64,000 nucleotides of DNA from Rhodovibrionaceae bacterium (lineage in GTDB: Bacteria > Pseudomonadota > Alphaproteobacteria > Kiloniellales > DSM-21159): the NCBI GenBank assembly GCA_028279885.1, contig JANQMX010000011.1, positions 21,113-85,112 on the forward strand, in the 5' to 3' direction. Shown piece by piece: positions 1 to 64,000 of this stretch (position 1 is the first letter of the stretch; the number at the start of each line of letters is the position of its first letter). The notes under the pieces were generated by a model, which worked only from the letters and a program-made list of their open reading frames with translations, had not been told where the DNA came from and did not search any database. The translations under genes and the position numbers were made by a program.

Positions 1-873
1 GCCCAACTCGTGGAACACCGCAGGCGGCAGCGATGCCGAAGACGAACGGACAAAGCGAAAGGCGAGCTTGGACACCGCCTCCGGATTCCGCTTGGCGCGC
101 AGCAATATGGCCTGGTGCATGGTCGGCACGCCCGAATACCAGGTCGGCTGCTCGGCCAAGGCCAAATCGAAGAACTTCAGCGCATTGAAGCCCGACGTGC
201 AGCAGACCGAGGCCCCGGCCTTCATGGAGGCCAGCACCACGGCGATGAGACCGTGGATGTGGAACAGCGGCATGATGTTGAGGCAGTGATCGGCCGGCGT
301 CAGCTTCAAGGTCTCGGCGATGCTGCTGGCTGAGGCAAAGAGATTGGCTTGCGTCAACGGCACGACCTTGGGCCGCGAGGTGGTGCCCGAAGTATGCAGC
401 ACCAATGCCTCGTCCTCGGGCGCCGGCAAGGTATCGTCGGCCTCTTCATCCCAAAGAGAAAAGGCGCCGGCCGGTGCGCCCTCGGCGACACGGATTTCCG
501 CGACCGGAATGCCGAGCGTCGCGGCCGCCGTCCGAACGGGGTTATCGCTTCCGGGGGCGACCAGCACCAGCTTTGGCTTCAGGTCTTCCAGGTAAAAGGC
601 GTACTCGGCCTCTTTGTAGGCGGGGTTCAGTGGCGCGGCCGAGAGGCCCGAGGCGACGGCAAGGAAAGCGCTTGCCATCTCTGGGCCGTTGGGCAGCACG
701 AGAGCCACCCGATCGCCTGCACCGATACCGCGGGCCGCGAGCTGTCGGCGTATCGCGGTGCAATGCGCCCGCAGAGCACCATAGGTCAGCGTCGGTCGTT
801 CCGGGGCGGCCAAGGCGCGCGCGTTCTCGTCACCGCCATAAAGCAAGCTTTGCACGATCGGCTCTGTCGACAT
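1..873 (-). CDS. AMP-dependent acyl-CoA synthetase, N-terminal part
   Basis: Adenylate-forming ligase that activates a carboxylic acid through an acyl-AMP to its CoA thioester. The visible 291 residues match the N-terminal domain of the ANL family. The P-loop-like motif LHTSGTTSRPK lies near residue 170 and is followed by NIMPLFHIHGLIA, both typical of acyl-CoA and oxalyl-CoA-type ligases. The ATG at 873 has a strong upstream AGGGAGGAGC. The gene runs off the left edge, so the C-terminal lid domain is not seen. It is divergent from the tct operon. The substrate cannot be read from this part. Confidence 0.9.
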   Translation of the reverse strand, partial: MSTEPIVQSLLYGGDENARALAAPERPTLTYGALRAHCTAIRRQLAARGIGAGDRVALVLPNGPEMASAFLAVASGLSAAPLNPAYKEAEYAFYLEDLKPKLVLVAPGSDNPVRTAAATLGIPVAEIRVAEGAPAGAFSLWDEEADDTLPAPEDEALVLHTSGTTSRPKVVPLTQANLFASASSIAETLKLTPADHCLNIMPLFHIHGLIAVVLASMKAGASVCCTSGFNALKFFDLALAEQPTWYSGVPTMHQAILLRAKRNPEAVSKLAFRFVRSSSASLPPAVFHELG

Positions 874-1286
874 GCGCGATGCTCCTCCCTCAATTCCACA
901 GTGATTTAGGCCGTTCGCGCCGAAAGCGAAAGCGGTGCCCGTACTTCACATCAGGGCACAGCCAGATGGAAGCCTCTCGTCAATCGCCAGAAGACGAAAC
1001 TGCGCGTCGGAACGCCAGGTCTCAAAAAAATACCGAAGCTCTGACGAAACCAAATATTCTTACTTTCCAACTAAGTATGATGGTTTTCTATTGCAAGACA
1101 GATCTATCATGAGACATTTTATTGCAATGTTATGTGAATCATACCAATCCGACTCCGCAGTACGCCCGTAATGATACTAAGCTCTTCGTGCGAGAAACGA
1201 GAGATCTCTGCTAAGACAATCTTTGATAGCGGGAGCGTGTCGCAGCGAGTAGAGCGACAAGAAGGACAGGAAAGAGGAAGCAAGCA
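874..1286. other. Divergent intergenic region between acyl-CoA ligase and tctC
   Basis: A 413-base gap with no convincing gene. From about 1030 to 1200 it is clearly richer in A+T than its surroundings, which suits a divergent promoter region. The octamer TATTGCAA occurs twice in direct orientation at 1089-1096 and 1120-1127, 31 bases or three helical turns apart, so it could be a regulator-binding pair. I could not fix -35/-10 boxes with confidence. Confidence 0.4.
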
Positions 1287-2267
1287 ATGAATTCGAGCCA
1301 GCGCAAGATTTTGGCTGGTGCGGCCATCGCTGCAGCGACGATGGCAGCAGCCGGCTATCCGACCGCGCAAGCCTTCGAGCCGACAAAGCCCGTCGAGTTC
1401 GTGATCATGGCAGGCAAGGGCGGTGGCGCCGACAAGATGGCACGCCTGATGCAGTCTATCGTCGAGCAAGAGAATCTGTCGCCACGGCCTCTGGTGCCGA
1501 TCAACAAGCCGGGCGGCTCCGGCGCCGAGGCCCTCGTTCACATGAAGGGGGCTGCGGACCCCAACCATACCATCATGGTCACCCTGAACTCTTTCTTCAC
1601 CACGCCGCTGCGCCAGCCGGGGCTCGACGTGGACATCATGACATTCGCACCGGTTGGCCGCATGGCAGAGGACACCTTCCTGCTGTGGGTCCATAAGGAC
1701 GAAGGAATCAATAGCTTTGACGAATTCCTGACCGCGGCCAAAGAACGGGGTCGCGGCTGGGTGATGGGCGGTACCGGCAAGAACTCGGAAGACAACATCA
1801 TCACCGACTTTCTGAACTCGAACTACGGTCTCGAAATCAAGTACGTGCCCTACAAGGGCGGCGGCGAGGTGGCGAAGCAGTTGGCCGGGCAGCAGATTAC
1901 CTCTTCCGTCAACAACCCCTCCGAGGCGCTTGGTTTCTACGATGCCGGAGAGCTCGTGCCGTTGGTCGCCTTCACCGACCAGCGTCTGCCCATGTTCCCC
2001 GACGTGCCGACCCTGAAGGAAGTCGGCGGCGACTTCTCTTACTTCATGCAACGCTCCGTCGTCGGAGCCCCAGGCATGTCGGATGATGCGCTGGCCTACT
2101 ACACCGATTTGTTCCAGAAGGCCTATGCCACGCCGACCTGGCAGAAGTACAAGTCAGACAAGTCGCTGATGGGCGACTTCATGGCTGGCGATGACCTCAA
2201 AGGTTACTGGCAAACGCAGCGTGACCGCCACGAGACCATTCTCAAGGCATCGGGTGCGATCAACTAA
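1287..2267 (+). CDS. Tripartite tricarboxylate transporter substrate-binding protein (TctC/Bug family)
   Basis: Periplasmic receptor that captures an organic acid and delivers it to the TctA/TctB membrane complex. Residues 1-29 form a signal peptide ending TAQA, and the 326-residue length is normal. Family features include the GGGADKMAR region in the first lobe, NKPGGSGAEA, the YVPYKGGGE motif near residue 188, and FPDVPTLKEVG in the C-terminal lobe. The ATG follows AGAGGAAGC at a good distance. It heads a tctC-tctB-tctA operon. Bug receptors vary widely in ligand, so the substrate is unknown. Confidence 0.93.
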   Translation: MNSSQRKILAGAAIAAATMAAAGYPTAQAFEPTKPVEFVIMAGKGGGADKMARLMQSIVEQENLSPRPLVPINKPGGSGAEALVHMKGAADPNHTIMVTLNSFFTTPLRQPGLDVDIMTFAPVGRMAEDTFLLWVHKDEGINSFDEFLTAAKERGRGWVMGGTGKNSEDNIITDFLNSNYGLEIKYVPYKGGGEVAKQLAGQQITSSVNNPSEALGFYDAGELVPLVAFTDQRLPMFPDVPTLKEVGGDFSYFMQRSVVGAPGMSDDALAYYTDLFQKAYATPTWQKYKSDKSLMGDFMAGDDLKGYWQTQRDRHETILKASGAIN

Positions 2268-2280
2268 CCAATAACGAAAC

Positions 2281-2317
2281 ACCCGGGAAGTCGCCAAGCG
2301 GCGGTAACTGACCGGGT
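2281..2317. repeat. Inverted repeat between tctC and tctB
   Basis: ACCCGG at 2281-2286 pairs with CCGGGT at 2312-2317, and a smaller CGCC/GGCG hairpin lies inside. There is no U-run. By analogy with other solute-binding-protein operons it may stabilise or limit the distal message so that the receptor is made in excess. That role is inference. Confidence 0.35.
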
Positions 2318-2356
2318 CGTCACTGTGGGTAGGTAGAGTCGCGGGGAGTGCCGGGC

Positions 2357-2887
2357 ATGCGCAGAGCCGAGATCGTCACGGCCGTCATTCTTGGCCTCCT
2401 CTCGATCTACTTCATGTGGAAGAGCGGCGAGCCGCCCGCGTGGAACCCGGACGCAGCCCGCTTCGACAACATCTGGTTCATCCCCGATGAAGGACCGGGC
2501 AGCGGCTTCTGGCCCTTCTGGTTGTCGGCCGTCATGCTCGGTTGCTGCATCTGGATCGGCTGGAACTGGTATCGCAAGACGTCGCCGCAGTCGCGTTCCC
2601 GGGAGCGCTATCTCAGTGACTACGAAGTCCGCGCACTGGTCTTCGTCTGCGGAGGCCTGCTGGGTTTTCTGCTGCTGATCGATGTGATCGGCTATTACGG
2701 AGCGATCTTCGTTTTCCTGCTCTACTACATTCGGATCATCGGCCGTCATTCGCTGGCCACGACCTTCGCAATCTCCACAGCCGTCCCCGTCGCGGCTTTC
2801 TTCTTCTTCGATGTCGCCATGCGTATCGTCTTGCCGAAGGGCTATCTCGAGCCTGCCTTCGTGCCGCTCTACGACATCTTCCTATAA
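2357..2887 (+). CDS. Tripartite tricarboxylate transporter small membrane subunit (TctB)
   Basis: Small membrane partner of TctA. The 176-residue protein has about four hydrophobic segments, near residues 9-21, 55-75, 95-115 and 118-160, in the usual TctB arrangement, including a charged loop RSRERYLSDYEVRAL before the third. I prefer the ATG at 2357 because GGGGAG lies eight bases upstream. A GTG three codons earlier is possible. It lies 89 bases after tctC and 19 bases before tctA. Confidence 0.85.
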   Translation: MRRAEIVTAVILGLLSIYFMWKSGEPPAWNPDAARFDNIWFIPDEGPGSGFWPFWLSAVMLGCCIWIGWNWYRKTSPQSRSRERYLSDYEVRALVFVCGGLLGFLLLIDVIGYYGAIFVFLLYYIRIIGRHSLATTFAISTAVPVAAFFFFDVAMRIVLPKGYLEPAFVPLYDIFL

Positions 2888-2906
2888 GGCTTTCCCGTAG
2901 CGCAGC

Positions 2907-4442
2907 ATGGAAATCCTCGCCGCACTTATCGATGGGTTCTGGGTTGCGCTGCAACCGGTCAACCTCGGCCTCGCCTTCATCGGCGTGGTTGTCGGCCTTT
3001 TCGTCGGTGCGATGCCGGGGTTGGGTTCGGTCAACGGGGTCGCCATCCTGCTGCCCTTCACCTTCGTCATTCAGCAGATGACGGGTACAGCGACCTCGCC
3101 GATGATCTTTCTTGCCGCTGTCTACTACGGAGCCATGTACGGCGGTGCGATCTCGTCCATCACGCTGGGGATTCCCGGCGCCTCGACCGCAGTCGCCACG
3201 ACCTTTGACGGACGCCCCCTTGCCCTCAGCGGCCATGCCGACAGGGCCTTGGTGATCGCCGCGCTGGCATCGTTTGTTGGCGGCACCATCTCCACCATTC
3301 TCTTCACGCTGTTCGCGCCACCGCTCGCGACCGTGGCGCTGGAGTTTGGCGACCCCGAAATCTTCGCCCTCATGCTCCTCGCCTTCGCCACCTTCATCGG
3401 GCTTGGCGGCGAAGACGTGCCCAAGACAATCTTCTCCATCTGCTTCGGCCTGGTGTTGGCAACAGTGGGCTTCGACATCGTCTCCGGCGAGCCGCGGCTG
3501 GTGTTCTTCGACATCACCGGCTTCAGCCACGGCATTCGCTTCCTGGTTCTGGCCATCGGTATCTACGGCATCGGCGAGATGCTCTGGACGATCAACGCCA
3601 GCCGATCCGAGGACAAGATGTCGAAGGTCACCATTTCGACCAACCGTATCATCGACGGTGTTCGGCGCTTCGGACAAACCTGGCGCGGCACGACGATCGG
3701 CTCGACGCTCGGCTTTTTCGTCGGCATCCTGCCTGCAGCAGGCGCAACGCCCGCTTCGCTGATGTCCTATGGCGTTGCCAAGATGACGGCAAAGGAGCCG
3801 AAGTCTTTCGGCAAGGGGAACGCCGACGGCGTCGCGGCGCCGGAGTCGGCCAACAACTCGGCCTCGACCGGTGCCATGCTACCGATGATGACTCTGGGCA
3901 TACCGGGCTCGCCGACCACCGCCGTGCTGCTCGCCGGGATGGTAATCTGGGGCCTGCAGCCGGGACCGCTGCTCTTCTCCGAGCAGCCCGATTTCGTCTG
4001 GCCGCTGATCGGGTCCTTCTACATTTCCAACTTCGTGGCGGTGCTGGTGAACCTGGCCTTCATCCCGGTCTTCATCTGGATGCTGCGCATGCCCTTCAAC
4101 ATCCTGGCATCGCTGATCTTCGTGCTGTCGGTTGTCGGTACCTACGCCGCCTATCAGAACATGTTCGACGTGTGGCTGATGGTGTTCTTCGGCATCGGCG
4201 CCTACTTCCTGCGCAAGCTGGACTATCCGGTCGCGCCAGCGGTGCTGGCGATCGTGCTTGGCCCCATCGCCGAACCGAAGCTCAGGCAGTCGTTGCTCTT
4301 CTCGGACGGAGACATCAGCATCTTCTTCACCCGGCCGATCTCCGGCCCGATCATGATCATCGCGATCGTGCTGATCCTCTTCCCGGTCATCCGCTTCCTG
4401 CTGCGCCGGCTGCGGCGGCAATCGACGCCTGCCTCCGAGTAA
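2907..4442 (+). CDS. Tripartite tricarboxylate transporter large permease (TctA)
   Basis: Integral membrane permease of the TTT transporter. The 511-residue protein is full length with about 12 hydrophobic segments. The TctA signature regions are clear: VGAMPGLGSVNGVAILLPFTF near residue 35, YGAMYGGAISSITLGIPG near residue 75, and the second repeat GNADGVAAPESANNSASTGAMLPMMTLGIPGSPTTAVLL near residues 310-350. It closes the operon and faces a convergent proline-racemase-family gene. The 115 bases between them show no clear terminator. Confidence 0.95.
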   Translation: MEILAALIDGFWVALQPVNLGLAFIGVVVGLFVGAMPGLGSVNGVAILLPFTFVIQQMTGTATSPMIFLAAVYYGAMYGGAISSITLGIPGASTAVATTFDGRPLALSGHADRALVIAALASFVGGTISTILFTLFAPPLATVALEFGDPEIFALMLLAFATFIGLGGEDVPKTIFSICFGLVLATVGFDIVSGEPRLVFFDITGFSHGIRFLVLAIGIYGIGEMLWTINASRSEDKMSKVTISTNRIIDGVRRFGQTWRGTTIGSTLGFFVGILPAAGATPASLMSYGVAKMTAKEPKSFGKGNADGVAAPESANNSASTGAMLPMMTLGIPGSPTTAVLLAGMVIWGLQPGPLLFSEQPDFVWPLIGSFYISNFVAVLVNLAFIPVFIWMLRMPFNILASLIFVLSVVGTYAAYQNMFDVWLMVFFGIGAYFLRKLDYPVAPAVLAIVLGPIAEPKLRQSLLFSDGDISIFFTRPISGPIMIIAIVLILFPVIRFLLRRLRRQSTPASE

Positions 4443-4557
4443 GAGCCGCCTCGCGGTCCACACAGCCTTCAGCTAAAGGCCCTGCTACCCTGTCAAGGCC
4501 TTGGCGGCCTGCTCCGCCTGACAGCCCGAAAGGCGCTCGTCCTCAGGCCAAAGCGCT

Positions 4558-5574
4558 CTAACGGATGACGAAGCCTTGGCCGACAGGGTCGTCGGGGTCG
4601 AGCAGCCACTTGCCGTAGCCGGTCAGCTTCGCGGTCCCCTTCACGGTCGGAACAACGGCGCGCAGATTGCCAACCGTTGTCTCGCCGATCAGGCACCCCT
4701 CGAACTGGCCGCTGCCGAGCAGACCTTCCGACTTGATCGGCTGCCCCAGTTTCATCTTCCCGCGCGCCTCGAAGACCGCCATCATCATACTGGTCCCCGT
4801 GCCACCGGGCGAACGGTCGAGCTTGCCGTCGCTAAAGACATGGACGTTGCGGTAGAGGCTATCGGGCCGATCCGGCGCTTGCCAGAAGGTGCAGAAATGC
4901 ACCTTTTCGATGTGCCGTTCGACCGGATGGCGCACGTCCAGCTTGGCGTTGATCTGCTGCTTCACCAACTGCCCCATCTCGGAGAGGTAGCTGCCGTTCT
5001 CCGGGCCGATTGGCCGCTCCTTGTCCGGCCATTCGACCACGGCGAAGAAATTGCCGCCAAAGGCGATGTCGGCCTTGATCGTACCGAAGCCCGGCAGCTC
5101 GATTGGCACATCCTGCTCCAAGACGAAGGCCGGCACGTTCTGAAAGCGGGTCCATTCGACCCTGCCGTTATCGCTGTGTACTTCCGACTTCACCGTTCCG
5201 GCCGGCGTCTCGAACGTGATCCGCGTCGTCGGCTCTCCGATCCCATTCACCAAGTTGTGCGTCACCATGACCATGGACAGCGCGATGGTGCCATGGCCGC
5301 ACATCTCGACATAGCGCTCGCTGTCCATCCAAATCATCCCGGCATCGCTGTCGGCGCCAGATGGGGGAGTCAGAAAAACGCCGAACATGCCGTGGTGGCC
5401 GCGCGGCTCGCACATCAGAGAAGTGCGGACGTGATCGTAGTTTTCCTTCAGAAACTGGCGCTTGCCGAGAATGTCGAGGCCGGACGGATAGGGGATACCG
5501 CTATGGACGATGCAGCTCGGCTCTCCTTCGGTGTGGGTGTAAATCACATCAATGAAGGACTGTCTTTTCATCAT
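4558..5574 (-). CDS. Proline racemase superfamily protein with non-canonical second active-site residue
   Basis: Member of the proline racemase / 4-hydroxyproline epimerase / trans-3-hydroxyproline dehydratase fold, 338 residues, about the usual length. The first catalytic motif MCGHGT carries the expected Cys. The second reads DRSPGGTGTS, with Gly where racemases and epimerases have Cys and the dehydratases have Thr. That makes two-base racemisation unlikely and leaves dehydration or another lyase-type reaction as alternatives. It lies 57 bases downstream of dctM on the same strand, so it is probably the last gene of the TRAP operon, acting on the imported compound. Confidence 0.88.
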   Translation of the reverse strand: MMKRQSFIDVIYTHTEGEPSCIVHSGIPYPSGLDILGKRQFLKENYDHVRTSLMCEPRGHHGMFGVFLTPPSGADSDAGMIWMDSERYVEMCGHGTIALSMVMVTHNLVNGIGEPTTRITFETPAGTVKSEVHSDNGRVEWTRFQNVPAFVLEQDVPIELPGFGTIKADIAFGGNFFAVVEWPDKERPIGPENGSYLSEMGQLVKQQINAKLDVRHPVERHIEKVHFCTFWQAPDRPDSLYRNVHVFSDGKLDRSPGGTGTSMMMAVFEARGKMKLGQPIKSEGLLGSGQFEGCLIGETTVGNLRAVVPTVKGTAKLTGYGKWLLDPDDPVGQGFVIR

Positions 5575-5631
5575 GGTCGCACTTCACTTCTGATTGGGTT
5601 GATAGGAATGGCCGCCGTTTTGGACGGCGCG

Positions 5632-6912
5632 CTAGAGCCCCAGGGCACGCGGAACGGCGAGCACCATCGTTTCGGGGAAGAAGATGACCAGCAGCAGCAC
5701 GGCAAGCATCACCGCGATGAACGGCAAGTTGGCTCGGGTCAACGTGAAGATGTCGACCTTGGCCAGCACACTGGTGATGAAAAGCGCGGCCCCGACCGGC
5801 GGGGTCTGCTGGCCAATGCCCCAGCAGAGAACCACCACCATTCCGAAATGAACCGGATCAATGCCGAGCAACGTCACCACCGGATAGAACAGCGGCACGA
5901 TGATGAACATCATCGCAATGCCGTCCAGGAAGGTCCCGGCGACGATCAACACCAAGCTAAGCACGATCAGGAAAAGGGTCGGCGACATCTCGGCTTCGGC
6001 GATCGGGCCGAGCAGACTGTCCGCCAGCGACTGGTAGGTGAAGGTGAACCCAAGCACATGGGCCGTCGCCGTGACCAGCATCACGGCACCGCTCAGGACG
6101 GCAGCCTCGACGAAGGTACTGTAAAGGCGGCGCAAGGAAAGAGAGCGATAGAACACGGTGCTGACGACGATACCGTAGACGACGGCGACCGCGGACGCCT
6201 CGGTCGGCGTGAAGACTCCGCCCAGGATACCGCCCAGGATGATCACCGGCATGGCGAGCGCGGGCAGCGCCCGGACGAAGGCGCGCAGCGTCTTGCTCAA
6301 AGAGAAAGGGGCTTCCGCCGGATAGCCCTCGCGCGTCGAGATGACCCAGGCGGCGGCGATCAGGCCCATGCCGAGCAACAACCCGGCCACCAACCCGGCA
6401 GCGAAGAGCGCGCCGGTCGAGATACCGATGAAGGCACCGAGAATGACCATCGGCACGCTGGGCGGTATAATGATGCCGATGGTCGAGGATGCGGCCGTAA
6501 CGGCCCCGGTGAAGGCCCGGCTATAGCCCCGCTTCACCATCGGTCGGATGAGAATCCCGCCGACCGCGGCGGTATCGGACATCGAGGTCCCGCTCATTCC
6601 GGCAAAAAACATGCTCGTGACGACGTTGACCGCGGCGAGCCCGCCCCGCAGCTGGCCGACGAGTGTCTTGGCGAAGTCCACCAACTGACCCGAGATGCCG
6701 CTACGCGACATGATCTGCCCGGCGAGAATAAAGAGAGGGACGGCGAGCAGCGGGAAGCTCTGCACCCCGCGGTACAGCCGCTGCGCGACGACCAGAAGGT
6801 CGATGCCTGCGACCGCCAAGCTTATGACCGATACGGCAACGAGAGCGTAAGCGATCGGCAATCCGAAGCCGATCAGGCCGAGCAAGCCGCAAAGAACGAG
6901 AAGCAGTTCCAT
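5632..6912 (-). CDS. TRAP transporter large permease (DctM)
   Basis: Main membrane subunit of a TRAP transporter, 426 residues with about 12 hydrophobic segments. Recognisable parts are FGLPIAYAL near the start, PLFILAGQIMSRSGIS, FFAGMSGTSMSDTAAVGGILI and the LCWGIGQQTPPVGAALFI segment near the end. The open frame extends further upstream, but the ATG at 6912 gives the normal DctM beginning MELLLVLCGLLG and lies ten bases after dctQ, so I use it. It forms a dctP-dctQ-dctM operon. Confidence 0.94.
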   Translation of the reverse strand: MELLLVLCGLLGLIGFGLPIAYALVAVSVISLAVAGIDLLVVAQRLYRGVQSFPLLAVPLFILAGQIMSRSGISGQLVDFAKTLVGQLRGGLAAVNVVTSMFFAGMSGTSMSDTAAVGGILIRPMVKRGYSRAFTGAVTAASSTIGIIIPPSVPMVILGAFIGISTGALFAAGLVAGLLLGMGLIAAAWVISTREGYPAEAPFSLSKTLRAFVRALPALAMPVIILGGILGGVFTPTEASAVAVVYGIVVSTVFYRSLSLRRLYSTFVEAAVLSGAVMLVTATAHVLGFTFTYQSLADSLLGPIAEAEMSPTLFLIVLSLVLIVAGTFLDGIAMMFIIVPLFYPVVTLLGIDPVHFGMVVVLCWGIGQQTPPVGAALFITSVLAKVDIFTLTRANLPFIAVMLAVLLLVIFFPETMVLAVPRALGL

Positions 6913-6922
6913 CAGCGCCCTG

Positions 6923-7426
6923 CTAGATCTCGCCCGAAAACGCGCTGTCACCGGTGCCGAACACAGCTTCGCCCCGCCGGGCGCGCCGCATCGCCCCCAC
7001 CCACTCCACCAGCGCCTGAATGGCGATCAGGAACCCGCTCAACGGAATGGCGGCATAGAGCAGGCCCAAGGAAAGCTCCAGGACCAGCGTACTCTGCTCG
7101 TGGAACAGCAGAACCTGGCGCCCCCCGTAAAAAACCATGACCGCGGCAATGAGAAGCACGATCGACTGGTTCAAGGAATGGACGACAGCCTGCGCGGCGA
7201 CCGGGAGGCGGGCAACCAGAACCTCGACCTTGAGATGAGCGCTTTTGCGCGCCGCAAGATAGGCGCCCAGAAATGTGATGTAGGTCAGGAGCGCCAGAGA
7301 GGCCTCGAAGCTCCAGGACAACGCCGAATCCAGGACGTAGCGGAAGATAACGGCCGCGAAGGCGATCAGCACGGTCACGGCCAACAGGCCCGCGCAGATC
7401 GCCTCCAGGATTCGGTCGGTCCACAT
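6923..7426 (-). CDS. TRAP transporter small permease (DctQ)
   Basis: Small membrane subunit that bridges the periplasmic receptor and DctM. The 167 residues carry four hydrophobic segments, near 9-29, 44-58, 83-103 and 125-145, with the family pattern FRYVLDSALSWSFEASLALLTY and GAYLAARKSAHLKVE. It lies 33 bases after dctP and ten before dctM, so the three are surely co-transcribed. Confidence 0.92.
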   Translation of the reverse strand: MWTDRILEAICAGLLAVTVLIAFAAVIFRYVLDSALSWSFEASLALLTYITFLGAYLAARKSAHLKVEVLVARLPVAAQAVVHSLNQSIVLLIAAVMVFYGGRQVLLFHEQSTLVLELSLGLLYAAIPLSGFLIAIQALVEWVGAMRRARRGEAVFGTGDSAFSGEI

Positions 7427-7459
7427 GACGAAGAGTCTAAAGGCTTAGGATCTGACGGC

Positions 7460-8458
7460 TTATGGGGTGGCTGCCGACACCAAATCGATCAGCGTCTTGG
7501 CGGCCTCTCCGTTCTCTGCCGCCCAGTCGTCCCAAATCGGCTTCGATGCCTCGACGAAAGCGGCCGTGTCGGCTTCGTTCACCGCCATACCCTGGCCCTT
7601 GAGGTAATCGATGATCTCACCTTCGGCCTCCTGCCCCAGCTTACGGGTGTAATCCGCGGCTTCGCGGCCGGCCTGCTCGAAGATCTCCTGGGTCGCCGGG
7701 TCCAGCTTCTGGAAACTGTCCTCGCTCATCAGCAGGTAAGTCACGGTATAGAGGTGGTTGGTGATCGAAAGATACTTCTGAACCTCATAGAACTTGGTGA
7801 CCTTGGCCCAGATGACCGGGTTTTCCTGGCCGTCGAAGACCCCGGTCTGCAGCGCCGTATAGAGCTCCTTGAACGGCAAGGGCGACGCGTTGGCGCCATA
7901 GGTGTTGAAGATCTTGATGCGCAACTTGCTGGACGGCGTACGCATCTTCACGCCATCGAGGTCGGCCGGCGTCGAAATCGGCCGGACGTTGTTGGTGATC
8001 TGACGAAAGCCGCCCTCCATGAAGCCGAGGACACGCAGGCCCTTTTTCGCCAAACGCTCTTCAATCCACTCGCCGGCCTCGCCGTTCATGGCCGCGGCGA
8101 TATGGTCGCGGTTCTGAAAGATGTAGGGCAATGCCGTCGCGCCGAGCGCCGAGTCGACCGTCGTGATCGGCGTTTCGATGGTGGCGATATCCAGGGTGCC
8201 GGCCTGCATCGACTCGATGGAGCTCACTTGATCGCCGAGCGCGCTGGAGTGGAACCGTTTGATCCCCACCTTGTCGCCGGCGCGCTCCTCGACGATCTCG
8301 GCGAAGCGCTTCATGCCGAGATAGGCGATGCCTTCCTCATTGCCGACGGCGTTGGCCCGAAGTTCCCGGTCCGCGGCGGTGGCCGTATGCGCGATGGCGG
8401 ACAGAACGGCGAAGGCGCCGAAGAGCGCAATCAGCATCCGGATTCCGAATGGTCTCAT
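7460..8458 (-). CDS. TRAP transporter substrate-binding protein (DctP family)
   Basis: Periplasmic receptor, 332 residues, with a signal peptide of about 29 residues ending ATAA. DctP landmarks are MKRFAEIVEERAGDKV near residue 48, DLDGVKMRTPSSKLRIKIFNTYGANASPLPFKELYTALQTGVFDGQE-type sequence in the middle, and the conserved Arg in KMRTP that usually binds a carboxylate. The ATG at 8458 has AGGAG eight bases upstream. The frame stays open for 35 more codons, but those do not resemble a signal sequence. The promoter region is shared with a divergent GlxA-type regulator. Confidence 0.93.
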   Translation of the reverse strand: MRPFGIRMLIALFGAFAVLSAIAHTATAADRELRANAVGNEEGIAYLGMKRFAEIVEERAGDKVGIKRFHSSALGDQVSSIESMQAGTLDIATIETPITTVDSALGATALPYIFQNRDHIAAAMNGEAGEWIEERLAKKGLRVLGFMEGGFRQITNNVRPISTPADLDGVKMRTPSSKLRIKIFNTYGANASPLPFKELYTALQTGVFDGQENPVIWAKVTKFYEVQKYLSITNHLYTVTYLLMSEDSFQKLDPATQEIFEQAGREAADYTRKLGQEAEGEIIDYLKGQGMAVNEADTAAFVEASKPIWDDWAAENGEAAKTLIDLVSAATP

Positions 8459-8545
8459 AGCGAAGTACTCCTGTCGGACGGTGAGCAAGGGGGCGATCCC
8501 TTGATTGTGATGGCGCCCCCTATCGCTTATGGGTATATTTACGTC

Positions 8546-9589
8546 ATGAAGCTGAATAAGCACGACACGCCGCCGGTCCGGCCCAGAGCCCTTAGGCCGG
8601 ACCTGAAGATCGGATTCGTGCTGCTGGACAAGTTCACCCTAGCCGCCTTCGCGACCTTCATCGACGCCATTCGCCTGGCGGCCGACCGCGGCGGCCGCAG
8701 CCGCAAGATCCACTGCAGCTGGAGCATCCTCGGCGACAGCACCGTACGGGCAAGTTGCGGACTTGAGGTCGTTCCGAACGAGCCGATGGACCGTCCCGAG
8801 CGCTTCGACTACATCGCCGTCTGCGGGGGCAACGGCTTCGAGGAACCGCAGACCGCACGGAAATGCGCGGGCTTCCTCCAGGAGGCTGCGGCAAAGGGCG
8901 TACGGCTGATCGGCGTGTGTTCCGGCAGCTTCGCGCTGGCCGAGGCTGGCCTCTTGGATGGCTACCGAGTCTGTGTCCACTGGAACGTGCTGCAGAGCTT
9001 CACGGAGAGCTACCCTGCCATCAAGGCGAGCTCCGACCAGCTGTTCATCGATGCCGGCGAACGCATCACCTGTGCCGGCTCCATGGGCGGCGCCGATCTT
9101 GCCCTATCGCTCATCCGGCGCCACTGCAGCCCGGAGAAAGCGCAGCAGGCCGCTCGCCACATGATGTTGCAGAGCGGCCGGCCCGGAGACTTTCCCCAGC
9201 CGCACTTTCTTTGCGATTTGGAACACACCGCGGACACGGTGGTGCGCCGAGCCGCGCTGCTGATGGAGCAGTCGCTGAACGAGTTCCGCCCCATAGCCTG
9301 GTTCGCGGGGCGCGCAGGCGTTTCGGTGCGTCAGCTTGAACGGCGTTTCAAGGCCACGCTCGGGCTTTCGCCGGCCGCCTTTTTCCGGCGGCTGCGCCTC
9401 GACTATGCTGCCTTTCTGTTGCGGCAAACCGACCTGCCGGTGTTGGAAATCGCCATCGACGCCGGGTTCGTCGATGGCACGCACATGACCCGCGAATTCA
9501 AGAGGCGCTTCCTTGAAACGCCAAGCGAGTACCGCGCGACGGGCTATGTGGGAAAACCGGCAGCTGAAGCACCTCCATCGGGGCCATAG
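8546..9589 (+). CDS. GlxA-type transcriptional regulator (DJ-1/PfpI domain plus AraC DNA-binding domain)
   Basis: Regulator of 347 residues. The first 200 or so match the class-I amidotransferase/DJ-1-like domain, with the elbow GVCSGSFALAEAGLLDG and the CAGSMGGADLALSLI motif. The last 100 residues are an AraC helix-turn-helix pair, visible as AGVSVRQLERRFKATLGLSPAAFFRRLRLD and AIDAGFVDGTHMTREFKRRF. It is transcribed away from dctP across an 87-base gap, so it probably controls the TRAP and racemase-like operon. Several relatives regulate amine or quaternary-ammonium catabolism; the inducer here is not known. Confidence 0.92.
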   Translation: MKLNKHDTPPVRPRALRPDLKIGFVLLDKFTLAAFATFIDAIRLAADRGGRSRKIHCSWSILGDSTVRASCGLEVVPNEPMDRPERFDYIAVCGGNGFEEPQTARKCAGFLQEAAAKGVRLIGVCSGSFALAEAGLLDGYRVCVHWNVLQSFTESYPAIKASSDQLFIDAGERITCAGSMGGADLALSLIRRHCSPEKAQQAARHMMLQSGRPGDFPQPHFLCDLEHTADTVVRRAALLMEQSLNEFRPIAWFAGRAGVSVRQLERRFKATLGLSPAAFFRRLRLDYAAFLLRQTDLPVLEIAIDAGFVDGTHMTREFKRRFLETPSEYRATGYVGKPAAEAPPSGP

Positions 9590-9678
9590 ATTCCGTCTCG
9601 GCCCGAGCTACCGACAGCCTGTCTTGTACTTGAGGAAATGATGACACCGGCGGCGGCCCCATCGCTCACCACGGCGCC

Positions 9679-10434
9679 TTATCCTCTCACGGCTTTTGCA
9701 ATCTGCTCGGCCTGAGTTTCGACGTTGATGTCGACGTAGGAGGTCACTTCCAGCTTGCGGTCTTCATAGACGTCTTTCGGCGCATGCTCGCGCTGCCAGT
9801 TGGCGACGCAGGCATCACGTTCCCGAATCAGCTGCTCGATCTGCGGTCGGAAGAGCCGCAGCATGGCCGTCACCCAACGATTGGCCGGCCAGGACGGCCG
9901 CGCGTGACCGATCTCAAAGCAGTCGAGCATGCGGATGACGTCCTGCGCTACGTACCAGGTCTCTCCGGTCACCCAGCGGTTGACGGTGAATAGCCGAATG
10001 GGAAAGCCCTTGGCATCCATGGCGATGGCGATCAGGTGTGACAGTGCGTCGTTTTCGCTCTCCATCGGCGGCTCGGCCTTGGGAACCGGCGCCGGGCGCA
10101 CACCGAGCGGCATCCCCTTAGGCCGCAAGAAGGTGTGAAAGTGGCCGTGCTCGCCTTCGAAGCGCTCTTCCGGCGGGTGGGCGTGGTAGTAGTACTGCGC
10201 ATGCGACTCGGAGTCGTAGACATCACCTTTGGGATAGTGGTCCCACTCATAGAAGGTGCCGTTGCCGCGCAGCAGCTCACTGACAACGTTGTCCCCGGTC
10301 TTTTCCAGGACGCGATGAACGGCAACCACCTCTTCGGCGGCGGCCCGCATGGCCTTGAGCCGCTCAGCGGAGAGGCTGGAAAAGGCAACCCCTTCGGCAG
10401 GCAGGCATTTGGCGACCTGGGTTCTCATGCTCAT
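9679..10434 (-). CDS. Conserved protein of unknown function (DUF6969-like)
   Basis: A soluble protein of about 251 residues with no signal peptide or membrane segment. Distinctive stretches are ELLRGNGTFYEWDHYPKGD, YYYHAHPPEERFEGEHGHFHTF and NRWVTGETWYVAQDV. The clustered His and Glu residues in HAHPPEERFEGEHGHFH suggest metal binding, but no function is established that I know of. I believe it belongs to the uncharacterised DUF6969 family. The start is uncertain: the ATG at 10434 or 10428 looks better than the earliest codon at 10515. It is a lone gene divergent from apt. Confidence 0.7.
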   Translation of the reverse strand: MSMRTQVAKCLPAEGVAFSSLSAERLKAMRAAAEEVVAVHRVLEKTGDNVVSELLRGNGTFYEWDHYPKGDVYDSESHAQYYYHAHPPEERFEGEHGHFHTFLRPKGMPLGVRPAPVPKAEPPMESENDALSHLIAIAMDAKGFPIRLFTVNRWVTGETWYVAQDVIRMLDCFEIGHARPSWPANRWVTAMLRLFRPQIEQLIRERDACVANWQREHAPKDVYEDRKLEVTSYVDINVETQAEQIAKAVRG

Positions 10435-10694
10435 GGCGTTGAAAGATAGTCCCTCTACATCGCGCGGCCAGATGAAAAGCCCGTGACGGCCGCGTGAGCC
10501 CCAAAGCAGCCCCAAGTCTCGCGCACCAGGTAAATTCCCACAAGGTTATGTTTGATTTGCGCGAGCCCTCCCCATCTTTCCCGCGGCTGCACCGACCGCA
10601 TTGCAAAAGGGGTTCACGCAACTATCTTGGCGCCCTTGCGAAGACGACGTCGCCCGCAACACTCTCTTGTGCCAAGCCTTCCCAGGAATTCCCG

Positions 10695-11213
10695 ATGGAC
10701 CTGAAAGATCACATTCGCAGCGTGCCCGACTTTCCCAAGCCCGGCATTCTCTTCTACGATATCTCCACGCTGCTGATACATCCCGTCGCCTGGCACACGA
10801 CGGTTGAGCGCCTCGCAACCGCCGTCCGTGCCTATGAACCGGACCTCCTGGTCGGCATCGAGTCCCGCGGCTTTCTGACCGCAGCCCCATTGGCGCTGCA
10901 CATGGGATTGGGGTTTGCCATGGTACGCAAGGCCGGCAAGCTGCCCGGCGAGGTGGCGCGCTACGACTACGATCTCGAGTACGGCACCGACCAGATCGAG
11001 ATTCAGACGGATGCTATCCAGCGCGGCCAGCGCATCGCCATCATGGACGACCTCCTCGCCACCGGCGGCACCATGGCGGCCGCTTGCGACCTCATTCGCC
11101 AGCGTGGCGGCGAGGTGGTCTGCGGCGCCTGCATCATCGAGCTCAACTTCCTCAAAGGCCGCGAGCGCCTCGACGTGCCGGTGGAAACCCTTGTGCAGTA
11201 CGAGATCGGCTGA
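10695..11213 (+). CDS. apt: Adenine phosphoribosyltransferase
   Basis: Salvages adenine to AMP using PRPP. The 172-residue length and the order of motifs are typical: N-terminal [35 protein letters not shown] near residue 55, RKAGKLPGE, and the PRPP-binding loop [12 protein letters not shown] near residue 117. The ATG at 10695 gives the standard start [14 protein letters not shown]; longer open frame upstream is probably not translated. Most Apt proteins read FYDITTLL and D is retained here. Confidence 0.95.
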
Positions 11214-11382
11214 GCAGCAGGCAGAGAGCAATTTCTCTTCGGCTTTTGCCTGCACGTCACAAGAATCATAAATTCAAATCTTCTTTCCTGGCATTTTATT
11301 GCTTGATCCTGGGAACCGGGCAGCCGTAGGGTTCAAGCGGTTTGGGCGTTAGCCTCTCGCCAACACCAGGAGAAGTGTCTCA

Positions 11383-11433
11383 GTGTCACACAAGACAATC
11401 GTCGTCGTTAGGAGCGGGCGCATGGAGCGGTAA
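11383..11433 (+). CDS. Ile/Val-type leader peptide upstream of MFS transporter
   Basis: A 16-codon open frame starting at GTG (VSHKTIVVVRSGRMER) with AGGAG ten bases upstream. It contains consecutive ATC GTC GTC GTT codons, one Ile and three Val, like leader peptides that sense charged tRNA-Ile/Val at ilv operons. It is followed at once by a small hairpin (AACGG/CCGTT, 11432-11449) and a U-rich terminator, the usual attenuator order. A plausible promoter lies at TTGATC (11303-11308) and TAGGGT (11327-11332). Translation is inferred from codons and layout. Confidence 0.65.
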   Translation: MSHKTIVVVRSGRMER

Positions 11434-11466
11434 CGGCCTCCAGACCGTTGCCCCTTGCGCCCTCGG

Positions 11467-11488
11467 AGCCCGTCCGGGGGCTTTTTTT
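11467..11488 (+). terminator. Intrinsic terminator of the leader (attenuator)
   Basis: AGCCC at 11467-11471 pairs with GGGCT at 11478-11482 and runs straight into seven Ts. The upstream segment GGCCTCC (11435-11441) can instead pair with GGAGCC (11465-11470), which would block the terminator. This gives a simple ribosome-stalling switch controlled by the leader peptide. Confidence 0.7.
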
Positions 11489-11528
11489 ATGCCTGCTCGT
11501 TGCCGGGCCGCCCGGCAGAAAGGACCGC

Positions 11529-12725
11529 ATGCGTTTCGCCGCCAGCTCACCGCCACATCTCGCGACACTCGTCCTGTTGACCGGCCTGTCGGTCTTGTCG
11601 CTGAACATGTTCCTGCCGTCACTGACCAACATGGCCGCCGACTTCCAAGTCGACTATGCGCTGATCAGTCTGTCGATCGCGGGCTATCTGGGCGTCACGG
11701 CCTTGCTGCAGCTGATCATCGGTCCGCTGTCCGACCGATTCGGGCGACGACCAGTGCAGCTGACCGCTCTTCTGATCTTCGTCCTGGCTTCGGCGGTCTG
11801 TGCCGTCACGGAGGACGTCTGGACCTTCCTGGTCTTTCGCGTTTGCCAAGGTGCCATCATCTCCGGCTGGGTGATCGCCCTGGCCGTCGTGCGCGACACC
11901 CGTCCGCCGCAGGAGGCCGCCAGCCTGATCGGCTACATCTCCATGGCCATGGCCGTCTCACCCATGCTGGGCCCGATGCTCGGCGGCCTGTTGGATACAG
12001 CCTTCGGCTGGCGCGCCAGCTTTCTGGTCTACGTTGGACTCGGCCTTGCTCTCTTCGCCATCTGCTGGGTGGACCTGGGCGAGACCAACGCCAACCGCGC
12101 GGACACCTTGGCAAAGCAGCTCAAGAGCTACCCCGACCTGCTCGGCTCTCAGCGCTTCTGGGGTTACTCGCTCTGCATGGGCTTTTCCGTCGGCACCTTC
12201 TATTGCTTCTTGGCCGGCGCGCCGCTTGTCGCCACCCAACTCTACGGCCTCTCAACGGAGGTGCTGGGGTTCGCCATGGGCAGCATCACAGCCGGCTTCA
12301 TGTTTGGCAGCTTCCTTTCAGGCCGCTTCGCCAGCCGCCACGCCCTGACCACCATGATGATCGCCGGCCGCCTGGTCGCCTGCGGCGGCCTCACCGCCGG
12401 ACTCCTGATCATCTTAGCTGGCGCCGAGCATGTCATCTGGCTGCTCGGCGCGGCTGTCTGCTCCGGTATCGGCAACGGCCTGACCACGCCCAGTGCCAGT
12501 GCCGGGGCGCTTTCAGTCCGGGCAGATCTGGCCGGTAGCGCCTCCGGCCTCACAGGCGCCTTGACCGTGGCTTTAGGCGCCGTGTTGACCCCGATCACCG
12601 CCCGGCTGGTCGACGCAGAGGCCGGCGCTGCAATCCTGCTGTCGATCATGCTGGCTGCTGCTTTCGCGGCGCTGCTCGCTGCCCTCGCCGTACGGCAGAG
12701 CGAGCGGCGCACACAGCCAGCTTAA
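11529..12725 (+). CDS. MFS efflux transporter, Bcr/CflA-like
   Basis: A 12-segment major facilitator of 398 residues. The TM2-TM3 loop motif GPLSDRFGRRPVQ near residue 75 and the TM5 antiporter motif SPMLGPMLGGLLDTAFGWRASF near residue 143 place it with the drug/proton antiporters of the Bcr/CflA group. The ATG at 11529 follows AGAAAGG. It is the only gene downstream of the Ile/Val leader and attenuator, so expression should respond to branched-chain aminoacyl-tRNA. An exporter or exchanger of a branched-chain amino acid or related metabolite is an inference from that. Confidence 0.9.
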   Translation: MRFAASSPPHLATLVLLTGLSVLSLNMFLPSLTNMAADFQVDYALISLSIAGYLGVTALLQLIIGPLSDRFGRRPVQLTALLIFVLASAVCAVTEDVWTFLVFRVCQGAIISGWVIALAVVRDTRPPQEAASLIGYISMAMAVSPMLGPMLGGLLDTAFGWRASFLVYVGLGLALFAICWVDLGETNANRADTLAKQLKSYPDLLGSQRFWGYSLCMGFSVGTFYCFLAGAPLVATQLYGLSTEVLGFAMGSITAGFMFGSFLSGRFASRHALTTMMIAGRLVACGGLTAGLLIILAGAEHVIWLLGAAVCSGIGNGLTTPSASAGALSVRADLAGSASGLTGALTVALGAVLTPITARLVDAEAGAAILLSIMLAAAFAALLAALAVRQSERRTQPA

Positions 12726-12746
12726 AACCAGGTCGCGCGGGAACCT

Positions 12747-13856
12747 TCAATCCGCGTCGAGTTCCTTGGGCATAGGGTTCCAATCGAAATAGGCGCGGAC
12801 CAGTCCGTGGTCGGAGGCGCCTTTGTCTTCAAACTCTTCCCGGTTCAGATGGTCGTTGTAGACCTCCATCTCGCGAAACGACCAGTGGCGCTTGAGGGAG
12901 TGATCGTAGAACTCCTCAGAGACCAGGACATGATCGAGGCTCTCGCGCTTATGCTTGAAGATGTGCGTGTAGTAGACGTGCCGCATGGAGCGGTACTGCT
13001 GCAGGCGCTCGACCGAATAGAGCCCCTTGTCGGAGGTGAAGCCCGCCCGGCTCTTCTCTATGACGCGGTAGGTTGGTTGGTCGGAGATCAGCTCGTTGGT
13101 CACCGACATGGTGTCATCGTTAAGGTCGCCGAGCAGCACTGTCGGAGAGATTGCGCTGTCGTCCTGCGACGTCATCACCTCGTCGAGCAGAGCCCTAAGC
13201 GCACCCGCCTCCATCACTCTGCGGATATGCGAGACGGTCGACTTGGTGATCTTTGCGTAGTGCCTGAGCGCAACTGGCCGTGGCTCGGCAAAGCTGAGCC
13301 GTGCCGGCCCCTTGGACTTGAGATGCGCGACGTAGACCGAGACCGGCGGCGGTTTCGGGCGCGTGCCCTCCGACTGGATGGTGGCGTTGAGCACAGGTCG
13401 GGAGAAGGCATTGATGGTGACGGTGATCTCCTCCTCGGCACCGTCCGTCTCGCGCAGCTGGTCGAATCTAAAGTCCTCAGGAAAGTCCGCGATCCAGTCG
13501 GCCCCTGGCATGATCTGGGACTTGCCCTTGCGATCCTTGCGCACCGCCAATGCCACCTGTGGACGGCCGATGCCCGGCGCGTCGCGCGCGACGAGATCGT
13601 AGTCGTCGGCGAGCTCTGCCTCAGCGAAGGCAGCCTCCAGCGCCTCCTTCGCCCAAAGCTCCTGAAAGCCGATGACCTCGGCGTCGAGCCTGCGGATCTG
13701 CGCGGCCGTCCAAGCAATCTTGGCCTCATAGGCAGCGCGTCCCTCCGCGTTGTCCTCGAAGCGCGGCCGGTTTGAGTAGGTGAGACCGCCCGGCACCTGG
13801 AGGTTCAACAGATTGAAGGTAGCGAAGCTGAGATCACGCATATTCTTGCGCGGCAT
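12747..13856 (-). CDS. Endonuclease/exonuclease/phosphatase family protein
   Basis: A 369-residue member of the EEP (DNase I-like) fold. Visible landmarks are the N-terminal ATFNLLNL with the strand-end Asn, the metal-binding Glu in EVIGFQELW near residue 63, VLLGDLNDDTMS near residue 250 with the Asp-x-Asn motif, and a C-terminal ASDHGLVRAYF with the Ser-Asp-His triad. All key residues are present, so a divalent-metal-dependent phosphodiesterase or nuclease is likely. No signal peptide is seen and the substrate is unknown. It is convergent with the MFS gene. Confidence 0.88.
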   Translation of the reverse strand: MPRKNMRDLSFATFNLLNLQVPGGLTYSNRPRFEDNAEGRAAYEAKIAWTAAQIRRLDAEVIGFQELWAKEALEAAFAEAELADDYDLVARDAPGIGRPQVALAVRKDRKGKSQIMPGADWIADFPEDFRFDQLRETDGAEEEITVTINAFSRPVLNATIQSEGTRPKPPPVSVYVAHLKSKGPARLSFAEPRPVALRHYAKITKSTVSHIRRVMEAGALRALLDEVMTSQDDSAISPTVLLGDLNDDTMSVTNELISDQPTYRVIEKSRAGFTSDKGLYSVERLQQYRSMRHVYYTHIFKHKRESLDHVLVSEEFYDHSLKRHWSFREMEVYNDHLNREEFEDKGASDHGLVRAYFDWNPMPKELDAD

Positions 13857-13961
13857 GGCGGAACCCCGTTCGATGGACCCGCCTCTGCATACGACAAGTT
13901 TCGCTACAGGCCTATGTGGAAAGCGTGACAGGCATCCTGTCGTGAGATCAACCGCTCGCGC

Positions 13962-14585
13962 CTACCTTGACTTCTTTGCCACGATGAAGATCGAGAGGCC
14001 CTTGCCCGGCCGCCATTTGTGGTCGATGGCAAAGCCTGCCGCGGCAATGCTCTCTTCCACATCCTTGGCTGTGATGACCTTGACCAGCGGAAAGAAACCG
14101 AGGAACCGGCCGATCGGCGCAATGAGCTTGAACCAGGCCATGCGGTCGCCCAGGCAAACCGTGCCGCTGACGAAGACGCCACCCGGCTTGAGCAGCCGAT
14201 AGACCTTGGCAATGGCGGCGTCTCTGCCTTCCAGCAGGTGCAGGATGCTGTGCCCCATGACCACATCGAAGCTGCCGGCGGGCGCCTCGAAGTCTTCGAT
14301 GGTCGCGACCTGGAAGGTCACGTTGTCCACACCTGCCGCCTCAGCCTTACCGCGGGCGATCTCGATCATCTTCGAGGAGATGTCGATGGCCAGGATCGAC
14401 TTGACGTAAGGCGCCTGAACAAGGGCGGTCGAGCCAGTGCCGCAGCCGAACTCGAGCACATCCATGTCAGGCCGGAGGTACTCGCGGGTGATCTCCAGTT
14501 TCTTTTGATAGGCCGCTTCGTCGGCCACGGGTTTCTTGGCATATCCGACAGCGTGCCGGTCCCAAAACTTGGCGTCTTTGTTCAT
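13962..14585 (-). CDS. Class I SAM-dependent methyltransferase
   Basis: A 207-residue methyltransferase. The SAM-binding motif I is VLEFGCGTGSTAL near residue 42, followed by ILAIDISSKMIEIARGKA (motif II) and FDVVMGHSILHLLE (motif III/IV). It resembles UbiE/Coq5-type and small-molecule enzymes, but the acceptor is not evident. It stands alone, divergent from a LysR gene 118 bases away. Confidence 0.88.
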   Translation of the reverse strand: MNKDAKFWDRHAVGYAKKPVADEAAYQKKLEITREYLRPDMDVLEFGCGTGSTALVQAPYVKSILAIDISSKMIEIARGKAEAAGVDNVTFQVATIEDFEAPAGSFDVVMGHSILHLLEGRDAAIAKVYRLLKPGGVFVSGTVCLGDRMAWFKLIAPIGRFLGFFPLVKVITAKDVEESIAAAGFAIDHKWRPGKGLSIFIVAKKSR

Positions 14586-14703
14586 CTGTTCGTCGGATAT
14601 CGTTTGAGGGCAAGCGGTATGCGCCGCCGGGTCCGCGCTTCACTACCCATACAGCAAACAAAGAGAAATTGCGGAATTCCGTTCCAGCATTATACAGAAA
14701 CGC

Positions 14704-15588
14704 ATGAATTGGCAGAACGTCGCCTTCGACTGGAACCAAGCGCGGGCCTTCCTCGTCACGGCAGAAGAGGGCACTCTGTCCGCTGCCGCGCGGGCGCTGG
14801 GGCTGACGCAGCCGACGCTCGGGCGGCAGGTCGCCGCGCTCGAGAGCGATCTCGGCGTTACGCTCTTCGAGCGTGTCGGGCGCTCCCTGTCCTTGACCCA
14901 GGCGGGCCTGGAACTGCTGGAACATGTGCGCGCCATGGGCGAAGCAGCGAGCCGCGTCTCGCTCGCAGCGTCGGGCCAGTCGCAGAGCATCGAAGGCAAG
15001 GTCAGCATCACGGCCACCAACGTGATGGCGACCTATCACCTGCCGCCCCTGCTCAAGCAGCTGCGGGAGATGGCGCCGGCCATCGAGATCGAGATCGTCG
15101 CTTCCAACGAGGTGCGCGACCTGCAGCGCCGCGAGGCCGATATCGCCATCCGCCATGGCCGGCCCGAGCAGCCGGATTTGATCGCCAAGCTGGTCGGCGA
15201 AACCTCCGCCCACCTCTACGCGGCAAAAGAGTATCTCGACAGAGTCGGTCGGCCCGAGACTCCAAGCGACCTGGCGGGCGCCGACTTCATCGGCTTCGAG
15301 CATCCCGAGCGGCTGCTGCCGGCGTTGCAAGGACTTGGCCTGCCAGTCAACCGGAAGAACTTCAAACTCGTCTCCGCAAGCGGCACCGTGATGATCGCGC
15401 TGGCCAAGCAGGGCCTCGGCATCGTCCCGCTTATCAGATACGACGCCGATCTCATCCCGGAGCTCGAACCCGTGTTGCCGGAGCTTGCCCCCATCCCCAT
15501 CTGGCTGGTGACCCACCGGGAGCTACACAGCAGCCGGCGCATCCGCCTGGTCTTCGATTTTCTTGCCGAGTCCTTCGCGCAACGATGA
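14704..15588 (+). CDS. LysR-family transcriptional regulator
   Basis: A 294-residue regulator. The N-terminal winged helix-turn-helix reads FLVTAEEGTLSAAARALGLTQPTLGRQVAALESDLGVTLFER. The remainder is the periplasmic-binding-like effector domain. The stop codon overlaps the start of the downstream permease by four bases (ATGA), so the two are co-transcribed and the regulator may control that permease or the divergent methyltransferase. The effector is unknown. Confidence 0.92.
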   Translation: MNWQNVAFDWNQARAFLVTAEEGTLSAAARALGLTQPTLGRQVAALESDLGVTLFERVGRSLSLTQAGLELLEHVRAMGEAASRVSLAASGQSQSIEGKVSITATNVMATYHLPPLLKQLREMAPAIEIEIVASNEVRDLQRREADIAIRHGRPEQPDLIAKLVGETSAHLYAAKEYLDRVGRPETPSDLAGADFIGFEHPERLLPALQGLGLPVNRKNFKLVSASGTVMIALAKQGLGIVPLIRYDADLIPELEPVLPELAPIPIWLVTHRELHSSRRIRLVFDFLAESFAQR

Positions 15589-16325
15589 TGGGGGGTGAAG
15601 CGCTCTTCATCGCCGCGGTGCTTGTGATCGCCGGCCTAGTCAAAGGCGCCGTGGGGCTCGGCCTGCCACCCATCGCCATGGGCCTGATGGTGATCGTCAT
15701 GCCACCGGTCGAGGCTGCAGCCCTGCTGGTCTTGCCGTCTTTTCTGACCAACGCCTGGCAGATGCTCAGAGGCCCCTACTTCCGCCGGCTCCTGCGGCGC
15801 TTCTGGCCGCTCCTGCTTTGTGCGGTCGGCGGCACATTGGTCGGGGTGGATTGGCTGAGCGAGGAGAACGCCCGCATCGGCACTTTCATCCTGGGGAGCG
15901 TCCTGGCTCTCTATGCGCTCTCCGGCCTGGTCTCGGCGCAGCTTTTGATCGGCGCCGCCAAACAGCGCTGGCTCGGCCCGCTGAGCGGGCTCACGACAGG
16001 ACTGGCGACGGCTGCGACCGGAGTCTCGTCCATCCCGATCGTGCCCTACTTCCAGGCCGTGGGCTTGGAAAAGGACGAACTGGTCCAAGCCATGGGACTG
16101 TCGTTCACCGTCTCCACCCTGGCACTCGCCGTCAACCTGGCTTCGGTCGGCGCCCTGACGCCCTCCATCGGGCCCATGGTCGGCCTGGCCGTGGCGGCGG
16201 TCTTCGTCGGCATCGTGCTGGGACAGCTGCTGCGCAAGCGCCTCGACGCCAAGACCTTCCGCTTCTGGTTCTTCGTCGCGCTGCTGCTGCTCGGCCTCTA
16301 CCTCGCCATCCGGGCAGTGCTGTAG
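15585..16325 (+). CDS. Sulfite exporter TauE/SafE family membrane protein
   Basis: A 246-residue membrane protein with about eight hydrophobic segments. The two internal repeats characteristic of the family are visible: GLVKGAVGLGLPPIAMGLMV near residue 17 and GLTTGLATAATGVSSIPIVPYFQAVG near residue 138. Members export or import small organic or sulfur anions. The ATG at 15585 overlaps the preceding LysR stop, indicating translational coupling. The substrate is not evident. Confidence 0.9.
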   Translation: MMGGEALFIAAVLVIAGLVKGAVGLGLPPIAMGLMVIVMPPVEAAALLVLPSFLTNAWQMLRGPYFRRLLRRFWPLLLCAVGGTLVGVDWLSEENARIGTFILGSVLALYALSGLVSAQLLIGAAKQRWLGPLSGLTTGLATAATGVSSIPIVPYFQAVGLEKDELVQAMGLSFTVSTLALAVNLASVGALTPSIGPMVGLAVAAVFVGIVLGQLLRKRLDAKTFRFWFFVALLLLGLYLAIRAVL

Positions 16326-16371
16326 TGCGCCCCTTCGCAATAGCGTGAAACGGCACGAAAAAGCCGGCTGC

Positions 16372-17637
16372 CTATCTGAGAGACGGGAGGAACAGGCTGA
16401 TCTGCGGGAAGTAGAGCAGGATCAACAGGCCCACGATGATGGTGGCGATGAAGGGCACGACCTTCCGCGACACCTGCTCGATGGTCAGCCCCGAAATGCC
16501 GCAGGCCACGAAGAGGTTGACCCCGAGCGGCGGGGTCAGAAAGCCGATCTCGCTGGTGACCACCAGCAGAATCCCGAAGTGGATCGGGTCGATGCCCAGT
16601 TGCACGATCAACGGCAGCAGGATCGGGGTCAGAATGATCACCGTGGAGAGCGTTTCCATGAAGGTGCCCAGCACGATCAGGATGGCGCAGATGATCAGCA
16701 GCATGATCGTGGGATCGCTGGTGATGGTGAGCAGCGAGCTGGCGATCCGCTGAGGAATGAGATTGAGCGCCAGGAACTCGCCGAAGAAGATGGCAGTGCC
16801 CATGATCAGGATCAGCCCACCGCAAATCGTGCTGGCTTCGGTCAGCGACTGCCAGAGATCGGGCAGGCGGAGCGTCCGCTTGATGACAACGCCGACCAGG
16901 ATGGCGTAGAGCACGGCAATCACGGAGGCTTCCACTGGCGTGAAGATGCCGCCATAGATGCCGCCCAAAACGACGAAGGGCGTCGCCAGCGAGAACTTGG
17001 CTTTGTAGAGGCTAGCCAGGAAAAGCCGCTTGTCGAAGGGCCGAGCCTCGCCACGGTAACCGTTTCGGTGCGAGATGAGGTAGGTGGTGCCGATCAACAA
17101 GGCACCCATGAGAATGCCCGGCAACAGGCCGGCGAGAAACAGATCGCCGATGGATACGGACGCCAGCACACCATAGACGATCATCGGATTGCTCGGCGGC
17201 AGCAGAATGCCAAGCGTCCCGCCCGAAGACGCCACGGCCGCCGCGAAATCCTTGGGATAGCCATCCTCTTTCATGGCCGGGATGAGCAGCGTGCCGATGG
17301 CGGCGACCGTTCCCGGGCCGGAGCCGGAAATGGCCGCGAAGAACATGCAGGAGAGGATGGTGACGATGGCTAGGCCGCCATAGGCACCGCCGACGATGGC
17401 GCGCATCACCTCGATGATGTCTCGGGTGATGCCGGCCCGCGACATGATCGCCCCGGCCAGGACGAAATTCGGAATGGCGAGAAGCGGAAACTTGTCCACG
17501 CCATCAAACAGGCTGTGCGCCAGCGAGGCCAGCGGAATGGGCGAAGAGAGCAGCTCGACCAACGACGGCACGCCGAGGGTGACGAAGATCGGCACACCCA
17601 GGACGAGACAGACCAAGAAGAGGAGAACGAAGATCAT
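16372..17637 (-). CDS. TRAP transporter large permease (DctM), second system
   Basis: A 421-residue DctM with the expected landmarks: GVPIFVTLGVPSLVELL at the start, IPNFVLAGAIMSRAGITRDI, CMFFAAISGSGPGTVAAIGTLLIPAM near residue 100, and TSEIGFLTPPLGVNLFVACG near residue 365. The start overlaps the dctQ stop by four bases (ATGA). It is the last gene of the second dctPQM operon in the window and belongs to a different subgroup from the first DctM. Confidence 0.94.
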   Translation of the reverse strand: MIFVLLFLVCLVLGVPIFVTLGVPSLVELLSSPIPLASLAHSLFDGVDKFPLLAIPNFVLAGAIMSRAGITRDIIEVMRAIVGGAYGGLAIVTILSCMFFAAISGSGPGTVAAIGTLLIPAMKEDGYPKDFAAAVASSGGTLGILLPPSNPMIVYGVLASVSIGDLFLAGLLPGILMGALLIGTTYLISHRNGYRGEARPFDKRLFLASLYKAKFSLATPFVVLGGIYGGIFTPVEASVIAVLYAILVGVVIKRTLRLPDLWQSLTEASTICGGLILIMGTAIFFGEFLALNLIPQRIASSLLTITSDPTIMLLIICAILIVLGTFMETLSTVIILTPILLPLIVQLGIDPIHFGILLVVTSEIGFLTPPLGVNLFVACGISGLTIEQVSRKVVPFIATIIVGLLILLYFPQISLFLPSLR

Positions 17638-18164
17638 GCCCTGTTCTCCCGGGCCGCTTTCTCCTCGGCAGCCCCTTCACCTGCGATCAGCGGAATGCCG
17701 TACTTCCAGGAGCGCCATTGACGCTCGACGATGCGGACGATCATGAGCGCGTGGGCGATCGGAATGACCGTGTAGATGTAGGCGAGCGGCAGAAACAGCG
17801 ATGTCGAGTAGACCGGATAGGCGATCGTGCGCTGGATCAGCAGGATGCCGGCGATCACCACGAATGCGTTGAAGACGACCCAGATGGCGTCGGCGATCAG
17901 AAAGATCAGGCGATCGTTGAGCGGAAGAAGGCGCGCGAACAGCGTGACCCGAATATGGCTTCCCCGCTGGGCGGCGAGGCTCGCCGAGATGTAGACGAAC
18001 CAGACAAAGGCGAAGCGCGATACCTCTTCGCTCCACGAAAGCCCGATGCCCAGGATGTAGCGAAAGACGATCTGCGCGCCGAGCACGGCCACCAGCAAGG
18101 CCAGGCTGAGATTGGCGACAACCAGTTCAAGCTTGCTCGCGGCGGTCAGAAATCGGCGACTCAT
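17634..18164 (-). CDS. TRAP transporter small permease (DctQ), second system
   Basis: A 176-residue four-helix membrane protein with the family segment FRYILGIGLSWSEEVSRFAFVWFVYISASLAAQRGSHIRV at about residues 34-73. It has a short charged C-terminal tail. It overlaps dctM by four bases and lies 122 bases after dctP. That gap holds no gene. Confidence 0.92.
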   Translation of the reverse strand: MSRRFLTAASKLELVVANLSLALLVAVLGAQIVFRYILGIGLSWSEEVSRFAFVWFVYISASLAAQRGSHIRVTLFARLLPLNDRLIFLIADAIWVVFNAFVVIAGILLIQRTIAYPVYSTSLFLPLAYIYTVIPIAHALMIVRIVERQWRSWKYGIPLIAGEGAAEEKAARENRA

Positions 18165-18286
18165 CGTTCTGCTCCATCGGGCGGAGGGGCCCGTTCTCCT
18201 GAAAAACGACAGGGAACGGCAGACCCCGGCTGCCGACCGGGTTCATAAGCCGGCAGCGGCGCGCCCTCTACCCGCAGCCCTGGGAG

Positions 18287-19327
18287 CTACTTGAGACTAC
18301 CGGTCTCTTTGTAATGCAGGGTCATGTCGACCCACTCCTTGCCGCCACCGACAAGGTCATAGAGTTCCGGCCAGGCACCGCGCGCCTTCTCTGCCCAGAC
18401 ATCCGGATCCGACAGTTCGCAGAAGGTCACGCCATGCTGCTCGGTCAGCGCCTTTCGCACCCGGGCGCTATTCTCCGCCACGTACTCCGCATGGGAGATG
18501 TCCGTTTCTTCCGCCGATTTGGCCAGAATGCGTTGATCTTCCTCAGACAGGCTGTTCATGAAGTCGCTATTGATGATGACGACCGCCGCCTGCGGCAGAT
18601 AGGTGGCCTCGGTGATGTATTTGATGTGCTCGTGGAATCCCATGTTGAGGATCACGTCCGTGGGGCTGTCGAAGGCATCCACGACGCCGGTCGCGATCGC
18701 GCCAAAGGTTTCGCCCCAGGCGATGGGATAGGTCGAAACGCCCCAGGACTCCCACATGGCGGTCATGACCGGGTTCTTGGGCGCGCGGATCTTGAGGTCC
18801 TGCAAATCATCGATGGAGTCGATGCACTGGTCCTTGGCAAACATGCTGCGGAAGGCGTTGTTGAAGCCGCCGATGATCCGCAAGCTGCCGCTCTCCGCTT
18901 GGACACGCCGGTCGAGCTCGTCGCGGAAAGGTCCCGCGCGCAGCAGTCCGCCCTCGCCCGTCAGGTCTTCAGGACCACTGTTCAGATAAGGCAGGACCAA
19001 AACGTTCAGCGAGGGTGCGAGTTGCGCCACGTTGTTCGAGGTAATGCCGCCCATCTGGATGGTGCCGAGCTGAACTTTCTGGGCGATCGCCTGCTCTGTA
19101 CCCATGACACCGCCATCCAAAACCTGGACAACGATTTCGCCATTGGAGTTCTCCTTCACCCGTTCGGCGAACTGATGGGCGTAGACGCCATAGGTATGAT
19201 CGGCCGGGCAGCAGTGGGCATATCGGATGGTGACCCGCTCTGCCGCAGCCTCGACCATGCCGGCGAGCATGGCTGGTACCGCCAGGACTATCGCGGCGCC
19301 CAAGGCGCCCACATATCTCTTCGACAC
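18287..19327 (-). CDS. TRAP transporter substrate-binding protein (DctP), second system
   Basis: Periplasmic receptor of 346 residues. I choose the GTG at 19327 because AAAGGAGGAG lies five bases upstream; an ATG seven codons earlier at 19348 has no ribosome site. The signal peptide is about 26 residues, ending VEA. Family features include FAERVKENSNGEIVVQV, DLKIRAPKNPVMTAMWESWG with the ligand-binding Arg, and GETFGAIATGVVDAFDSP. The mature start contains a Cys-Cys pair (YAHCCPADHTYG), an unusual touch that might form a disulfide. It leads the operon next to an SMP-30-like gene. Confidence 0.92.
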   Translation of the reverse strand: MSKRYVGALGAAIVLAVPAMLAGMVEAAAERVTIRYAHCCPADHTYGVYAHQFAERVKENSNGEIVVQVLDGGVMGTEQAIAQKVQLGTIQMGGITSNNVAQLAPSLNVLVLPYLNSGPEDLTGEGGLLRAGPFRDELDRRVQAESGSLRIIGGFNNAFRSMFAKDQCIDSIDDLQDLKIRAPKNPVMTAMWESWGVSTYPIAWGETFGAIATGVVDAFDSPTDVILNMGFHEHIKYITEATYLPQAAVVIINSDFMNSLSEEDQRILAKSAEETDISHAEYVAENSARVRKALTEQHGVTFCELSDPDVWAEKARGAWPELYDLVGGGKEWVDMTLHYKETGSLK

Positions 19328-19409
19328 TGTCTCCTCCTTTATTCTCATTTGAGCCCCCTTGGGCCATGGTGCAGGCGAAACGCGTTACGCCACCTCCAAT
19401 TCCCGCATG

Positions 19410-20369
19410 CTAGGGTGACGCGAACCGCGGCTCCTCCACGCCGCGCACCCCGAGCCCTTCGACCGCGAACAGAGCGCCGGCCTGCGGCTCCGCCGCGATT
19501 TGCGCTTCGCTCATGGCAAAGGTCGCGGACGTTACGAATAGAATGTCGAGGTCGACGCCACCGAAGGCGCACATGGTCGGACAGGCGACCGGCAGCCGGA
19601 TGCAGCGCATAAGCTCGCCATCCGGCGAGAAGCACGCAACGGCACCACCCTCGAACAGGGCTCCCCAATAATTGCCGTCTTCATCGACCGTGGCACCGTC
19701 GATGCGGCCGAGATAAGCCCCAGTGTCGACGAAGGGCACCCGGTTGGAAATCTCTCCCGTCTCGGGGGCGAGATCGTAACGGTAAGACCGATCGACCCGA
19801 CTGTCCGAGAAGTAGAGCGCGGTTCCGTCGGGGCTGAAGGCGATACCGTTCGAGACCGTGAAACCACCGTCCATGCGATGCCATCTCAGATCCGGATCGA
19901 GCCGGTAGAGCGAGGCATTGGGTATGGAAAAGCCTCGATTCATCGAGCCGCACCAGAACCGGCCCTGGCGATCAACCTTGCCGTCGTTCAGCCTGGTGTC
20001 CGGCGAGTCGGGCTCGGGGTTGCCGATCCATTGGATGTCCGGTTCGGAGTCACCCAATTCTACAAATGCGAAGCCGCCCGAAAGACCGGCGATCAGCCGA
20101 TGGTCACGGCAAAGGCCAATCGAACCGATGGTGTCGGGAACCTGCCAGGACCTCAGATCGCCGCCGCCGGCATCGGACCGCCAGATCCTGCGCTGACAGC
20201 TGTCGATCCAATAGAGACGCCGCAAACGGTCGTCCCAGAGCGGACACTCGCCCAGAACGGCAGGCCCCGTCCAGATGGGTTCGATCCGCACGGGTGCGGG
20301 CTGCGCCCCCCGGTGGGAATCAATGACGTTGTCAGAAGCGCTGCCACCCAACGAGCTTTTCCCTCCCAT
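19410..20369 (-). CDS. SMP-30/gluconolactonase/LRE-family protein
   Basis: A 319-residue six-bladed beta-propeller of the SMP-30 family. Key stretches are GPAVLGECPLWDDRLRRLYWID with the metal-ligand Glu, NDGKVDRQGRFWCGSM, TVSNGIAFSPDGTALYFSDS with metal-ligand Asn and Asp, and DGATVDEDGNYWGALFEGG. Members hydrolyse sugar lactones with a divalent metal. It lies immediately upstream of dctPQM on the same strand, 82 bases away, so the TRAP system probably imports a sugar acid or lactone that this enzyme processes. The exact start is uncertain by up to about 25 codons. Confidence 0.9.
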   Translation of the reverse strand: MGGKSSLGGSASDNVIDSHRGAQPAPVRIEPIWTGPAVLGECPLWDDRLRRLYWIDSCQRRIWRSDAGGGDLRSWQVPDTIGSIGLCRDHRLIAGLSGGFAFVELGDSEPDIQWIGNPEPDSPDTRLNDGKVDRQGRFWCGSMNRGFSIPNASLYRLDPDLRWHRMDGGFTVSNGIAFSPDGTALYFSDSRVDRSYRYDLAPETGEISNRVPFVDTGAYLGRIDGATVDEDGNYWGALFEGGAVACFSPDGELMRCIRLPVACPTMCAFGGVDLDILFVTSATFAMSEAQIAAEPQAGALFAVEGLGVRGVEEPRFASP

Positions 20370-20437
20370 TGGGGAAGAGGCTAGCCGGCGACATAAAACA
20401 TGTATAATGTATTTTAGCTTCGTTCTTTTCTTAAAAA

Positions 20438-21358
20438 ATGAATATTACACTTCGCCAGCTCCAATACGTCGTTGCCGCGTCTCAAGAGCGATCGATTCTT
20501 GGCGCGGCGAAGGCCCTGAACATCTCGACCTCCTCGATTCTGATGTCGATCGACAAGTTCGAACAGGAGTTCGGCATCCAGGTGTTCGTTCGCCAACGGT
20601 CCAAGGGACTGGTGACGACGATCGCCGGCGAGCGCGCGATCGCACGCACCATACGCCTGTTGGATCAGGCCGACGCTTACGAACGGGATATCAGCGGCAC
20701 CGATCAGGATTTGTCTGGGGAGCTGCGTGTCGGCTCGTTCACCTCGATATCGCCCAACATTGCACCGCAGGTCATTCGCAAGATGAACGAAGCCTACCCC
20801 GAGGTGATCGTTCACCTGTCGGAGGGGGATATCATCTCGATTCAGCGGAGCCTGCGCGACGGTGTCGTGGACATCCTCCTGACTTACGACGCGGGACTGT
20901 GGGAGGAGTTCGAGTTCGAGGTGCTGGCAAATGCACCGCCACATGTTGTGCTGGCGACGAAGGATCCGCTCGCAAAGAAAAAGCGGATATCGCTGCACGA
21001 CATCAAGGACCGCACCTTGCTGCTGCTGAACCTGCCGCAATCCCGCACCTATATGGCATCGATCTTCGAGCGCGCAGGCGTCACCCCCGCCCGCATTCAA
21101 AGACTCGAGTCGTTCGAGATGGTGCGCAGCTCGGCCGCCGCGGGGCTTGGCGTTTCGATCCTCAACATCCGCCCCATGACGGACAACACCTACAGCGGCT
21201 TGCCCGTGGTCTGCCGCCCGCTCGTCGAAGCGGACCCCAGCCCCAGTATCGTGCTCGCAACCCGCCGCGGCGGCCGCATCAGCCGACGGTCACGCGCCTT
21301 CGCGGAGCACTGCCGCAGTTTCTTCACGACGGACCAAGCGAAGCGATTGTTCGTCTAG
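20438..21358 (+). CDS. LysR-family transcriptional regulator, divergent from the SMP-30/TRAP operon
   Basis: A 306-residue LysR protein. The helix-turn-helix region reads LQYVVAASQERSILGAAKALNISTSSILMSIDKFEQEFG, slightly unusual in the recognition helix. The effector domain follows, with LRVGSFTSISPNIAPQVI at its start. It is 68 bases from the divergent SMP-30 gene and is the natural candidate regulator of that lactonase/TRAP operon. The divergent gap is A+T-rich (ATGTATAATGTATTTTAG, from about 20400), containing TATAAT at 20403-20408. Confidence 0.92.
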   Translation: MNITLRQLQYVVAASQERSILGAAKALNISTSSILMSIDKFEQEFGIQVFVRQRSKGLVTTIAGERAIARTIRLLDQADAYERDISGTDQDLSGELRVGSFTSISPNIAPQVIRKMNEAYPEVIVHLSEGDIISIQRSLRDGVVDILLTYDAGLWEEFEFEVLANAPPHVVLATKDPLAKKKRISLHDIKDRTLLLLNLPQSRTYMASIFERAGVTPARIQRLESFEMVRSSAAAGLGVSILNIRPMTDNTYSGLPVVCRPLVEADPSPSIVLATRRGGRISRRSRAFAEHCRSFFTTDQAKRLFV

Positions 21359-21584
21359 CCGACTTGGCGAACAGGCTATCCGCTCCAAAGAGAAAAACCG
21401 TGCCGTACACGCCACGCCCATCCTTTGCTGTGCGGCCGGCAAAGCGCAAGACATCAGTCGCGCATCCTCCTTTTGGCCGAACCAGGGGAAGGCCTGCAAA
21501 TCCAACTCTAGGGGAGCAAAGCGCTAGGTGGCTCGGCAAACACGCACGACGCCGCAAAGGCCGAGCAGGTCTAGTAGCAGCAGG

Positions 21585-23414
21585 CTAACCATTGCTCTCG
21601 CCTTCACCTTCTCCAACATAAAGATCGTGCTGTCGGAGCTTAGAAAACTCAATGACTCGCTCAATCCGGAATGCTCGAAAGCCCTCAGCCTCGTCTCTCT
21701 TCTCTTCAAGTCGCTCTAGTACTTCAGACGCCCACACTCTCTCTTTTGCAAGCTCTTGATGCAATCGGCCTGCAGTGTAGCGCTCTGCCAGTGCGTAGGT
21801 TATGGAGCGCCAATTTGCCGGACTACTTTCCAACCACCTCTCAACAAATTGTCTGGGCTCCATAGCAGTCAGAACCGGTATTGATGCATAGGAGTTCTCG
21901 TCGTCTCGTGTATGACAAACCCGATCAAAGAAACGGGCGCCATCAGTAGAAACTAGCTGGAGCAGATCGGCAGCAATCTCGGGAAACTTCCGTTCCAGAG
22001 CTGTTTCTCGCGCTCTCACCAACCGATTGAACAACTCTTCAAAGTACGGTTGAGTTTGCTCGGTTACCCAGTACCCGTGCCCGTCGTGGCTTCGAGCAAA
22101 TGCGTCGGTCCATTGCCAGTGGACATCCCTCTCCGGTAAACGGCCGTTTTCCAGTAGTTCGCAGATGTATTCGATGCACTCGTCACGGACCTTTTCCAAG
22201 CTGTGTTCAATGATGCCATTCTGCGACATCATCAACCTGAGCGAAAAAAGATGCAGCATCTCGCCAGAGTCTGATATCTCGCGCCCCTCAAACTGCTGCT
22301 CTAGGCGTTCGCGAGCGGCTTCTACAATTCCGTCATCTAGAACATCAAACTGGATGACCGTTTTCCACGGCGGCGCTTTGTCTGGCTTCAGAAAGAAAGG
22401 GCTGTTGTTAATCGCGGCACGTATTTCATCGGCATCGTAGTGCCCATGCATCAGCGTCGCAGCAAGCATTGAATCACTCAATATCTGACTCTCCAAGCTT
22501 CCAGAGGAGTATTTATCAGAAGATACCAAGAATGGATCTTTTTCAACTTCGTCTTTATTGATGCCATGGCGTTTCATTTCGTAAAGCATACTTGCATGAG
22601 CGCGATCTTGAAGGTCACGAGCTTGCAAATTCCCCGTGCGCACTTCGATATTGAGTGCAGTGAAAAGCTCTATCAATTCTGTCATTGCTTCGGGTTTCGC
22701 AAGGTGATGTTCCGCCATGCAACTATGCAACCTGGCGATATCTGTGATTAGATGACGAAGCACACGCAGCGATGATGCTTCCGATTGCCGGAACACGCGA
22801 AGCACCAAATCACGATGTTCATTTATGAAGTCAGCAGACTTCGAATCACCCAACTTCGAAAGAAAACTGTCGAATGCCTCATCAATTTGAGGCTTTACTT
22901 TTATAGTCTGGCCAAACGTCTTTTCTTTTAGACTATCAAACTCATCAATAAGCTTCTCATCATGGGCAATAACTATCACTCTGAATTTGTATTGTTCCAG
23001 ATAGGTATGGACGATGCCCAATCGGTCAGAGAGATTTAGACGGGATCTTTCCAAGTCATCCAATACCAGCGTCCGGTCTGGTTTGATTTCCTTCCTTAGT
23101 GCATTGCCTACAAGATCAGACAAGACTCCACCTAGGGCAAATGGCCCACCGAGCTTTTCGACCGCACCGCCAAGTTCTACTAAGCTCTCTCGCACCTTCT
23201 CCAAACTTGGAGCCATAGCTGCCATGACTGAGGCATGCACTTCTTCTGTAGTTTGGAGACCGAAGAGACTCACATAGTAGATTTTATCCTCTGGTATGCT
23301 ATCTAATACTTGGTAAGTCTTACCAACGCCCCATGCTCCAGTGACCAAGACAGCGTAGCCTGGGGTTTCAAGCGTATTATAGTAGTCTAGATACTCCTTC
23401 AGATGAGCGGTCAC
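21585..23414 (-). CDS. KAP-type P-loop NTPase, lone gene
   Basis: An ATPase of about 609 residues. Walker A is GAWGVGKT, Walker B is LVLDDLER, and the following segment FRVIVIAHDEKLIDEF fits KAP or related STAND-like NTPases. No membrane pair is obvious between the motifs, unlike many KAP proteins. The rest is helical with no recognised domain. A GTG at 23414 has GAGGAAAA seven bases upstream and is my preferred start; a GTG at 23465 is also in frame. A perfect TTGACA lies at 23490-23495 (minus strand). Its base composition is clearly lower in GC than its neighbours, which suggests transfer. A role in anti-phage defence is conceivable but unproven. Confidence 0.8.
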   Translation of the reverse strand: MTAHLKEYLDYYNTLETPGYAVLVTGAWGVGKTYQVLDSIPEDKIYYVSLFGLQTTEEVHASVMAAMAPSLEKVRESLVELGGAVEKLGGPFALGGVLSDLVGNALRKEIKPDRTLVLDDLERSRLNLSDRLGIVHTYLEQYKFRVIVIAHDEKLIDEFDSLKEKTFGQTIKVKPQIDEAFDSFLSKLGDSKSADFINEHRDLVLRVFRQSEASSLRVLRHLITDIARLHSCMAEHHLAKPEAMTELIELFTALNIEVRTGNLQARDLQDRAHASMLYEMKRHGINKDEVEKDPFLVSSDKYSSGSLESQILSDSMLAATLMHGHYDADEIRAAINNSPFFLKPDKAPPWKTVIQFDVLDDGIVEAARERLEQQFEGREISDSGEMLHLFSLRLMMSQNGIIEHSLEKVRDECIEYICELLENGRLPERDVHWQWTDAFARSHDGHGYWVTEQTQPYFEELFNRLVRARETALERKFPEIAADLLQLVSTDGARFFDRVCHTRDDENSYASIPVLTAMEPRQFVERWLESSPANWRSITYALAERYTAGRLHQELAKERVWASEVLERLEEKRDEAEGFRAFRIERVIEFSKLRQHDLYVGEGEGESNG

Positions 23415-23532
23415 GTCTTTTCCTCGAACAGCCCAGAAGTTGCGCTGGTTAAGCGTCCAGTGCACAGCTCAAATACAAGGCAATGCGTTTGTCAACTTTG
23501 AATTGTAGCGTGGATTTGCAGTTTAGGCCGTG

Positions 23533-24753
23533 CTAACGCTCTTCCCCGCCGGTCTGCTGGTTAGCAAAAGCAGCGGCGAAGTCGAGCAAGGCCCGGTCGG
23601 AGCCGCGCGGCCCGATGAAGGAGAGACCAAGCGGGCAGCCACCGACTTGGGCCAGCGGCAGGGTGACCTGCGGCAGACCGGAGAACCCAGAGGGGCAAGT
23701 CATGCTGAGCACCCGGGTGCGATGCTGGAGCTGCGCGTCTCCTGCGATGCCGATCTTCGGCGCAGCGTCCGGTGCCGTCGGCAGGCACAGCAGCGTGTCG
23801 TCCCGGCACAGTTCTTCCAAGAGTTCCGTCATGTGCTGGCGCGTCGCCTGCGCATCTGCGTCATCATCGTCCTTGATGCTGCGCACCCACTCGAAGCGCT
23901 CGGTGATCTCCGGCCCGAAGCTTGGGTTCACCCCTTCGATCCAAGCGCTATGGACGCGCCAAATCTCCTGCCCCTGCAAGAGTCGGAAATGCCACATCAC
24001 AGACCCGAAGCCCTCCGGACCAACGAGATCGATCTCACCGCGCTCGGCAACCCTTTGGCCGGCCGCCTCGATCAAGGGCGCGACGGCGGCCTGCGCCGCC
24101 TCGCTGGCCAAGGCCGTGACATCGGCGATCGCCAGAACGCGCTTGAACTCGAAGCGCTGCTTGTCCTCTCCCAGCAGCACCTCGCCGACCGCGGTCAGTA
24201 CATCGAGCTCGCGGGCGAACCAGCCGACCGTATCGAAGCTTGGCGCCAATGGCATGACGCCGGCGATATCGACGCGGCCATGAGTCGGACGCAGGCCGTA
24301 GACCCCGCAGTAACTGCCGGGGATCCGGACCGAGCCGCCGGTGTCGCTGCCAAGCGCGAAGTCGCAGGCGCCACCCGCTACAGCCGACGCCGAGCCGCAG
24401 GAGGAGCCGCCGGGGATACGCCCGGGCGCGTTGCTGTTGGTCGGAGTGCCGTAGTGATGGTTCTGGCCGTTCAGGCTGTAGGCCAGCTCGTCGGTGATGG
24501 TCTTGCCCACCAGGTTGGCGCCGGCCGCCAGCACCTTCTCCACGGCCGGGGCATGAGCCGGCGCCGGCATGTGGGTACGTGCCCAATCCGGATTGCCGCA
24601 GCCCGTGACGTGGCCGGCAACATCGAAGATATCCTTTGCGCCGAAGCTCAAGCCGTTCAACGGTCCCATGCCGCTGGGCGGCAGGGTCAGGCGCGGTCCA
24701 GGCATGAAGGCGCCCAGCGGATCGTTGCCGCTGTCCATCAGACGATCGCTCAT
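23533..24753 (-). CDS. Amidase (amidase-signature family)
   Basis: A 406-residue amidase-signature hydrolase. The Ser-cis-Ser-Lys triad is visible: Lys in GAKDIFDVAG near residue 40, the Gly/Ser-rich signature GRIPGGSSCGSASAVAGG near residue 110, and the nucleophile in GSDTGGSVRIPGSYCGVYG near residue 137. The length matches the shorter AMI1-like subgroup. Neighbouring genes are a small exported protein and an MFS permease on the same strand. The amide substrate is unknown. Confidence 0.92.
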   Translation of the reverse strand: MSDRLMDSGNDPLGAFMPGPRLTLPPSGMGPLNGLSFGAKDIFDVAGHVTGCGNPDWARTHMPAPAHAPAVEKVLAAGANLVGKTITDELAYSLNGQNHHYGTPTNSNAPGRIPGGSSCGSASAVAGGACDFALGSDTGGSVRIPGSYCGVYGLRPTHGRVDIAGVMPLAPSFDTVGWFARELDVLTAVGEVLLGEDKQRFEFKRVLAIADVTALASEAAQAAVAPLIEAAGQRVAERGEIDLVGPEGFGSVMWHFRLLQGQEIWRVHSAWIEGVNPSFGPEITERFEWVRSIKDDDDADAQATRQHMTELLEELCRDDTLLCLPTAPDAAPKIGIAGDAQLQHRTRVLSMTCPSGFSGLPQVTLPLAQVGGCPLGLSFIGPRGSDRALLDFAAAFANQQTGGEER

Positions 24754-24788
24754 AACTCCCCCTCAAACTGGCGCTGGATGTCGCGCGC

Positions 24789-25085
24789 CTAGGTCGCGGT
24801 CTCGTCGACCTCCGGCTCCTCACCGTCCTGCAGCTCCGGCCCGCTGTCGCTCTCAGGATGAATACGCCGGATAATGATGTCGCCGTTGGGCAGCACCTCT
24901 GGCGCCTCGTACTGTGGAATCGAATCGATGAAGAGTCCAAGGGCATCCATCATGCGCGCGATGGCATCCATGGCCATGCGCTCCGCCTCGTCGAGGCTCT
25001 GCTGCTGGTCCTGCGCAGCGGCCGGCGTCACAGCCAAGGCTGCGGACAGGACAACTCCGCAGACAACCGCTCTCATCCTCCGCAT
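24789..25085 (-). CDS. Small exported protein of unknown function
   Basis: A 98-residue protein with a clear signal peptide of about 25 residues ending AAAQ. The mature part is acidic, with DEAERMAMDAIARMMDALGLFIDSIPQYEAPEVLPNGDIIIRRI and a Glu/Asp-rich tail. A cleavage after AAA and a short amphipathic helix are likely. I recognise no function. It lies 35 bases upstream of the amidase on the same strand and 73 bases downstream of the MFS gene, so the three may share a transcript. Confidence 0.72.
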   Translation of the reverse strand: MRRMRAVVCGVVLSAALAVTPAAAQDQQQSLDEAERMAMDAIARMMDALGLFIDSIPQYEAPEVLPNGDIIIRRIHPESDSGPELQDGEEPEVDETAT

Positions 25086-25158
25086 TTCGTCCTCCTATGC
25101 GCTCTGCCGGGCCAAGGCTCTGGCTTTCTTTTTGGCTTATGCCTCGGCAGGCCTTAAC

Positions 25159-26373
25159 TCAAGCTTGCGGGCCTCCAGGAAAGTCCTTGTCGACCACGGG
25201 TCGCCGAACCCGCCCGCGCCACAGGGCAATGCTGGCGAAGATCCCGCAGACCGCCGCAATGAATCCCAACAAGCCACCCGGGTGACCAAGGTCCATGGCT
25301 AAGCCGGCTAGAACCGGACCACTGAGGCTGCCAAGCTCATATGTCAGAATAAAGGTGGCATTTGCGACAGCGAGTTGCACCGGCAGGAAGCGCTGACCAA
25401 GCAACGCCAGGCCGAGTGCGTAGAATGCCAGAAGGCAACCACCCAAGGGCACCATCAGAATGTAGTGGCTTAGGGTATTTCCGGTCGGAAGAGCCAGGAT
25501 GGCCAGGCAACAAACCACCGCCAGGAGAGCCAGAAGGATGAGGATCAATCGCCGGCCAATCAGGTCGCTTAGCATGCCCATGGGGTATTGGAGGACAATC
25601 GCCCCCACCAGCAGCCATGTGAGCAGCTGCAGGGCTTCGCCTTCCGACATGCCACTGCGCACACCATACACGGGAAGCAGTGTGTAGAGCGCCGATTCGC
25701 TGATGCCGCCCATGAGCGCGGTGCCGAAGACGGTGGGCGCCGCGACTAGGGCGCCGATCAGGCCCATCGCCTGCTTCGCCCTCAGGTTCGGCGCAAGATG
25801 GCCAATGAAAGGCAGGGGTGCTGCTGCTATCAGGATGCCGCTCGCCGCCAGCAGAAACGGCAGCCAGCCCTCGGTTCCGGCGGCCTGCAGCACCAGCGGT
25901 CCAACGGCCATGCCGCCGAAGAAGGCCATGCCATAGAGCGCCATGATCTGGCCACGCCGCGCCTCGGTGGCCAGGGCATTGATCCAGGTCTCACCTAAGA
26001 GCCATGGCACTGCCATCGCCATGCCGGCAACGAGCCGCAACAGCGCCCAGAGAACCGGATGATCGGCCACCGGCATGAGCAGCACACTGACCAGCGAGAT
26101 GCTCAACCCGGACAGCACCATAGGTATGACGCCGAAGCGCGCGACCAGTCGCGGTGCCAGCGGCATGGCGATGACGATGCCGAGCGAAGGCATGGCGGAG
26201 ACGAAGCCAATGGCCGAGCTGGCCAGCCCACGTTGCTCGAGCAGAAGCGCGGTGAGTGGCACGAGGATTCCGAAGGCCATGCCGATCGCGCCCATGTGCA
26301 GGATCAGCGCGGCAAGCGCCAGCCACCGCGTGGTTGCACCGATGGCTGCCGGATTGCTTCGACTTTCGGACAT
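25159..26373 (-). CDS. MFS permease
   Basis: A 404-residue, 12-segment major facilitator. The YcaD/MFS-3-like features include PLTALLLEQRGLASSAIGFVSAMPSLG, LLGETWINALATEARRGQIMALYGMAFFGGMAVGPLVLQ and QYPMGMLSDLIGRRLILILL in the second half. The transported solute is not evident. It lies upstream of the small exported protein and amidase on the same strand and is divergent from the second amidase. Confidence 0.9.
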   Translation of the reverse strand: MSESRSNPAAIGATTRWLALAALILHMGAIGMAFGILVPLTALLLEQRGLASSAIGFVSAMPSLGIVIAMPLAPRLVARFGVIPMVLSGLSISLVSVLLMPVADHPVLWALLRLVAGMAMAVPWLLGETWINALATEARRGQIMALYGMAFFGGMAVGPLVLQAAGTEGWLPFLLAASGILIAAAPLPFIGHLAPNLRAKQAMGLIGALVAAPTVFGTALMGGISESALYTLLPVYGVRSGMSEGEALQLLTWLLVGAIVLQYPMGMLSDLIGRRLILILLALLAVVCCLAILALPTGNTLSHYILMVPLGGCLLAFYALGLALLGQRFLPVQLAVANATFILTYELGSLSGPVLAGLAMDLGHPGGLLGFIAAVCGIFASIALWRGRVRRPVVDKDFPGGPQA

Positions 26374-26529
26374 GCTTCTCCCCTGCGGCTTCGCCTAGCA
26401 TGTCGTCGGAATGACTGTCCATGGATGGCTTGCAGCCGGCGCTTGAACTTGCAAACTGGCAGCCCTGAAAAAAAAGGATGCGGCGCACGGCCGCCCAGAG
26501 GGAATCGGACAGGGTATTGAGGGGTGCTA

Positions 26530-27969
26530 ATGCCCGACTCGCCAGAGCTTTTGACAGCACGCACGCTGAGCAGCCGTTATCGCGCGGGAACGCTCAGTCC
26601 CGTCGAGGTGACCAACGCCTGCCTTGCAACGGCGGAAGCGCATAACGAGCAATTCCGCGCTTTCGTATCTTTGGAGCCGGAGGAGGCGCTGGACTCAGCC
26701 CGAGCCGCCGAGGCGCGCTGGCGCACCGGTCGACCGCTCAGCCCCGTCGATGGCGTGCCGGCGACGGTCAAGGACGTTCTGGCCATGCGCGGGGCGGCGA
26801 CCTTGCGTGGATCGCTCACCTGCGATCCCGGGGACCTGGCGCCCGACGACGCTCCCGCCGTGGCGCTGCTGCGCGATGCCGGGGCGGTTCTGATCGGCAA
26901 GACGACGACACCCGAATTCGGTTGGAAAGGCGTCACAGACTCACCGCTGACCGGCATCACCCGTAATCCCTGGAATCCCGCAAAGACACCCGGCGGCTCT
27001 AGCGGTGGCGCCGCGGTCGCAGCTGCGATGGGCATGGGCGCTCTGCATTTCGGCACCGACGGCGGCGGCTCCATCCGCATTCCTGCCTCCTTCACCGGCG
27101 TCGTCGGCTTCAAGCCGACCTTCGGGCGCGTGCCCGCCTTTCCCCTCAGTCCCTTCGGCACGGTCTCGCACATCGGGCCCATGACCCGGAGCGTCGACGA
27201 CTGCGCCTTGATGTATGCGATCATCGCCTGGCCCGACCCGCGCGACGCTTACTCTCTGCCCGCCTGCGGACCTGAGCTGGCGGGAGAGCTGGATCAGGGG
27301 GTGAAGGGCCTGCGCTTCGCGCTCAGCGCCACGCTCGGCTTCGGCCCGCCCGAGCCCGCGGTCGCCAAGCGCCTGAACGAAGTGGCCCATGCGCTGGAAC
27401 ACATGGGCGCGCACATCGAGGAGACGGCGCTGGACCTGACCCAGGCCGAAGAAGTCTTCCGTGTTCACTGGTTCGCCGGCGCCGGCACAGTGCTGCGTGG
27501 TGTTGAAGAGGCGAAGCGGCGAAAGATGGATCAGGGCCTGGTCAAGGTCGGAGAACAGGGCAATGCTCTCAGCCTGCCCGACTACCTCGACGCGGCAAAG
27601 CAGCGTGAGGCGCTCACCTCGCGGCTCAACGCTCTGCATCAGCGCTACGACTTGCTGCTGACGCCGAGCACGCCGCTCACCGCTTTCGAGGCAGGGCTGG
27701 AGGTGCCATTGAACGGCGACTGGGGTCAGCACTGGCATCAATGGACCCCCTTTTCCTATCCCTTCAATCTGACCGGCCAACCGGCAATCAGCCAACCCGC
27801 CGGCCGCTCCCAGGATGGACTGCCGATCGGCGTCCAGATTGTCGGGCCGCGCTATGCTGACGCTATCGTACTGCGTGCGGCTAAGGCCTTGGAAAAGGTC
27901 TTCCCCTTCGAAGCCCCGCCCACCTCCGACAGAGCCGGTGCAACCGCGAAAGAGACGGCGACCGCATGA
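26530..27969 (+). CDS. Amidase (amidase-signature family), coupled to gamma-glutamyltranspeptidase
   Basis: A 479-residue amidase of the GatA/AtzF-like signature family. Catalytic Lys is in PATVKDVLAMRG near residue 80, the signature is KTPGGSSGGAAVAAAMGMG near residue 155, and the nucleophilic Ser is in GTDGGGSIRIPASFTGVVG near residue 177. I take the ATG at 26530; a GTG two codons earlier is in frame. Its TGA overlaps the ATG of the downstream gene, so the products are translationally coupled, suggesting stepwise hydrolysis of an amide- or gamma-glutamyl-containing compound. Confidence 0.93.
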   Translation: MPDSPELLTARTLSSRYRAGTLSPVEVTNACLATAEAHNEQFRAFVSLEPEEALDSARAAEARWRTGRPLSPVDGVPATVKDVLAMRGAATLRGSLTCDPGDLAPDDAPAVALLRDAGAVLIGKTTTPEFGWKGVTDSPLTGITRNPWNPAKTPGGSSGGAAVAAAMGMGALHFGTDGGGSIRIPASFTGVVGFKPTFGRVPAFPLSPFGTVSHIGPMTRSVDDCALMYAIIAWPDPRDAYSLPACGPELAGELDQGVKGLRFALSATLGFGPPEPAVAKRLNEVAHALEHMGAHIEETALDLTQAEEVFRVHWFAGAGTVLRGVEEAKRRKMDQGLVKVGEQGNALSLPDYLDAAKQREALTSRLNALHQRYDLLLTPSTPLTAFEAGLEVPLNGDWGQHWHQWTPFSYPFNLTGQPAISQPAGRSQDGLPIGVQIVGPRYADAIVLRAAKALEKVFPFEAPPTSDRAGATAKETATA

Positions 27970-29543
27970 CGTCTCAGGCCGGACGGGCTCGACCGCATGG
28001 CGCGGTCGCTTGCGGCCATCCTCTCGTTGCAAAGGCCGTGCGTGAGATCTTGGAAGACGGCGGCAGCGCCTTCGACGCGGCCTTGGCCGGCATGGCCGCG
28101 TCCTGCGTCGCTGAGCCGGTGCTGGCGTCCTTGGGCGGCGGCGGCTTTTTGCTGGCGCACTCCGAGGCGCGCGGCACGGAACTCTACGACTTCTTCGTCG
28201 ACACGCCACGCGCAGGTCCCCAAAGTACACGGCAGCAGCATGACGCGTTGGACGTGCGCCGCGTCACCGCGGACTTCGGCACCGCCACTCAGGACTTCCA
28301 CATCGGCGTCGGCACCATCGCAACACCCGGCGCTCTGCCGGGCCTCTTTGCCATCCATCGTGCGCTTTGTGATATGCCGCTCGGGCGCCTGCTCGAACCG
28401 GCCATACGTCTGGCGCGGGAGGGCTTCGCACTCGCCCCCTTTCAAGCCTACCTCTTCCAGGTCGTCAGGCCAATCGTCCAGGCGACGGCTGAGGTCCGCG
28501 CGCTTCACTGCCAGCGCGATGGCAACCTGCTCGGTGCCGGTGCGCTCTTTCGTCAGGACGCACTGGCCGACTGCCTGGAAGCGTTGGCCGCAGAGGGGGA
28601 ACGGCTCTACCGCGACGGCGAGCTTGGCGCGAGCCTCTGCCGGCTTTGCCGCGAAGACGGCGGTCTGCTGACACAAGCGGACATCTCCGGCTACCGGGTG
28701 ATGCGGCGGCAGCCGTTGAGCCTGCGTTTCGATGGCGCCAAGATCGCCACCAACCCGGCACCTTCGATCGGCGGCGCGCTGATCGCGGATAGCCTGAGGC
28801 GGCTCGATGGACAAAGCCTCGGCGCTTGGGGCTCGCTTGCGCATATGCGTGCTCTGGCGGAAGCGATGATCGCAACCAATAGGGCGCGCGCCGAGATCAT
28901 TGGCGGCCTGGTTGCAGGGGGAGAGCCGCTTGACGATCCGGAGCAAGAACCATTCGAGAAAGCAGGCGCGGACCGTCAACATCCACCAGCGACACGCGGC
29001 ACCACCCACATCTCGGTTGCCGACAGCGCCGGCAATCTGGCCGCCGTCAGCTTGTCCAACGGCGAAGGCTGCGGCCGACTGTTGCCGGGAAGCGGAATCA
29101 TCCTCAACAACATGCTGGGGGAAGAGGACCTGGTCGGCGCGGAGCTGGACGACTGGTCAGCCGGTGTGCGTCTGGGCTCCATGATGGCACCGAGCCTTGC
29201 CCAGCGTGACGACGGCAGCTTGATCGCCCTCGGTTCCGGTGGCTCCAACCGTCTGCGCAGTGCCATTCTTCAGGTCCTGATCAATGCCACCGCCTTCCGC
29301 CGCGACTTGCCGGCGGCTGTGACTGCGCCACGCCTGCATATGGAGGGCGGCGTCTGCCATCTGGAGCAAGGCTACGACGAGGTCGTCGTCTCGGCGCTGA
29401 AGGACATAGCACCGGAGGCCTTCCAACTCTGGCCGACCGGCAACCTCTTCTTCGGCGGCGTGCACGCCGTGGGCTGCACGCCAGGGGGTGAGTTGGCCGC
29501 TGCAGGCGATCCGCGCCGAGCAGGTGTGGCAGACGTCTTCTAA
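27966..29543 (+). CDS. Gamma-glutamyltranspeptidase family protein
   Basis: An Ntn hydrolase of 525 residues. The autoprocessing site is RGTTHISVADSAGNLAAVSLS, where the first Thr of TTH would become the N-terminal nucleophile of the small subunit near residue 345. GSGIILNNMLGEED and GSGGSNRLRSAILQVL also match the small subunit. No signal peptide is seen, so it may be cytoplasmic, unlike classical periplasmic Ggt, and it is shorter than E. coli Ggt. It overlaps the amidase by four bases. Confidence 0.92.
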   Translation: MTSQAGRARPHGAVACGHPLVAKAVREILEDGGSAFDAALAGMAASCVAEPVLASLGGGGFLLAHSEARGTELYDFFVDTPRAGPQSTRQQHDALDVRRVTADFGTATQDFHIGVGTIATPGALPGLFAIHRALCDMPLGRLLEPAIRLAREGFALAPFQAYLFQVVRPIVQATAEVRALHCQRDGNLLGAGALFRQDALADCLEALAAEGERLYRDGELGASLCRLCREDGGLLTQADISGYRVMRRQPLSLRFDGAKIATNPAPSIGGALIADSLRRLDGQSLGAWGSLAHMRALAEAMIATNRARAEIIGGLVAGGEPLDDPEQEPFEKAGADRQHPPATRGTTHISVADSAGNLAAVSLSNGEGCGRLLPGSGIILNNMLGEEDLVGAELDDWSAGVRLGSMMAPSLAQRDDGSLIALGSGGSNRLRSAILQVLINATAFRRDLPAAVTAPRLHMEGGVCHLEQGYDEVVVSALKDIAPEAFQLWPTGNLFFGGVHAVGCTPGGELAAAGDPRRAGVADVF

Positions 29544-29589
29544 AGTGAGCCGGAACGAGATGAGCGTCGCCGGTCGTCCGACCTGCTAG

Positions 29590-30132
29590 CTAGTCCTGCT
29601 TTGGAAGGCAGTAGACCAGGCAGGCGCAGCTAGCATTGCGCGAAACCTGATCCGCGACGCTGCCTTCGATCAGCGCTTCCAGGCGTCCACGCTGATCATG
29701 GCCCATGACGATGATGTCGACGTCGTTCTCTTTGGCAACGGCGAGGATCTCGTCGGCCACGTCGCCGGCGCGCACGAAAGTCTTCACGGCCTTGGCAGCG
29801 CTGTTTTTGCTGAACGCCTCAGCATGCGCGACGATGTTCTCGGCCACTATTGTCGCAAGCCGAGCCACGTATTCGGCGCGTTGCGCTTGTTGACTGATGG
29901 CAACGCCAGCCGTGCTATCGAGAGCGGAGTGGTACCAAATGTCATAAGTCTGCCTTTGCAGGATGCCTTCGGCCACCGCTCCTTCGATCAAGGCGTCGGA
30001 GATCTTGTCCGGCTCCATCACGCACAGCAGGCCAAGGTTCGCCTCGTAGCTGTCAGCAAGGGCACAGGCGATCTGCAATGCCGTGCTACTTGCCTTGGTA
30101 CCATCGACTGCGACCAGAACGCGCTCGACCAT
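29590..30132 (-). CDS. Universal stress protein (UspA fold)
   Basis: A single UspA domain of 180 residues. The N-terminal VLVAVDGTKASSTALQIACALAD and the C-terminal ATP-binding motif DIIVMGHDQRGRLEALIEGSVADQVSRNASCACLVY are both present, the latter with the G-x2-G-x9-G-S pattern in slightly altered form. About 25 extra residues sit in the middle relative to the smallest family members. No partner gene is adjacent. The target process cannot be read from sequence. Confidence 0.88.
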   Translation of the reverse strand: MVERVLVAVDGTKASSTALQIACALADSYEANLGLLCVMEPDKISDALIEGAVAEGILQRQTYDIWYHSALDSTAGVAISQQAQRAEYVARLATIVAENIVAHAEAFSKNSAAKAVKTFVRAGDVADEILAVAKENDVDIIVMGHDQRGRLEALIEGSVADQVSRNASCACLVYCLPKQD

Positions 30133-30334
30133 CTTGCCATCCTCCCTTTGCTGGCCGCATCAGCTCAGCAGAATGCGGCCCTGTCAGCGGAACTATAGCT
30201 CCAATTCCCACATGATAAATAGGGTTTTTAGGCAGCAGCGTTACAGCCAAGCGGTAGGCTGGCCCGCTCAGCGCCGAAAGCGCCAAGCGAAGGCGTGCCA
30301 GGACTACATACCGTTTTGCTTTTTGTCGGAAGAG

Positions 30335-30372
30335 CGAGGACCAGCCTACGGTCCGTACGCGGCTGGTCCTCG
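30335..30372. repeat. Perfect 12-bp inverted repeat downstream of gcrA
   Basis: CGAGGACCAGCC (30335-30346) is matched by GGCTGGTCCTCG (30361-30372). The loop contains a second small palindrome TACGGTCCGTA (30347-30357). There is no U-run on either side, so it is not a standard intrinsic terminator, although it sits where gcrA transcription should end. Confidence 0.6.
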
Positions 30373-30402
30373 GATCAAAAGACCCGAACGCGGTCTGACT
30401 CT

Positions 30403-30867
30403 CTAAGCGACCGCAGACTCGGCCTTGTTCTTGCTGATATAGGCGACCGCGCAGTGCTTGGCGCAGTAGGGCTTCCCGGGCAACGCCGGCTCGCCGCAGA
30501 AATGGAAACTCGGATCCGAGGGATCGCCGATCGGCCAAGCACATTGATGCCGGCTCTCCTGCGCTTGCTTGCGCTCCAAAGCCGGAGCCAGCGGCGTGAT
30601 TGCTTCGTCGGCCTCTATTTCCACGACCACAGTAGGCGCCTGCACCGACTCAGCCATGCGGGCCCGCGCCAGGGCGGCATTGCGACGCCGCCGCTTGCTC
30701 TCGCCATCGCGCTTGATAGGACTCGGACGCGATGCCAGCTTCAGGCGGTGAGCCTTGCCGACGACCGCGTTTTTGGAGACGCCAAGAACCTTTCCAATCT
30801 CGGAGGCGGACAGGCCATCCTCCCACAAACTGGTGAGCGTCTGAATTCTCTCCTCTGTCCAACTCAT
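30403..30867 (-). CDS. gcrA: GcrA cell cycle regulator
   Basis: Alphaproteobacterial regulator that joins sigma70-RNA polymerase and activates promoters carrying CcrM-methylated GANTC sites. The 154-residue protein has the conserved N-terminal DNA-binding helix-turn-helix MSWTEERIQTLTSLWEDGLSASEIGKVLG-type sequence with SKNAVVGKAHRLKL, a variable linker, and the conserved C-terminal sigma-binding region CAWPIGDPSDPSFHFCGEPALPGKPYCAKHC. Length and order match Caulobacter-type GcrA. Its own upstream region has a cluster of GANTC sites. Confidence 0.96.
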   Translation of the reverse strand: MSWTEERIQTLTSLWEDGLSASEIGKVLGVSKNAVVGKAHRLKLASRPSPIKRDGESKRRRRNAALARARMAESVQAPTVVVEIEADEAITPLAPALERKQAQESRHQCAWPIGDPSDPSFHFCGEPALPGKPYCAKHCAVAYISKNKAESAVA

Positions 30868-31223
30868 GCTATGGAGCCTCTAGATCTTGTATGTCCCGAA
30901 TACCACTACACGATATCCTGTAGACCACAGAGAGTCGAGTCGAGTCCGTTAAGGCAATGAAAGGATTCTGGGGAAAAGCCGAAACGGCCGAATGCGCACT
31001 CTGTGCAAGTGGTTAAGAACGTGGACTTTGCGGCAATCTTGCGGCGCCTCCGTGGCAGGCTCCGGCCTTCGTGATTGAGCGCTGCTGACCCCTCTCATCC
31101 ACAGGCCAAGCCAAAAATCGCGGCCCAATTTACCGCTTATGGCGGGCTTGTCTTTGCGCCTGTCGCGCACTAAAGCGCTTCGGTCGAGGCAGCTAGCCAA
31201 CATAGGTTTTTCGAGACAGCAAC
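30868..31223. other. Intergenic region between gcrA and the queuosine-precursor transporter
   Basis: A 356-base divergent gap. The gcrA-proximal 100 bases hold the palindrome and GANTC cluster listed separately. The rest, from about 30970 to 31220, shows no gene, tRNA or recognisable riboswitch. In particular I could not fold a preQ1 aptamer upstream of the transporter. Confidence 0.5.
30906..30968 (-). promoter_or_regulatory. gcrA upstream control region: palindrome plus four GANTC sites
   Basis: A near-perfect 18-base palindrome CTACACGATATCCTGTAG lies at 30906-30923, about 40 bases before the gcrA start. Next to it are three abutting GANTC sites, GAGTCGAGTCGAGTC at 30932-30946, and a fourth, GATTC, at 30964-30968. 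GANTC is the CcrM methylation target through which GcrA works, so autoregulation linked to chromosome replication is likely. Confidence 0.7.
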
Positions 31224-31766
31224 ATGATCGACAACTCAGAGCGTCCTTGGCGCGGCATCCTGGTCGGCGTCTTTGCCATGGCGCTGGTCGTCACCGTCTC
31301 CAACGTGCTGGTGCAGTATGCCATCAACGACTGGCTGACCTGGGCGGCCTTCACCTATCCGGTCGCTTTCTTGGTCACCGATCTCAGCAACCGATCGCTT
31401 GGGCCGGCTGCGGCGCGGATGGTGGTCTACGCCGGCTTCCTGACCGGTGTCGCGCTTTCTCTGGTCTTTGCCGACCCGCGCATCGCCATCGCTTCCGGCA
31501 CCGCGTTTCTGGTGGCGCAGTTGCTTGACGTGCAGATCTTCAATCGCCTGCGCCGCGCAAGCTGGTGGAAGGCACCGCTGATCTCCTCCGGCATTGCCTC
31601 GACGGTGGACACCGCGCTGTTCTTCTCGCTCGCCTTCGCCGGTACCGAAGTGCCCTGGGTGACTCTGGCGCTGGGCGACCTGGTGGTGAAGTTCTTCATG
31701 GCCTCCTGCCTGCTGCTGCCTTATCGACTGCTCATGCGCAGCCTGCCGCGCAGTCAAGCTGCGTAA
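31224..31766 (+). CDS. Queuosine precursor transporter (YhhQ/VUT family)
   Basis: A 180-residue membrane protein with about six hydrophobic segments. Family hallmarks are WLTWAAFTYPVAFLVTDLSNRSLGPAAAR near residue 33, IASGTAFLVAQLLDVQIFNRLRR near residue 90, and SSGIASTVDTALFFSLAF near residue 117. Members import preQ0/preQ1 or related bases for tRNA queuosine synthesis. It is followed after 16 bases by a LysR gene on the same strand. Confidence 0.92.
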   Translation: MIDNSERPWRGILVGVFAMALVVTVSNVLVQYAINDWLTWAAFTYPVAFLVTDLSNRSLGPAAARMVVYAGFLTGVALSLVFADPRIAIASGTAFLVAQLLDVQIFNRLRRASWWKAPLISSGIASTVDTALFFSLAFAGTEVPWVTLALGDLVVKFFMASCLLLPYRLLMRSLPRSQAA

Positions 31767-31782
31767 GGCGGTTCACCCGGAT

Positions 31783-32682
31783 ATGGGCCGCCGCGGCAAG
31801 GACCTGCCCCCGCTCGGCAGCCTGGCGGTCTTCGAGGCCGCAGCCCGGCACCTCTCCTTCCAAGAGGCGGCCCGCGAGTTCAACGTCACCCCCGGCGCGG
31901 TCAGCCGTCAGATCAAGGCGTTGGAGACAGAGCTCGGCTGCGCCCTCTTCCTACGCGTCCACCGTGGCGTGCGGTTGACTCAAGAAGGTGAAGTCCTGAG
32001 CGCCGCCGTCGGCGAAGGCTTCGCCCAAATCGCTGCAGCCTGCCGCCGCCTGCGCGAGCGGCAGCAGCGTCCGAGCGTCACTCTCGGCGCGACCACCGCC
32101 GTCGCCGCGCTCTGGCTGATGCCGCGCCTTGGCACCTTCTGGCGCGAGCACCAGGACATCGTGGTCAACCATGTGATCAGCGACGTAGCACGGGATCTGG
32201 CCGGCCCCGGTATCGATCTGCGCATCCGCTACGGCCATGGCCGCTGGCCCGGCGAAGAGACGGCCAAGCTGTTTGGCGACCGGCTCTATCCCATCTGCGG
32301 ACCGGGCTTCGCCAAGCAGATGAAGGGACAGGCGTTGGACGCGCTCACCCGACAGCCGCTCATCCAGCTGCAAGGCGTCGACCCGGACTGGACCGATTGG
32401 GAAGACTGGTTGCGTCTCGCCGGGTTGCCACACGGCGCCTTGGACCTGCGGCGCTTCAACAACTACGCCATTGCGCTGCAGGCGGCGCAGGACGACCAGG
32501 GCATCGCCCTCGGCTGGCACAGCCTGGTGGCGCCGCTGCTGGCCAGCAGCAAGCTGGTCCGGCTCTGGGATATCGAGGTGCCGGCCCCCGGCGCCTATTA
32601 CGTGACCTGGGACAGCGCCCGCCCTCTCGGCCCCGAAGCGAAAACACTCAAGGCCTGGCTGATCGACAGCGCCGCACCCTAG
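31783..32682 (+). CDS. LysR-family regulator, GcvA-like
   Basis: A 299-residue regulator with the GcvA-type beginning LPPLGSLAVFEAAARHLSFQEAAREFNVTPGAVSRQIKALE, followed by an effector domain containing GIDLRIRYGHGRWPGEETAKLF. It sits 118 bases before a Rieske oxygenase on the same strand, and a second GcvA-like gene follows that oxygenase. It is a candidate regulator of the oxygenase; the effector is unknown. Confidence 0.91.
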   Translation: MGRRGKDLPPLGSLAVFEAAARHLSFQEAAREFNVTPGAVSRQIKALETELGCALFLRVHRGVRLTQEGEVLSAAVGEGFAQIAAACRRLRERQQRPSVTLGATTAVAALWLMPRLGTFWREHQDIVVNHVISDVARDLAGPGIDLRIRYGHGRWPGEETAKLFGDRLYPICGPGFAKQMKGQALDALTRQPLIQLQGVDPDWTDWEDWLRLAGLPHGALDLRRFNNYAIALQAAQDDQGIALGWHSLVAPLLASSKLVRLWDIEVPAPGAYYVTWDSARPLGPEAKTLKAWLIDSAAP

Positions 32683-32800
32683 GTTTTCACTTTACCTCAG
32701 CTCAAGCGAAACCGTGCATTTCGGCTATTGCGCCGGGTCACCCTTTCGCGATCTCATCCGTGCTAGAGATAGGCCTCTGGAATGGGATGGAGGGCGCGGC

Positions 32801-33952
32801 ATGCAACATCTCGATATCGCTGGACTCAAGCGGGTGGCGCAGAACATCGAAAGCGCCAACGGCCTGCCCAACGCCTTCTACACCTCCGACGAAGCCTTCC
32901 AGGCCGAGCGCCAGAAGGTCTTTCGAGAGGGCTGGTTCGGCATCGGCTTCGGCCAGGACGTGCCCAACCCGGGCGACGCCAAGCCCATCGATATCCTCGG
33001 CCTGCCGCTGCTCTTGCTGCGCGACAAAGATGGCCAAGTCCGCGTCTTCCAAAACGTCTGCCGCCACCGCGGCATGACCCTGGTGTCGGAGCCGACCAAC
33101 GTCGGCAGCTTCATCGTCTGCCCCTACCACGCCTGGTGCTACGGCCTGGACGGCGGCCTGCGCGGCACGCCGCACGTGGGTGGGCCCGGCGTCAACCGCC
33201 ACCCGTCGATTGAGCGCGAAGGGCTCGGCCTCCTGGAGGTCCGCAGCCACACTTGGCTCGACACCGTCTTCGTCAATCCCTCCGGCACCGCGCCGGACTT
33301 CGAGGAGCATGCCGCAGCGCTCTTCGGTCACTGGTCCGAGTTCAAGGACCAGCCGATCTTCCCCGGAGGCGCCGACTCCCAGTTCTCGCTCGAAGTGCAA
33401 TCCAACTGGAAGCTGCCGGTCGAGAACTACTGCGAGAGCTATCACCTGCCCTGGGTGCACCCGGGACTCAACAGCTACTCACGCCTCGAAGACCACTATC
33501 ACATCATGGAGCCGGGCGCCTTCTCCGGCCAGGGCACCTTGGTCTACGACCCCAAGCTCGACGACAGCGGCCGCGCCTTCCCCTCCTTCAACGGCCTCTC
33601 TGAGAAGTGGAACAGCGCTGCCGAATACATCGCGCTCTATCCCAACGTGCTGATGGGTGTGCACCGCGACCACGTCTACTCCATCATCCTGGAGCCGGTC
33701 TCGCCCGAGCGCACCATCGAGCGCATCTCAATCTCCTACGCCAGCGAAGACGCCGTCGGCGCAGACTATGCCGACCTGCGGGCCCGCAACACCGCGCTCT
33801 GGAAGGAGGTCTTTCAGGAGGACGTCTTCGCCGTCGAAGGCATGCAGCGCGGCCGCCATGCACCGGGCTTCGACGGTGGCCGCTTCTCGCCCGTCATGGA
33901 CGCCCCCACGCACTGCTTCCACCACTGGCTCGCCAGCCGGTTTGTGGGGTAG
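32801..33952 (+). CDS. Aromatic ring-hydroxylating dioxygenase alpha subunit-like Rieske oxygenase
   Basis: A 383-residue oxygenase. The Rieske [2Fe-2S] motif is CRHRGM followed 17 residues later by CPYHAWCY (about residues 87-110). The catalytic iron region is VENYCESYHLPWVHPGL near residue 210, with the two His ligands. This layout fits the carnitine monooxygenase/GbcA-like quaternary-amine group as well as aromatic oxygenases. No reductase or ferredoxin gene is adjacent. The ATG at 32801 follows GGAGGG. Substrate is not determined. Confidence 0.92.
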   Translation: MQHLDIAGLKRVAQNIESANGLPNAFYTSDEAFQAERQKVFREGWFGIGFGQDVPNPGDAKPIDILGLPLLLLRDKDGQVRVFQNVCRHRGMTLVSEPTNVGSFIVCPYHAWCYGLDGGLRGTPHVGGPGVNRHPSIEREGLGLLEVRSHTWLDTVFVNPSGTAPDFEEHAAALFGHWSEFKDQPIFPGGADSQFSLEVQSNWKLPVENYCESYHLPWVHPGLNSYSRLEDHYHIMEPGAFSGQGTLVYDPKLDDSGRAFPSFNGLSEKWNSAAEYIALYPNVLMGVHRDHVYSIILEPVSPERTIERISISYASEDAVGADYADLRARNTALWKEVFQEDVFAVEGMQRGRHAPGFDGGRFSPVMDAPTHCFHHWLASRFVG

Positions 33953-34013
33953 CGCCAGGCCTCGTCCTTAAGTCCCTTACATGGCGCGCTGACTGCCGCT
34001 AGTCTCGCTCGCG

Positions 34014-34889
34014 ATGGGTCAGCGGCTACCTCCTTTGAATGCCGTGCGCGTCTTCGAGGCCGCGGCACGGCGTCTCAGCTTCGCCCGGGCGGCGGAGGAG
34101 CTCGGCGTCACCCAGAGCGCCGTCAGCAAGCAGATCGCGCTTCTGGAAAGCTACATCGGCGCACAGCTCTTCGAGCGCTCGGCGACTGGCGTGGCCCTGA
34201 CTCTGGAGGGGCGCGAGCTCAGGCATTCGATCTCCCCCGCCTTCCAGGCCTTGAGCGAGAGCTTCCTGCGCTTCTCCCGCCGGACGCCACGCGCCAAGAA
34301 CTTTCGCCTCTCGACCCTCGCCTCCTTCGCTGCGCAGTTCATGGTGCCGCGCCTCGATGACTTCGAGACGGCCCTACCCGACGTGGCGCTGGAGATCCTG
34401 ACCTCCGACCGCCTGCTCGACCTGACGCGGGAGGAGATCGATCTCAGCGTCCGCTACGGCCAGGGCAACTGGGAGGGGCTGATCGCCAAGCCGCTCGACC
34501 AGGGCGTCCTCATTCCGGTTGTCTCCCCCACCCTCTTCGCGGACTTCGGCAGGGATGTCGGGCGGCTGATGGCCAGTGCGCCGCGAGTCCAGGTCTTCCT
34601 GAAGAACGAGTGGCGCAGCTGGCGGGAGGCCGCACGCCCAACCCCGGGGGAAACCGGCCCGCCCTTGATGCTGGAGCACTTCCTGGTCGCTTTGCAGGCC
34701 GTGCAGATCGGCCGCGGCGTCGCGCTGGCACCCGAGCTCCTGGTGCGCGACTTGCTCGCTGCCGGCACAATGACCCAGTTCGACGAGTCGGTGCCTTGGG
34801 AGCATCGCTTCTACGCGGTGCACCTGCCCAACGCCGAGCGTCGACCCGTCTTGCGTGACGCACTTGCCTGGTTTCTGGACGCCGTCTGA
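34014..34889 (+). CDS. LysR-family regulator, GcvA-like
   Basis: A 291-residue regulator beginning QRLPPLNAVRVFEAAARRLSF and continuing with a standard helix-turn-helix AAEELGVTQSAVSKQIALLESYIG. The effector domain carries LLDLTREEIDLSVRYGQGNWEGL, close to the GcvA pattern. It is 61 bases downstream of the Rieske oxygenase and 147 bases upstream of a RidA-family gene. It is a paralogue of the regulator before the oxygenase. Confidence 0.91.
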   Translation: MGQRLPPLNAVRVFEAAARRLSFARAAEELGVTQSAVSKQIALLESYIGAQLFERSATGVALTLEGRELRHSISPAFQALSESFLRFSRRTPRAKNFRLSTLASFAAQFMVPRLDDFETALPDVALEILTSDRLLDLTREEIDLSVRYGQGNWEGLIAKPLDQGVLIPVVSPTLFADFGRDVGRLMASAPRVQVFLKNEWRSWREAARPTPGETGPPLMLEHFLVALQAVQIGRGVALAPELLVRDLLAAGTMTQFDESVPWEHRFYAVHLPNAERRPVLRDALAWFLDAV

Positions 34890-35036
34890 GCCATTTCCCC
34901 CCTCGTGAAAACTTGTCAAGGGCCTCTGTAAGAAAGCTCACTTTCGGAAATCCGCCCATACGTCATCGTTATCGCTATCGCACAGCCGCATTCAATTGCC
35001 GGGTTCGGCCATAAGCAAAATCACAGGAGCGATGCG

Positions 35037-35432
35037 ATGCTGGCGCATCGTCACGACCCCTTTCCGGTCGCCGAGCCCTTTCACGGCATATACGCCCATG
35101 GCGTGGAGGCCCCGGCCGGCGCTCGCACGCTTTTCATCTCCGGTCAGGTCGGGGTGGCACCTGGCGGCGCCTTGGCTTCCGACTTCGAAGGCCAGTGCCG
35201 CCAGGCGCTGGCCAACCTGCTGGGGGTCCTGCGGTCTGCCGACATGGGCTTCTGTGACATCGTCCGCATGTCCTTCTTTCTGACCCGGCCGGTGGACATG
35301 GCCGCCCTCGTCGAGATCCGCAAGGAGCTGCTCGACGGCGTGCGCCCAGCCATCACCACAGTTTTCGTCGCGGGCCTGGTCTCGCCAGACTGGCTGGTCG
35401 AGGTCGAGGCAACCGCCTGCGCCGCGCCCTAG
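35037..35432 (+). CDS. RidA family protein (enamine/imine deaminase)
   Basis: A 131-residue RidA/YjgF/YER057c-family protein. It keeps LFISGQVGVAPGGALASDFEGQCRQALANLLGVL, FFLTRPVDMAAL, and a C-terminal RPAITTVFVAGLVSPDWLVEVEATA including the Arg near residue 102 that binds the carboxylate and the Glu near residue 121. RidA members hydrolyse reactive enamines and imines. AGGAG seven bases upstream supports the ATG at 35037. Confidence 0.92.
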   Translation: MLAHRHDPFPVAEPFHGIYAHGVEAPAGARTLFISGQVGVAPGGALASDFEGQCRQALANLLGVLRSADMGFCDIVRMSFFLTRPVDMAALVEIRKELLDGVRPAITTVFVAGLVSPDWLVEVEATACAAP

Positions 35433-35476
35433 CGCATGGCCAGCATCCTGTAACCGTTCACTTGGGAGAGTGTCAC

Positions 35477-36145
35477 ATGAGCGTTTTCAAAGTTTCCAAT
35501 TCCTTGGGGAAATGGATGACCTGCGCGGCCTCGGCTGCCTTCCTAGCCCTTGCCTCCGCCGGGGCTGCGCAGGCCGTGCCCGTCCGCGTCGACTATAGCG
35601 CTACGGTTACACCCGGAGTTCCGGGCCCAAGCCCTGGCACCGGCACGGTCAGCGGCACCCTTGGAGTGTTCGACGTCACAATGGCCAATGAGGTCTTCGA
35701 TTTACCGGGCGACGGCTCGCTCAGCGTGGAGACAGCAGGCTTCGCGAGCGGATTCCCCAACGGCAGCTTTCCGCTGACTGTCCTTAGCGGTGGAGTGCCT
35801 ATTGGCTTCTCGTTCGATTCGATTGGCCCAACGGCCAGCGATTTCAGCGGCAGTTTAGCGGGAGTTGACGGTCTAACATTCCTTCAGACCGCACCAGTTC
35901 CCTGCTCTCTCGAAGGGATCGACACCTCATGCTTCGTCAGACTCCTGGTCGGGGGTGTAGATGACGAGGCACAGGCCTTCTTTTTAGGTTTGGGTGGTGA
36001 GCTACCGCCTTTCTCCGCAGGTCCGCTCGAGTTCTCCTTCACCTTGCTGGACGAGCCGACGGATTTTTCGCTACCGAATTCCTTCTTGCTCTTGGCAGGC
36101 GGCCTGGTGGCCGTCGGTGCCTTGCGGCGGAAGACTCAACGCTAG
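35477..36145 (+). CDS. Exported protein with PEP-CTERM/VPLPA-like sorting tail
   Basis: A 222-residue secreted protein. The signal peptide covers about 34 residues, ending AAQA. The mature region is Gly, Ser and Thr-rich with beta-strand character. The C-terminus has the tripartite exosortase-type signal: a short Pro motif (FSLPNS), a hydrophobic stretch LLLAGGLVAVGAL and a basic end RRKTQR. The Pro motif differs from the usual VPLPA or PEP form. GGGAGAG six bases upstream supports the ATG. No exosortase gene is in the window. Confidence 0.8.
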   Translation: MSVFKVSNSLGKWMTCAASAAFLALASAGAAQAVPVRVDYSATVTPGVPGPSPGTGTVSGTLGVFDVTMANEVFDLPGDGSLSVETAGFASGFPNGSFPLTVLSGGVPIGFSFDSIGPTASDFSGSLAGVDGLTFLQTAPVPCSLEGIDTSCFVRLLVGGVDDEAQAFFLGLGGELPPFSAGPLEFSFTLLDEPTDFSLPNSFLLLAGGLVAVGALRRKTQR

Positions 36146-36253
36146 CATCGCCACAAAGGCTGGGCGTGCCAGCTTGGCGGCTTAGTCTCATTCCCTTGAC
36201 GGTCCTTGGCGGCTAGTGTCTGCCGCCAAGGACCGGAAAAGGGGAGAGCGTTC

Positions 36254-37168
36254 ATGAGCTGGCAGCCGGCAGTGGAGACGGATTGCGCGCAGACGGAGAG
36301 CTGCACACCCGTCGCCGTGGTGATCACGCCGAAAGCAAAAGACATCGGCGGCTTCGAGGTCAGGCGTGCCCTGCCCTCCATCGAGCGCCGCTCGATCGGC
36401 CCCTTCGTCTTCTTCGACCAGATGGGCCCGGCCACCTTCGCCGCCGGCAGCGGCATCGACGTGCGACCGCATCCGCATATCGGCCTCTCCACCCTGACCT
36501 GGCTGGTGGAAGGCGAGATCATGCACCGGGACAGCCTGGGCTCCGAGCAGCCCATTCGTCCCGGCGAAGTCAACTGGATGACCGCGGGGCGCGGCATCGT
36601 CCATTCCGAGCGCACGCCGGATGACAAGCGGGCAGCACCCCACAGCCTCTTCGGCCTGCAGGTCTGGCTCGCCCTACCGCAGGCGCACGAAGAGACCGAG
36701 CCGAGCTTTCAGCACTACACGGGCAACGAGATCCCGCGCATCGAGCAGGACGGCGTGGTCATCCAACTGGTCGCCGGCGAAGCCTGGGGCGAACGCTCTC
36801 CGGTCGAGGTCTTCTCCGAGACGCTCTACGCCGACATCGCTCTGCCCGCCGGCGGGCGCTTCGCGCTGCCGACCGAAACGCCGGAGCGTGGGCTGTATAT
36901 CATGCAGGGCGAGGTGAGCCTGGCAGGCGAGACCTTCTCCGCCGGCAGCATGCTGGCGCTCAACCCCGGGCGCGAGGCGGTGGTCGAAGCCACCCAAGCC
37001 GCACGGATGGCGCTGATCGGTGGCGCACCGCTCGATGGCCGGCGGCACCTGTGGTGGAACTTCGTCTCCAGCTCCAAGGAGCGGCTAGAGCAAGCCAAGG
37101 CCGACTGGAAGGAAGGGCGCTTTCCCGCCGTCCCTGGCGAGACCGAGTTCATACCATTGCCGCAATAG
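36254..37168 (+). CDS. Pirin family protein
   Basis: A 304-residue bicupin. The N-terminal cupin carries the pirin signature FVFFDQMGPATFAAGSGIDVRPHPHIGLSTLTWLVEGEIMHRDSLGSEQPIRPGEVNWMTAGRGIVHSE, shortened here to its landmarks, with metal-ligand His in RPHPHIGLST, a third in IVHSE and the Glu there. The C-terminal pirin domain is also present. Bacterial pirins act as quercetinases or as metabolic regulators; this one is not assigned. It is monocistronic. Confidence 0.93.
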   Translation: MSWQPAVETDCAQTESCTPVAVVITPKAKDIGGFEVRRALPSIERRSIGPFVFFDQMGPATFAAGSGIDVRPHPHIGLSTLTWLVEGEIMHRDSLGSEQPIRPGEVNWMTAGRGIVHSERTPDDKRAAPHSLFGLQVWLALPQAHEETEPSFQHYTGNEIPRIEQDGVVIQLVAGEAWGERSPVEVFSETLYADIALPAGGRFALPTETPERGLYIMQGEVSLAGETFSAGSMLALNPGREAVVEATQAARMALIGGAPLDGRRHLWWNFVSSSKERLEQAKADWKEGRFPAVPGETEFIPLPQ

Positions 37169-37237
37169 GAAACTAACTATTAGCTGTATTGCCCGCGGCA
37201 TTTCCGCCGCAAGACCGGAAAGGAAGGCCTAGGAGAC

Positions 37238-38251
37238 ATGAAGAACGTCCGTCTGACAGTTCTGGCTCTCGTGATTGCCGTATGCACGGCATCGACAAGT
37301 TGGGCCGATGCACCACCCTCGCTCGACGAGGTCTTCCAGACCCTCGGCTTCTCGCAGAAAGACGTGGAGGCCGTAAAGAACGGGCAGATCGTCTCGATCG
37401 AACCGAAGCGCACGCGGGACGATCAGCTCATCGCCGCGGTGGCTGTCCCGATCAAAGCATCGGTCGCAGCCCTAACGGAAGGGCTTAAGAGCGGCCGCAA
37501 CATCAGTGTCGATAGCGATGTCTTGAGCCAGGGCAAGATCGACCCGAGCAGCAGCGACCCGCTCTCCGCATTCGCCTTCAAGGATAGCAAGGAAGTCGGC
37601 AAGCTCTTGAGCAACGACCGGGCGAAGAGCTTTCATCTCTCGAGCGAAGAGCAGGCAATGCTCGAAAAACAACTCGCCGGATTGAACGCGAACCAGTCGG
37701 GCAGTACCGAGAAGGCCATGGCCGCCTACCGCGAGGTGCTCGCCGGGCGGTTCGAGGCTTACGCAAAAGGTGGCCTGGATGGCGTGGCACCCTACGTCGA
37801 TGGCAGCAACACGCTCTCACCCGCGGCCACACTCAAGGCAGCAACAGAACAGGCCAAGTCATTTCTCTCCAAGTATTTCCCGGACTTCTGGGCGGCTCTA
37901 GACGGCTTCCCGAAGAACGGCTCACAGGCGATTGCAAGCGACTTCTACTGGGTCGATCGCGAGGTCGAAGGGCGTCCAGCCGCCCTTCTCGTCCACCATC
38001 TCTATGAAGCGACCGACGACTATCTTATGGTCAGCCAGCGCCAGTACTACGTCGGTCACACCTACGAATCCTTGCAGATGTTCGGCCTTGCGATGCCGAC
38101 CGAGACCGGGTCTGTCATCTTCAGCGTCAACAGCATCTACACCGAGCAGATCACCGGATTCTTCAGCGGCGTGGCCCAATCGGTCGGCGAGAAACGGACC
38201 AAAGAGAGTATGGTCAAGCACTTCGAAGCAGTGCGTAAGGCGATGCAGTGA
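37238..38251 (+). CDS. Exported protein of unknown function
   Basis: A 337-residue protein with a signal peptide of about 23 residues ending SWA. The mature protein is mixed alpha/beta and has a conserved-looking core FYWVDREVEGRPAALLVHHLYEATDDYLMVSQRQYYVGHTYESLQM near residues 225-275. That region suggests a soluble periplasmic domain with many Tyr residues. I recognise no family. It stands alone on the plus strand between pirin and a COQ10-like gene. Confidence 0.75.
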   Translation: MKNVRLTVLALVIAVCTASTSWADAPPSLDEVFQTLGFSQKDVEAVKNGQIVSIEPKRTRDDQLIAAVAVPIKASVAALTEGLKSGRNISVDSDVLSQGKIDPSSSDPLSAFAFKDSKEVGKLLSNDRAKSFHLSSEEQAMLEKQLAGLNANQSGSTEKAMAAYREVLAGRFEAYAKGGLDGVAPYVDGSNTLSPAATLKAATEQAKSFLSKYFPDFWAALDGFPKNGSQAIASDFYWVDREVEGRPAALLVHHLYEATDDYLMVSQRQYYVGHTYESLQMFGLAMPTETGSVIFSVNSIYTEQITGFFSGVAQSVGEKRTKESMVKHFEAVRKAMQ

Positions 38252-38366
38252 GCGGCTGATTCGGACGTGCTATGGCAACAAAAACTCAGAATCGGGAAGC
38301 GCTTACATATCGCGACTAGGAAACGGCAAGGCTTCCCTATGGCATAAGTCTGCTAGACACTTGGGC

Positions 38367-38810
38367 ATGGGCACGTTCTGCATCACCCGCATCGTCGACC
38401 GCCCACGCGAGACTGTCTATGCTCTCGCCGCCGACGTCGAGGGCTATGCCGACTTCATTCCCGGCTTCGCCGACGCCCAGGTTCGCCCAGTAGGGAAGAA
38501 CCGGCTGGAGGTCGTGCAGCGCGTGCGCTTCAAAGGCCTCAGCGCGCGCTTCCGCTCGACGGCTGAGCTGGCACCGCCAGAGCGCATTGTCATCCGCTCG
38601 CACGACCGACCCTTCAAGGACCTCCATCAGGAATGGCGGCTGGAAGACCTCGGCGAAGGGCGCACCAAGATCACTTTCAGCGGTCACTATGCCTTGGGAT
38701 CCGCCAGGCTGGAGCGATGGTTCGGACGCTGGTTCGACCACCTCGTCGAGCGCACCGTCGACGCCTTTGAACAGCGCCTGCTTCAAGGCACCGCTCCACG
38801 GGAGGCTTAA
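38367..38810 (+). CDS. COQ10/RatA-like SRPBCC (START-like) protein
   Basis: A 147-residue START-like protein. ITRIVDRPRETVYALAADVEGYADFIPGFADAQV and the basic FKGLSARFRSTAEL match the COQ10/RatA family. Alphaproteobacterial members are thought to act in ubiquinone function, and some are annotated as ribosome-association toxins. Its stop is four bases from the convergent stop of the first radical SAM gene. A hydrophobic-ligand-binding fold next to a prenyltransferase locus is suggestive, but this gene is on the opposite strand. Confidence 0.88.
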   Translation: MGTFCITRIVDRPRETVYALAADVEGYADFIPGFADAQVRPVGKNRLEVVQRVRFKGLSARFRSTAELAPPERIVIRSHDRPFKDLHQEWRLEDLGEGRTKITFSGHYALGSARLERWFGRWFDHLVERTVDAFEQRLLQGTAPREA

Positions 38811-38814
38811 CCGC

Positions 38815-39792
38815 TCAGACAGTGTCCACCGCCTCGACACTTGGCACCGGCCAGGTCTCATTGGCGTGGCGCAGCAAGCCCGGCTCATTCCGACAGCGGG
38901 CGACGAAGTCTGCGACCTCTTGGCTGCGCCAAGCCTGCTGATAGCTGCGCCAGGCCTGCTCCACAGTCTGCCGCCGCAAGTCGCCGGGGGCGAAGGGCAG
39001 GGCGTTCAGCAGCTTCACTCGACCGTTCGGGACGATCAGGATCATCGCTTGTGGGCTGTCCAGGCGGCGCTGAATCTCGGTCTCGATATCCCAGGGATAG
39101 ATCGCGAGGCGCGGCCCACCGGCGGCCGCGGCCCGTGCTTCCAGCGCCTCCACGGTCGCGACCCAGTCGGGCGGGCTGGGGGCAAGGTTTTGCCAGTCGA
39201 GAGCAGCACGGCCTAGGCGCATCAGTGGCCCGGTGACGAAGACGCTGCAGCCAAGCTCTGCCGCAAGCTCATACGCCGCCACCGCTTCATGCAGATTGCG
39301 TCGAGACGGAACGAACACCCACTCGGCCGGGACGTTGCGCGCGCTCAGACGCCGCAGTGCGCCCGTCGCTTCGGCAAAGCTGGCTGCACCAGGACGCAAG
39401 GCCTCATGGGTCTCTGCCGTCGCGCCGTCAACCGAGACCTGAACGTTGTCCACGCGCAGACCGGCCAGCCGCTCGACCGCGGCATCGTCCAGTTCACCAC
39501 CGTCAGTTTCGATCTTGATGGCCACGCCACCGTCCGAGAGTGTCTGGAAGATCTCCCAGACGTATGGGATCCGCATCGGTTCCCCGCCGCCGAAGGCGAC
39601 ATACGGAATGCCGGTTTCGGCAATTTGGCGGGCGACACCAATCGCCTCCTCCCGGTCGAGTTCATCTGGCCAAGCCTTATCCGGGCCGGACTCCTCGCAG
39701 CAGGCAAGACAGCGGCCCCCGCAGCGATTGGTCAACTGCCAGGCAACGAAAAGCGGTGCGCTGAAGTCCTCGATGGAGGCTATGGAAGACAT
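38815..39792 (-). CDS. Radical SAM protein 1 of the peptide/UbiA cluster
   Basis: A 325-residue MoaA/PqqE-type radical SAM enzyme. The [4Fe-4S] cysteines are Cys24, Cys28 and Cys31 (WQLTNRCGGRCLACCEES), and the SAM motif GGGEP is at 68-72. The C-terminal region VPNGRVKLLNALPFAPGDLRR resembles a SPASM domain, but the expected cluster Cys residues are absent. It shares WQLTxxCxxxCxxC, ES-x-P-x-K-A and LPNG motifs with the other two radical SAM genes here, so the three are paralogues. It is the last gene of the operon, 124 bases after the peptide gene. Confidence 0.92.
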   Translation of the reverse strand: MSSIASIEDFSAPLFVAWQLTNRCGGRCLACCEESGPDKAWPDELDREEAIGVARQIAETGIPYVAFGGGEPMRIPYVWEIFQTLSDGGVAIKIETDGGELDDAAVERLAGLRVDNVQVSVDGATAETHEALRPGAASFAEATGALRRLSARNVPAEWVFVPSRRNLHEAVAAYELAAELGCSVFVTGPLMRLGRAALDWQNLAPSPPDWVATVEALEARAAAAGGPRLAIYPWDIETEIQRRLDSPQAMILIVPNGRVKLLNALPFAPGDLRRQTVEQAWRSYQQAWRSQEVADFVARCRNEPGLLRHANETWPVPSVEAVDTV

Positions 39793-39861
39793 CGTGGCAC
39801 GCGGGCGTCATGCGCGCCCGGCCTAGGTCCAATGGGGCCGATCGAGCAGAAAACAGATATC

Positions 39862-39902
39862 GCCGCCATCTCCCCTTGGCATGCCTGCGCGGAGATGGCG
39901 GC
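39862..39902 (-). terminator. Strong hairpin between the peptide gene and radical SAM 1
   Basis: GCCGCCATCTCC (39862-39873) pairs perfectly with GGAGATGGCGGC (39891-39902) around a 17-base loop. On the minus strand it is followed by only a short T-run (TGTTTTC), so it may be a leaky terminator or an RNA-stabilising structure. Placed just after the peptide gene, it would raise peptide message over the distal enzyme message. Confidence 0.6.
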
Positions 39903-39916
39903 TGGAAATCGTCGGC

Positions 39917-40072
39917 TCAGGTAAAGCGGATGTAGGGCTGCGCCATCACCTGATCGGAGATCTCTTCCATCGTCGGCGTTTCCCAGGCTGTCTTGCCTTG
40001 GCGAACGGTGGGCCGGTCCTCGCTCTTCTCGACAAGGCTCTCGGTCGTCTCCGGTCTCACAGTGTTGTCCAT
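39917..40072 (-). CDS. PqqA-like precursor peptide (51 aa)
   Basis: A short gene inside the radical SAM operon, 22 bases after radical SAM 2, with AAGGA eight bases before the ATG. The product has a 26-residue extension and then WETPTMEEISDQVMAQPY followed by IRFT. Aligned without gaps to the PqqA encoded at 56237-56317, Trp30, Pro33, Glu37, Ile38, Ser39 and Tyr47 match Trp4, Pro7, Glu11, Ile12, Ser13 and Tyr21. The PqqA Glu17, which is cross-linked to Tyr21 in PQQ synthesis, is Met43 here. I infer a modified-peptide precursor whose Tyr (and perhaps Trp) is processed by the neighbouring enzymes. Confidence 0.8.
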   Translation of the reverse strand: MDNTVRPETTESLVEKSEDRPTVRQGKTAWETPTMEEISDQVMAQPYIRFT

Positions 40073-40094
40073 ACGCTACGTCCTTTCTCTCCAT

Positions 40095-41099
40095 TCAGGC
40101 GTTGCAAACGGCCAGCTCCAGCTTCTGCCATGAGTTGGCGGCGGCGTGTTCGGCTTCGTCCGCGATCGCCCGGTGAAGCGCATCCACCAGCAACGGACTC
40201 TGCCAAGCCCGGCAGTAATTATGCCAAGCCTCTGAAAGGCTGCAATGGCGAAGTTCGGCCACGACATAGGATAGCGGCGCCGACGCTTTCACCCAGCCAT
40301 TAGGCAGAACGAGCAAGGTAGCGGGCGGTTCGTCGAGCAGCTGCCGCAGCCCGTCCACCATGCGGAACGGTAGGTAGCACAGCTCCATCTCCCCCCGGCC
40401 CGCCGCGGCCTCGCGGTCGAGCGTGGCCCGGAAGCGCTCGTACTGCGTATCGCTGGGGCGCAGCTTGCGCCAGTTCTTGGCGGCATTGCCGATGCGCATC
40501 AGCGCCCCGGTATTGAAGCGGAAGGCACCGAGGGCCCGGGCGCGCGCCAGAGCAGCCGGTAGCTCTTCGATATTGACCCGCGTTGGCGCAAAGGTGACCT
40601 CGAGCGGCAGGCCAGCATCCCGCACCGCCCGGCAGGCCGCATGCACCTTGGTAAGCGAGGCGCCGGGGCGCTGGCGGGCGTAAACCTCCTGTGTGTCGGC
40701 ATCCAGGCTGATCTGCACCGAGCGCACCGGTAAACCGGCAAGCCGAGCCGCGGCCTCCGAACTGAAGCGCTGACCGTTTGTCTCGATCTTCAGCTGCACC
40801 CCGGCCCTGCCCAGGCGTTCGGCCACTTCCAGGAAGTAGGGCACGATCATGGGTTCGCCGCCGCAGAGCATGACATAGGGCACGTCGGCGGCGATCAGTT
40901 CGTCGGCAAAGGCGAGTGCCTCCTCGCGCGTGAACTCGCCCTGCATCGCCTTGCCCGGCGCACTCTCGGTGCAGCAGTGGATACAGGCGAGATCGCAGTC
41001 GCGCGTCAGTTGCCAAGACACGAATATCGGCGCCGCCATGGTGTCGATATGGCGCGTGCGTTTGGCCGATTGCCTGTCGAGAGATGTACCGCCGTCCAT
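40095..41099 (-). CDS. Radical SAM protein 2 of the peptide/UbiA cluster
   Basis: A 334-residue radical SAM enzyme with cluster cysteines Cys35, Cys39 and Cys42 (WQLTRDCDLACIHCCTES) and SAM motif CGGEP near residue 80. The C-terminal third resembles a SPASM fold (LPNGWVKASAPLSYVVAELRH) without the CxxC-type ligands, although isolated Cys residues occur later. It begins 13 bases after the UbiA stop and ends 22 bases before the peptide gene. Being next to the peptide makes it the prime candidate for the first modification. It is a paralogue of the other two. Confidence 0.92.
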   Translation of the reverse strand: MDGGTSLDRQSAKRTRHIDTMAAPIFVSWQLTRDCDLACIHCCTESAPGKAMQGEFTREEALAFADELIAADVPYVMLCGGEPMIVPYFLEVAERLGRAGVQLKIETNGQRFSSEAAARLAGLPVRSVQISLDADTQEVYARQRPGASLTKVHAACRAVRDAGLPLEVTFAPTRVNIEELPAALARARALGAFRFNTGALMRIGNAAKNWRKLRPSDTQYERFRATLDREAAAGRGEMELCYLPFRMVDGLRQLLDEPPATLLVLPNGWVKASAPLSYVVAELRHCSLSEAWHNYCRAWQSPLLVDALHRAIADEAEHAAANSWQKLELAVCNA

Positions 41100-41112
41100 C
41101 GCCGCGTCCCGA

Positions 41113-42078
41113 TTAAGCTCCGAGCCAAGGCTGGCATAACAGCCCTAATGTGAAGAGCAGCACCGTCGCCAGATAGCAGCGCACGATGGCACGCACTGCC
41201 GGCACGAAGGCACGCGGCGTACGGCAGGTTTGTCGCCCACGCAAAAAGCTCAGCAGCAGCAGCGGCAGGGCAGCAAGGGCCAGCAAGCAGGGCCAGGGAA
41301 AAACGCCGATCACGACACCAAGCGGCACCACCAACAGTGCCAGGCCGGCAAGACCGCTGTAGAGCCAGACCGCCCGCTCGCGGCCGAGCCGCACGACGAG
41401 GTTGCGTTTGCCGACGAGCCGGTCCTGGTGAAAGTCGGGAATGGCGTTGACGACGGCGAGCGCCATGATCAGGAAGCCCGGCACCAGAGAGGCTAGCAAG
41501 GCCGGACCGATCACCGACCAAGCCATCGTCTGAGCGTGCAGGTGCAGACTGCCCAGCACCATTAATGGGCCGTAGGAGAGCGCGATCACCGTTTCCCCGA
41601 GACCGCGGTAGGCCCAGCGGATGGGCGGCGCGACATAAAAAGCGGCCGCCATGCCGCCCAAGCCGGCGTAAAACAGAATGGGCCAGCCAGTCTCCAGCGC
41701 CAAGTAGATGCCAACCGCCAGCGCCCCAGCGAAGGCGGCGATACCCAACACCAAGACGGCCACCGACATAGGCGGTGGGTCTTCCGGATTGAACACCCGG
41801 TCCGTGCCCTCGCGGTCGTCGAAGTACTCGTTGAAGGCCTCGACGCCGACCACGGCGAGCAGGATGCCGGCGAGTCCGATCCAGAACATCGTCGGCTGGA
41901 AGACATCGGCGATTGCGTAAGCCCAAGCGGCGCCAAGGAGATAAGGCAACAGGCCCGCATAGAGGAAGAAGCGGTAGCGCACCATGCTAGCGACATAGCC
42001 GAGGAGGCCAGGCAGGCTGCGCGGTCGTGCCTTGGCTGCAGGCGAGGCTTCGAAGCCGGCGTTTACACGAAGATCCAT
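41113..42078 (-). CDS. UbiA-family prenyltransferase within the radical SAM/peptide operon
   Basis: A 321-residue polytopic membrane enzyme with about eight to nine segments. The first Asp-rich motif is NEYFDDREGTD at 83-93 and the second is NAIPDFHQDRLVGK at 211-224, both binding Mg-diphosphate of the prenyl donor. The arrangement is closest to MenA-like members that prenylate dihydroxyaromatics. Its start overlaps the radical SAM 3 stop by 16 bases, and it ends 13 bases before radical SAM 2, so it is firmly part of the operon. The acceptor is inferred to be an aromatic residue or fragment from the peptide. Confidence 0.93.
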   Translation of the reverse strand: MDLRVNAGFEASPAAKARPRSLPGLLGYVASMVRYRFFLYAGLLPYLLGAAWAYAIADVFQPTMFWIGLAGILLAVVGVEAFNEYFDDREGTDRVFNPEDPPPMSVAVLVLGIAAFAGALAVGIYLALETGWPILFYAGLGGMAAAFYVAPPIRWAYRGLGETVIALSYGPLMVLGSLHLHAQTMAWSVIGPALLASLVPGFLIMALAVVNAIPDFHQDRLVGKRNLVVRLGRERAVWLYSGLAGLALLVVPLGVVIGVFPWPCLLALAALPLLLLSFLRGRQTCRTPRAFVPAVRAIVRCYLATVLLFTLGLLCQPWLGA

Positions 42079-43082
42079 CGGTGCAGCTCGGCCGTCTTCT
42101 TGGGATTGTCGCTGAGGTCGTCGACAAACTGCGCTATGCGCGGGTCCTGCCAGGCCCGTTGGAAGTTCGACCAGATCGCCTTCAAAGACTCTTTGCGCAG
42201 GTCGCCGCAGATGAAGGGCAACGCGTTGATCAGCTTGACCAGTCCATTGGGTAGCACGATGAGCAGAGCTGCGGGATGCTCAAGGCGCTCGCGCATCTCA
42301 TGCAGCAGGCCCATCTCATGAAAATGTACGCGCATCCGGCCATCGTACTCGTGGCGCTTGGCATACAGAACTTCGAAGAAGGGACCATACTCTGCATCGC
42401 TCGGCGCCATCATCTGCCAGGTCTTGACCGCATTGCCGGTGTACATGGTGCGACCAGTATAGAAGCTGCCGGCGCCAAGCTCGTAGGCGAGATCGACGGC
42501 GCGGCCGATCTCATGAACGTTGAAGGATGTGGGCGAATAGTTAATTTCCAGCGGCACCCCAGCCGCGTGAACGTTGCGGATGCCCTGCAGCACGTGATCA
42601 AAGTCCCCGCGCACCCGCATCTTGTTGAAGGTATCCCGCGTCGCGCCGTCCATGCTGACCTGCACCGACTTGACCGCATAGTCCTTCAGCCGCTGACAGG
42701 CCTCTTCGGTCAGGTAGTGACCGTTGGTCTCGATCTTGAGCTGGGCCCCGCCCTCGGCACCGAACTTGGCCAAGTCGAAGAAGCGCGGGTGCAGCATAGG
42801 CTCGCCGCCAGAGAGCGAAACATAAGGCACGTCTAACTCGACGGCTTGGCGCATCACGGAGAAGACCTGATCGTCCTCGAGCTCGTCCTTGAAAGCCTTG
42901 CCGGGCCCGCTCTCCTCGATGCAGTGCAGGCAGGCGTAGTTGCACTCGTTGGTGAGCTGCCAGGCGATGTAGAGCGGCGCACCGAGGTTGCCCGACGTGG
43001 TCTCGCCAGGCGTCACCGGCTGCAGCCGCCGGTCTTCGCCGACGTCAACCTCAGTGCCTTGCTCGGGGGCGGCCTCCTCCAT
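42063..43082 (-). CDS. Radical SAM protein 3 of the peptide/UbiA cluster
   Basis: A 339-residue radical SAM enzyme. Cys47, Cys51 and Cys54 (WQLTNECNYACLHCIEES) hold the cluster, SGGEP is the SAM motif, and a 35-residue polar N-terminal extension precedes the barrel. The C-terminal SPASM-like region (LPNGLVKLINALPFICGDLRK) has only a single Cys. I use the ATG at 43082, four bases after the pqqD-like stop, rather than an earlier ATG inside that gene. A UbiA start overlaps its end. Confidence 0.92.
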   Translation of the reverse strand: MEEAAPEQGTEVDVGEDRRLQPVTPGETTSGNLGAPLYIAWQLTNECNYACLHCIEESGPGKAFKDELEDDQVFSVMRQAVELDVPYVSLSGGEPMLHPRFFDLAKFGAEGGAQLKIETNGHYLTEEACQRLKDYAVKSVQVSMDGATRDTFNKMRVRGDFDHVLQGIRNVHAAGVPLEINYSPTSFNVHEIGRAVDLAYELGAGSFYTGRTMYTGNAVKTWQMMAPSDAEYGPFFEVLYAKRHEYDGRMRVHFHEMGLLHEMRERLEHPAALLIVLPNGLVKLINALPFICGDLRKESLKAIWSNFQRAWQDPRIAQFVDDLSDNPKKTAELHRWIFV

Positions 43083-43086
43083 GCCC

Positions 43087-43344
43087 TCAGCTCTCGTCAA
43101 CCAAGCCCTGTTCACGTAGCTGCTGGGTGAAAGCACGCGCCTCACGACCGATTTGCTCGCCGTCTTGAGCGGCGTACTCGGCTTCCAGCCGAGCGGGTAT
43201 CTCGCCTTCCGGCGTGCCGGCCTGGATCTCCCGTACGACAGCAGCAGCCGTGGGATTGAGCGCGTAGACTTTCTCCGACCGAGTCTCGAAGAGAACCCCG
43301 CCGAACTTCTCCTGTCGGAACTTGACGTACTTTGCGAGCTTCAT
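43087..43344 (-). CDS. PqqD-like RiPP recognition protein
   Basis: An 85-residue PqqD-family protein, the peptide-binding (RRE) fold that delivers precursor peptides to radical SAM partners. Recognisable are KFRQEKFGGVLFETRSEKVYALNPTAAAVVREIQ in two short halves and a C-terminal helical part FTQQLREQGLVDES. The ATG at 43344 gives the normal length; the frame is open for another 30 codons that are not PqqD-like. It is the first gene of the six-gene operon, so its presence next to radical SAM enzymes and a peptide supports a RiPP assignment. Confidence 0.88.
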   Translation of the reverse strand: MKLAKYVKFRQEKFGGVLFETRSEKVYALNPTAAAVVREIQAGTPEGEIPARLEAEYAAQDGEQIGREARAFTQQLREQGLVDES

Positions 43345-43589
43345 CGGATCTGCACACCTTTGCTGCTTGCAGACTGCAGCTATCACACCGCCACAGCGGA
43401 TTTCTCGCCCACTATGACACGACGTCAGCGTCAAGCAAAGCTAACACACTATGTGAGGTCAAGAGCTTGACACAGGTCAACCGGAATTGAGGCGTGGACT
43501 CTTTGCGCCTGGTTGCCTCTGAACCTCAAACCTTTATGTTCGTTTACAGCCACCGGATGAGAGTGGCTTACAAACAAGGGAGGATAGAT
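43345..43589. promoter_or_regulatory. Divergent control region with repeated GTCAA half-sites
   Basis: Between the RiPP operon (minus) and the dehydrogenase (plus). GTCAA occurs at 43430-43434, 43458-43462 and 43476-43480 and as TTGAC at 43467-43471. The 43458-43471 pair forms a palindrome GTCAAGAGCTTGAC. A possible dehydrogenase promoter is TTGCCT (about 43512) and TATGTT about 16 bases later. A shared regulator binding here would couple both units. Confidence 0.5.
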
Positions 43590-44855
43590 ATGTTCGGGAA
43601 AGCCGCCTGGCTGGGGGCAACCGCCGCCGCCGCGCTCCTTTTGGCTGCTGGTTCCGCCAGCGCCAACAACCTCGACAAGCTCCAGCAATTCAAGATCACC
43701 GGCTCTTCGCTGGATATCGAAACCGTAGACCAGGACACGGACTACGCGGCACAGCTGCGCAAGAACCTGGAAATGATCAATATGCCGCCAGGCTTCAAGA
43801 TCGACCTCTACGCCGTGGTGCCCGACGCGCGGCACATGGCGATTGGCCGCTCCACCGGCATGGTCTTCGTCGGCACTCGCAAGACACGAGTCTGGGCCGT
43901 CACCGACCGCAACAAGGACCGCGTCGCCGACGAGGTGAAGGTCTTCGCCCCGCCGGTCGACTTCAAGGTGCCCAACGGCGTGTGCTTCTCGCCCGATGGA
44001 TTCCTCTATGTTGTGGAGCACAACCGCATTCTGAACTTCCCCGCCGCCGAGTTCTTCTATGAGAGCCCGGACGTCGCTGTGATCGTCACGGTCGATCAGG
44101 GGCAGCTCATCCCCGTCGAGGAAGAGTCCTTCAACCACGGCGCCCGCGTCTGCCGCATCGGCCCCGACGACAAGCTCTACGTGGCGCTGGGCCAACCCTT
44201 CAACGTGCCGCCCAAAGAGAAGATGGCGCTCTATGACGAGACCGGCATCGGCGGCATCGTCCGCATGAACCGCTGGGATGGCAGCGACCGCGAGGTCTAC
44301 ACCTTGGGCGTCCGCAACTCGGTCGGCATCGACTTCAACCCGGCGAACGGCGAGCTCTGGTGGACCGACAATCAGGTCGACGGCATGGGTGACGACATCC
44401 CGCCAGGCGAGATCAACCGACAGACCGCGGCCGGCCAACACTTCGGCTTCCCTTACTACGGCGGCGGCTTGGTGCGCACAGCGGATTACCAGGACGAGAC
44501 CCCGCCTGCGGACGCCGTTCCCCCGGTCGTCGAGACGGTTGCCCACGCGGCCGACCTAGGCCTAACCTTCTACACCGGGCGGCAATTCCCTGAGCAATAC
44601 AGAGGCGGTATCTTCAGCGCCCAGCACGGCTCCTGGAACCGCACCACGCCGATCGGCGCCCGCGTCATTTTCACGGCCGTAAACGAAGACGGCTCGGTGG
44701 GTGAGACCAAGGTCTTTGCCGACGGCTGGCTGCTTGACACCGGCGAGTACATGGGCCGGCCTGTCGACGTGGCGCAGCTGCCTGACGGCTCCATCCTGGT
44801 GTCCGATGACTTTGCCGGTGCGATCTACCGCATCTCCTACGAAGCGCCGGAGTAA
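43590..44855 (+). CDS. Exported PQQ-dependent sugar dehydrogenase-like / sorbosone dehydrogenase family beta-propeller
   Basis: A 421-residue protein with a signal peptide of about 25 residues ending SASA. The body is the soluble glucose/sorbosone dehydrogenase propeller: MPPGFKIDLYAVVPDARHMAIG, VPNGVCFSPDGFLYVVEHNRIL, GVRNSVGIDFNPANGELWWTDNQVDGMGDDIPPGEIN, FYTGRQFPEQYRGGIFSAQHGSWNRT (in pieces). The His and Arg-Asn positions seen in PQQ enzymes appear kept. AAGGGAGG precedes the ATG at 43590. It is divergent from the PqqA-like/UbiA operon and followed by a cytochrome, so it may use the cofactor made there, or ordinary PQQ. Confidence 0.9.
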   Translation: MFGKAAWLGATAAAALLLAAGSASANNLDKLQQFKITGSSLDIETVDQDTDYAAQLRKNLEMINMPPGFKIDLYAVVPDARHMAIGRSTGMVFVGTRKTRVWAVTDRNKDRVADEVKVFAPPVDFKVPNGVCFSPDGFLYVVEHNRILNFPAAEFFYESPDVAVIVTVDQGQLIPVEEESFNHGARVCRIGPDDKLYVALGQPFNVPPKEKMALYDETGIGGIVRMNRWDGSDREVYTLGVRNSVGIDFNPANGELWWTDNQVDGMGDDIPPGEINRQTAAGQHFGFPYYGGGLVRTADYQDETPPADAVPPVVETVAHAADLGLTFYTGRQFPEQYRGGIFSAQHGSWNRTTPIGARVIFTAVNEDGSVGETKVFADGWLLDTGEYMGRPVDVAQLPDGSILVSDDFAGAIYRISYEAPE

Positions 44856-44896
44856 GAGTGCGTACGAGGCGGCAAGCCTGACTCGTTCAAACAACA

Positions 44897-44925
44897 GGCC
44901 GGGGCGCAGAACTCGCGTCCCGGCC
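44897..44925 (+). terminator. Stem-loop after the dehydrogenase
   Basis: GGCCGGGGCGC (44897-44907) pairs with GCGTCCCGGCC (44915-44925), eleven pairs including one G-U. Only a short T-rich run follows (GCTTTGTT). It probably attenuates read-through from the dehydrogenase to the cytochrome gene. Confidence 0.6.
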
Positions 44926-44952
44926 GCTTTGTTGGATAACGACCGTATTGCA

Positions 44953-45291
44953 ATGAAGATACCTCACCATTCCACAGCTCTGGCAGCCGCCGTTTTTGCC
45001 GCGACGCTGTTGGCGGCGCCCGCCATGGCTGGCGATACGGCCCTGGGCCGTCACAAAGCCAAAGCTTGCGCCGCCTGCCATGGGATCGACGGCGTAGCCA
45101 AGATGCCCCACGTGCCCAACATCGCCGGCGAAAGCACGATCTACCTGGAAAAGCAGCTCAAGGCTTTCCGCTCCGGCGAACGCCACGATCCGATGATGTC
45201 GATCATCGCCGAAGGCCTGTCGGACGACGATATTGCCAACGTCTCGGCCTGGTACGCCGCCATCAAGATCGAGGTCACCCTGCCGGAGTGA
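44953..45291 (+). CDS. Exported class I c-type cytochrome
   Basis: A 112-residue periplasmic cytochrome. The signal peptide is about 26 residues, ending AMA. One haem site is CAACHGIDG near residue 39, and the axial Met is probably in HDPMMSIIAEGLSDDDIANVSAWYA near residue 80. It resembles small cytochromes that take electrons from quinoprotein dehydrogenases. It follows the sorbosone-dehydrogenase-like gene by 97 bases on the same strand, making it the likely electron acceptor of that enzyme. Confidence 0.92.
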   Translation: MKIPHHSTALAAAVFAATLLAAPAMAGDTALGRHKAKACAACHGIDGVAKMPHVPNIAGESTIYLEKQLKAFRSGERHDPMMSIIAEGLSDDDIANVSAWYAAIKIEVTLPE

Positions 45292-45297
45292 CAAGCC

Positions 45298-46839
45298 CTA
45301 CCGTGGGTGCAGCCACTTGGGCAGGAAGCTGTAGGCATCGGCCTTGAGGTCTTTGTCGAAGGGCACGCCGTATTTCTCAAGACGCGTCTGCAATGCGCCG
45401 CAATTGAAGGCATCGAAGGCGTCGGTCGCCCCGCCGATCAGCTCGCAGCCGACAAAGATCTGCGGAATGGTCGGCGCGCCAGTGAGTAAGAACAGAGCTT
45501 TGCGGATCTCGGTGCTGCTGGCCGGTGCCTTGAACGAACCTGAGTCGAGATCGACCGATCGGAAGGGGATACCCGCCGCGGCGAAGAGCTTCCGTACCGA
45601 CCGGCAGAACTCACACCACTCCAACGCGAACATGACCACCGGCTGCTGCGGATCGCCAATCGTGTCTTCAACGAAGGCGGTCGCAGCCGGCGCAGCGTCC
45701 AGCGGGAGGACGGCGGTAGGCGATACGGTGGCAACATCGAAACGACAGAGCGGCGTTGAAGTTGAGATCGCTTGCTCCGCTTCGGTCATGTCCTCGGGGA
45801 CGCCATCGAACAGCGGCGTCGAAAGATAGCGCTCCCCAGTGTCCGGGATCATGGCCAGGATTCGAGTGCCCGGTTCGGCCGCCTCGGCGACGCGAAGAGC
45901 GGCCGCCAGGGTTGCCCCGCCGGTGATGCCAGCGAAAATCCCTTCCTTGCTGGCCAAATCCTTCGCGCCTTGCATGGCAGCGGCACCCGACACCGGCTCC
46001 ATGCGGTCGATCAAGCCGGCCTCGACTACATCGCCGGTGAGCTTGGGAATGAAGTCGGGAGACCAGCCCTGCATGGGATGCGGCCGGAAAGAGGGATGGC
46101 TTGCAGCCGCCGAGCCATCAGCCTGCCGCGTCTGTGCGATCCCGCTCGCCAGGATCTGGGAGTTGTCCGGCTCTGCAACGACAATGGTGGTCTGCGGGCT
46201 CTCGGCCTTCAACACACGCGAGACACCCTTCAAGGTCCCGCCGGTGCCAAAGCCTGTCACCCAGTAGTCAAGGCCGAGTTCCGCGAAGTCTTCCAGGATT
46301 TCCCGCGCCGTGGTGCGCGAGTGCACGTCGGCGTTGGCCTCGTTCTCGAACTGGCGGGTAAGGAACCAGCCGTGCGTCTCAGCCAGCTCGCGCGCCTTGG
46401 CGAGCATGCCGGTTCCTTTTTCCGAGGCCGGCGTCAGCACCACCTTCGCCCCAAGAAAACGTAAGAGCTTGCGGCGCTCGATGCTGAAGTTCTCGGCCAT
46501 CACGACAACCAACGGGTAGCCCTTTTGGGCGCAGACCATGGCAAGTCCGATGCCGGTGTTCCCTGAGCTCCCCTCGACAACCGTTTGGCCAGGCTTAAGC
46601 AAACCTGCCTGCTCGGCCGCCTCGATCACACCAAGAGCCAGACGGTCCTTGACCGAGCCCATAGGGTTGAAGGCCTCAAGCTTGGCATAGAGCGCAACGT
46701 GCTTGGGGCCGATGTTGTTCAAGCGAACAATCGGCGTCCGACCGATGGTGTCGAGCACCGAGGGTCTCGGCCCCGGGGCAATGTTCGCGTTGGCGGCCCG
46801 CCGGGTCATATCGGCTGACGCTGTGAACGCTGGGGCCAT
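45298..46839 (-). CDS. Cysteine synthase-like PLP enzyme fused to glutaredoxin domain
   Basis: A 513-residue fusion. Residues about 25-335 are a fold-type II PLP enzyme: Lys in FNPMGSVKDRLA, the substrate loop EGSSGNTGIGLAM, the phosphate loop GFGTGGTLKG and EPVSGAAAMQGAKDL. The last 100 or so residues form a glutaredoxin-like domain with CEFC near residue 415 and TIPQIFVGCELIGG. The middle link is about 40 residues. The ATG at 46839 has AAGGAG seven bases upstream. It may make cysteine or a related thiol compound in a redox-controlled way. Confidence 0.9.
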   Translation of the reverse strand: MAPAFTASADMTRRAANANIAPGPRPSVLDTIGRTPIVRLNNIGPKHVALYAKLEAFNPMGSVKDRLALGVIEAAEQAGLLKPGQTVVEGSSGNTGIGLAMVCAQKGYPLVVVMAENFSIERRKLLRFLGAKVVLTPASEKGTGMLAKARELAETHGWFLTRQFENEANADVHSRTTAREILEDFAELGLDYWVTGFGTGGTLKGVSRVLKAESPQTTIVVAEPDNSQILASGIAQTRQADGSAAASHPSFRPHPMQGWSPDFIPKLTGDVVEAGLIDRMEPVSGAAAMQGAKDLASKEGIFAGITGGATLAAALRVAEAAEPGTRILAMIPDTGERYLSTPLFDGVPEDMTEAEQAISTSTPLCRFDVATVSPTAVLPLDAAPAATAFVEDTIGDPQQPVVMFALEWCEFCRSVRKLFAAAGIPFRSVDLDSGSFKAPASSTEIRKALFLLTGAPTIPQIFVGCELIGGATDAFDAFNCGALQTRLEKYGVPFDKDLKADAYSFLPKWLHPR

Positions 46840-46861
46840 AGCACCACTCCTTTGTCTTCGT

Positions 46862-48100
46862 TCAAGCTGCGCGGCGTCTGTCGAGATGGCCGAGCAGATG
46901 ATCGGCAAGCTCGCTGGCGTCCACGCCCACGCCGGAGATCTGGTGGGACCTGCGACGCCGCATGAAAGTCAGGCCCATCGCATAGAGCCCTGGCGCGGCA
47001 ACCACCCCGCCCTGGTGACGCAGACGCCCGCGCGCATCGAAGACAGGCACCTTCAACCAGGAGAAATCGGGCCGATAGCCGGTCGCCCAGAGGATCGAAC
47101 GGATGCCCCCGTCGGTCAGGCTGCGCTGCAACACTGGCGAGGATGGCAGACGCGTTGCAGCCGGCCGGTCCGGCGGTGGCAGCGCGCTGTCCAAACCTCG
47201 CTCTGCCACCCAGTCATCGACTGCATCGAGCAGGCGGTGCATCTTGAGGTCGGCCGCTGCGCTGGCGTTCGCTAGGCCACCTGAGAACAGAGCCTGGCCG
47301 TCACGAACATCCGCCAACCGTCCGACCACTTCGACGCCGAGCGCTTGCAAGGCATTGAGGTCGACCGCCTCCGCCCCGCCGATCAACTGCGGCGAAGGCG
47401 TACGGCGCGCGCGCTCCAAATCGTCGACCTCATCGAAGCGCTCGTCCATCAGACCGATAGCATCGAGCCACCACTCCACGTCACGGCCGCGGTAGCTACG
47501 CGGCAGACGGGTGTGCCAGCCAGTCGCCAAAGTTACCGGACGGCCCGAGAGCTGTAGCTCGCGAGCCAGCTGCGCGCCCGTTGCCGAAGCACCGACCACC
47601 AGCACGCCGCCCTCGGGCAGATCGTTTGGCCGTTTGTACATGGCAGGCGTGGTCTGGAAGACGGCGCTCGACGCCGCAACGGACAACGCGGGTACGCTGG
47701 GCCGGGCACAGGCGCCGCCTGCCATCACTAGAGCCTCGCACTGGAGCGACCCCTGGCTGGTGTCGACGCGGTAGCCGCAGTCGGTTCGGCTGGCCCGCAG
47801 TACCGCCGTTTGGCCTTGCAGGGGCACGCCGAACCGCCAGGCGTAGGTCTCCAGTTGAATGAGCAACTTGGAGACCGACATGAAGCCGTCCGGGTCGGAG
47901 CCACGATAAGGAGCCCCGGGCAAACCGTTCGACCAGTTGGGCGTGAGCAGGCGCAGGCTATCCCAGCGATGATTGCGCCAGGCATTGCCAACAACACCGC
48001 GGTCGAGCACCAGATGATCCACGCCGCGGTCCGACAGCGCACGACTCATGGCGAGCCCGGCCTGGCCGGCACCAACGATGATGGCAGTGACAGCTCTCAC
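46862..48100 (-). CDS. FAD/NAD(P)-dependent flavoprotein monooxygenase-like
   Basis: A 412-residue two-dinucleotide-domain flavoprotein. The N-terminal FAD motif is AIIVGAGQAGLAMSRAL, a WRNHRWDSLRLLTP segment follows as in CzcO/flavin monooxygenases, and the second Rossmann motif is VLVVGASATGAQLARELQ near residue 165. ILWATGYRPDFSWL near residue 335 is the familiar ATG motif. It lies 22 bases upstream of the cysteine synthase fusion on the same strand, so they are likely co-transcribed. Substrate unknown. Confidence 0.9.
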   Translation of the reverse strand: MRAVTAIIVGAGQAGLAMSRALSDRGVDHLVLDRGVVGNAWRNHRWDSLRLLTPNWSNGLPGAPYRGSDPDGFMSVSKLLIQLETYAWRFGVPLQGQTAVLRASRTDCGYRVDTSQGSLQCEALVMAGGACARPSVPALSVAASSAVFQTTPAMYKRPNDLPEGGVLVVGASATGAQLARELQLSGRPVTLATGWHTRLPRSYRGRDVEWWLDAIGLMDERFDEVDDLERARRTPSPQLIGGAEAVDLNALQALGVEVVGRLADVRDGQALFSGGLANASAAADLKMHRLLDAVDDWVAERGLDSALPPPDRPAATRLPSSPVLQRSLTDGGIRSILWATGYRPDFSWLKVPVFDARGRLRHQGGVVAAPGLYAMGLTFMRRRRSHQISGVGVDASELADHLLGHLDRRRAA

Positions 48101-48133
48101 GAACCTTGCCTCTTATCCTGCTCTCGCGCGCCG

Positions 48134-48700
48134 CTAGGCGACGGTGACGTGCACGTTGGTGGGATTGGTGATGATGTCGAAAACAGCGGAGCGCTTCTGG
48201 GACTGCGCCACCAGCGCAGCAAGCTCCTCGGGCGTCGCATCGGCGTCGATCTCAAAGGAAATGCGGATGGCGCTGAAGCCATTGCGTACGTCCGCATCGA
48301 TACCGAGGATACCAGCCATATCCATATCGCCCTCGATGGTGGCCTGGACCGACTTGAGCTGAATCCCGCGATGCTGCGCTACGGCAGCCACGCCTGCGCT
48401 CAGGCAGCTGGCCAGCCCCGAGAGCACGAGCTCCACCGGCGTCGCCCCTTTGTCAGTCGCGGCGAACTGCTCAGGATGATCAGCCTGGATGACGTGCGGC
48501 GCCTTGCGGGCCTGCTCTTCGCCAAGGCCGAAGAAGCCTTCCATAGTCGAACGGCTGTGTGCGCCGTTAACCCAGGTGCACCGGGCACGCCAGGTGAATT
48601 GCCCGGCGGCGGGCGCCTCAGAGATGGCATCCTTTGCACCAAGCAAGGCTTCGACGTTCACACCATTGTCAACGGTCTTCGTCTCTGTCTGGACGGTCAT
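48134..48700 (-). CDS. OsmC family protein
   Basis: A 188-residue OsmC-fold protein. The peroxidatic-type Cys region ATPVELVLSGLASCLSAGVAAVAQHRGIQL is present with one clear Cys near residue 108; the second resolving Cys seen in OsmC/Ohr is not obvious. The ATG at 48700 has GGAG six bases upstream. It is upstream of the flavoprotein and cysteine-synthase fusion on the same strand with a 33-base gap, suggesting a small thiol or peroxide-related operon. Confidence 0.88.
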   Translation of the reverse strand: MTVQTETKTVDNGVNVEALLGAKDAISEAPAAGQFTWRARCTWVNGAHSRSTMEGFFGLGEEQARKAPHVIQADHPEQFAATDKGATPVELVLSGLASCLSAGVAAVAQHRGIQLKSVQATIEGDMDMAGILGIDADVRNGFSAIRISFEIDADATPEELAALVAQSQKRSAVFDIITNPTNVHVTVA

Positions 48701-48774
48701 TTCAGTCTCCGTTCGTGTTGGAAGTTTCACCAGTGCAGCGTGCCGAACAGCGAGGTGACGGCACGCCGTTCAGC

Positions 48775-49584
48775 TTGAACAAGGGGGTAGTCCGGGCAGG
48801 GCCGGCGAGTCTTGGGGGCGATCTGGAGATCTTCTGGGGAAGTTCTGGTGATTGCGCCCAGGCTTTTGAGGATTTGCCTTGCCGAACCGCCTTCGGCACG
48901 GCGCTGGCCAGTGCCCATCGTTTGGTTCGCTATGACGCGCGCGGCAACGGTCTTTCGGCTTGGGACGTATCCGGCTTCAGCCTCGAGAGGCAAGTCGAGG
49001 ATCTGGAGGCGGTGGTCGATACCCTTGGCATCGAGCGCTTTCCGCTTTTGGGCCTCTCGCAAGGTTGCGCCAAAGCCGTCGTCTATGCCGCGCGGCATCC
49101 CGAGCGCGTCACCAAGCTCATACTGCTCGGCGGATACGCGCGTGGCTGGCGGTATCGGAACAATCCGGACGCGGTGCGGGTGGGCGAGGCGCGCTGTACC
49201 TTGATGCGCTCGGGCTGGGGCAGCGACAACAAGGCCATCCGGCAGATGTTCACCACCCTGTACATGCCGGATGCACCGGCCAAGAGCCAAACCTGGTTCG
49301 ACGACCTGCAGAAGAAGACCACCTCGCCGGACAATGCAGCCAAGATCCTGCCCGCGCACGGCGACGTGGACATCCGCGGGGTTCTTCCGAAGGTCCGCGC
49401 CCCGACCTTGGCCATCAGCGCGCGGAACGACGTGGGGGTGCCCTACGAGCAAGGGCAAGAATTGGCCGCCGGCATCAAGGACGCCCGCTTCGTAACCCTC
49501 GACACCGCCAACCATATCCTGCCGGCGACCGACCCGGCCTGGCCGCACTGCCAGCGGCTTATCCACGATTTCCTGAAGGACTGA
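48775..49584 (+). pseudogene. Alpha/beta hydrolase lacking its N-terminal part
   Basis: The sequence from LVRYDARGNGLSAWDV onward (about 48910) is a good alpha/beta hydrolase, with nucleophile elbow GLSQG, Asp in SARNDVGVPYEQ and His in DTANHILPATD. The preceding strands and the His-Gly oxyanion loop are missing. Codons before that read only a poor likeness of the family start. The only in-frame ATG, at 48634, lies inside the divergent OsmC gene; a TTG at 48775 has no ribosome site. A decayed or 5'-truncated gene is likeliest. The stated left end is approximate. Confidence 0.55.
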
Positions 49585-49611
49585 AAACAGATCTTCGCTG
49601 GTTGCGGCCCT

Positions 49612-49920
49612 CTATTCACGTAAAGCTAGGGCAATCAACTCCGGTGTAAGACGCCTAGCGCCGTGAAGGACGCGAACCACAGTTATGCCGTTCTGCTCAG
49701 GTAGATAGAAAATCAGGTAGTTGCCATATGGTAAATACCTCAGCCCCGGCGAGATATCCGGCCTTTCAGGCGCAATCCTCGGATTCTGCGCAAGAAGGCC
49801 AAACTTCTCATAAAGTTCGTAGCGAAAACGGAGTGCTGCAGCCGGATTATCGGCAGCGATGTAACGGACGATACCTTTCAGATCTTCAAGCGCGATGCGC
49901 TTAAGCCGAAACGACGGCAC
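49612..49920 (-). CDS. ParE/RelE-family toxin
   Basis: A 102-residue RelE/ParE-fold toxin. ALEDLKGIVRYIAADNPAAALRF at the start and LRYLPYGNYLIFYLPEQNGITVVRVLHGARRL near the end match ParE gyrase inhibitors. It starts at GTG, sharing one base with the antitoxin stop codon (TAGTG), which ensures coupled translation. Confidence 0.92.
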   Translation of the reverse strand: MPSFRLKRIALEDLKGIVRYIAADNPAAALRFRYELYEKFGLLAQNPRIAPERPDISPGLRYLPYGNYLIFYLPEQNGITVVRVLHGARRLTPELIALALRE

Positions 49921-50180
49921 TAGGGCTTACTCTTATAGCTGTCGATGATGGCATCGAGTTCCTGAAACGCAGCTTCGCCTTCGACGTAGGCTGGATCGTC
50001 GAGACCTTTGCGCACTTCCTCCCTCAGGATCGCAAGCTTTTCGGCTTCGTTTTGCTCCTGACTCTCCAACTGGCGCAAGCCGTCTCTGATGACCTCGCTA
50101 GCCGTGGCATAGCGACCCGACCGAACCTTCTCTTCGACAAACTTATCGTAGTACTTACCCAAGGAAACGTTCTTTGCCAT
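49920..50180 (-). CDS. ParD-family antitoxin
   Basis: An 86-residue ribbon-helix-helix antitoxin. NVSLGKYYDKFVEEKVRSGRYATASEVIRDGLRQLE is the DNA-binding N-terminal part, and the acidic rest would wrap the toxin. GGAGG six bases upstream supports the ATG at 50180. It is the first gene of the parDE pair and should autoregulate from the palindrome just upstream. Confidence 0.93.
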   Translation of the reverse strand: MAKNVSLGKYYDKFVEEKVRSGRYATASEVIRDGLRQLESQEQNEAEKLAILREEVRKGLDDPAYVEGEAAFQELDAIIDSYKSKP

Positions 50181-50208
50181 CGCTAACCTCCAGGAGCTCG
50201 ATATCGCC

Positions 50209-50237
50209 ATCATAGCATAAAATGCTATATTTTGACA
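50209..50237 (-). promoter_or_regulatory. parDE promoter with operator palindrome
   Basis: On the minus strand TGTCAA (50237-50232) and TATGAT (50214-50209) are separated by 17 bases. The perfect palindrome ATAGCATAAAATGCTAT at 50212-50228 covers the spacer and the start of the -10 box. This is where ParD would bind to repress its own operon. Confidence 0.7.
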
Positions 50238-50280
50238 TGGCTCACTTTCCCAATGCAGGGGCACGGAAGACGGAGACTCC

Positions 50281-51183
50281 ATGGCCAGCGGACGCGTGAC
50301 CCTGTTCGGCGGGACCGGCTTTCTCGGCCGACGCATCGCGGCGCGGCTACTAGACCACGGGCTCAGCGTCCGGGTTGCCGCGCGTCGCCCACATAAGGTC
50401 CGCGAGACTCTCGAGTCCACGGACCGGCTGGAGGCGGCCCGGGCGGACGTGCGCGACGAGGCGTCTGTTGTAACCGCGGTCGAGGGTGCGGAAACAGTGA
50501 TCAACAGCGTTTCGTTATATGTCGAGAAGGGCGATTCCACCTTCCATACCATCCATGTCGAAGGTGCGCGACGTGTCGCCGAGGCTGCACGGCAGGCCGG
50601 CGCAACCCGACTTCTACAGATCTCCGGCATCGGCGCCGGAACCGACGCGCCTTCGAGCTATGTGCGCTGCCGTGCTGAGGGTGAGGCGGCAGTGCGCGAG
50701 GCCTTCCCGCAGGCCACCATCTTCCGCCCCAGCGCGATCTTCGGGCCCGATGATGCCTTCCTGAACACCTTCGTCACCATCGCCAGGCGCTTTCCAGTCA
50801 TCGCGCTGCTCGGGCGCGGTACGGCGCGCGTGCAGCCTGTCTTCGTCGACGACGTCGCCCAAGCGGCAGCTCGCTTTGCAGACGGCGCAGGAGACGCAGG
50901 ACAGGTCTACGAGCTCGGCGGGCCGAGCATCTACAACTACCGCGACTTCCTGCAGCTGATCGGCCGCCACGTTGGCCGTCGCCCTCTGCTCCTCCCTGTT
51001 CCTCTTGCCGTCTGGAACGGACTCGCGAGCGCCGCCAAGCTGCTGCCCAATCCGCCGCTGACCGACGCCCAAGTCTTCCTGATGAGCCGTGACAATGTCG
51101 CCTCGCCAGACCTGCCGGGCCTAAAGGAACTCGGTGTCACCCCGACGTCCATTGAGACGGTATTAGAAAGAGATGTCCGATAG
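50281..51183 (+). CDS. NDUFA9-like NAD(P)-binding protein
   Basis: A 300-residue atypical short-chain dehydrogenase-like protein. The nucleotide-binding VTLFGGTGFLGRRIAARLLDHG is at the N-terminus, and VRCRAEGEAAVREAFPQATIFRPSAIFGPDDAFLNTF matches the complex I 39-kDa subunit group. The usual catalytic YxxxK is replaced by YVRCR, so dehydrogenase activity is unlikely. It may act in complex I assembly or as a binding protein. It is divergent from parDE. Confidence 0.87.
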   Translation: MASGRVTLFGGTGFLGRRIAARLLDHGLSVRVAARRPHKVRETLESTDRLEAARADVRDEASVVTAVEGAETVINSVSLYVEKGDSTFHTIHVEGARRVAEAARQAGATRLLQISGIGAGTDAPSSYVRCRAEGEAAVREAFPQATIFRPSAIFGPDDAFLNTFVTIARRFPVIALLGRGTARVQPVFVDDVAQAAARFADGAGDAGQVYELGGPSIYNYRDFLQLIGRHVGRRPLLLPVPLAVWNGLASAAKLLPNPPLTDAQVFLMSRDNVASPDLPGLKELGVTPTSIETVLERDVR

Positions 51184-51266
51184 CAGCGCCCTACAAAGGT
51201 TGCCAGGCACCAACGACGACGCTCTTCCGACGGTTCCCTTCAGCTGGGTCGGAGCCAAGCGGCTGA

Positions 51267-52058
51267 CTATGCAGCGTCGCGTCTCTGGGTGACCAGCGGC
51301 CAGCCATCGTCCGCTGTCTCTAGATGGAAGTCGGCGAAGAGTGCCGCAGCCTCGGACTGGAGATGCTCCAACAGCCGGGCAGAGACTAGGCGCATTTCGA
51401 CGTCTCCTAAGGTTGCCCCACGGAGGCTCAGGAAGTGGCGCAAAGCCCGCGCATTGGCAGTCACGGCAATCGCCGTTGCGGTGGCATTCGGTAGCACACT
51501 GCGTGCCGCCGACCGGACAAGGCGGCGATGCTCGGCATCCATCTCACGGCCATCGGCATCCGCGCTATCGGCAGAGGCTGCTAGAATGCGGCGATAAGCA
51601 TCGAGCGACTGGGCCACGGCACTCTTCCAGGTCGCCTTGGCATCGCCCGACAGCCCCGCAGGCTCCACGAACTCCGCTTCGCGTTCGTCATGATACTGTT
51701 GCGACAGCTGGCTGTAGGCAAAGCCAATGCGATGACGGACGAGCTGATGGGTGAAGGCACGGCTCACCCGGTCAATGATGAAGGTCCAGGTCGCATGCTC
51801 GAGCACGCTCTCATGGCCCTTGTCTATCAGATTACGAACGTAGGCCGCGTTGGGGAACCGGATGCGGGACGTATCGTCGGTGAACGACAAATAGCAGAGG
51901 CGGCCACAGACCTCGACCGTGTGCTCGGCATCGCCGGCGTCATCGCTCGGTCGCCAATCAAGCCCCCGGTCGGACAGGAAGGCAAAAAACGCATCGAGAT
52001 CGAGAGCTGGCCGAGCAATGAGGTAGATTCGCGGCTCGGTGGGGTTAGAGCCACTCAT
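51267..52058 (-). CDS. ThyX-like flavin-dependent thymidylate synthase, divergent
   Basis: A 263-residue ThyX-family protein. EVCGRLCYLSF, LIDKGHESVLEHATWTFIIDRVSRAFTHQLVRHR and the C-terminal RHFLSLRGATLGDVEMRLVSARLLEHLQ show the fold. The signature at 108-122, RHRIGFAYSQLSQQY, differs from the usual RHRxxSxNxxSxRY by one extra residue and by Gln in place of the final Arg. This may be a paralogue with changed activity. Its ATG overlaps the stop of the membrane dCTP-deaminase-like gene, so the two are co-expressed. Confidence 0.82.
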   Translation of the reverse strand: MSGSNPTEPRIYLIARPALDLDAFFAFLSDRGLDWRPSDDAGDAEHTVEVCGRLCYLSFTDDTSRIRFPNAAYVRNLIDKGHESVLEHATWTFIIDRVSRAFTHQLVRHRIGFAYSQLSQQYHDEREAEFVEPAGLSGDAKATWKSAVAQSLDAYRRILAASADSADADGREMDAEHRRLVRSAARSVLPNATATAIAVTANARALRHFLSLRGATLGDVEMRLVSARLLEHLQSEAAALFADFHLETADDGWPLVTQRRDAA

Positions 52059-52960
52059 TTTGCAGCGCGATCAAGTTCATCCAGGGCTCTTTGAATCTCA
52101 TCAAGCCGTTCGTCAAGTTCCAGTGCATCTGCCCCGACCTCCAACCGCAAGAACTTTTGTTCAAGCTCAGCGATACGTTCGGCCAAGGGGTCACTTTCAG
52201 CTTCCACTTTTTCTTCGACGAAGCTCTCCGTCGCCAGAGAAAGCACATCCGTCGTTTCACCAAAAAAGAATGCACCGGCTGCCGTCGCAATCGTCAACAA
52301 AACAGGGATGTAGATCTTCCGCACCTCCAGTGAAAGGCGCTGCTTTTCAACTTCTTTCCGCGCCGTCTCTTCAGCACGTGCGGCGAAGTTGGCGAAGTCC
52401 GGCGCAAGTTCATTGAGGGTCGGGCCAAAGCCCGAGGGGCCTTCCTTCGGCTCTGCGACCCGTTGGTCGTAGCTGTATTGCACTGGCTGCGGGAACTGGA
52501 AGATCAGCAGCGAGACGATCATGTCTCCGAAATTGAGACGCGCTTCGTCACGGCCCATGTTGATCAAGGTGAACGACAGCTTTCCCGAATAACCCGGGTC
52601 GATGTGGCCCGGGTTAGTCATGAGGATTGCACTGCGGGCAAGACTCGCCGGAGGAAAGCCGAAGGCCGCAATTTCCGCACTCAAGGTAATCGTCTCTCGT
52701 GTCTCGACGATGACGCTATGGCCGGCCGGCAAGCGATAGCCATTGTCGCCGAGCGGATAGGATCTGGGGACCTTGGATAGGTCCGCCGGCTCCTTTGGTG
52801 GAATGAAGACCTTACCGATCTGCAGGTCCAGCGAGCTCGGCTGGACGGGGCTGCTGCGCTGAGTGAGGTCGGTCCTTGCCAGGTCGAACGGCGAAATCTT
52901 GAGCTTCTCGTCTTTAATCGCCTGCAGAATCTCCACATCACGCAACATGTACCCGGCCAT
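52055..52960 (-). CDS. dCTP deaminase/dUTPase-fold protein with membrane helix and coiled coil
   Basis: A 301-residue protein. Residues about 1-180 are a Dcd-like trimeric fold: QPSSLDLQIGKVF, FGFPPASLARSAILMTNPGHIDPGYSGKLSFTLINMG and DMIVSLLIFQF. The SLAR and HIDPGYSG motifs match E. coli Dcd, but the general-base Glu two residues before the final motif Asn is Thr (SFTLIN versus VLEFYN). A hydrophobic helix follows at about 216-234, then a charged helical tail likely to form a coiled coil. It overlaps ThyX by four bases. Probably a membrane-tethered nucleotide-binding protein rather than an active deaminase. Confidence 0.78.
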   Translation of the reverse strand: MAGYMLRDVEILQAIKDEKLKISPFDLARTDLTQRSSPVQPSSLDLQIGKVFIPPKEPADLSKVPRSYPLGDNGYRLPAGHSVIVETRETITLSAEIAAFGFPPASLARSAILMTNPGHIDPGYSGKLSFTLINMGRDEARLNFGDMIVSLLIFQFPQPVQYSYDQRVAEPKEGPSGFGPTLNELAPDFANFAARAEETARKEVEKQRLSLEVRKIYIPVLLTIATAAGAFFFGETTDVLSLATESFVEEKVEAESDPLAERIAELEQKFLRLEVGADALELDERLDEIQRALDELDRAAK

Positions 52961-53144
52961 CGCTAACTCCCCTCCCTCGGTCTGGCCTTCCTATCCCGCA
53001 ACAAAGGTCTAGCGGCGGACGCCTGCGCTGAAGTCCAAGCCGGTCATCCCCACCCTTGCCGAAGCAACAGCGGGGTGAAGCCGACAATGGCGGCCTCTTC
53101 AGCTCGAGCGAAGACACGGCCACCGGGGTTCTGACCGGACAGGG

Positions 53145-54242
53145 TCAGCGCCGGTAAATGTAGTCCGGGTCGCCGGAGTCGGCCTCGGCTTGGGCAGTTG
53201 CCAGCATCACGGCGTGGTGGGGGGAGAGGCTGCAGGCCGGGTCGGTGGCGGTGGCGTCGCCGGTGAGCGCGAAGGCTTGGCAGCGGCAGCCGCCGAGATC
53301 GCGCTCACGATGCTCGCAGGAGCGACAGGGCTCGGCCATCCAGTCGGTGCCGCGGAAGCGATTGAAGATCTCCGCGCTCGCCCAGATCTCGGCCAGGCTC
53401 CCCTCCCGCACCGAAGGGAACTCCAGGCCAGTGATGGTCTCGGCGGCGTGGCAGGGCAGCATGCGCCCGCGCGGGGTCACCGCGAAGTACTGGGAGCCCC
53501 AGCCGTCCATGCACTTCTTGGGATAGCGGGCATAGTAATCCGGGACCACGTAGTCGATGGCGAGGCGCCCTCGATACTCCTTGCGCGCCGCCTCCACGAC
53601 CTCGGTCGCATGGTCGACCTGGGCGCGGCTCGGCATCAGGCTCGCGCGGTTGGTCAGGGCCCAGCCGTAGTACTGCACATGCGCGACCTCCAGCCGGTGG
53701 GCATCGAGCGCCAGGGCGAGATCGATAATCTCCTCGATGCGGTCGAGGTTCTGGCGATGCACCACCACGTTGACCGTGAGCGGCAGGCCGGCTTCCCGCA
53801 CCAGCTTGGAGACGGCGAGCTTCTTCTCGTGGCCGCCCTTGAAGTTGCCGATCAGGTCGCCGCCGGCGGCGCGGGAATCCTGAAAGGAGATCTGCACGTG
53901 GTCGAGACCGGCCGCCTTGAGCGTGGCCAGCTTGGCCTCGTCGAGCATCACGCCGGAGGTGATGAGGTTGCTGTAGAGCCCAGCCGCCTGAGCGGCAGCG
54001 ACGATCTCGGCCAAGTCCGGCCGCGCCGTCGGCTCGCCGCCGGAGAGGTGGATCTGCATCACGCCGAGCGCCGCCGCCTGGCGGATGACGTTGCACCACT
54101 CTTCGGTGCTCAGTTCCTCGCTGCGGCGCTGCAGGTCCAACGGGTTGGAGCAATAGGGGCACTGCAAGGGGCAGCGGTGCGTTAGCTCCGCCAGCATGGC
54201 GATGGGCGGCCGGAGAGCAGAGGCTGCGGAGCCATCCGCCAT
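53145..54242 (-). CDS. pqqE: PQQ synthesis radical SAM protein PqqE
   Basis: Joins Glu and Tyr of PqqA by a carbon-carbon bond. The 365-residue protein has CPLQCPYC in LAELTHRCPLQCPYCSNP near residue 25, LSGGEP, and a full SPASM region with MDGWGSQYFAVTPRGRMLPCHAAE, CRSCEHRERDLGGCRCQAF and a later Cys. This contrasts with the degenerate SPASM regions of the three radical SAM genes at 38.8-43.1 kb. It is the last gene of pqqABCDE, one base after pqqD. Confidence 0.96.
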   Translation of the reverse strand: MADGSAASALRPPIAMLAELTHRCPLQCPYCSNPLDLQRRSEELSTEEWCNVIRQAAALGVMQIHLSGGEPTARPDLAEIVAAAQAAGLYSNLITSGVMLDEAKLATLKAAGLDHVQISFQDSRAAGGDLIGNFKGGHEKKLAVSKLVREAGLPLTVNVVVHRQNLDRIEEIIDLALALDAHRLEVAHVQYYGWALTNRASLMPSRAQVDHATEVVEAARKEYRGRLAIDYVVPDYYARYPKKCMDGWGSQYFAVTPRGRMLPCHAAETITGLEFPSVREGSLAEIWASAEIFNRFRGTDWMAEPCRSCEHRERDLGGCRCQAFALTGDATATDPACSLSPHHAVMLATAQAEADSGDPDYIYRR

Positions 54243-54243
54243 G

Positions 54244-54537
54244 TCAGTCGACCTCGAGAAAACCGCGCTCGGCGAGCAACGTCAGCACGGCCATAACGTC
54301 CTCGGCGATCTCGCCCGGCGGCGCATCGTACTCGGCGGCGAGCACCTGCGTGATCTCCGCCAGCGAACGCCCCTCGCCGCAGCGGTCGAGGATAGCCTTC
54401 CCGGTCTCGTCGAGGATTAGGATGCGCTCCGGCGCCTGCAGTACCCAGGACTCGCGCACCTCGTCCCGCTGCATGCGCACGAAGGAGGCCAGCTTGGGTC
54501 GGCTCTCCTCGGTCAGCAGCGGTGCATCCTGTTGCAT
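54244..54537 (-). CDS. pqqD: PQQ synthesis peptide chaperone PqqD
   Basis: A 97-residue PqqA-binding protein (RRE domain) that presents PqqA to PqqE. RPKLASFVRMQRDEVRESWVLQAPERILILDETGKAILDRC-type sequence and VLTLLAERGFLEVD at the end are standard. The ATG at 54537 lies one base after the pqqC stop; longer open frame upstream overlaps pqqC and is not PqqD-like. It is 25-30 residues unlike the second PqqD-like protein at 43087-43344 in detail. Confidence 0.94.
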   Translation of the reverse strand: MQQDAPLLTEESRPKLASFVRMQRDEVRESWVLQAPERILILDETGKAILDRCGEGRSLAEITQVLAAEYDAPPGEIAEDVMAVLTLLAERGFLEVD

Positions 54538-54538
54538 C

Positions 54539-55282
54539 TCAGGCCTGCGGAACGAAGGCGTCGGGAGGCGGCAAGCGCGGCTCGACGTAGGCGAAGTAAA
54601 GCGCGTCGAGCTGGGACCAGAGGACATTGGTCTTGAAGACCAATGCCTGGCAGACGCTGTCCTCCAGTTCCGGCGTGGTGGCGTGGCGCACAACGTAGTC
54701 GAGGGCGAAGTCAGCATCGCGCGGCGCCTGGGTCATGCGGCCCTTGAAATAGATCAGCATGTCCTCGTCGACGAAGTCGTACTGCGCCAGCATGGAGGTC
54801 ACCCGCTCGCGGATGATGCCGGGGGAGAAGAGCTCGGTGAGCGAGGAGGCGATGGCTTCGATCAATGGCTTGTCGCGCACGAAAGTAACGTAGGCGTCGA
54901 CGGCGAACTTGGTGGCGGGCAGCACCCCGGCCTCGGAGACCACATAGTCGCGGTCGAGGCCGAGGCCCTGGCAGAGGTGCAACCACTTGCGCAAGCCGCC
55001 CTCGCCTTCACGCGTGCCGTCATGGTCGATCACGCGCTGAGACCAGATGCGCCTCAGGTCGGCGTCGACCAGCCGCGACATCATCACCGAGTCCTTGATG
55101 GGGATGCGGCTCTGATAATAGTAGCGGTTCAGCGCCCAGGCCTGGACCTGCGCCTTGGTCAGCTTGCCGTCGCGCATCAGGGCGTGGAAGGGATGCTTGT
55201 CGTGGTAGCGCTCGGCGCCGATCTGGCGCAGGCGCGCCTCCAGATTGCTGCCGGTGTTGGGGGCCAGTTCAGTAACGGCCAA
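54539..55282 (-). CDS. pqqC: Pyrroloquinoline-quinone synthase PqqC
   Basis: Cofactorless oxidase that performs ring closure and the last eight-electron oxidation of PQQ. The 247-residue length and sequence are standard: RYHDKHPFHALMRDGKLTKAQVQAWALNRYYYQSRIPIKD, DGTREGEGGLRKWLHLC, and VTSMLAQYDFVDEDMLIYFKGR. Conserved His and Tyr residues of the active site are present. It overlaps pqqB by 14 bases and ends one base before pqqD. Confidence 0.97.
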   Translation of the reverse strand: MAVTELAPNTGSNLEARLRQIGAERYHDKHPFHALMRDGKLTKAQVQAWALNRYYYQSRIPIKDSVMMSRLVDADLRRIWSQRVIDHDGTREGEGGLRKWLHLCQGLGLDRDYVVSEAGVLPATKFAVDAYVTFVRDKPLIEAIASSLTELFSPGIIRERVTSMLAQYDFVDEDMLIYFKGRMTQAPRDADFALDYVVRHATTPELEDSVCQALVFKTNVLWSQLDALYFAYVEPRLPPPDAFVPQA

Positions 55283-56183
55283 GGCTCAGCTCCATCCCAT
55301 CATGAGCCACCTCCCAGCCTGCCGCCTCGACTTCGCGGCGCTCGGCGCTGTCGCCGAGCAGGACCGGGTTGGTGTTGTTGATGTGGATGAAGATTTTGCG
55401 CTTCGTATCGACATCTGCAAGGGCCGCCATGGCCCCATCCGGGCCACTCATCGAGATATGGCCCATGCGCTGGCCGGTCTTGCTGCCTTCGTTGCGGGCG
55501 ATCAGCTCGTCATCCTGCCAGAGCGTGCCGTCGAAAAAGAGCGCGTCGGCACCGGCGCAGCGGGCCTTGAGCTCCGGCGTGACGGCGGCGCAGTTGGCGA
55601 TATAGAGCAGGCGCCGACCCTCGGGGTCGGTCATCTCTAAACCGATGGTGTCACCCTCCTGGGTGCCGAAATCGGCCCCCGCCTCCGGCTTCTCAAGAAA
55701 GAGGGCGACCTTGCCGGGCACCGGAAAGGCCTCGACGGTCAAACCGGCGATCTTGGCCGGCTGTCCTACTTCGAAGGGCTCGCGGCTCACCACGCCCGGG
55801 GCGAGCACGTTGAAGATAGGGTTGGCCTCGAGGACCGAGAGGATGCGGGGATGGGCATGCAGCGCAAAGGCCGTGCGCTCCCGCAGATTCAGGAGGCCGG
55901 CAATGGCGTCCACATCGGCGTTGGTCAGCACCACCGCGGCGATGGGCGTTGAGCGCAAGCCCTCTTGCGGATGCAGGCAGGGGTTGGCCTCGATCTGCTG
56001 CCGCAGATCGGGTGACGCATTGACGATCAGCCAATCGCGCCCGTCGGCGCTGACGGCGATTGAAGCTTGGGTGGCTGGACGCGCTAGAACATCGCCTGAG
56101 CGCACACGGCGGCAGGCAGCGCTGTTACTGTTCCATTGCGGAAAGCCGCCGCCCGCGGCGGCGCCCAGCACGCGAACGTGCAT
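55269..56183 (-). CDS. pqqB: PQQ synthesis metallo-hydrolase-fold protein PqqB
   Basis: A 304-residue metallo-beta-lactamase-fold iron enzyme, implicated in hydroxylating the cross-linked Glu-Tyr intermediate. Standard features are VRVLGAAAGGGFPQWN at the start, VVLTNADVDAIAGLLNLRE, FFDGTLWQDDELI and GHISMSGPDGAMAAL with HINNTNP near the C-terminus. It follows pqqA after a 53-base gap and overlaps pqqC. Confidence 0.97.
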   Translation of the reverse strand: MHVRVLGAAAGGGFPQWNSNSAACRRVRSGDVLARPATQASIAVSADGRDWLIVNASPDLRQQIEANPCLHPQEGLRSTPIAAVVLTNADVDAIAGLLNLRERTAFALHAHPRILSVLEANPIFNVLAPGVVSREPFEVGQPAKIAGLTVEAFPVPGKVALFLEKPEAGADFGTQEGDTIGLEMTDPEGRRLLYIANCAAVTPELKARCAGADALFFDGTLWQDDELIARNEGSKTGQRMGHISMSGPDGAMAALADVDTKRKIFIHINNTNPVLLGDSAERREVEAAGWEVAHDGMELSLGRY

Positions 56184-56236
56184 GAAGTTCTAGAAGACGT
56201 GCCGCCCGTGGCACAAGCCATTGGGCGGAAACGACG

Positions 56237-56317
56237 TTAGATCTTGGCGCAGACGTAGAGGTTGATCTCCATGCCGGCGGAGATCTCACGAACGACGGGC
56301 CGCTTCCACTTCTTCAT
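56237..56317 (-). CDS. pqqA: PQQ precursor peptide PqqA
   Basis: A 26-residue peptide with Trp4, Pro7, Glu11-Ile12-Ser13 and the motif GMEINLYVC. Glu17 and Tyr21 of EINLY are the residues joined to form PQQ. GGGAGGAG lies just upstream of the ATG. It is the first gene of the operon and a good template for comparison with the second, Met-containing peptide at 39917-40072. Confidence 0.97.
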   Translation of the reverse strand: MKKWKRPVVREISAGMEINLYVCAKI

Positions 56318-56356
56318 TGGTTTGCTCCTCCCTTGAGCCTCGATCTGAACGTCTTC

Positions 56357-56416
56357 GAAGCATCAGTTTAGAATGCTTCTCAGTTGATGATATGGAACGG
56401 GCCTATACGCTGTCAA
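56357..56416 (-). promoter_or_regulatory. pqqA promoter and adjacent inverted repeat
   Basis: On the minus strand TTGACA (56416-56411) and TATCAT (56392-56387) are spaced by 18 bases, a near-consensus sigma70 promoter. Just downstream, GAAGCAT and ATGCTTC (56357-56363 and 56373-56379) form a 7-base inverted repeat that would lie in the 5' leader and could be an operator or RNA hairpin. Confidence 0.7.
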
Positions 56417-56537
56417 TCACTGGCCTAGGTCAGCCGTCCTGATCTCGAAAAATTGTTCGGCGACCATCCACAGCGCCAAACCGACTCCCCGGGCCCGCCG
56501 AAACTGGCGAAGCCCAGGGAATCAACGGGCTATCGCT

Positions 56538-58394
<1,857 letters not shown>

Positions 58395-58492
58395 TCAAGT
58401 CGGACCCGGATGTCACTGATGGTAGGGAGAGGGGCGGTGCCCTTTCGGGACGATGCCGGACCTATTTGATGCGATACGGCCCTTCGTCCCGC

Positions 58493-58592
58493 GCTTCCTA
58501 CGCCAGTATCAACTGGGTCAGGTTCAAAGGGTCGCTGCGCCGCGCCTCAGCGCTGTCAGCCTCTCAGTCCCCTAAGCGGGACTCCCCTGCGG
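58493..58592 (-). promoter_or_regulatory. TPP riboswitch (THI element) upstream of thiC
   Basis: On the minus strand the core reads GGGGAGTCC, CTGAGAGG, GACCCTTTGAACCTGA and then CTGGCGTAGGAAGC, in the conserved order and spacing of the thi-box. It begins about 225 bases before the thiC ATG and ends about 120 bases before it. Thiamin pyrophosphate binding would switch off thiC, probably at translation. Confidence 0.95.
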
Positions 58593-58637
58593 AGTAGGAA
58601 TGCTAGAAAGCCCGAGAGAGGTCGTCAACGGGTCTCA

Positions 58638-59873
58638 TCACCGGCCTGCTTCACGGGACTTGTGCGCCTCTGTCATAATCTGGAGAAAGCGCCTGGCCAG
58701 AACCGCCCGGTCGAAGTGTTCCCGCACATAAGCCTGCCCAGCCTCGCGCCAGCGCGCGCAAAGCGCCGGGTCATCGGCCATCTCACGCAGGGCCTGGGCC
58801 AGCGCCTCCGGGTCTTCCGGCGGGATGGCCTTGCCGCAACCGGCCGCCTCGATGATCGCCGCGCTCTCCCCCCTTACGCCAAGCAGGATGGGCACGCCCA
58901 TGGCCATGGACTCGAAAATCTTGGAAGGGATGACCGAGGTGAAAAGCGGCAGGTCGCGGAGCAGCACCAAGCTTGCATCGCAAATCGACCAGAGCTTTGG
59001 CATGTCCTCCTTCGCCATCTGCTCCAGCATGACAACATTCTCGAGGCCGAAGGCGTCGCGCTTCTCCATCAGCCGGGCCCGCTCGGCGCCGCCGCCGGCC
59101 ATGACGAAGGCAAAACGCGCGTCGTCGCGCAGCAGCCGCGCAGCATCCAGAAGGCTGTCGAGGCCATGGGCCATGCCGTGTGTCCCGACATAGGCCGCAA
59201 CGAATTTGCCCTCGACGCCGAGCTGCCGGGCGAAGGCGTCGTCGCGCGGCTGCGGCTTGAAGAGGCTCAGGTCGGCGCCATTCTTCACCACCTCGGTCTT
59301 GCCGGCCCCACCGCAAGCTTCGATGTGCGGCACGAAGGAGTCGGTGACCGAGACGATGCGGGCAGCCTTCGCGTAGGCGAAGCGCTCCAGCCACTCCAGC
59401 GCTGCAATGATGCGTCGATTCTTGATCGCCCCCACGGCGAGGATGGACTCGGGCCAGAGGTCCCGGATCTCCAACACCCAGGGCGCACGCTTGACACGGC
59501 TGACCAGATAACCAGCCAGTCCACAGAAGAACTGCGGCGAGGTGGAGACCACCACATCGGCCTTGGGTAGGCGCAAGACGAAGAGCGCCACCATGATCAG
59601 ATAGAGCACATAGTTGGCGGTGCGCTTGACGAAGCCTTCGTTGGCCGTGGCGTAGGTCAGCAGCCGGATGACGTCGATACCGTCCCGCTCCTCCCGCTGC
59701 CAAAGGCGGTTGCGGTAGGGCGGATAGATGATCCCAGCCGGATGGTTGGGGAAACAGGTCACCACCGTGACCTTGTTGCCCGCCGCCGCCCAGACCTTGC
59801 AGTGCTCATAGGTGCGCGAGGCCGGAGCGTTGATCTCCGGCGGGAAGTAGTGGGAAAGAAAGAGGATCCTCAA
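58638..59873 (-). CDS. Family 4 glycosyltransferase (WbuB-like)
   Basis: A 411-residue GT-B glycosyltransferase. ILFLSHYFPPEINAPASRTYEHCKVWAAAGNKVTVVT starts the N-terminal domain and VYVGTHG-like sequence (AAYVGTHGMAHGLDSLLDAARLL) starts the C-terminal one; the E-x7-E motif region is SKIFESMAMGVPILLG. The best start is TTG at 59873 (GAGG seven bases upstream), which overlaps the TGA of the upstream gene. It probably adds a sugar during surface polysaccharide assembly with the adjacent heparinase-like protein. Confidence 0.9.
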   Translation of the reverse strand: MRILFLSHYFPPEINAPASRTYEHCKVWAAAGNKVTVVTCFPNHPAGIIYPPYRNRLWQREERDGIDVIRLLTYATANEGFVKRTANYVLYLIMVALFVLRLPKADVVVSTSPQFFCGLAGYLVSRVKRAPWVLEIRDLWPESILAVGAIKNRRIIAALEWLERFAYAKAARIVSVTDSFVPHIEACGGAGKTEVVKNGADLSLFKPQPRDDAFARQLGVEGKFVAAYVGTHGMAHGLDSLLDAARLLRDDARFAFVMAGGGAERARLMEKRDAFGLENVVMLEQMAKEDMPKLWSICDASLVLLRDLPLFTSVIPSKIFESMAMGVPILLGVRGESAAIIEAAGCGKAIPPEDPEALAQALREMADDPALCARWREAGQAYVREHFDRAVLARRFLQIMTEAHKSREAGR

Positions 59874-61561
59874 GTCACCGCCTCTAGGGTCAGGCGAATG
59901 TGACCTTTGCAAGGGGCCGGTCCGTAAGCGATGACAACACGCTTGCAGCGCACCTCCTCGCCCATGTCCGGGTAACGCCACGCCTCCTCGACCGAGACGG
60001 TGCCAGAGCTTTCCAGGCGCAAGTGGCAGACTCCCCGGGTGACGATCAGCCCGTCCTGCATCTCTTCCACTACGCAGTCTTCATGCAGCAGAAGACGCGC
60101 CACCGCCGCCTGCCCTTCCCCGCTGGCCACGTCGTCCTCGATCAGCAAACCTTCCGCTGAAAACTCGAACCGACGGCGATGGATCGGGCCGCCACGCAGG
60201 TGGGCATAGCCGGCGTGCTCGCCCTCTAGGACGAACCCGTCCTCACGCGGCTCAAAGCGGGTGCAGCGACCGTGGGCACGGCGGCCGACCCGGAAGGGGC
60301 CGACGAACTCGCACTGGTCGAGGTCGTCGAGCGTCAGGGTATTGTGTGCCTTGGTGGCACGGGCATAGGCGCGGCGTTCACCCGCCCGGTACTCGTAGAC
60401 CCCAGCGTCCAGGATCATGCGCTCGCCGCAAGGGCTCCAGACGAAAGAGAGGATGTCGGCGTGAGCATGGGCCATCAGGCCGTCCGGCCCCAGCGGCCCG
60501 CAGTCGATGAGGAGGTAGTGTCTGCCCTTGCGCCAACCGTAGTAGCCGGCTGCTGACAGGGCGATGTGCGGAGCTGGCTCAGGCAGCGCCGCGCGAAGCT
60601 GAGCATGGACAGCAAGGCAGTCGCCCGGGGCATAGGCCATGGTCATGCCGGCATCGTTAAACAACGCCGGAAAGCCGTCCGGCTCTGTCGTATCGCGCAG
60701 GGCCAGGGCCATACCGTCGAGAGCCTCGCCCAGCCGATCTTTCAACGCCCCAACCGCCAACACCTGATAGCACTCAAGGAAATCAACGAAGACCTGCGCA
60801 TGGTACGACGGCGAGCGCTCGTAGTGCATGCCGTCACTCAGCACCTGGGTTGCGATCTCCTGCTGCAGCAGCCGCCGGCCGGTTGCAGCGAAGTGGGCGA
60901 ACTCGGCACCGTCGAAGAAAGCACCGGCCCAGAGCAGCGCCTTGATGTTCTTCACCAGGTGATTGCCGCCGATATCCTGCTCCATGTTCGCGTGCAGGAA
61001 GCGGATTTGTTGACCCAGAGAGTTGAGGATGGCGGGCCGGTGCTCGGGAGAGATCGTGCTGCTATGGCGGGCGAGCTGCTGCATCCAGACCACGACACGA
61101 ATGGAGAGGCTGTAGGCGTTCCAGGTGGCCAGCCAGTAGCCGGGGCCATAGGGCGGGTTTTTGGCCGCCCAGTCGGCCATCAAGGCCAGTGATTCCTCAG
61201 CCGGTAGACTTTCGAGATACTCCATGTAGTGGAGGTTCATCTGCCAGAGGCAAGCGCCCTGCTGCGTCTCTTTGTAGTCCCAGTCGACCTGGGGGCCGAA
61301 GCCGTGGCTGCGCTGCAAGAAGCGCATTTCCCAACCGCCGTCTGCCGTCCTGGTCGCGCCGCCGCGCGGCGGAAAGAGCGGCTGAGGAAGCTCCGCTTTG
61401 ACGTGAGGCGCCGGCCCACTGTTCAGCTGCCGCATGGACGGTCTTCGCTTTGCCAAGGTCGCCAGGGTGCGTCGCTTGGCTTGTAGCACCAAGCGGCGCA
61501 GCACCTGCTGCGGAGCCAAGTAGCGAGCGAAGCGCAGGTGGGATAGAAGCGAAGCGGTCAT
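59870..61561 (-). CDS. Heparinase II/III-family protein
   Basis: A 563-residue polysaccharide lyase-like protein. The N-terminal helical toroid contains WKxxNLHYMEYL-like sequence (LWQMNLHYMEYLESL) and NWxxSLRV-type motif (WNAYSLSIRVVVWMQQL); the conserved NGGNHLVKNIKALLWAG region (IGGNHLVKN) follows. The C-terminal beta domain includes AHAHADILSFVWSPCGERMILDAGVYEYRAGERR with catalytic-type His and Tyr. No signal peptide is visible. Such proteins are common in capsule and exopolysaccharide loci. It is coupled to the glycosyltransferase. Confidence 0.88.
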   Translation of the reverse strand: MTASLLSHLRFARYLAPQQVLRRLVLQAKRRTLATLAKRRPSMRQLNSGPAPHVKAELPQPLFPPRGGATRTADGGWEMRFLQRSHGFGPQVDWDYKETQQGACLWQMNLHYMEYLESLPAEESLALMADWAAKNPPYGPGYWLATWNAYSLSIRVVVWMQQLARHSSTISPEHRPAILNSLGQQIRFLHANMEQDIGGNHLVKNIKALLWAGAFFDGAEFAHFAATGRRLLQQEIATQVLSDGMHYERSPSYHAQVFVDFLECYQVLAVGALKDRLGEALDGMALALRDTTEPDGFPALFNDAGMTMAYAPGDCLAVHAQLRAALPEPAPHIALSAAGYYGWRKGRHYLLIDCGPLGPDGLMAHAHADILSFVWSPCGERMILDAGVYEYRAGERRAYARATKAHNTLTLDDLDQCEFVGPFRVGRRAHGRCTRFEPREDGFVLEGEHAGYAHLRGGPIHRRRFEFSAEGLLIEDDVASGEGQAAVARLLLHEDCVVEEMQDGLIVTRGVCHLRLESSGTVSVEEAWRYPDMGEEVRCKRVVIAYGPAPCKGHIRLTLEAVT

Positions 61562-61679
61562 TGGGCCCAGCAAATCAGCATAGGTTGCCAGCCCATACCT
61601 GCAGGGCCGCTCAGAAGGGACCGTAACGGCAGAACCGTGACGAGGGGAAGGCCATCCATCGCTTGTTTCGTAGGCCTGG

Positions 61680-62495
61680 CTATAGCCGCTCGACCAGTTT
61701 TAGGAAGCTGCGGCTGACCGGCACTACCCAGCCCGAGGCGGTGGTGATCTCGCCGCGTCCGCTTTGCTTCCTGAAGGCCCGAATGGCGGCCTTTCGCACC
61801 CAGAAGGAGCGGTGGACCTGAAGCCCTACGGCATCGCCCATTTCGGCAACAGCATCCTTGAAGCGATAGAGCACCACCTTGCTGCGGTCGCCGGCATGGA
61901 TCTTTACATAGTTCTCCTGTGCCTCCAGCACCTCGATCTCGCTGCGCCAATCGGGCGGCACGTCCTTCATAAAGCCAGTGACGACCGTGCTGACATCAGC
62001 CTTGGCGTTGTCAACCAGTGAAGTCTCCCGCTTTTGCAGTTGATGCATCAGCAAAGTTGCGAAACCCCAGTAGGCGACGACGTACTTCAGATCGTTCAGA
62101 TATTCGCTGAGAAATAGCGACGGGCTGAGACCACCATCCGCCGGCAGCGGTTCCGGGCTCATCATGCCTGGACCGAACACGAAGATGTCCAGGTTGAAGT
62201 CGACCAGCACCGTGAGGAAGTTCGCGGTTAGAACGGTCAGCCCATGGACCACCCAACGATTGATGGGCAGCCGGCAAAAGAGTTCGTAGGCCGCAACGCA
62301 GGACAGCAGCAAAGAGGCGATGTTGGAGAATTCGACGGCGATCAGTGCGCCGGTGTAGTCGCGACCCTCCGGCACATCGATGATGAGGACGCAGAATATG
62401 ATCAGAGCCAAAATGGCGTGAACCGAGTAGGTCTCAGCCAGGTATCTTAGCGTCCGCACCTCGCACCCTCCGCCGCGATGCGTGCCATTCGTCAA
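61680..62495 (-). CDS. Membrane-bound LytTR-family regulator
   Basis: A 271-residue regulator with about four hydrophobic segments in residues 20-155 followed by a LytTR DNA-binding domain (EIEVLEAQENYVKIHAGDRSKVVLYRFKDAVAEM, LQVHRSFWVRKAAI, GEITTASGWVVPVSRSFLKLVERL). This layout suggests a membrane signal receptor that binds DNA directly. Targets may include the divergent mipA-like gene 145 bases away. Confidence 0.9.
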   Translation of the reverse strand: MTNGTHRGGGCEVRTLRYLAETYSVHAILALIIFCVLIIDVPEGRDYTGALIAVEFSNIASLLLSCVAAYELFCRLPINRWVVHGLTVLTANFLTVLVDFNLDIFVFGPGMMSPEPLPADGGLSPSLFLSEYLNDLKYVVAYWGFATLLMHQLQKRETSLVDNAKADVSTVVTGFMKDVPPDWRSEIEVLEAQENYVKIHAGDRSKVVLYRFKDAVAEMGDAVGLQVHRSFWVRKAAIRAFRKQSGRGEITTASGWVVPVSRSFLKLVERL

Positions 62496-62640
62496 ACACG
62501 AACGGCATTCGTCAACAAATTCACTGATTTATCAATATCTTGTGCCACCTTGCGTTTCTTCGACATAGCTTCCCAGGCGTCCAAAGGCAAGCGCATCCGC
62601 TTGCCGACCATCTGACAGTTTTGCGAAAGGACGCGACGAA

Positions 62641-63483
62641 GTGAGAGTGAAAACGCTCGCTCTGGCAACGGCATTGATGATGGCGGTGATGATGCCGCCG
62701 CAGTCGACCGCCAGAGCACAAGACGGTGACCCCGAGAGCGGCCCGGACAGCGGCCGCGAGATGGGCACGCGAAACTGGACCGACTGGAACATCACCATCG
62801 GCTTGGGCACCGCTTATGAGCCCGTGTCCCCGGGCGTCGACGAAGAGGAGTTCGAGATCCTGCCCTTCGTCGACATCGAGTATCTGGACCGCTTCTTCCT
62901 GAAGTCAGAGCGCGGGCTTGGCGCCTATGTTTTGCGCTCACAGGACGGGCCTGAGTATGACGTCGGCTTTGCCATCGGCTACGATGCGGGCCGCGAGGAA
63001 AGCGACGCCCGCCGGGAGCTTGACGGGCTGGGCGACATCGATCCCTCCGCCGAAGCGATCTTCTTTGCCGAAGGCGAGGTCGGACCGGTGGAGTTGGAAC
63101 TGGAGCTAGCCCAGGGCCTGGGAAGCGATGGACATGGTGGTTTTCGCGGCGAGGTCTCGGCCGGCATCGAAGCTCCGGTTTTCGACCGTTTGGCGCTGGG
63201 CGCCGGTCCCTTCCTCACCTTCGCCGACAGCCAGTACATGGGCAGCTACTACGGTGTCACCTCGGGGCAAGCCGCACGCTCCAGCCGCTTCGAGCGCTAC
63301 GACGCCGATGGTGGACTGGAGAGCTATGGCATAGAGGCGACTGCGCGCCTCAAGCTGACCCAGAACTGGTCGCTGATCGGCTTTGCCGCATACACCCGGC
63401 TTGCGGGCGACGCGAAGGACTCCCCAATCGTCGAAAACGAAGGCTTCTTCAGCGGCGGCGCGATTGTCGCCTACACCTTCTAG
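62641..63483 (+). CDS. MipA/OmpV family outer-membrane protein
   Basis: A 280-residue protein starting at GTG, with a signal peptide of about 27 residues (ending ARAQ). The rest alternates polar and apolar residues as in an outer-membrane barrel, with FEILPFVDIEYLDRFFLKSERGLGAYVL near the start and VENEGFFSGGAIVAYTF at the C-terminus ending in Phe. MipA-type proteins scaffold murein enzymes or act as porins. It is divergent from the LytTR regulator. Confidence 0.9.
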   Translation: MRVKTLALATALMMAVMMPPQSTARAQDGDPESGPDSGREMGTRNWTDWNITIGLGTAYEPVSPGVDEEEFEILPFVDIEYLDRFFLKSERGLGAYVLRSQDGPEYDVGFAIGYDAGREESDARRELDGLGDIDPSAEAIFFAEGEVGPVELELELAQGLGSDGHGGFRGEVSAGIEAPVFDRLALGAGPFLTFADSQYMGSYYGVTSGQAARSSRFERYDADGGLESYGIEATARLKLTQNWSLIGFAAYTRLAGDAKDSPIVENEGFFSGGAIVAYTF

Positions 63484-63501
63484 CGCGGAGGAAGACAAGC
63501 G

Positions 63502-63909
63502 ATGAAACGGCTATTGCTGACCCTCGCCGCCGTTTCGACCTGCGCCTCTGCGGCTCTTGTCTATGCCAAGCTCGACGGAGAGGAGCGCTTCTTCCGCGAC
63601 ATCCGCCCCGCGCACTGGAGCTGGAACGGCGCCGACCTGGAAACCATCGAGCGCGTGTTCGAACGGCTGCGCGTGGCGGAAGGTCGACGCGTTCCGGCAG
63701 GCTACGTCGACACGCTCGAGGCCTTCGGGCCCGGCAACTGGACCTACGAGTTCGAAGCGCTCGGCGACCGCTTCATGACGCGGGCCGAACAGGAAGATCA
63801 GAAGGGCCTCAGTGGCAGCGCGTCCTTCTACTACAACAAGGCCGCCAGCTACTACGCTCTGGCCAAGTACCCCCATAAGCGCGGCGCAGTTCACGAAACG
63901 CGCGCCTAG
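63502..63909 (+). CDS. Small exported protein of unknown function
   Basis: A 135-residue protein with a possible signal peptide or N-terminal anchor (about 20 residues, ending VYA). The C-terminal stretch GSASFYYNKAASYYALAKYPHKRG resembles the helical region that precedes alpha/beta hydrolase domains in FrsA-like proteins, so it could be a truncated N-terminus of such an enzyme. It follows the MipA-like gene by 18 bases and may be co-transcribed with it. Confidence 0.6.
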   Translation: MKRLLLTLAAVSTCASAALVYAKLDGEERFFRDIRPAHWSWNGADLETIERVFERLRVAEGRRVPAGYVDTLEAFGPGNWTYEFEALGDRFMTRAEQEDQKGLSGSASFYYNKAASYYALAKYPHKRGAVHETRA

Positions 63910-64000
63910 AGCTTTTCCGTGTTTTTCCGAATCGAAAAAGCCTTCCCAAATCGGGTGGTGATCTGATTCACCCTGCTTGCTGGGATTGGAGGCCAGCAAG
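63910..64000. other. Window end: hairpin and possible mobile-element edge
   Basis: TTTTTC/GAAAAA around CGAATC forms a small hairpin after the last gene, and the following sequence AATCGGGTGGTGATCTGATTCA looks like the kind of end seen at insertion elements. The repeated word CTTGCTGG...CCAGCAAG also forms an inverted repeat at the very end. No transposase is visible within the window. Confidence 0.25.

Follow-up and report, generated by a model that had tools for sequence, protein, structure and literature searches.

A minus-strand operon of a Rhodovibrionaceae bacterium probably turns the C-terminal aromatic part of a ribosomal peptide into a polyprenylated membrane quinone, likely a respiratory electron carrier. 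The operon lies in a 64,000-nucleotide stretch of DNA, here called the window (assembly GCA_028279885.1, contig JANQMX010000011.1, positions 21,113 to 85,112 of the forward strand). An earlier, sequence-only reading of the window had described a PQQ-like yet distinct peptide pathway with a prenyltransferase, matching no described gene set. Our analysis supports that description; in the open-access literature we found no account of the gene set or of its peptide, and wider searches gave other subjects. We know of no lipoquinone that derives from a ribosomal peptide. The earlier interpretation as a whole is partly supported.

Re-checking the open reading frames (ORFs) in the window recovered all six minus-strand ORFs with the coordinates and spacing originally reported, and they form a single operon (38815 to 43344). 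A PqqD-like peptide-binding (RRE) protein (43087 to 43344; Pfam PqqD PF05402, 49 bits versus a cutoff of 23.4) has 85 residues when counted from the ATG that relatives use, and its ORF reaches 43434. It is followed by the core radical SAM enzyme rSAM1 (42063 to 43145, with a probable start near 43082) and by a MenA/UBIAD1-like membrane prenyltransferase of the UbiA superfamily (41113 to 42078; Pfam UbiA, 75 bits versus 34.2; Asp-rich motifs kept). Beyond these lie two radical SAM paralogs of the expanded operon, rSAM2 (40095 to 41099; 71 bits) and rSAM3 (38815 to 39792; 68 bits), each falling into one tree group (31 and 32 rows, respectively). Between them sits the 51-residue precursor peptide (39917 to 40072), which ends in WETPTMEEISDQVMAQPYIRFT and whose motif is conserved in related loci; it is separated from rSAM2 by 22 bases and from rSAM3 by 124. 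Pfam Radical_SAM was found in all three enzymes (68 to 81 bits versus 29.5). On the plus strand, convergent with rSAM3, is a COQ10/RatA-like START protein (38367 to 38810; Polyketide_cyc, 74.7 bits, above the cutoff).

The core of this gene set is widely conserved. As the sequence-only reading had anticipated, UbiA and radical SAM genes co-occur elsewhere and the peptide is conserved as an ORF: in 47 related loci found through UbiA, rSAM1 adjoins UbiA in every case, and the peptide motif is present in 44; the other three break off at the end of a contig or close to it. A PqqD homolog lies directly upstream of rSAM1 in 45 of the 47 (omitting opposite-strand matches of the antisense ORF query L037_6), and loci L018 and L056 begin inside rSAM1. 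In the reverse search, a DNA pattern for the peptide matched 17 of 198 Elusimicrobiota genomes, six of which are also among the 47 loci (L028, L034, L043, L050, L053, and L064). All 17 peptides so found lie inside the operon, by UbiA and/or radical SAM genes. The family UbiA was present in all 17 peptide-positive genomes versus none of 42 peptide-negative ones, these being every genome listed at 2.2 Mb or more from the 181 peptide-negative genomes. Co-occurrence of rSAM1, UbiA, and peptide is thus confirmed as more than chance. The expectation that all three radical SAM enzymes would recur with them did not hold: because 14 of the 47 loci show a single radical SAM gene (10 of these with enough downstream sequence to judge), the three-enzyme set is an expanded operon and not the core. 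The four-gene core of peptide, PqqD, one radical SAM enzyme, and UbiA is present in Omnitrophota, Planctomycetota, and others. In the window's own class, the peptide pattern matched the source genome alone (1 of 385 searched). Two additional UbiA searches returned mostly metagenome proteins.

The peptide combines a leader of the pattern W-x2-P-x-[LMI]-x-[EDN]-[VI]-[ST] with a nearly invariant tail, xAQP[Y/F]IRFT, whose codons vary. Among the 44 loci there are 38 distinct DNA versions of the motif, and the tail changes are synonymous except for one Met-to-Thr and two Tyr-to-Phe replacements. Since Phe replaces Tyr in two loci, the Tyr hydroxyl is not always required; the predicted candidates for the modified residue are the Tyr/Phe at position −5 or the Phe at −2. 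The motif occurs in 18 further copies, among them the window's own copy and six that duplicate loci already in the set of 47. Taken over 62 peptide rows, in which six loci are counted twice, the position of the Glu in the Glu-x3-Tyr pair of PQQ precursors is Met in 61 and Thr in one. The peptide aligns without gaps to the PqqA-like ORF of a separate, true pqq operon in the same window (53145 to 56317, ∼10 kb away), with 1 of 2,000 shuffles equally good, and a peptide profile placed that ORF second, below one shuffle, among 1,689 listed rows (from one PqqA plus 2,000 shuffles). This link is suggestive only. We take the peptide as the probable substrate because its tail is fixed while codons vary and because it shares a register with the PqqA-like ORF. 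A ribosomal precursor with a leader and a conserved core, encoded beside an RRE-type protein, has by its sequence features the makings of a RiPP. No PqqA model was among the matches of 30 peptides (NCBIfam and Pfam, E of ≤10, with HMMER filters dropping most weak matches). A diverged PQQ operon was rejected, given the window's own pqq operon and the lack of a fitting PqqA model. The best Pfam/NCBIfam matches, each weak and from few peptides, were SAUGI (E of 0.0003) and a lasso leader (E of 0.0019), which look unrelated.

The enzymes belong to known superfamilies. The radical SAM proteins carry CxxxCxxC in a Radical_SAM domain, and none of them matched the Pfam SPASM domain (PF13186). A single C-terminal Cys is conserved in rSAM1 (42 of 42), its counterpart occurs in 26 of 31 rSAM2 proteins (Val in the window), and it is not conserved in rSAM3; these counts and the tree cover reads of 290 to 400 residues and omit two genes of L049 that are unrelated. 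Models for mycofactocin, SynChlorMet, heme d1, and further named systems all scored far below their cutoffs, and these systems were rejected. The UbiA has the superfamily fold and both Asp-rich motifs; its best models are MenA, below the equivalog cutoffs (69 versus 102 bits and 105 versus 264 bits), and its best structure is UBIAD1, a ranking within the families in the structure tables that does not exclude others.

Several neighboring genes point to quinones. A polyprenyl-diphosphate synthase homolog adjoins the operon in 14 of 47 loci (13 in Elusimicrobiota plus the Omnitrophota locus L048; a match ∼6 kb away in L040 was left out), and NCBIfam confirms it in L034 and L048. In one locus, L049, an NQR-type operon ends 15 bases ahead of the peptide. 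A COQ10-like homolog adjoins rSAM3 in L018, L019, L030, L036, and L058, a weak match in L022, at 23% identity and away from rSAM3, being left out; with 56 bits against a RatA-family cutoff of 258, the COQ10/RatA-like protein is a possible quinone-related neighbor in some alphaproteobacterial loci only. The COQ10-like and polyprenyl-synthase neighbors are limited to particular clades.

Carrier genomes seldom encode the established naphthoquinone routes. In 42 carriers (a sample that leaves out L018, L020, L025, L030, and L058, and hence Rhodovibrio, and in which the 17 Elusimicrobiota carriers are represented by 6 and the 42 non-carriers by none), MenD was above its cutoff in one; without the cutoff, the model matches related TPP enzymes in 35 of the 42. 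MqnA/D occurred weakly in two (best, 29 and 33 bits versus a cutoff of 26). Strong MqnA/D pairs were found in 0 of 17 Elusimicrobiota carriers versus 9 of 42 non-carriers and, among oxidase-bearing genomes, in 0 of 14 versus 7 of 11. Heme-copper oxidases were present in 14 of 17 carriers versus 11 of 42 non-carriers (Fisher P of 0.0001, a value that ignores relatedness, in genomes that are mostly MAGs) and in 4 of 14 further carrier genomes run alongside. Of the 11 non-carriers with an oxidase, four lack both the peptide and a strong MqnA/D pair (two show a weak single match), so an oxidase without a recognized quinone route also exists without the operon. Of the 17 Elusimicrobiota carriers, only G443, of the four-gene type, has a MenG/UbiE of at least 129 bits, versus 9 of 9 Mqn-bearing non-carriers; for the other 16, we therefore rejected MenG-made menaquinone as the quinone, which speaks against plain menaquinone. 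In proteobacterial carriers, ubiquinone is expected anyway. The operon is present in Rhodopila globiformis (L023, in G470), which lacks both MenD above the cutoff and MqnA/D, and also in Rhodovibrio, where R. salinarum (Rhodovibrio salinarum) encodes the UbiA (78% identity, P0032). R. globiformis is reported to contain MK-9 (PMC12542754), with a menaquinone modeled at QA (PMC9640540), and R. salinarum to contain Q-10 and MK-10 (PMC11316597).

We favor a lipoquinone because of the polyprenyl-synthase, NQR-type, and COQ10-like neighbors, the MenA/UBIAD1-like UbiA, and the oxidase and Men/Mqn pattern; judged from this context, the evidence points to a pool lipoquinone of respiration as the predicted product. 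In the proposed pathway, the PqqD-like protein would hold the W-x2-P leader of the peptide while rSAM1, which keeps CxxxCxxC but lacks the set of SPASM cysteines, would initiate carbon-radical chemistry on the tail's aromatic residue standing in the place of the PqqA Tyr. In the expanded operon, rSAM2 and rSAM3 may finish or vary the ring. A host protease would then free the head group, and UbiA would add a polyprenyl chain, possibly supplied by the synthase encoded next door in 14 of 47 loci, to yield a lipid that may serve oxidases and NQR. The head group is most likely a menaquinone-type naphthoquinone, although this is the weakest step. More tentatively, the operon may constitute a ribosomally encoded third route to naphthoquinone, in which, without Men or futalosine, the menaquinone-type head group of a respiratory or photosynthetic quinone would come from a coded peptide, in the simplest form with the four core genes.

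An unlikely alternative product is the whole prenylated peptide, a lipidated RiPP acting as a membrane-held redox or metal-binding peptide, a signal, or an antimicrobial, with no quinone formed. The tail is fixed in its entirety, beyond the aromatic residue, as if the product kept most of the peptide, and we saw no recurring protease gene next to the operon; however, clustering of ORFs from a rough caller revealed no recurring transporter or immunity gene family either, MenA/UBIAD1-kind enzymes act on small aromatic rings, and a quinone is favored by the ties to oxidases and to an NQR-type operon as well as by the pattern of MqnA/D replacement. A further alternative has the UbiA forming an ordinary quinone out of scavenged or cryptically made naphthoate, with the peptide and radical SAM genes as a separate, cotranscribed RiPP system. 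It would fit a MenA-like enzyme in carriers where MenD and MqnA/D are rare; it is quite improbable, given that the four genes stay together over several phyla and that in none of the 59 Elusimicrobiota genomes tested did the family UbiA occur where the peptide was absent.

Modification of heme, with the radical SAM enzymes acting on a tetrapyrrole like AhbD or NirJ before prenylation by UbiA, is very improbable. Heme-copper oxidases co-occur with the operon, and the top NCBIfam match of rSAM1 is AhbD, but at 128 bits versus a cutoff of 500 (NirJ models, 101 to 107 bits), every heme-model score is far too low; moreover, the UbiA scores as MenA with the heme O synthase model absent from its list of matches, the rSAM1 model is nearest to the peptide-acting enzymes SkfB, SuiB, and PqqE, and we know of no role in heme routes for a fixed peptide or a PqqD protein. 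The sequence-only reading had assigned the prenylated cofactor to the divergent neighbors in the window, a sorbosone-dehydrogenase-like propeller of the GSDH family (48 bits, cutoff 25) and a cytochrome c (Cytochrom_C, 30 bits, cutoff 21.3), and had proposed to check whether these always travel with the operon. They do not, and the assignment is barely tenable: at E of ≤1e−4, the fetched DNA of the 47 loci holds no homolog of either (best cytochrome match, E of 0.012), L019 lacks both despite 74 to 76% identity in rSAM1 and UbiA, and the true PQQ operon nearby could serve such an enzyme.

If a lipid quinone is indeed made from a peptide, cells would have a new way to make an electron carrier, and many uncultured bacteria would use a membrane electron carrier that is gene encoded and evolves like a protein. 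PQQ-like chemistry would be extended to the membrane, and the operon offers a radical SAM enzyme without SPASM cysteines that is predicted to act on a nearly invariant substrate. The naphthoquinone route, if true, would account for the menaquinone of Rhodovibrio and of Rhodopila as well as for the quinone pathway missing from respiring Elusimicrobiota. In relation to a 2026 survey (PMC13386864), whose supplement names four odd menaquinone species, the operon is a concrete, testable candidate. The methyl-plastoquinone pathway of Nitrospirota described there is a precedent for an overlooked lipoquinone route, with several steps performed by homologs of UQ, PQ, and MK enzymes, but the available text mentions no peptide for it (PMC13386864).

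The operon shares with mycofactocin (MftA-MftB-MftC) the logic of a RiPP-derived redox cofactor, and MftC is among the best radical SAM models, but scores stay below the cutoffs for MftC (96 to 109 versus 265 bits) and MftB (21 versus 33 bits). Mycofactocin is glycosylated; prenylation is not its modification. With PQQ (PqqA-PqqD-PqqE), it has in common a small precursor whose leader is of the W-x2-P type and whose aromatic residue is in register, a PqqD-type chaperone, a radical SAM enzyme and, by prediction, a peptide-derived quinone as the product. PqqE joins the Glu-x3-Tyr pair of PqqA, whereas this peptide has Met in place of the Glu. The radical SAM enzymes here, which lack SPASM, score 57 to 84 bits against the PqqE equivalog cutoff of 381 (the window's true PqqE, 573), the PqqD-like protein reaches the superfamily PF05402 but not the PQQ-specific PqqD model (23 versus 46 bits), and a membrane prenyltransferase is added. 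The operon resembles the Men and futalosine pathways, with their prenyltransferase MenA, and UBIAD1 in that its UbiA is nearest to MenA models and UBIAD1 structures and its product is likely a lipoquinone; in the Elusimicrobiota sample, it never occurs together with a strong MqnA/D pair. Unlike in those pathways, MenD above its cutoff is missing in 41 and MqnA/D in 40 of 42 carriers, MenG is missing in 16 of 17 Elusimicrobiota carriers, and the head group would derive from a ribosomal peptide.

The six minus-strand genes (window 38815-43344) lie in the places and with the spacing that the sequence-only reading gave them. Pfam assigned one PqqD domain, three Radical_SAM domains, and one UbiA domain to the operon and returned no match for the 51-aa peptide. 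None of the six genes reached the cut-off of any NCBIfam model: the top models for the radical SAM proteins (rSAM1 to -3) were mycofactocin maturase and AhbD (96 to 128 bits versus cut-offs of 265 to 500), and those for UbiA were MenA (at most 105 bits versus 264). A genuine PQQ operon lies ∼10 kb away on the minus strand (window 53145-56317), with pqqB, pqqC, pqqD, and pqqE above NCBIfam cut-offs and a 26-aa PqqA-like open reading frame (ORF) (MKKWKRPVVREISAGMEINLYVCAKI).

The conservation of the unit was assessed in 47 named loci, the set gathered with the UbiA alignment. rSAM1 adjoins UbiA in 47/47, and a PqqD homolog directly precedes rSAM1 in 45/47, the remaining two contigs beginning within rSAM1. 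The peptide motif is present in 44/47. Among the three loci without it, the L044 contig stops shortly past UbiA, the L056 contig begins within rSAM1, and the L054 contig begins ∼600 bases ahead of rSAM1, with the expected peptide site at or past the edge. The peptide is conserved, and UbiA and rSAM genes co-occur elsewhere; the sequence-only reading would have been refuted had either failed. The minimal unit has the order peptide, PqqD, rSAM1, UbiA. With the count for L044 not assignable, 32/47 loci (labeled Pseudomonadota and Elusimicrobiota) have three rSAM genes and 14/47 have one, 10 of these 14 having downstream sequence that contains no more copies. The single-rSAM loci come from Omnitrophota, Planctomycetota, Bacillota, some Elusimicrobiota, one delta-proteobacterium, and two metagenome-assembled genomes (MAGs) labeled Chloroflexota species. 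All rSAM2 sequences cluster together in the rSAM tree, as do all rSAM3 sequences, and the two therefore look like ancient paralogs joined to the core. In three Elusimicrobiota loci (L032, L033, and L034), ∼60 aa precede PqqD in the same ORF, which follows a polyprenyl-diphosphate synthase gene. One UbiA relative (P0130) comes from a record labeled Nitrososphaerales archaeon, so the system may extend to archaea.

The peptide comparison covered 62 rows: one for the window, 44 from named loci, and 17 from pattern matches (6 of them duplicates of named loci). Their tail has the form xAQP[Y/F]IRFT; the preceding Met is retained in 61/62 rows, the Tyr in 60/62, and all remaining tail residues in 62/62. 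A leader motif, W-x2-P-x-[LMI], is also retained (Trp in 61/62). The 44 named copies comprise 38 distinct DNA versions that differ mainly at synonymous positions; judged by this pattern, the peptide is under strong selection. Phe replaces Tyr in two peptides (L057:8614-8739 and L060:8615-8704), and in both loci the first Asp motif of UbiA is likewise shortened (NEYFEP..DR). These two variant systems may make a different head group.

The peptide DNA pattern occurred in 17/198 Elusimicrobiota genomes, in every case beside UbiA and/or rSAM genes, and a reversed control pattern gave 0 matches. UbiA of this family (at least 44% identity) was found in 17/17 peptide-positive versus 0/42 peptide-negative Elusimicrobiota genomes, the latter having only UbiA proteins of at most 35% identity. 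In a sample of the window's own class, the pattern occurred in 1/385 genomes, that of the window itself, and the peptide is therefore rare there.

The sequence-only reading had the cofactor serve the adjacent dehydrogenase. That proposal was not supported: in a search of the DNA fetched for the 47 loci, none had a homolog (E ≤ 1e-4) of the plus-strand GSDH-family propeller or of the cytochrome c gene that follows it (window 43494-45291), and the pair is therefore probably a local neighbor. A plus-strand COQ10/RatA-like START-domain gene (window 38367-38810) converges with rSAM3, and homologs lie beside rSAM3 in five of the named loci, all alphaproteobacterial. In a Planctomycetota MAG, the four-gene operon is preceded by a six-gene NQR-type operon (L049:2863-8541), which ends 15 bases ahead of the peptide gene. 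At window 45298-46908, a minus-strand gene encodes a cysteine-synthase-like, PLP-dependent enzyme that has a glutaredoxin domain at its C terminus.

The evidence supports the proposal that the operon makes a prenylated redox molecule from the peptide, and we infer that the product is, somewhat probably, a peptide-derived lipoquinone. A menaquinone (MK)-type lipoquinone is a more tentative proposal, one we would not expect to prevail. In its favor, Rhodothalassium, whose MK is MK-10, carries the operon (L021), as does Rhodopila globiformis (L023). Neither genome has MqnA/D or MenD above the cut-off (best R. globiformis MenD match, 74 bits versus 244). MK-9 is reported in R. globiformis (PMC12542754), as is a cryo-EM structure with menaquinone placed at QA (PMC9640540). 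Rhodovibrio salinarum, which lies outside the genome set screened for MenD and MqnA/D, encodes the operon's UbiA (P0032, 78% identity); a published table lists MK-10 alongside Q-10 for this species and ubiquinone only for the other six family members that it includes (PMC11316597; PMC7179689). Within the window's own family, UbiA occurs in a genus mate (L018) and in 0/10 other genomes.

Against a menaquinone, MenG/UbiE of at least 129 bits was found in 1/17 Elusimicrobiota carriers versus 18/42 noncarriers, including 9/9 noncarriers with MqnA/D pairs; above the curated cut-off, the counts are 1/17 versus 14/42. The sole MenG-bearing carrier (G443) is of the four-gene type, and three further carriers have matches of 75 to 82 bits. 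The product of the other carriers, if a naphthoquinone, is therefore not MenG methylated; it may be a demethyl form, otherwise methylated, or another ring. The Phe-for-Tyr replacement in L057 and L060 also counts against a menaquinone. Among 14 further carrier genomes (13 showing one rSAM plus that of L047), 4 have MenG above the cut-off and 4 have a heme-copper oxidase.

The analysis establishes gene content, conserved residues, and associations; the reactions of a route to a peptide-derived lipoquinone are all proposals. PqqD would hold the peptide leader, and rSAM1 would begin the chemistry at the aromatic residue, forming a carbon bond or making a cut. In the expanded operon, rSAM2 and rSAM3 would complete the ring. 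A general protease would free the modified part, and UbiA would attach the chain.

No publication on the gene set or the peptide was found in the open-access paper library searched, and the titles listed by wider searches concern other subjects; as far as these searches show, the gene set is undescribed, in agreement with the sequence-only reading. According to PMC13386864, quinone pathways are missing from many lineages, and four species have measured MK and no MK pathway. To our knowledge, no quinone route begins with a ribosomal peptide, and we know of no peptide cofactor route that includes a UbiA enzyme. Because of these two differences, and given the product proposed here, the route encoded by the operon would be categorically new.
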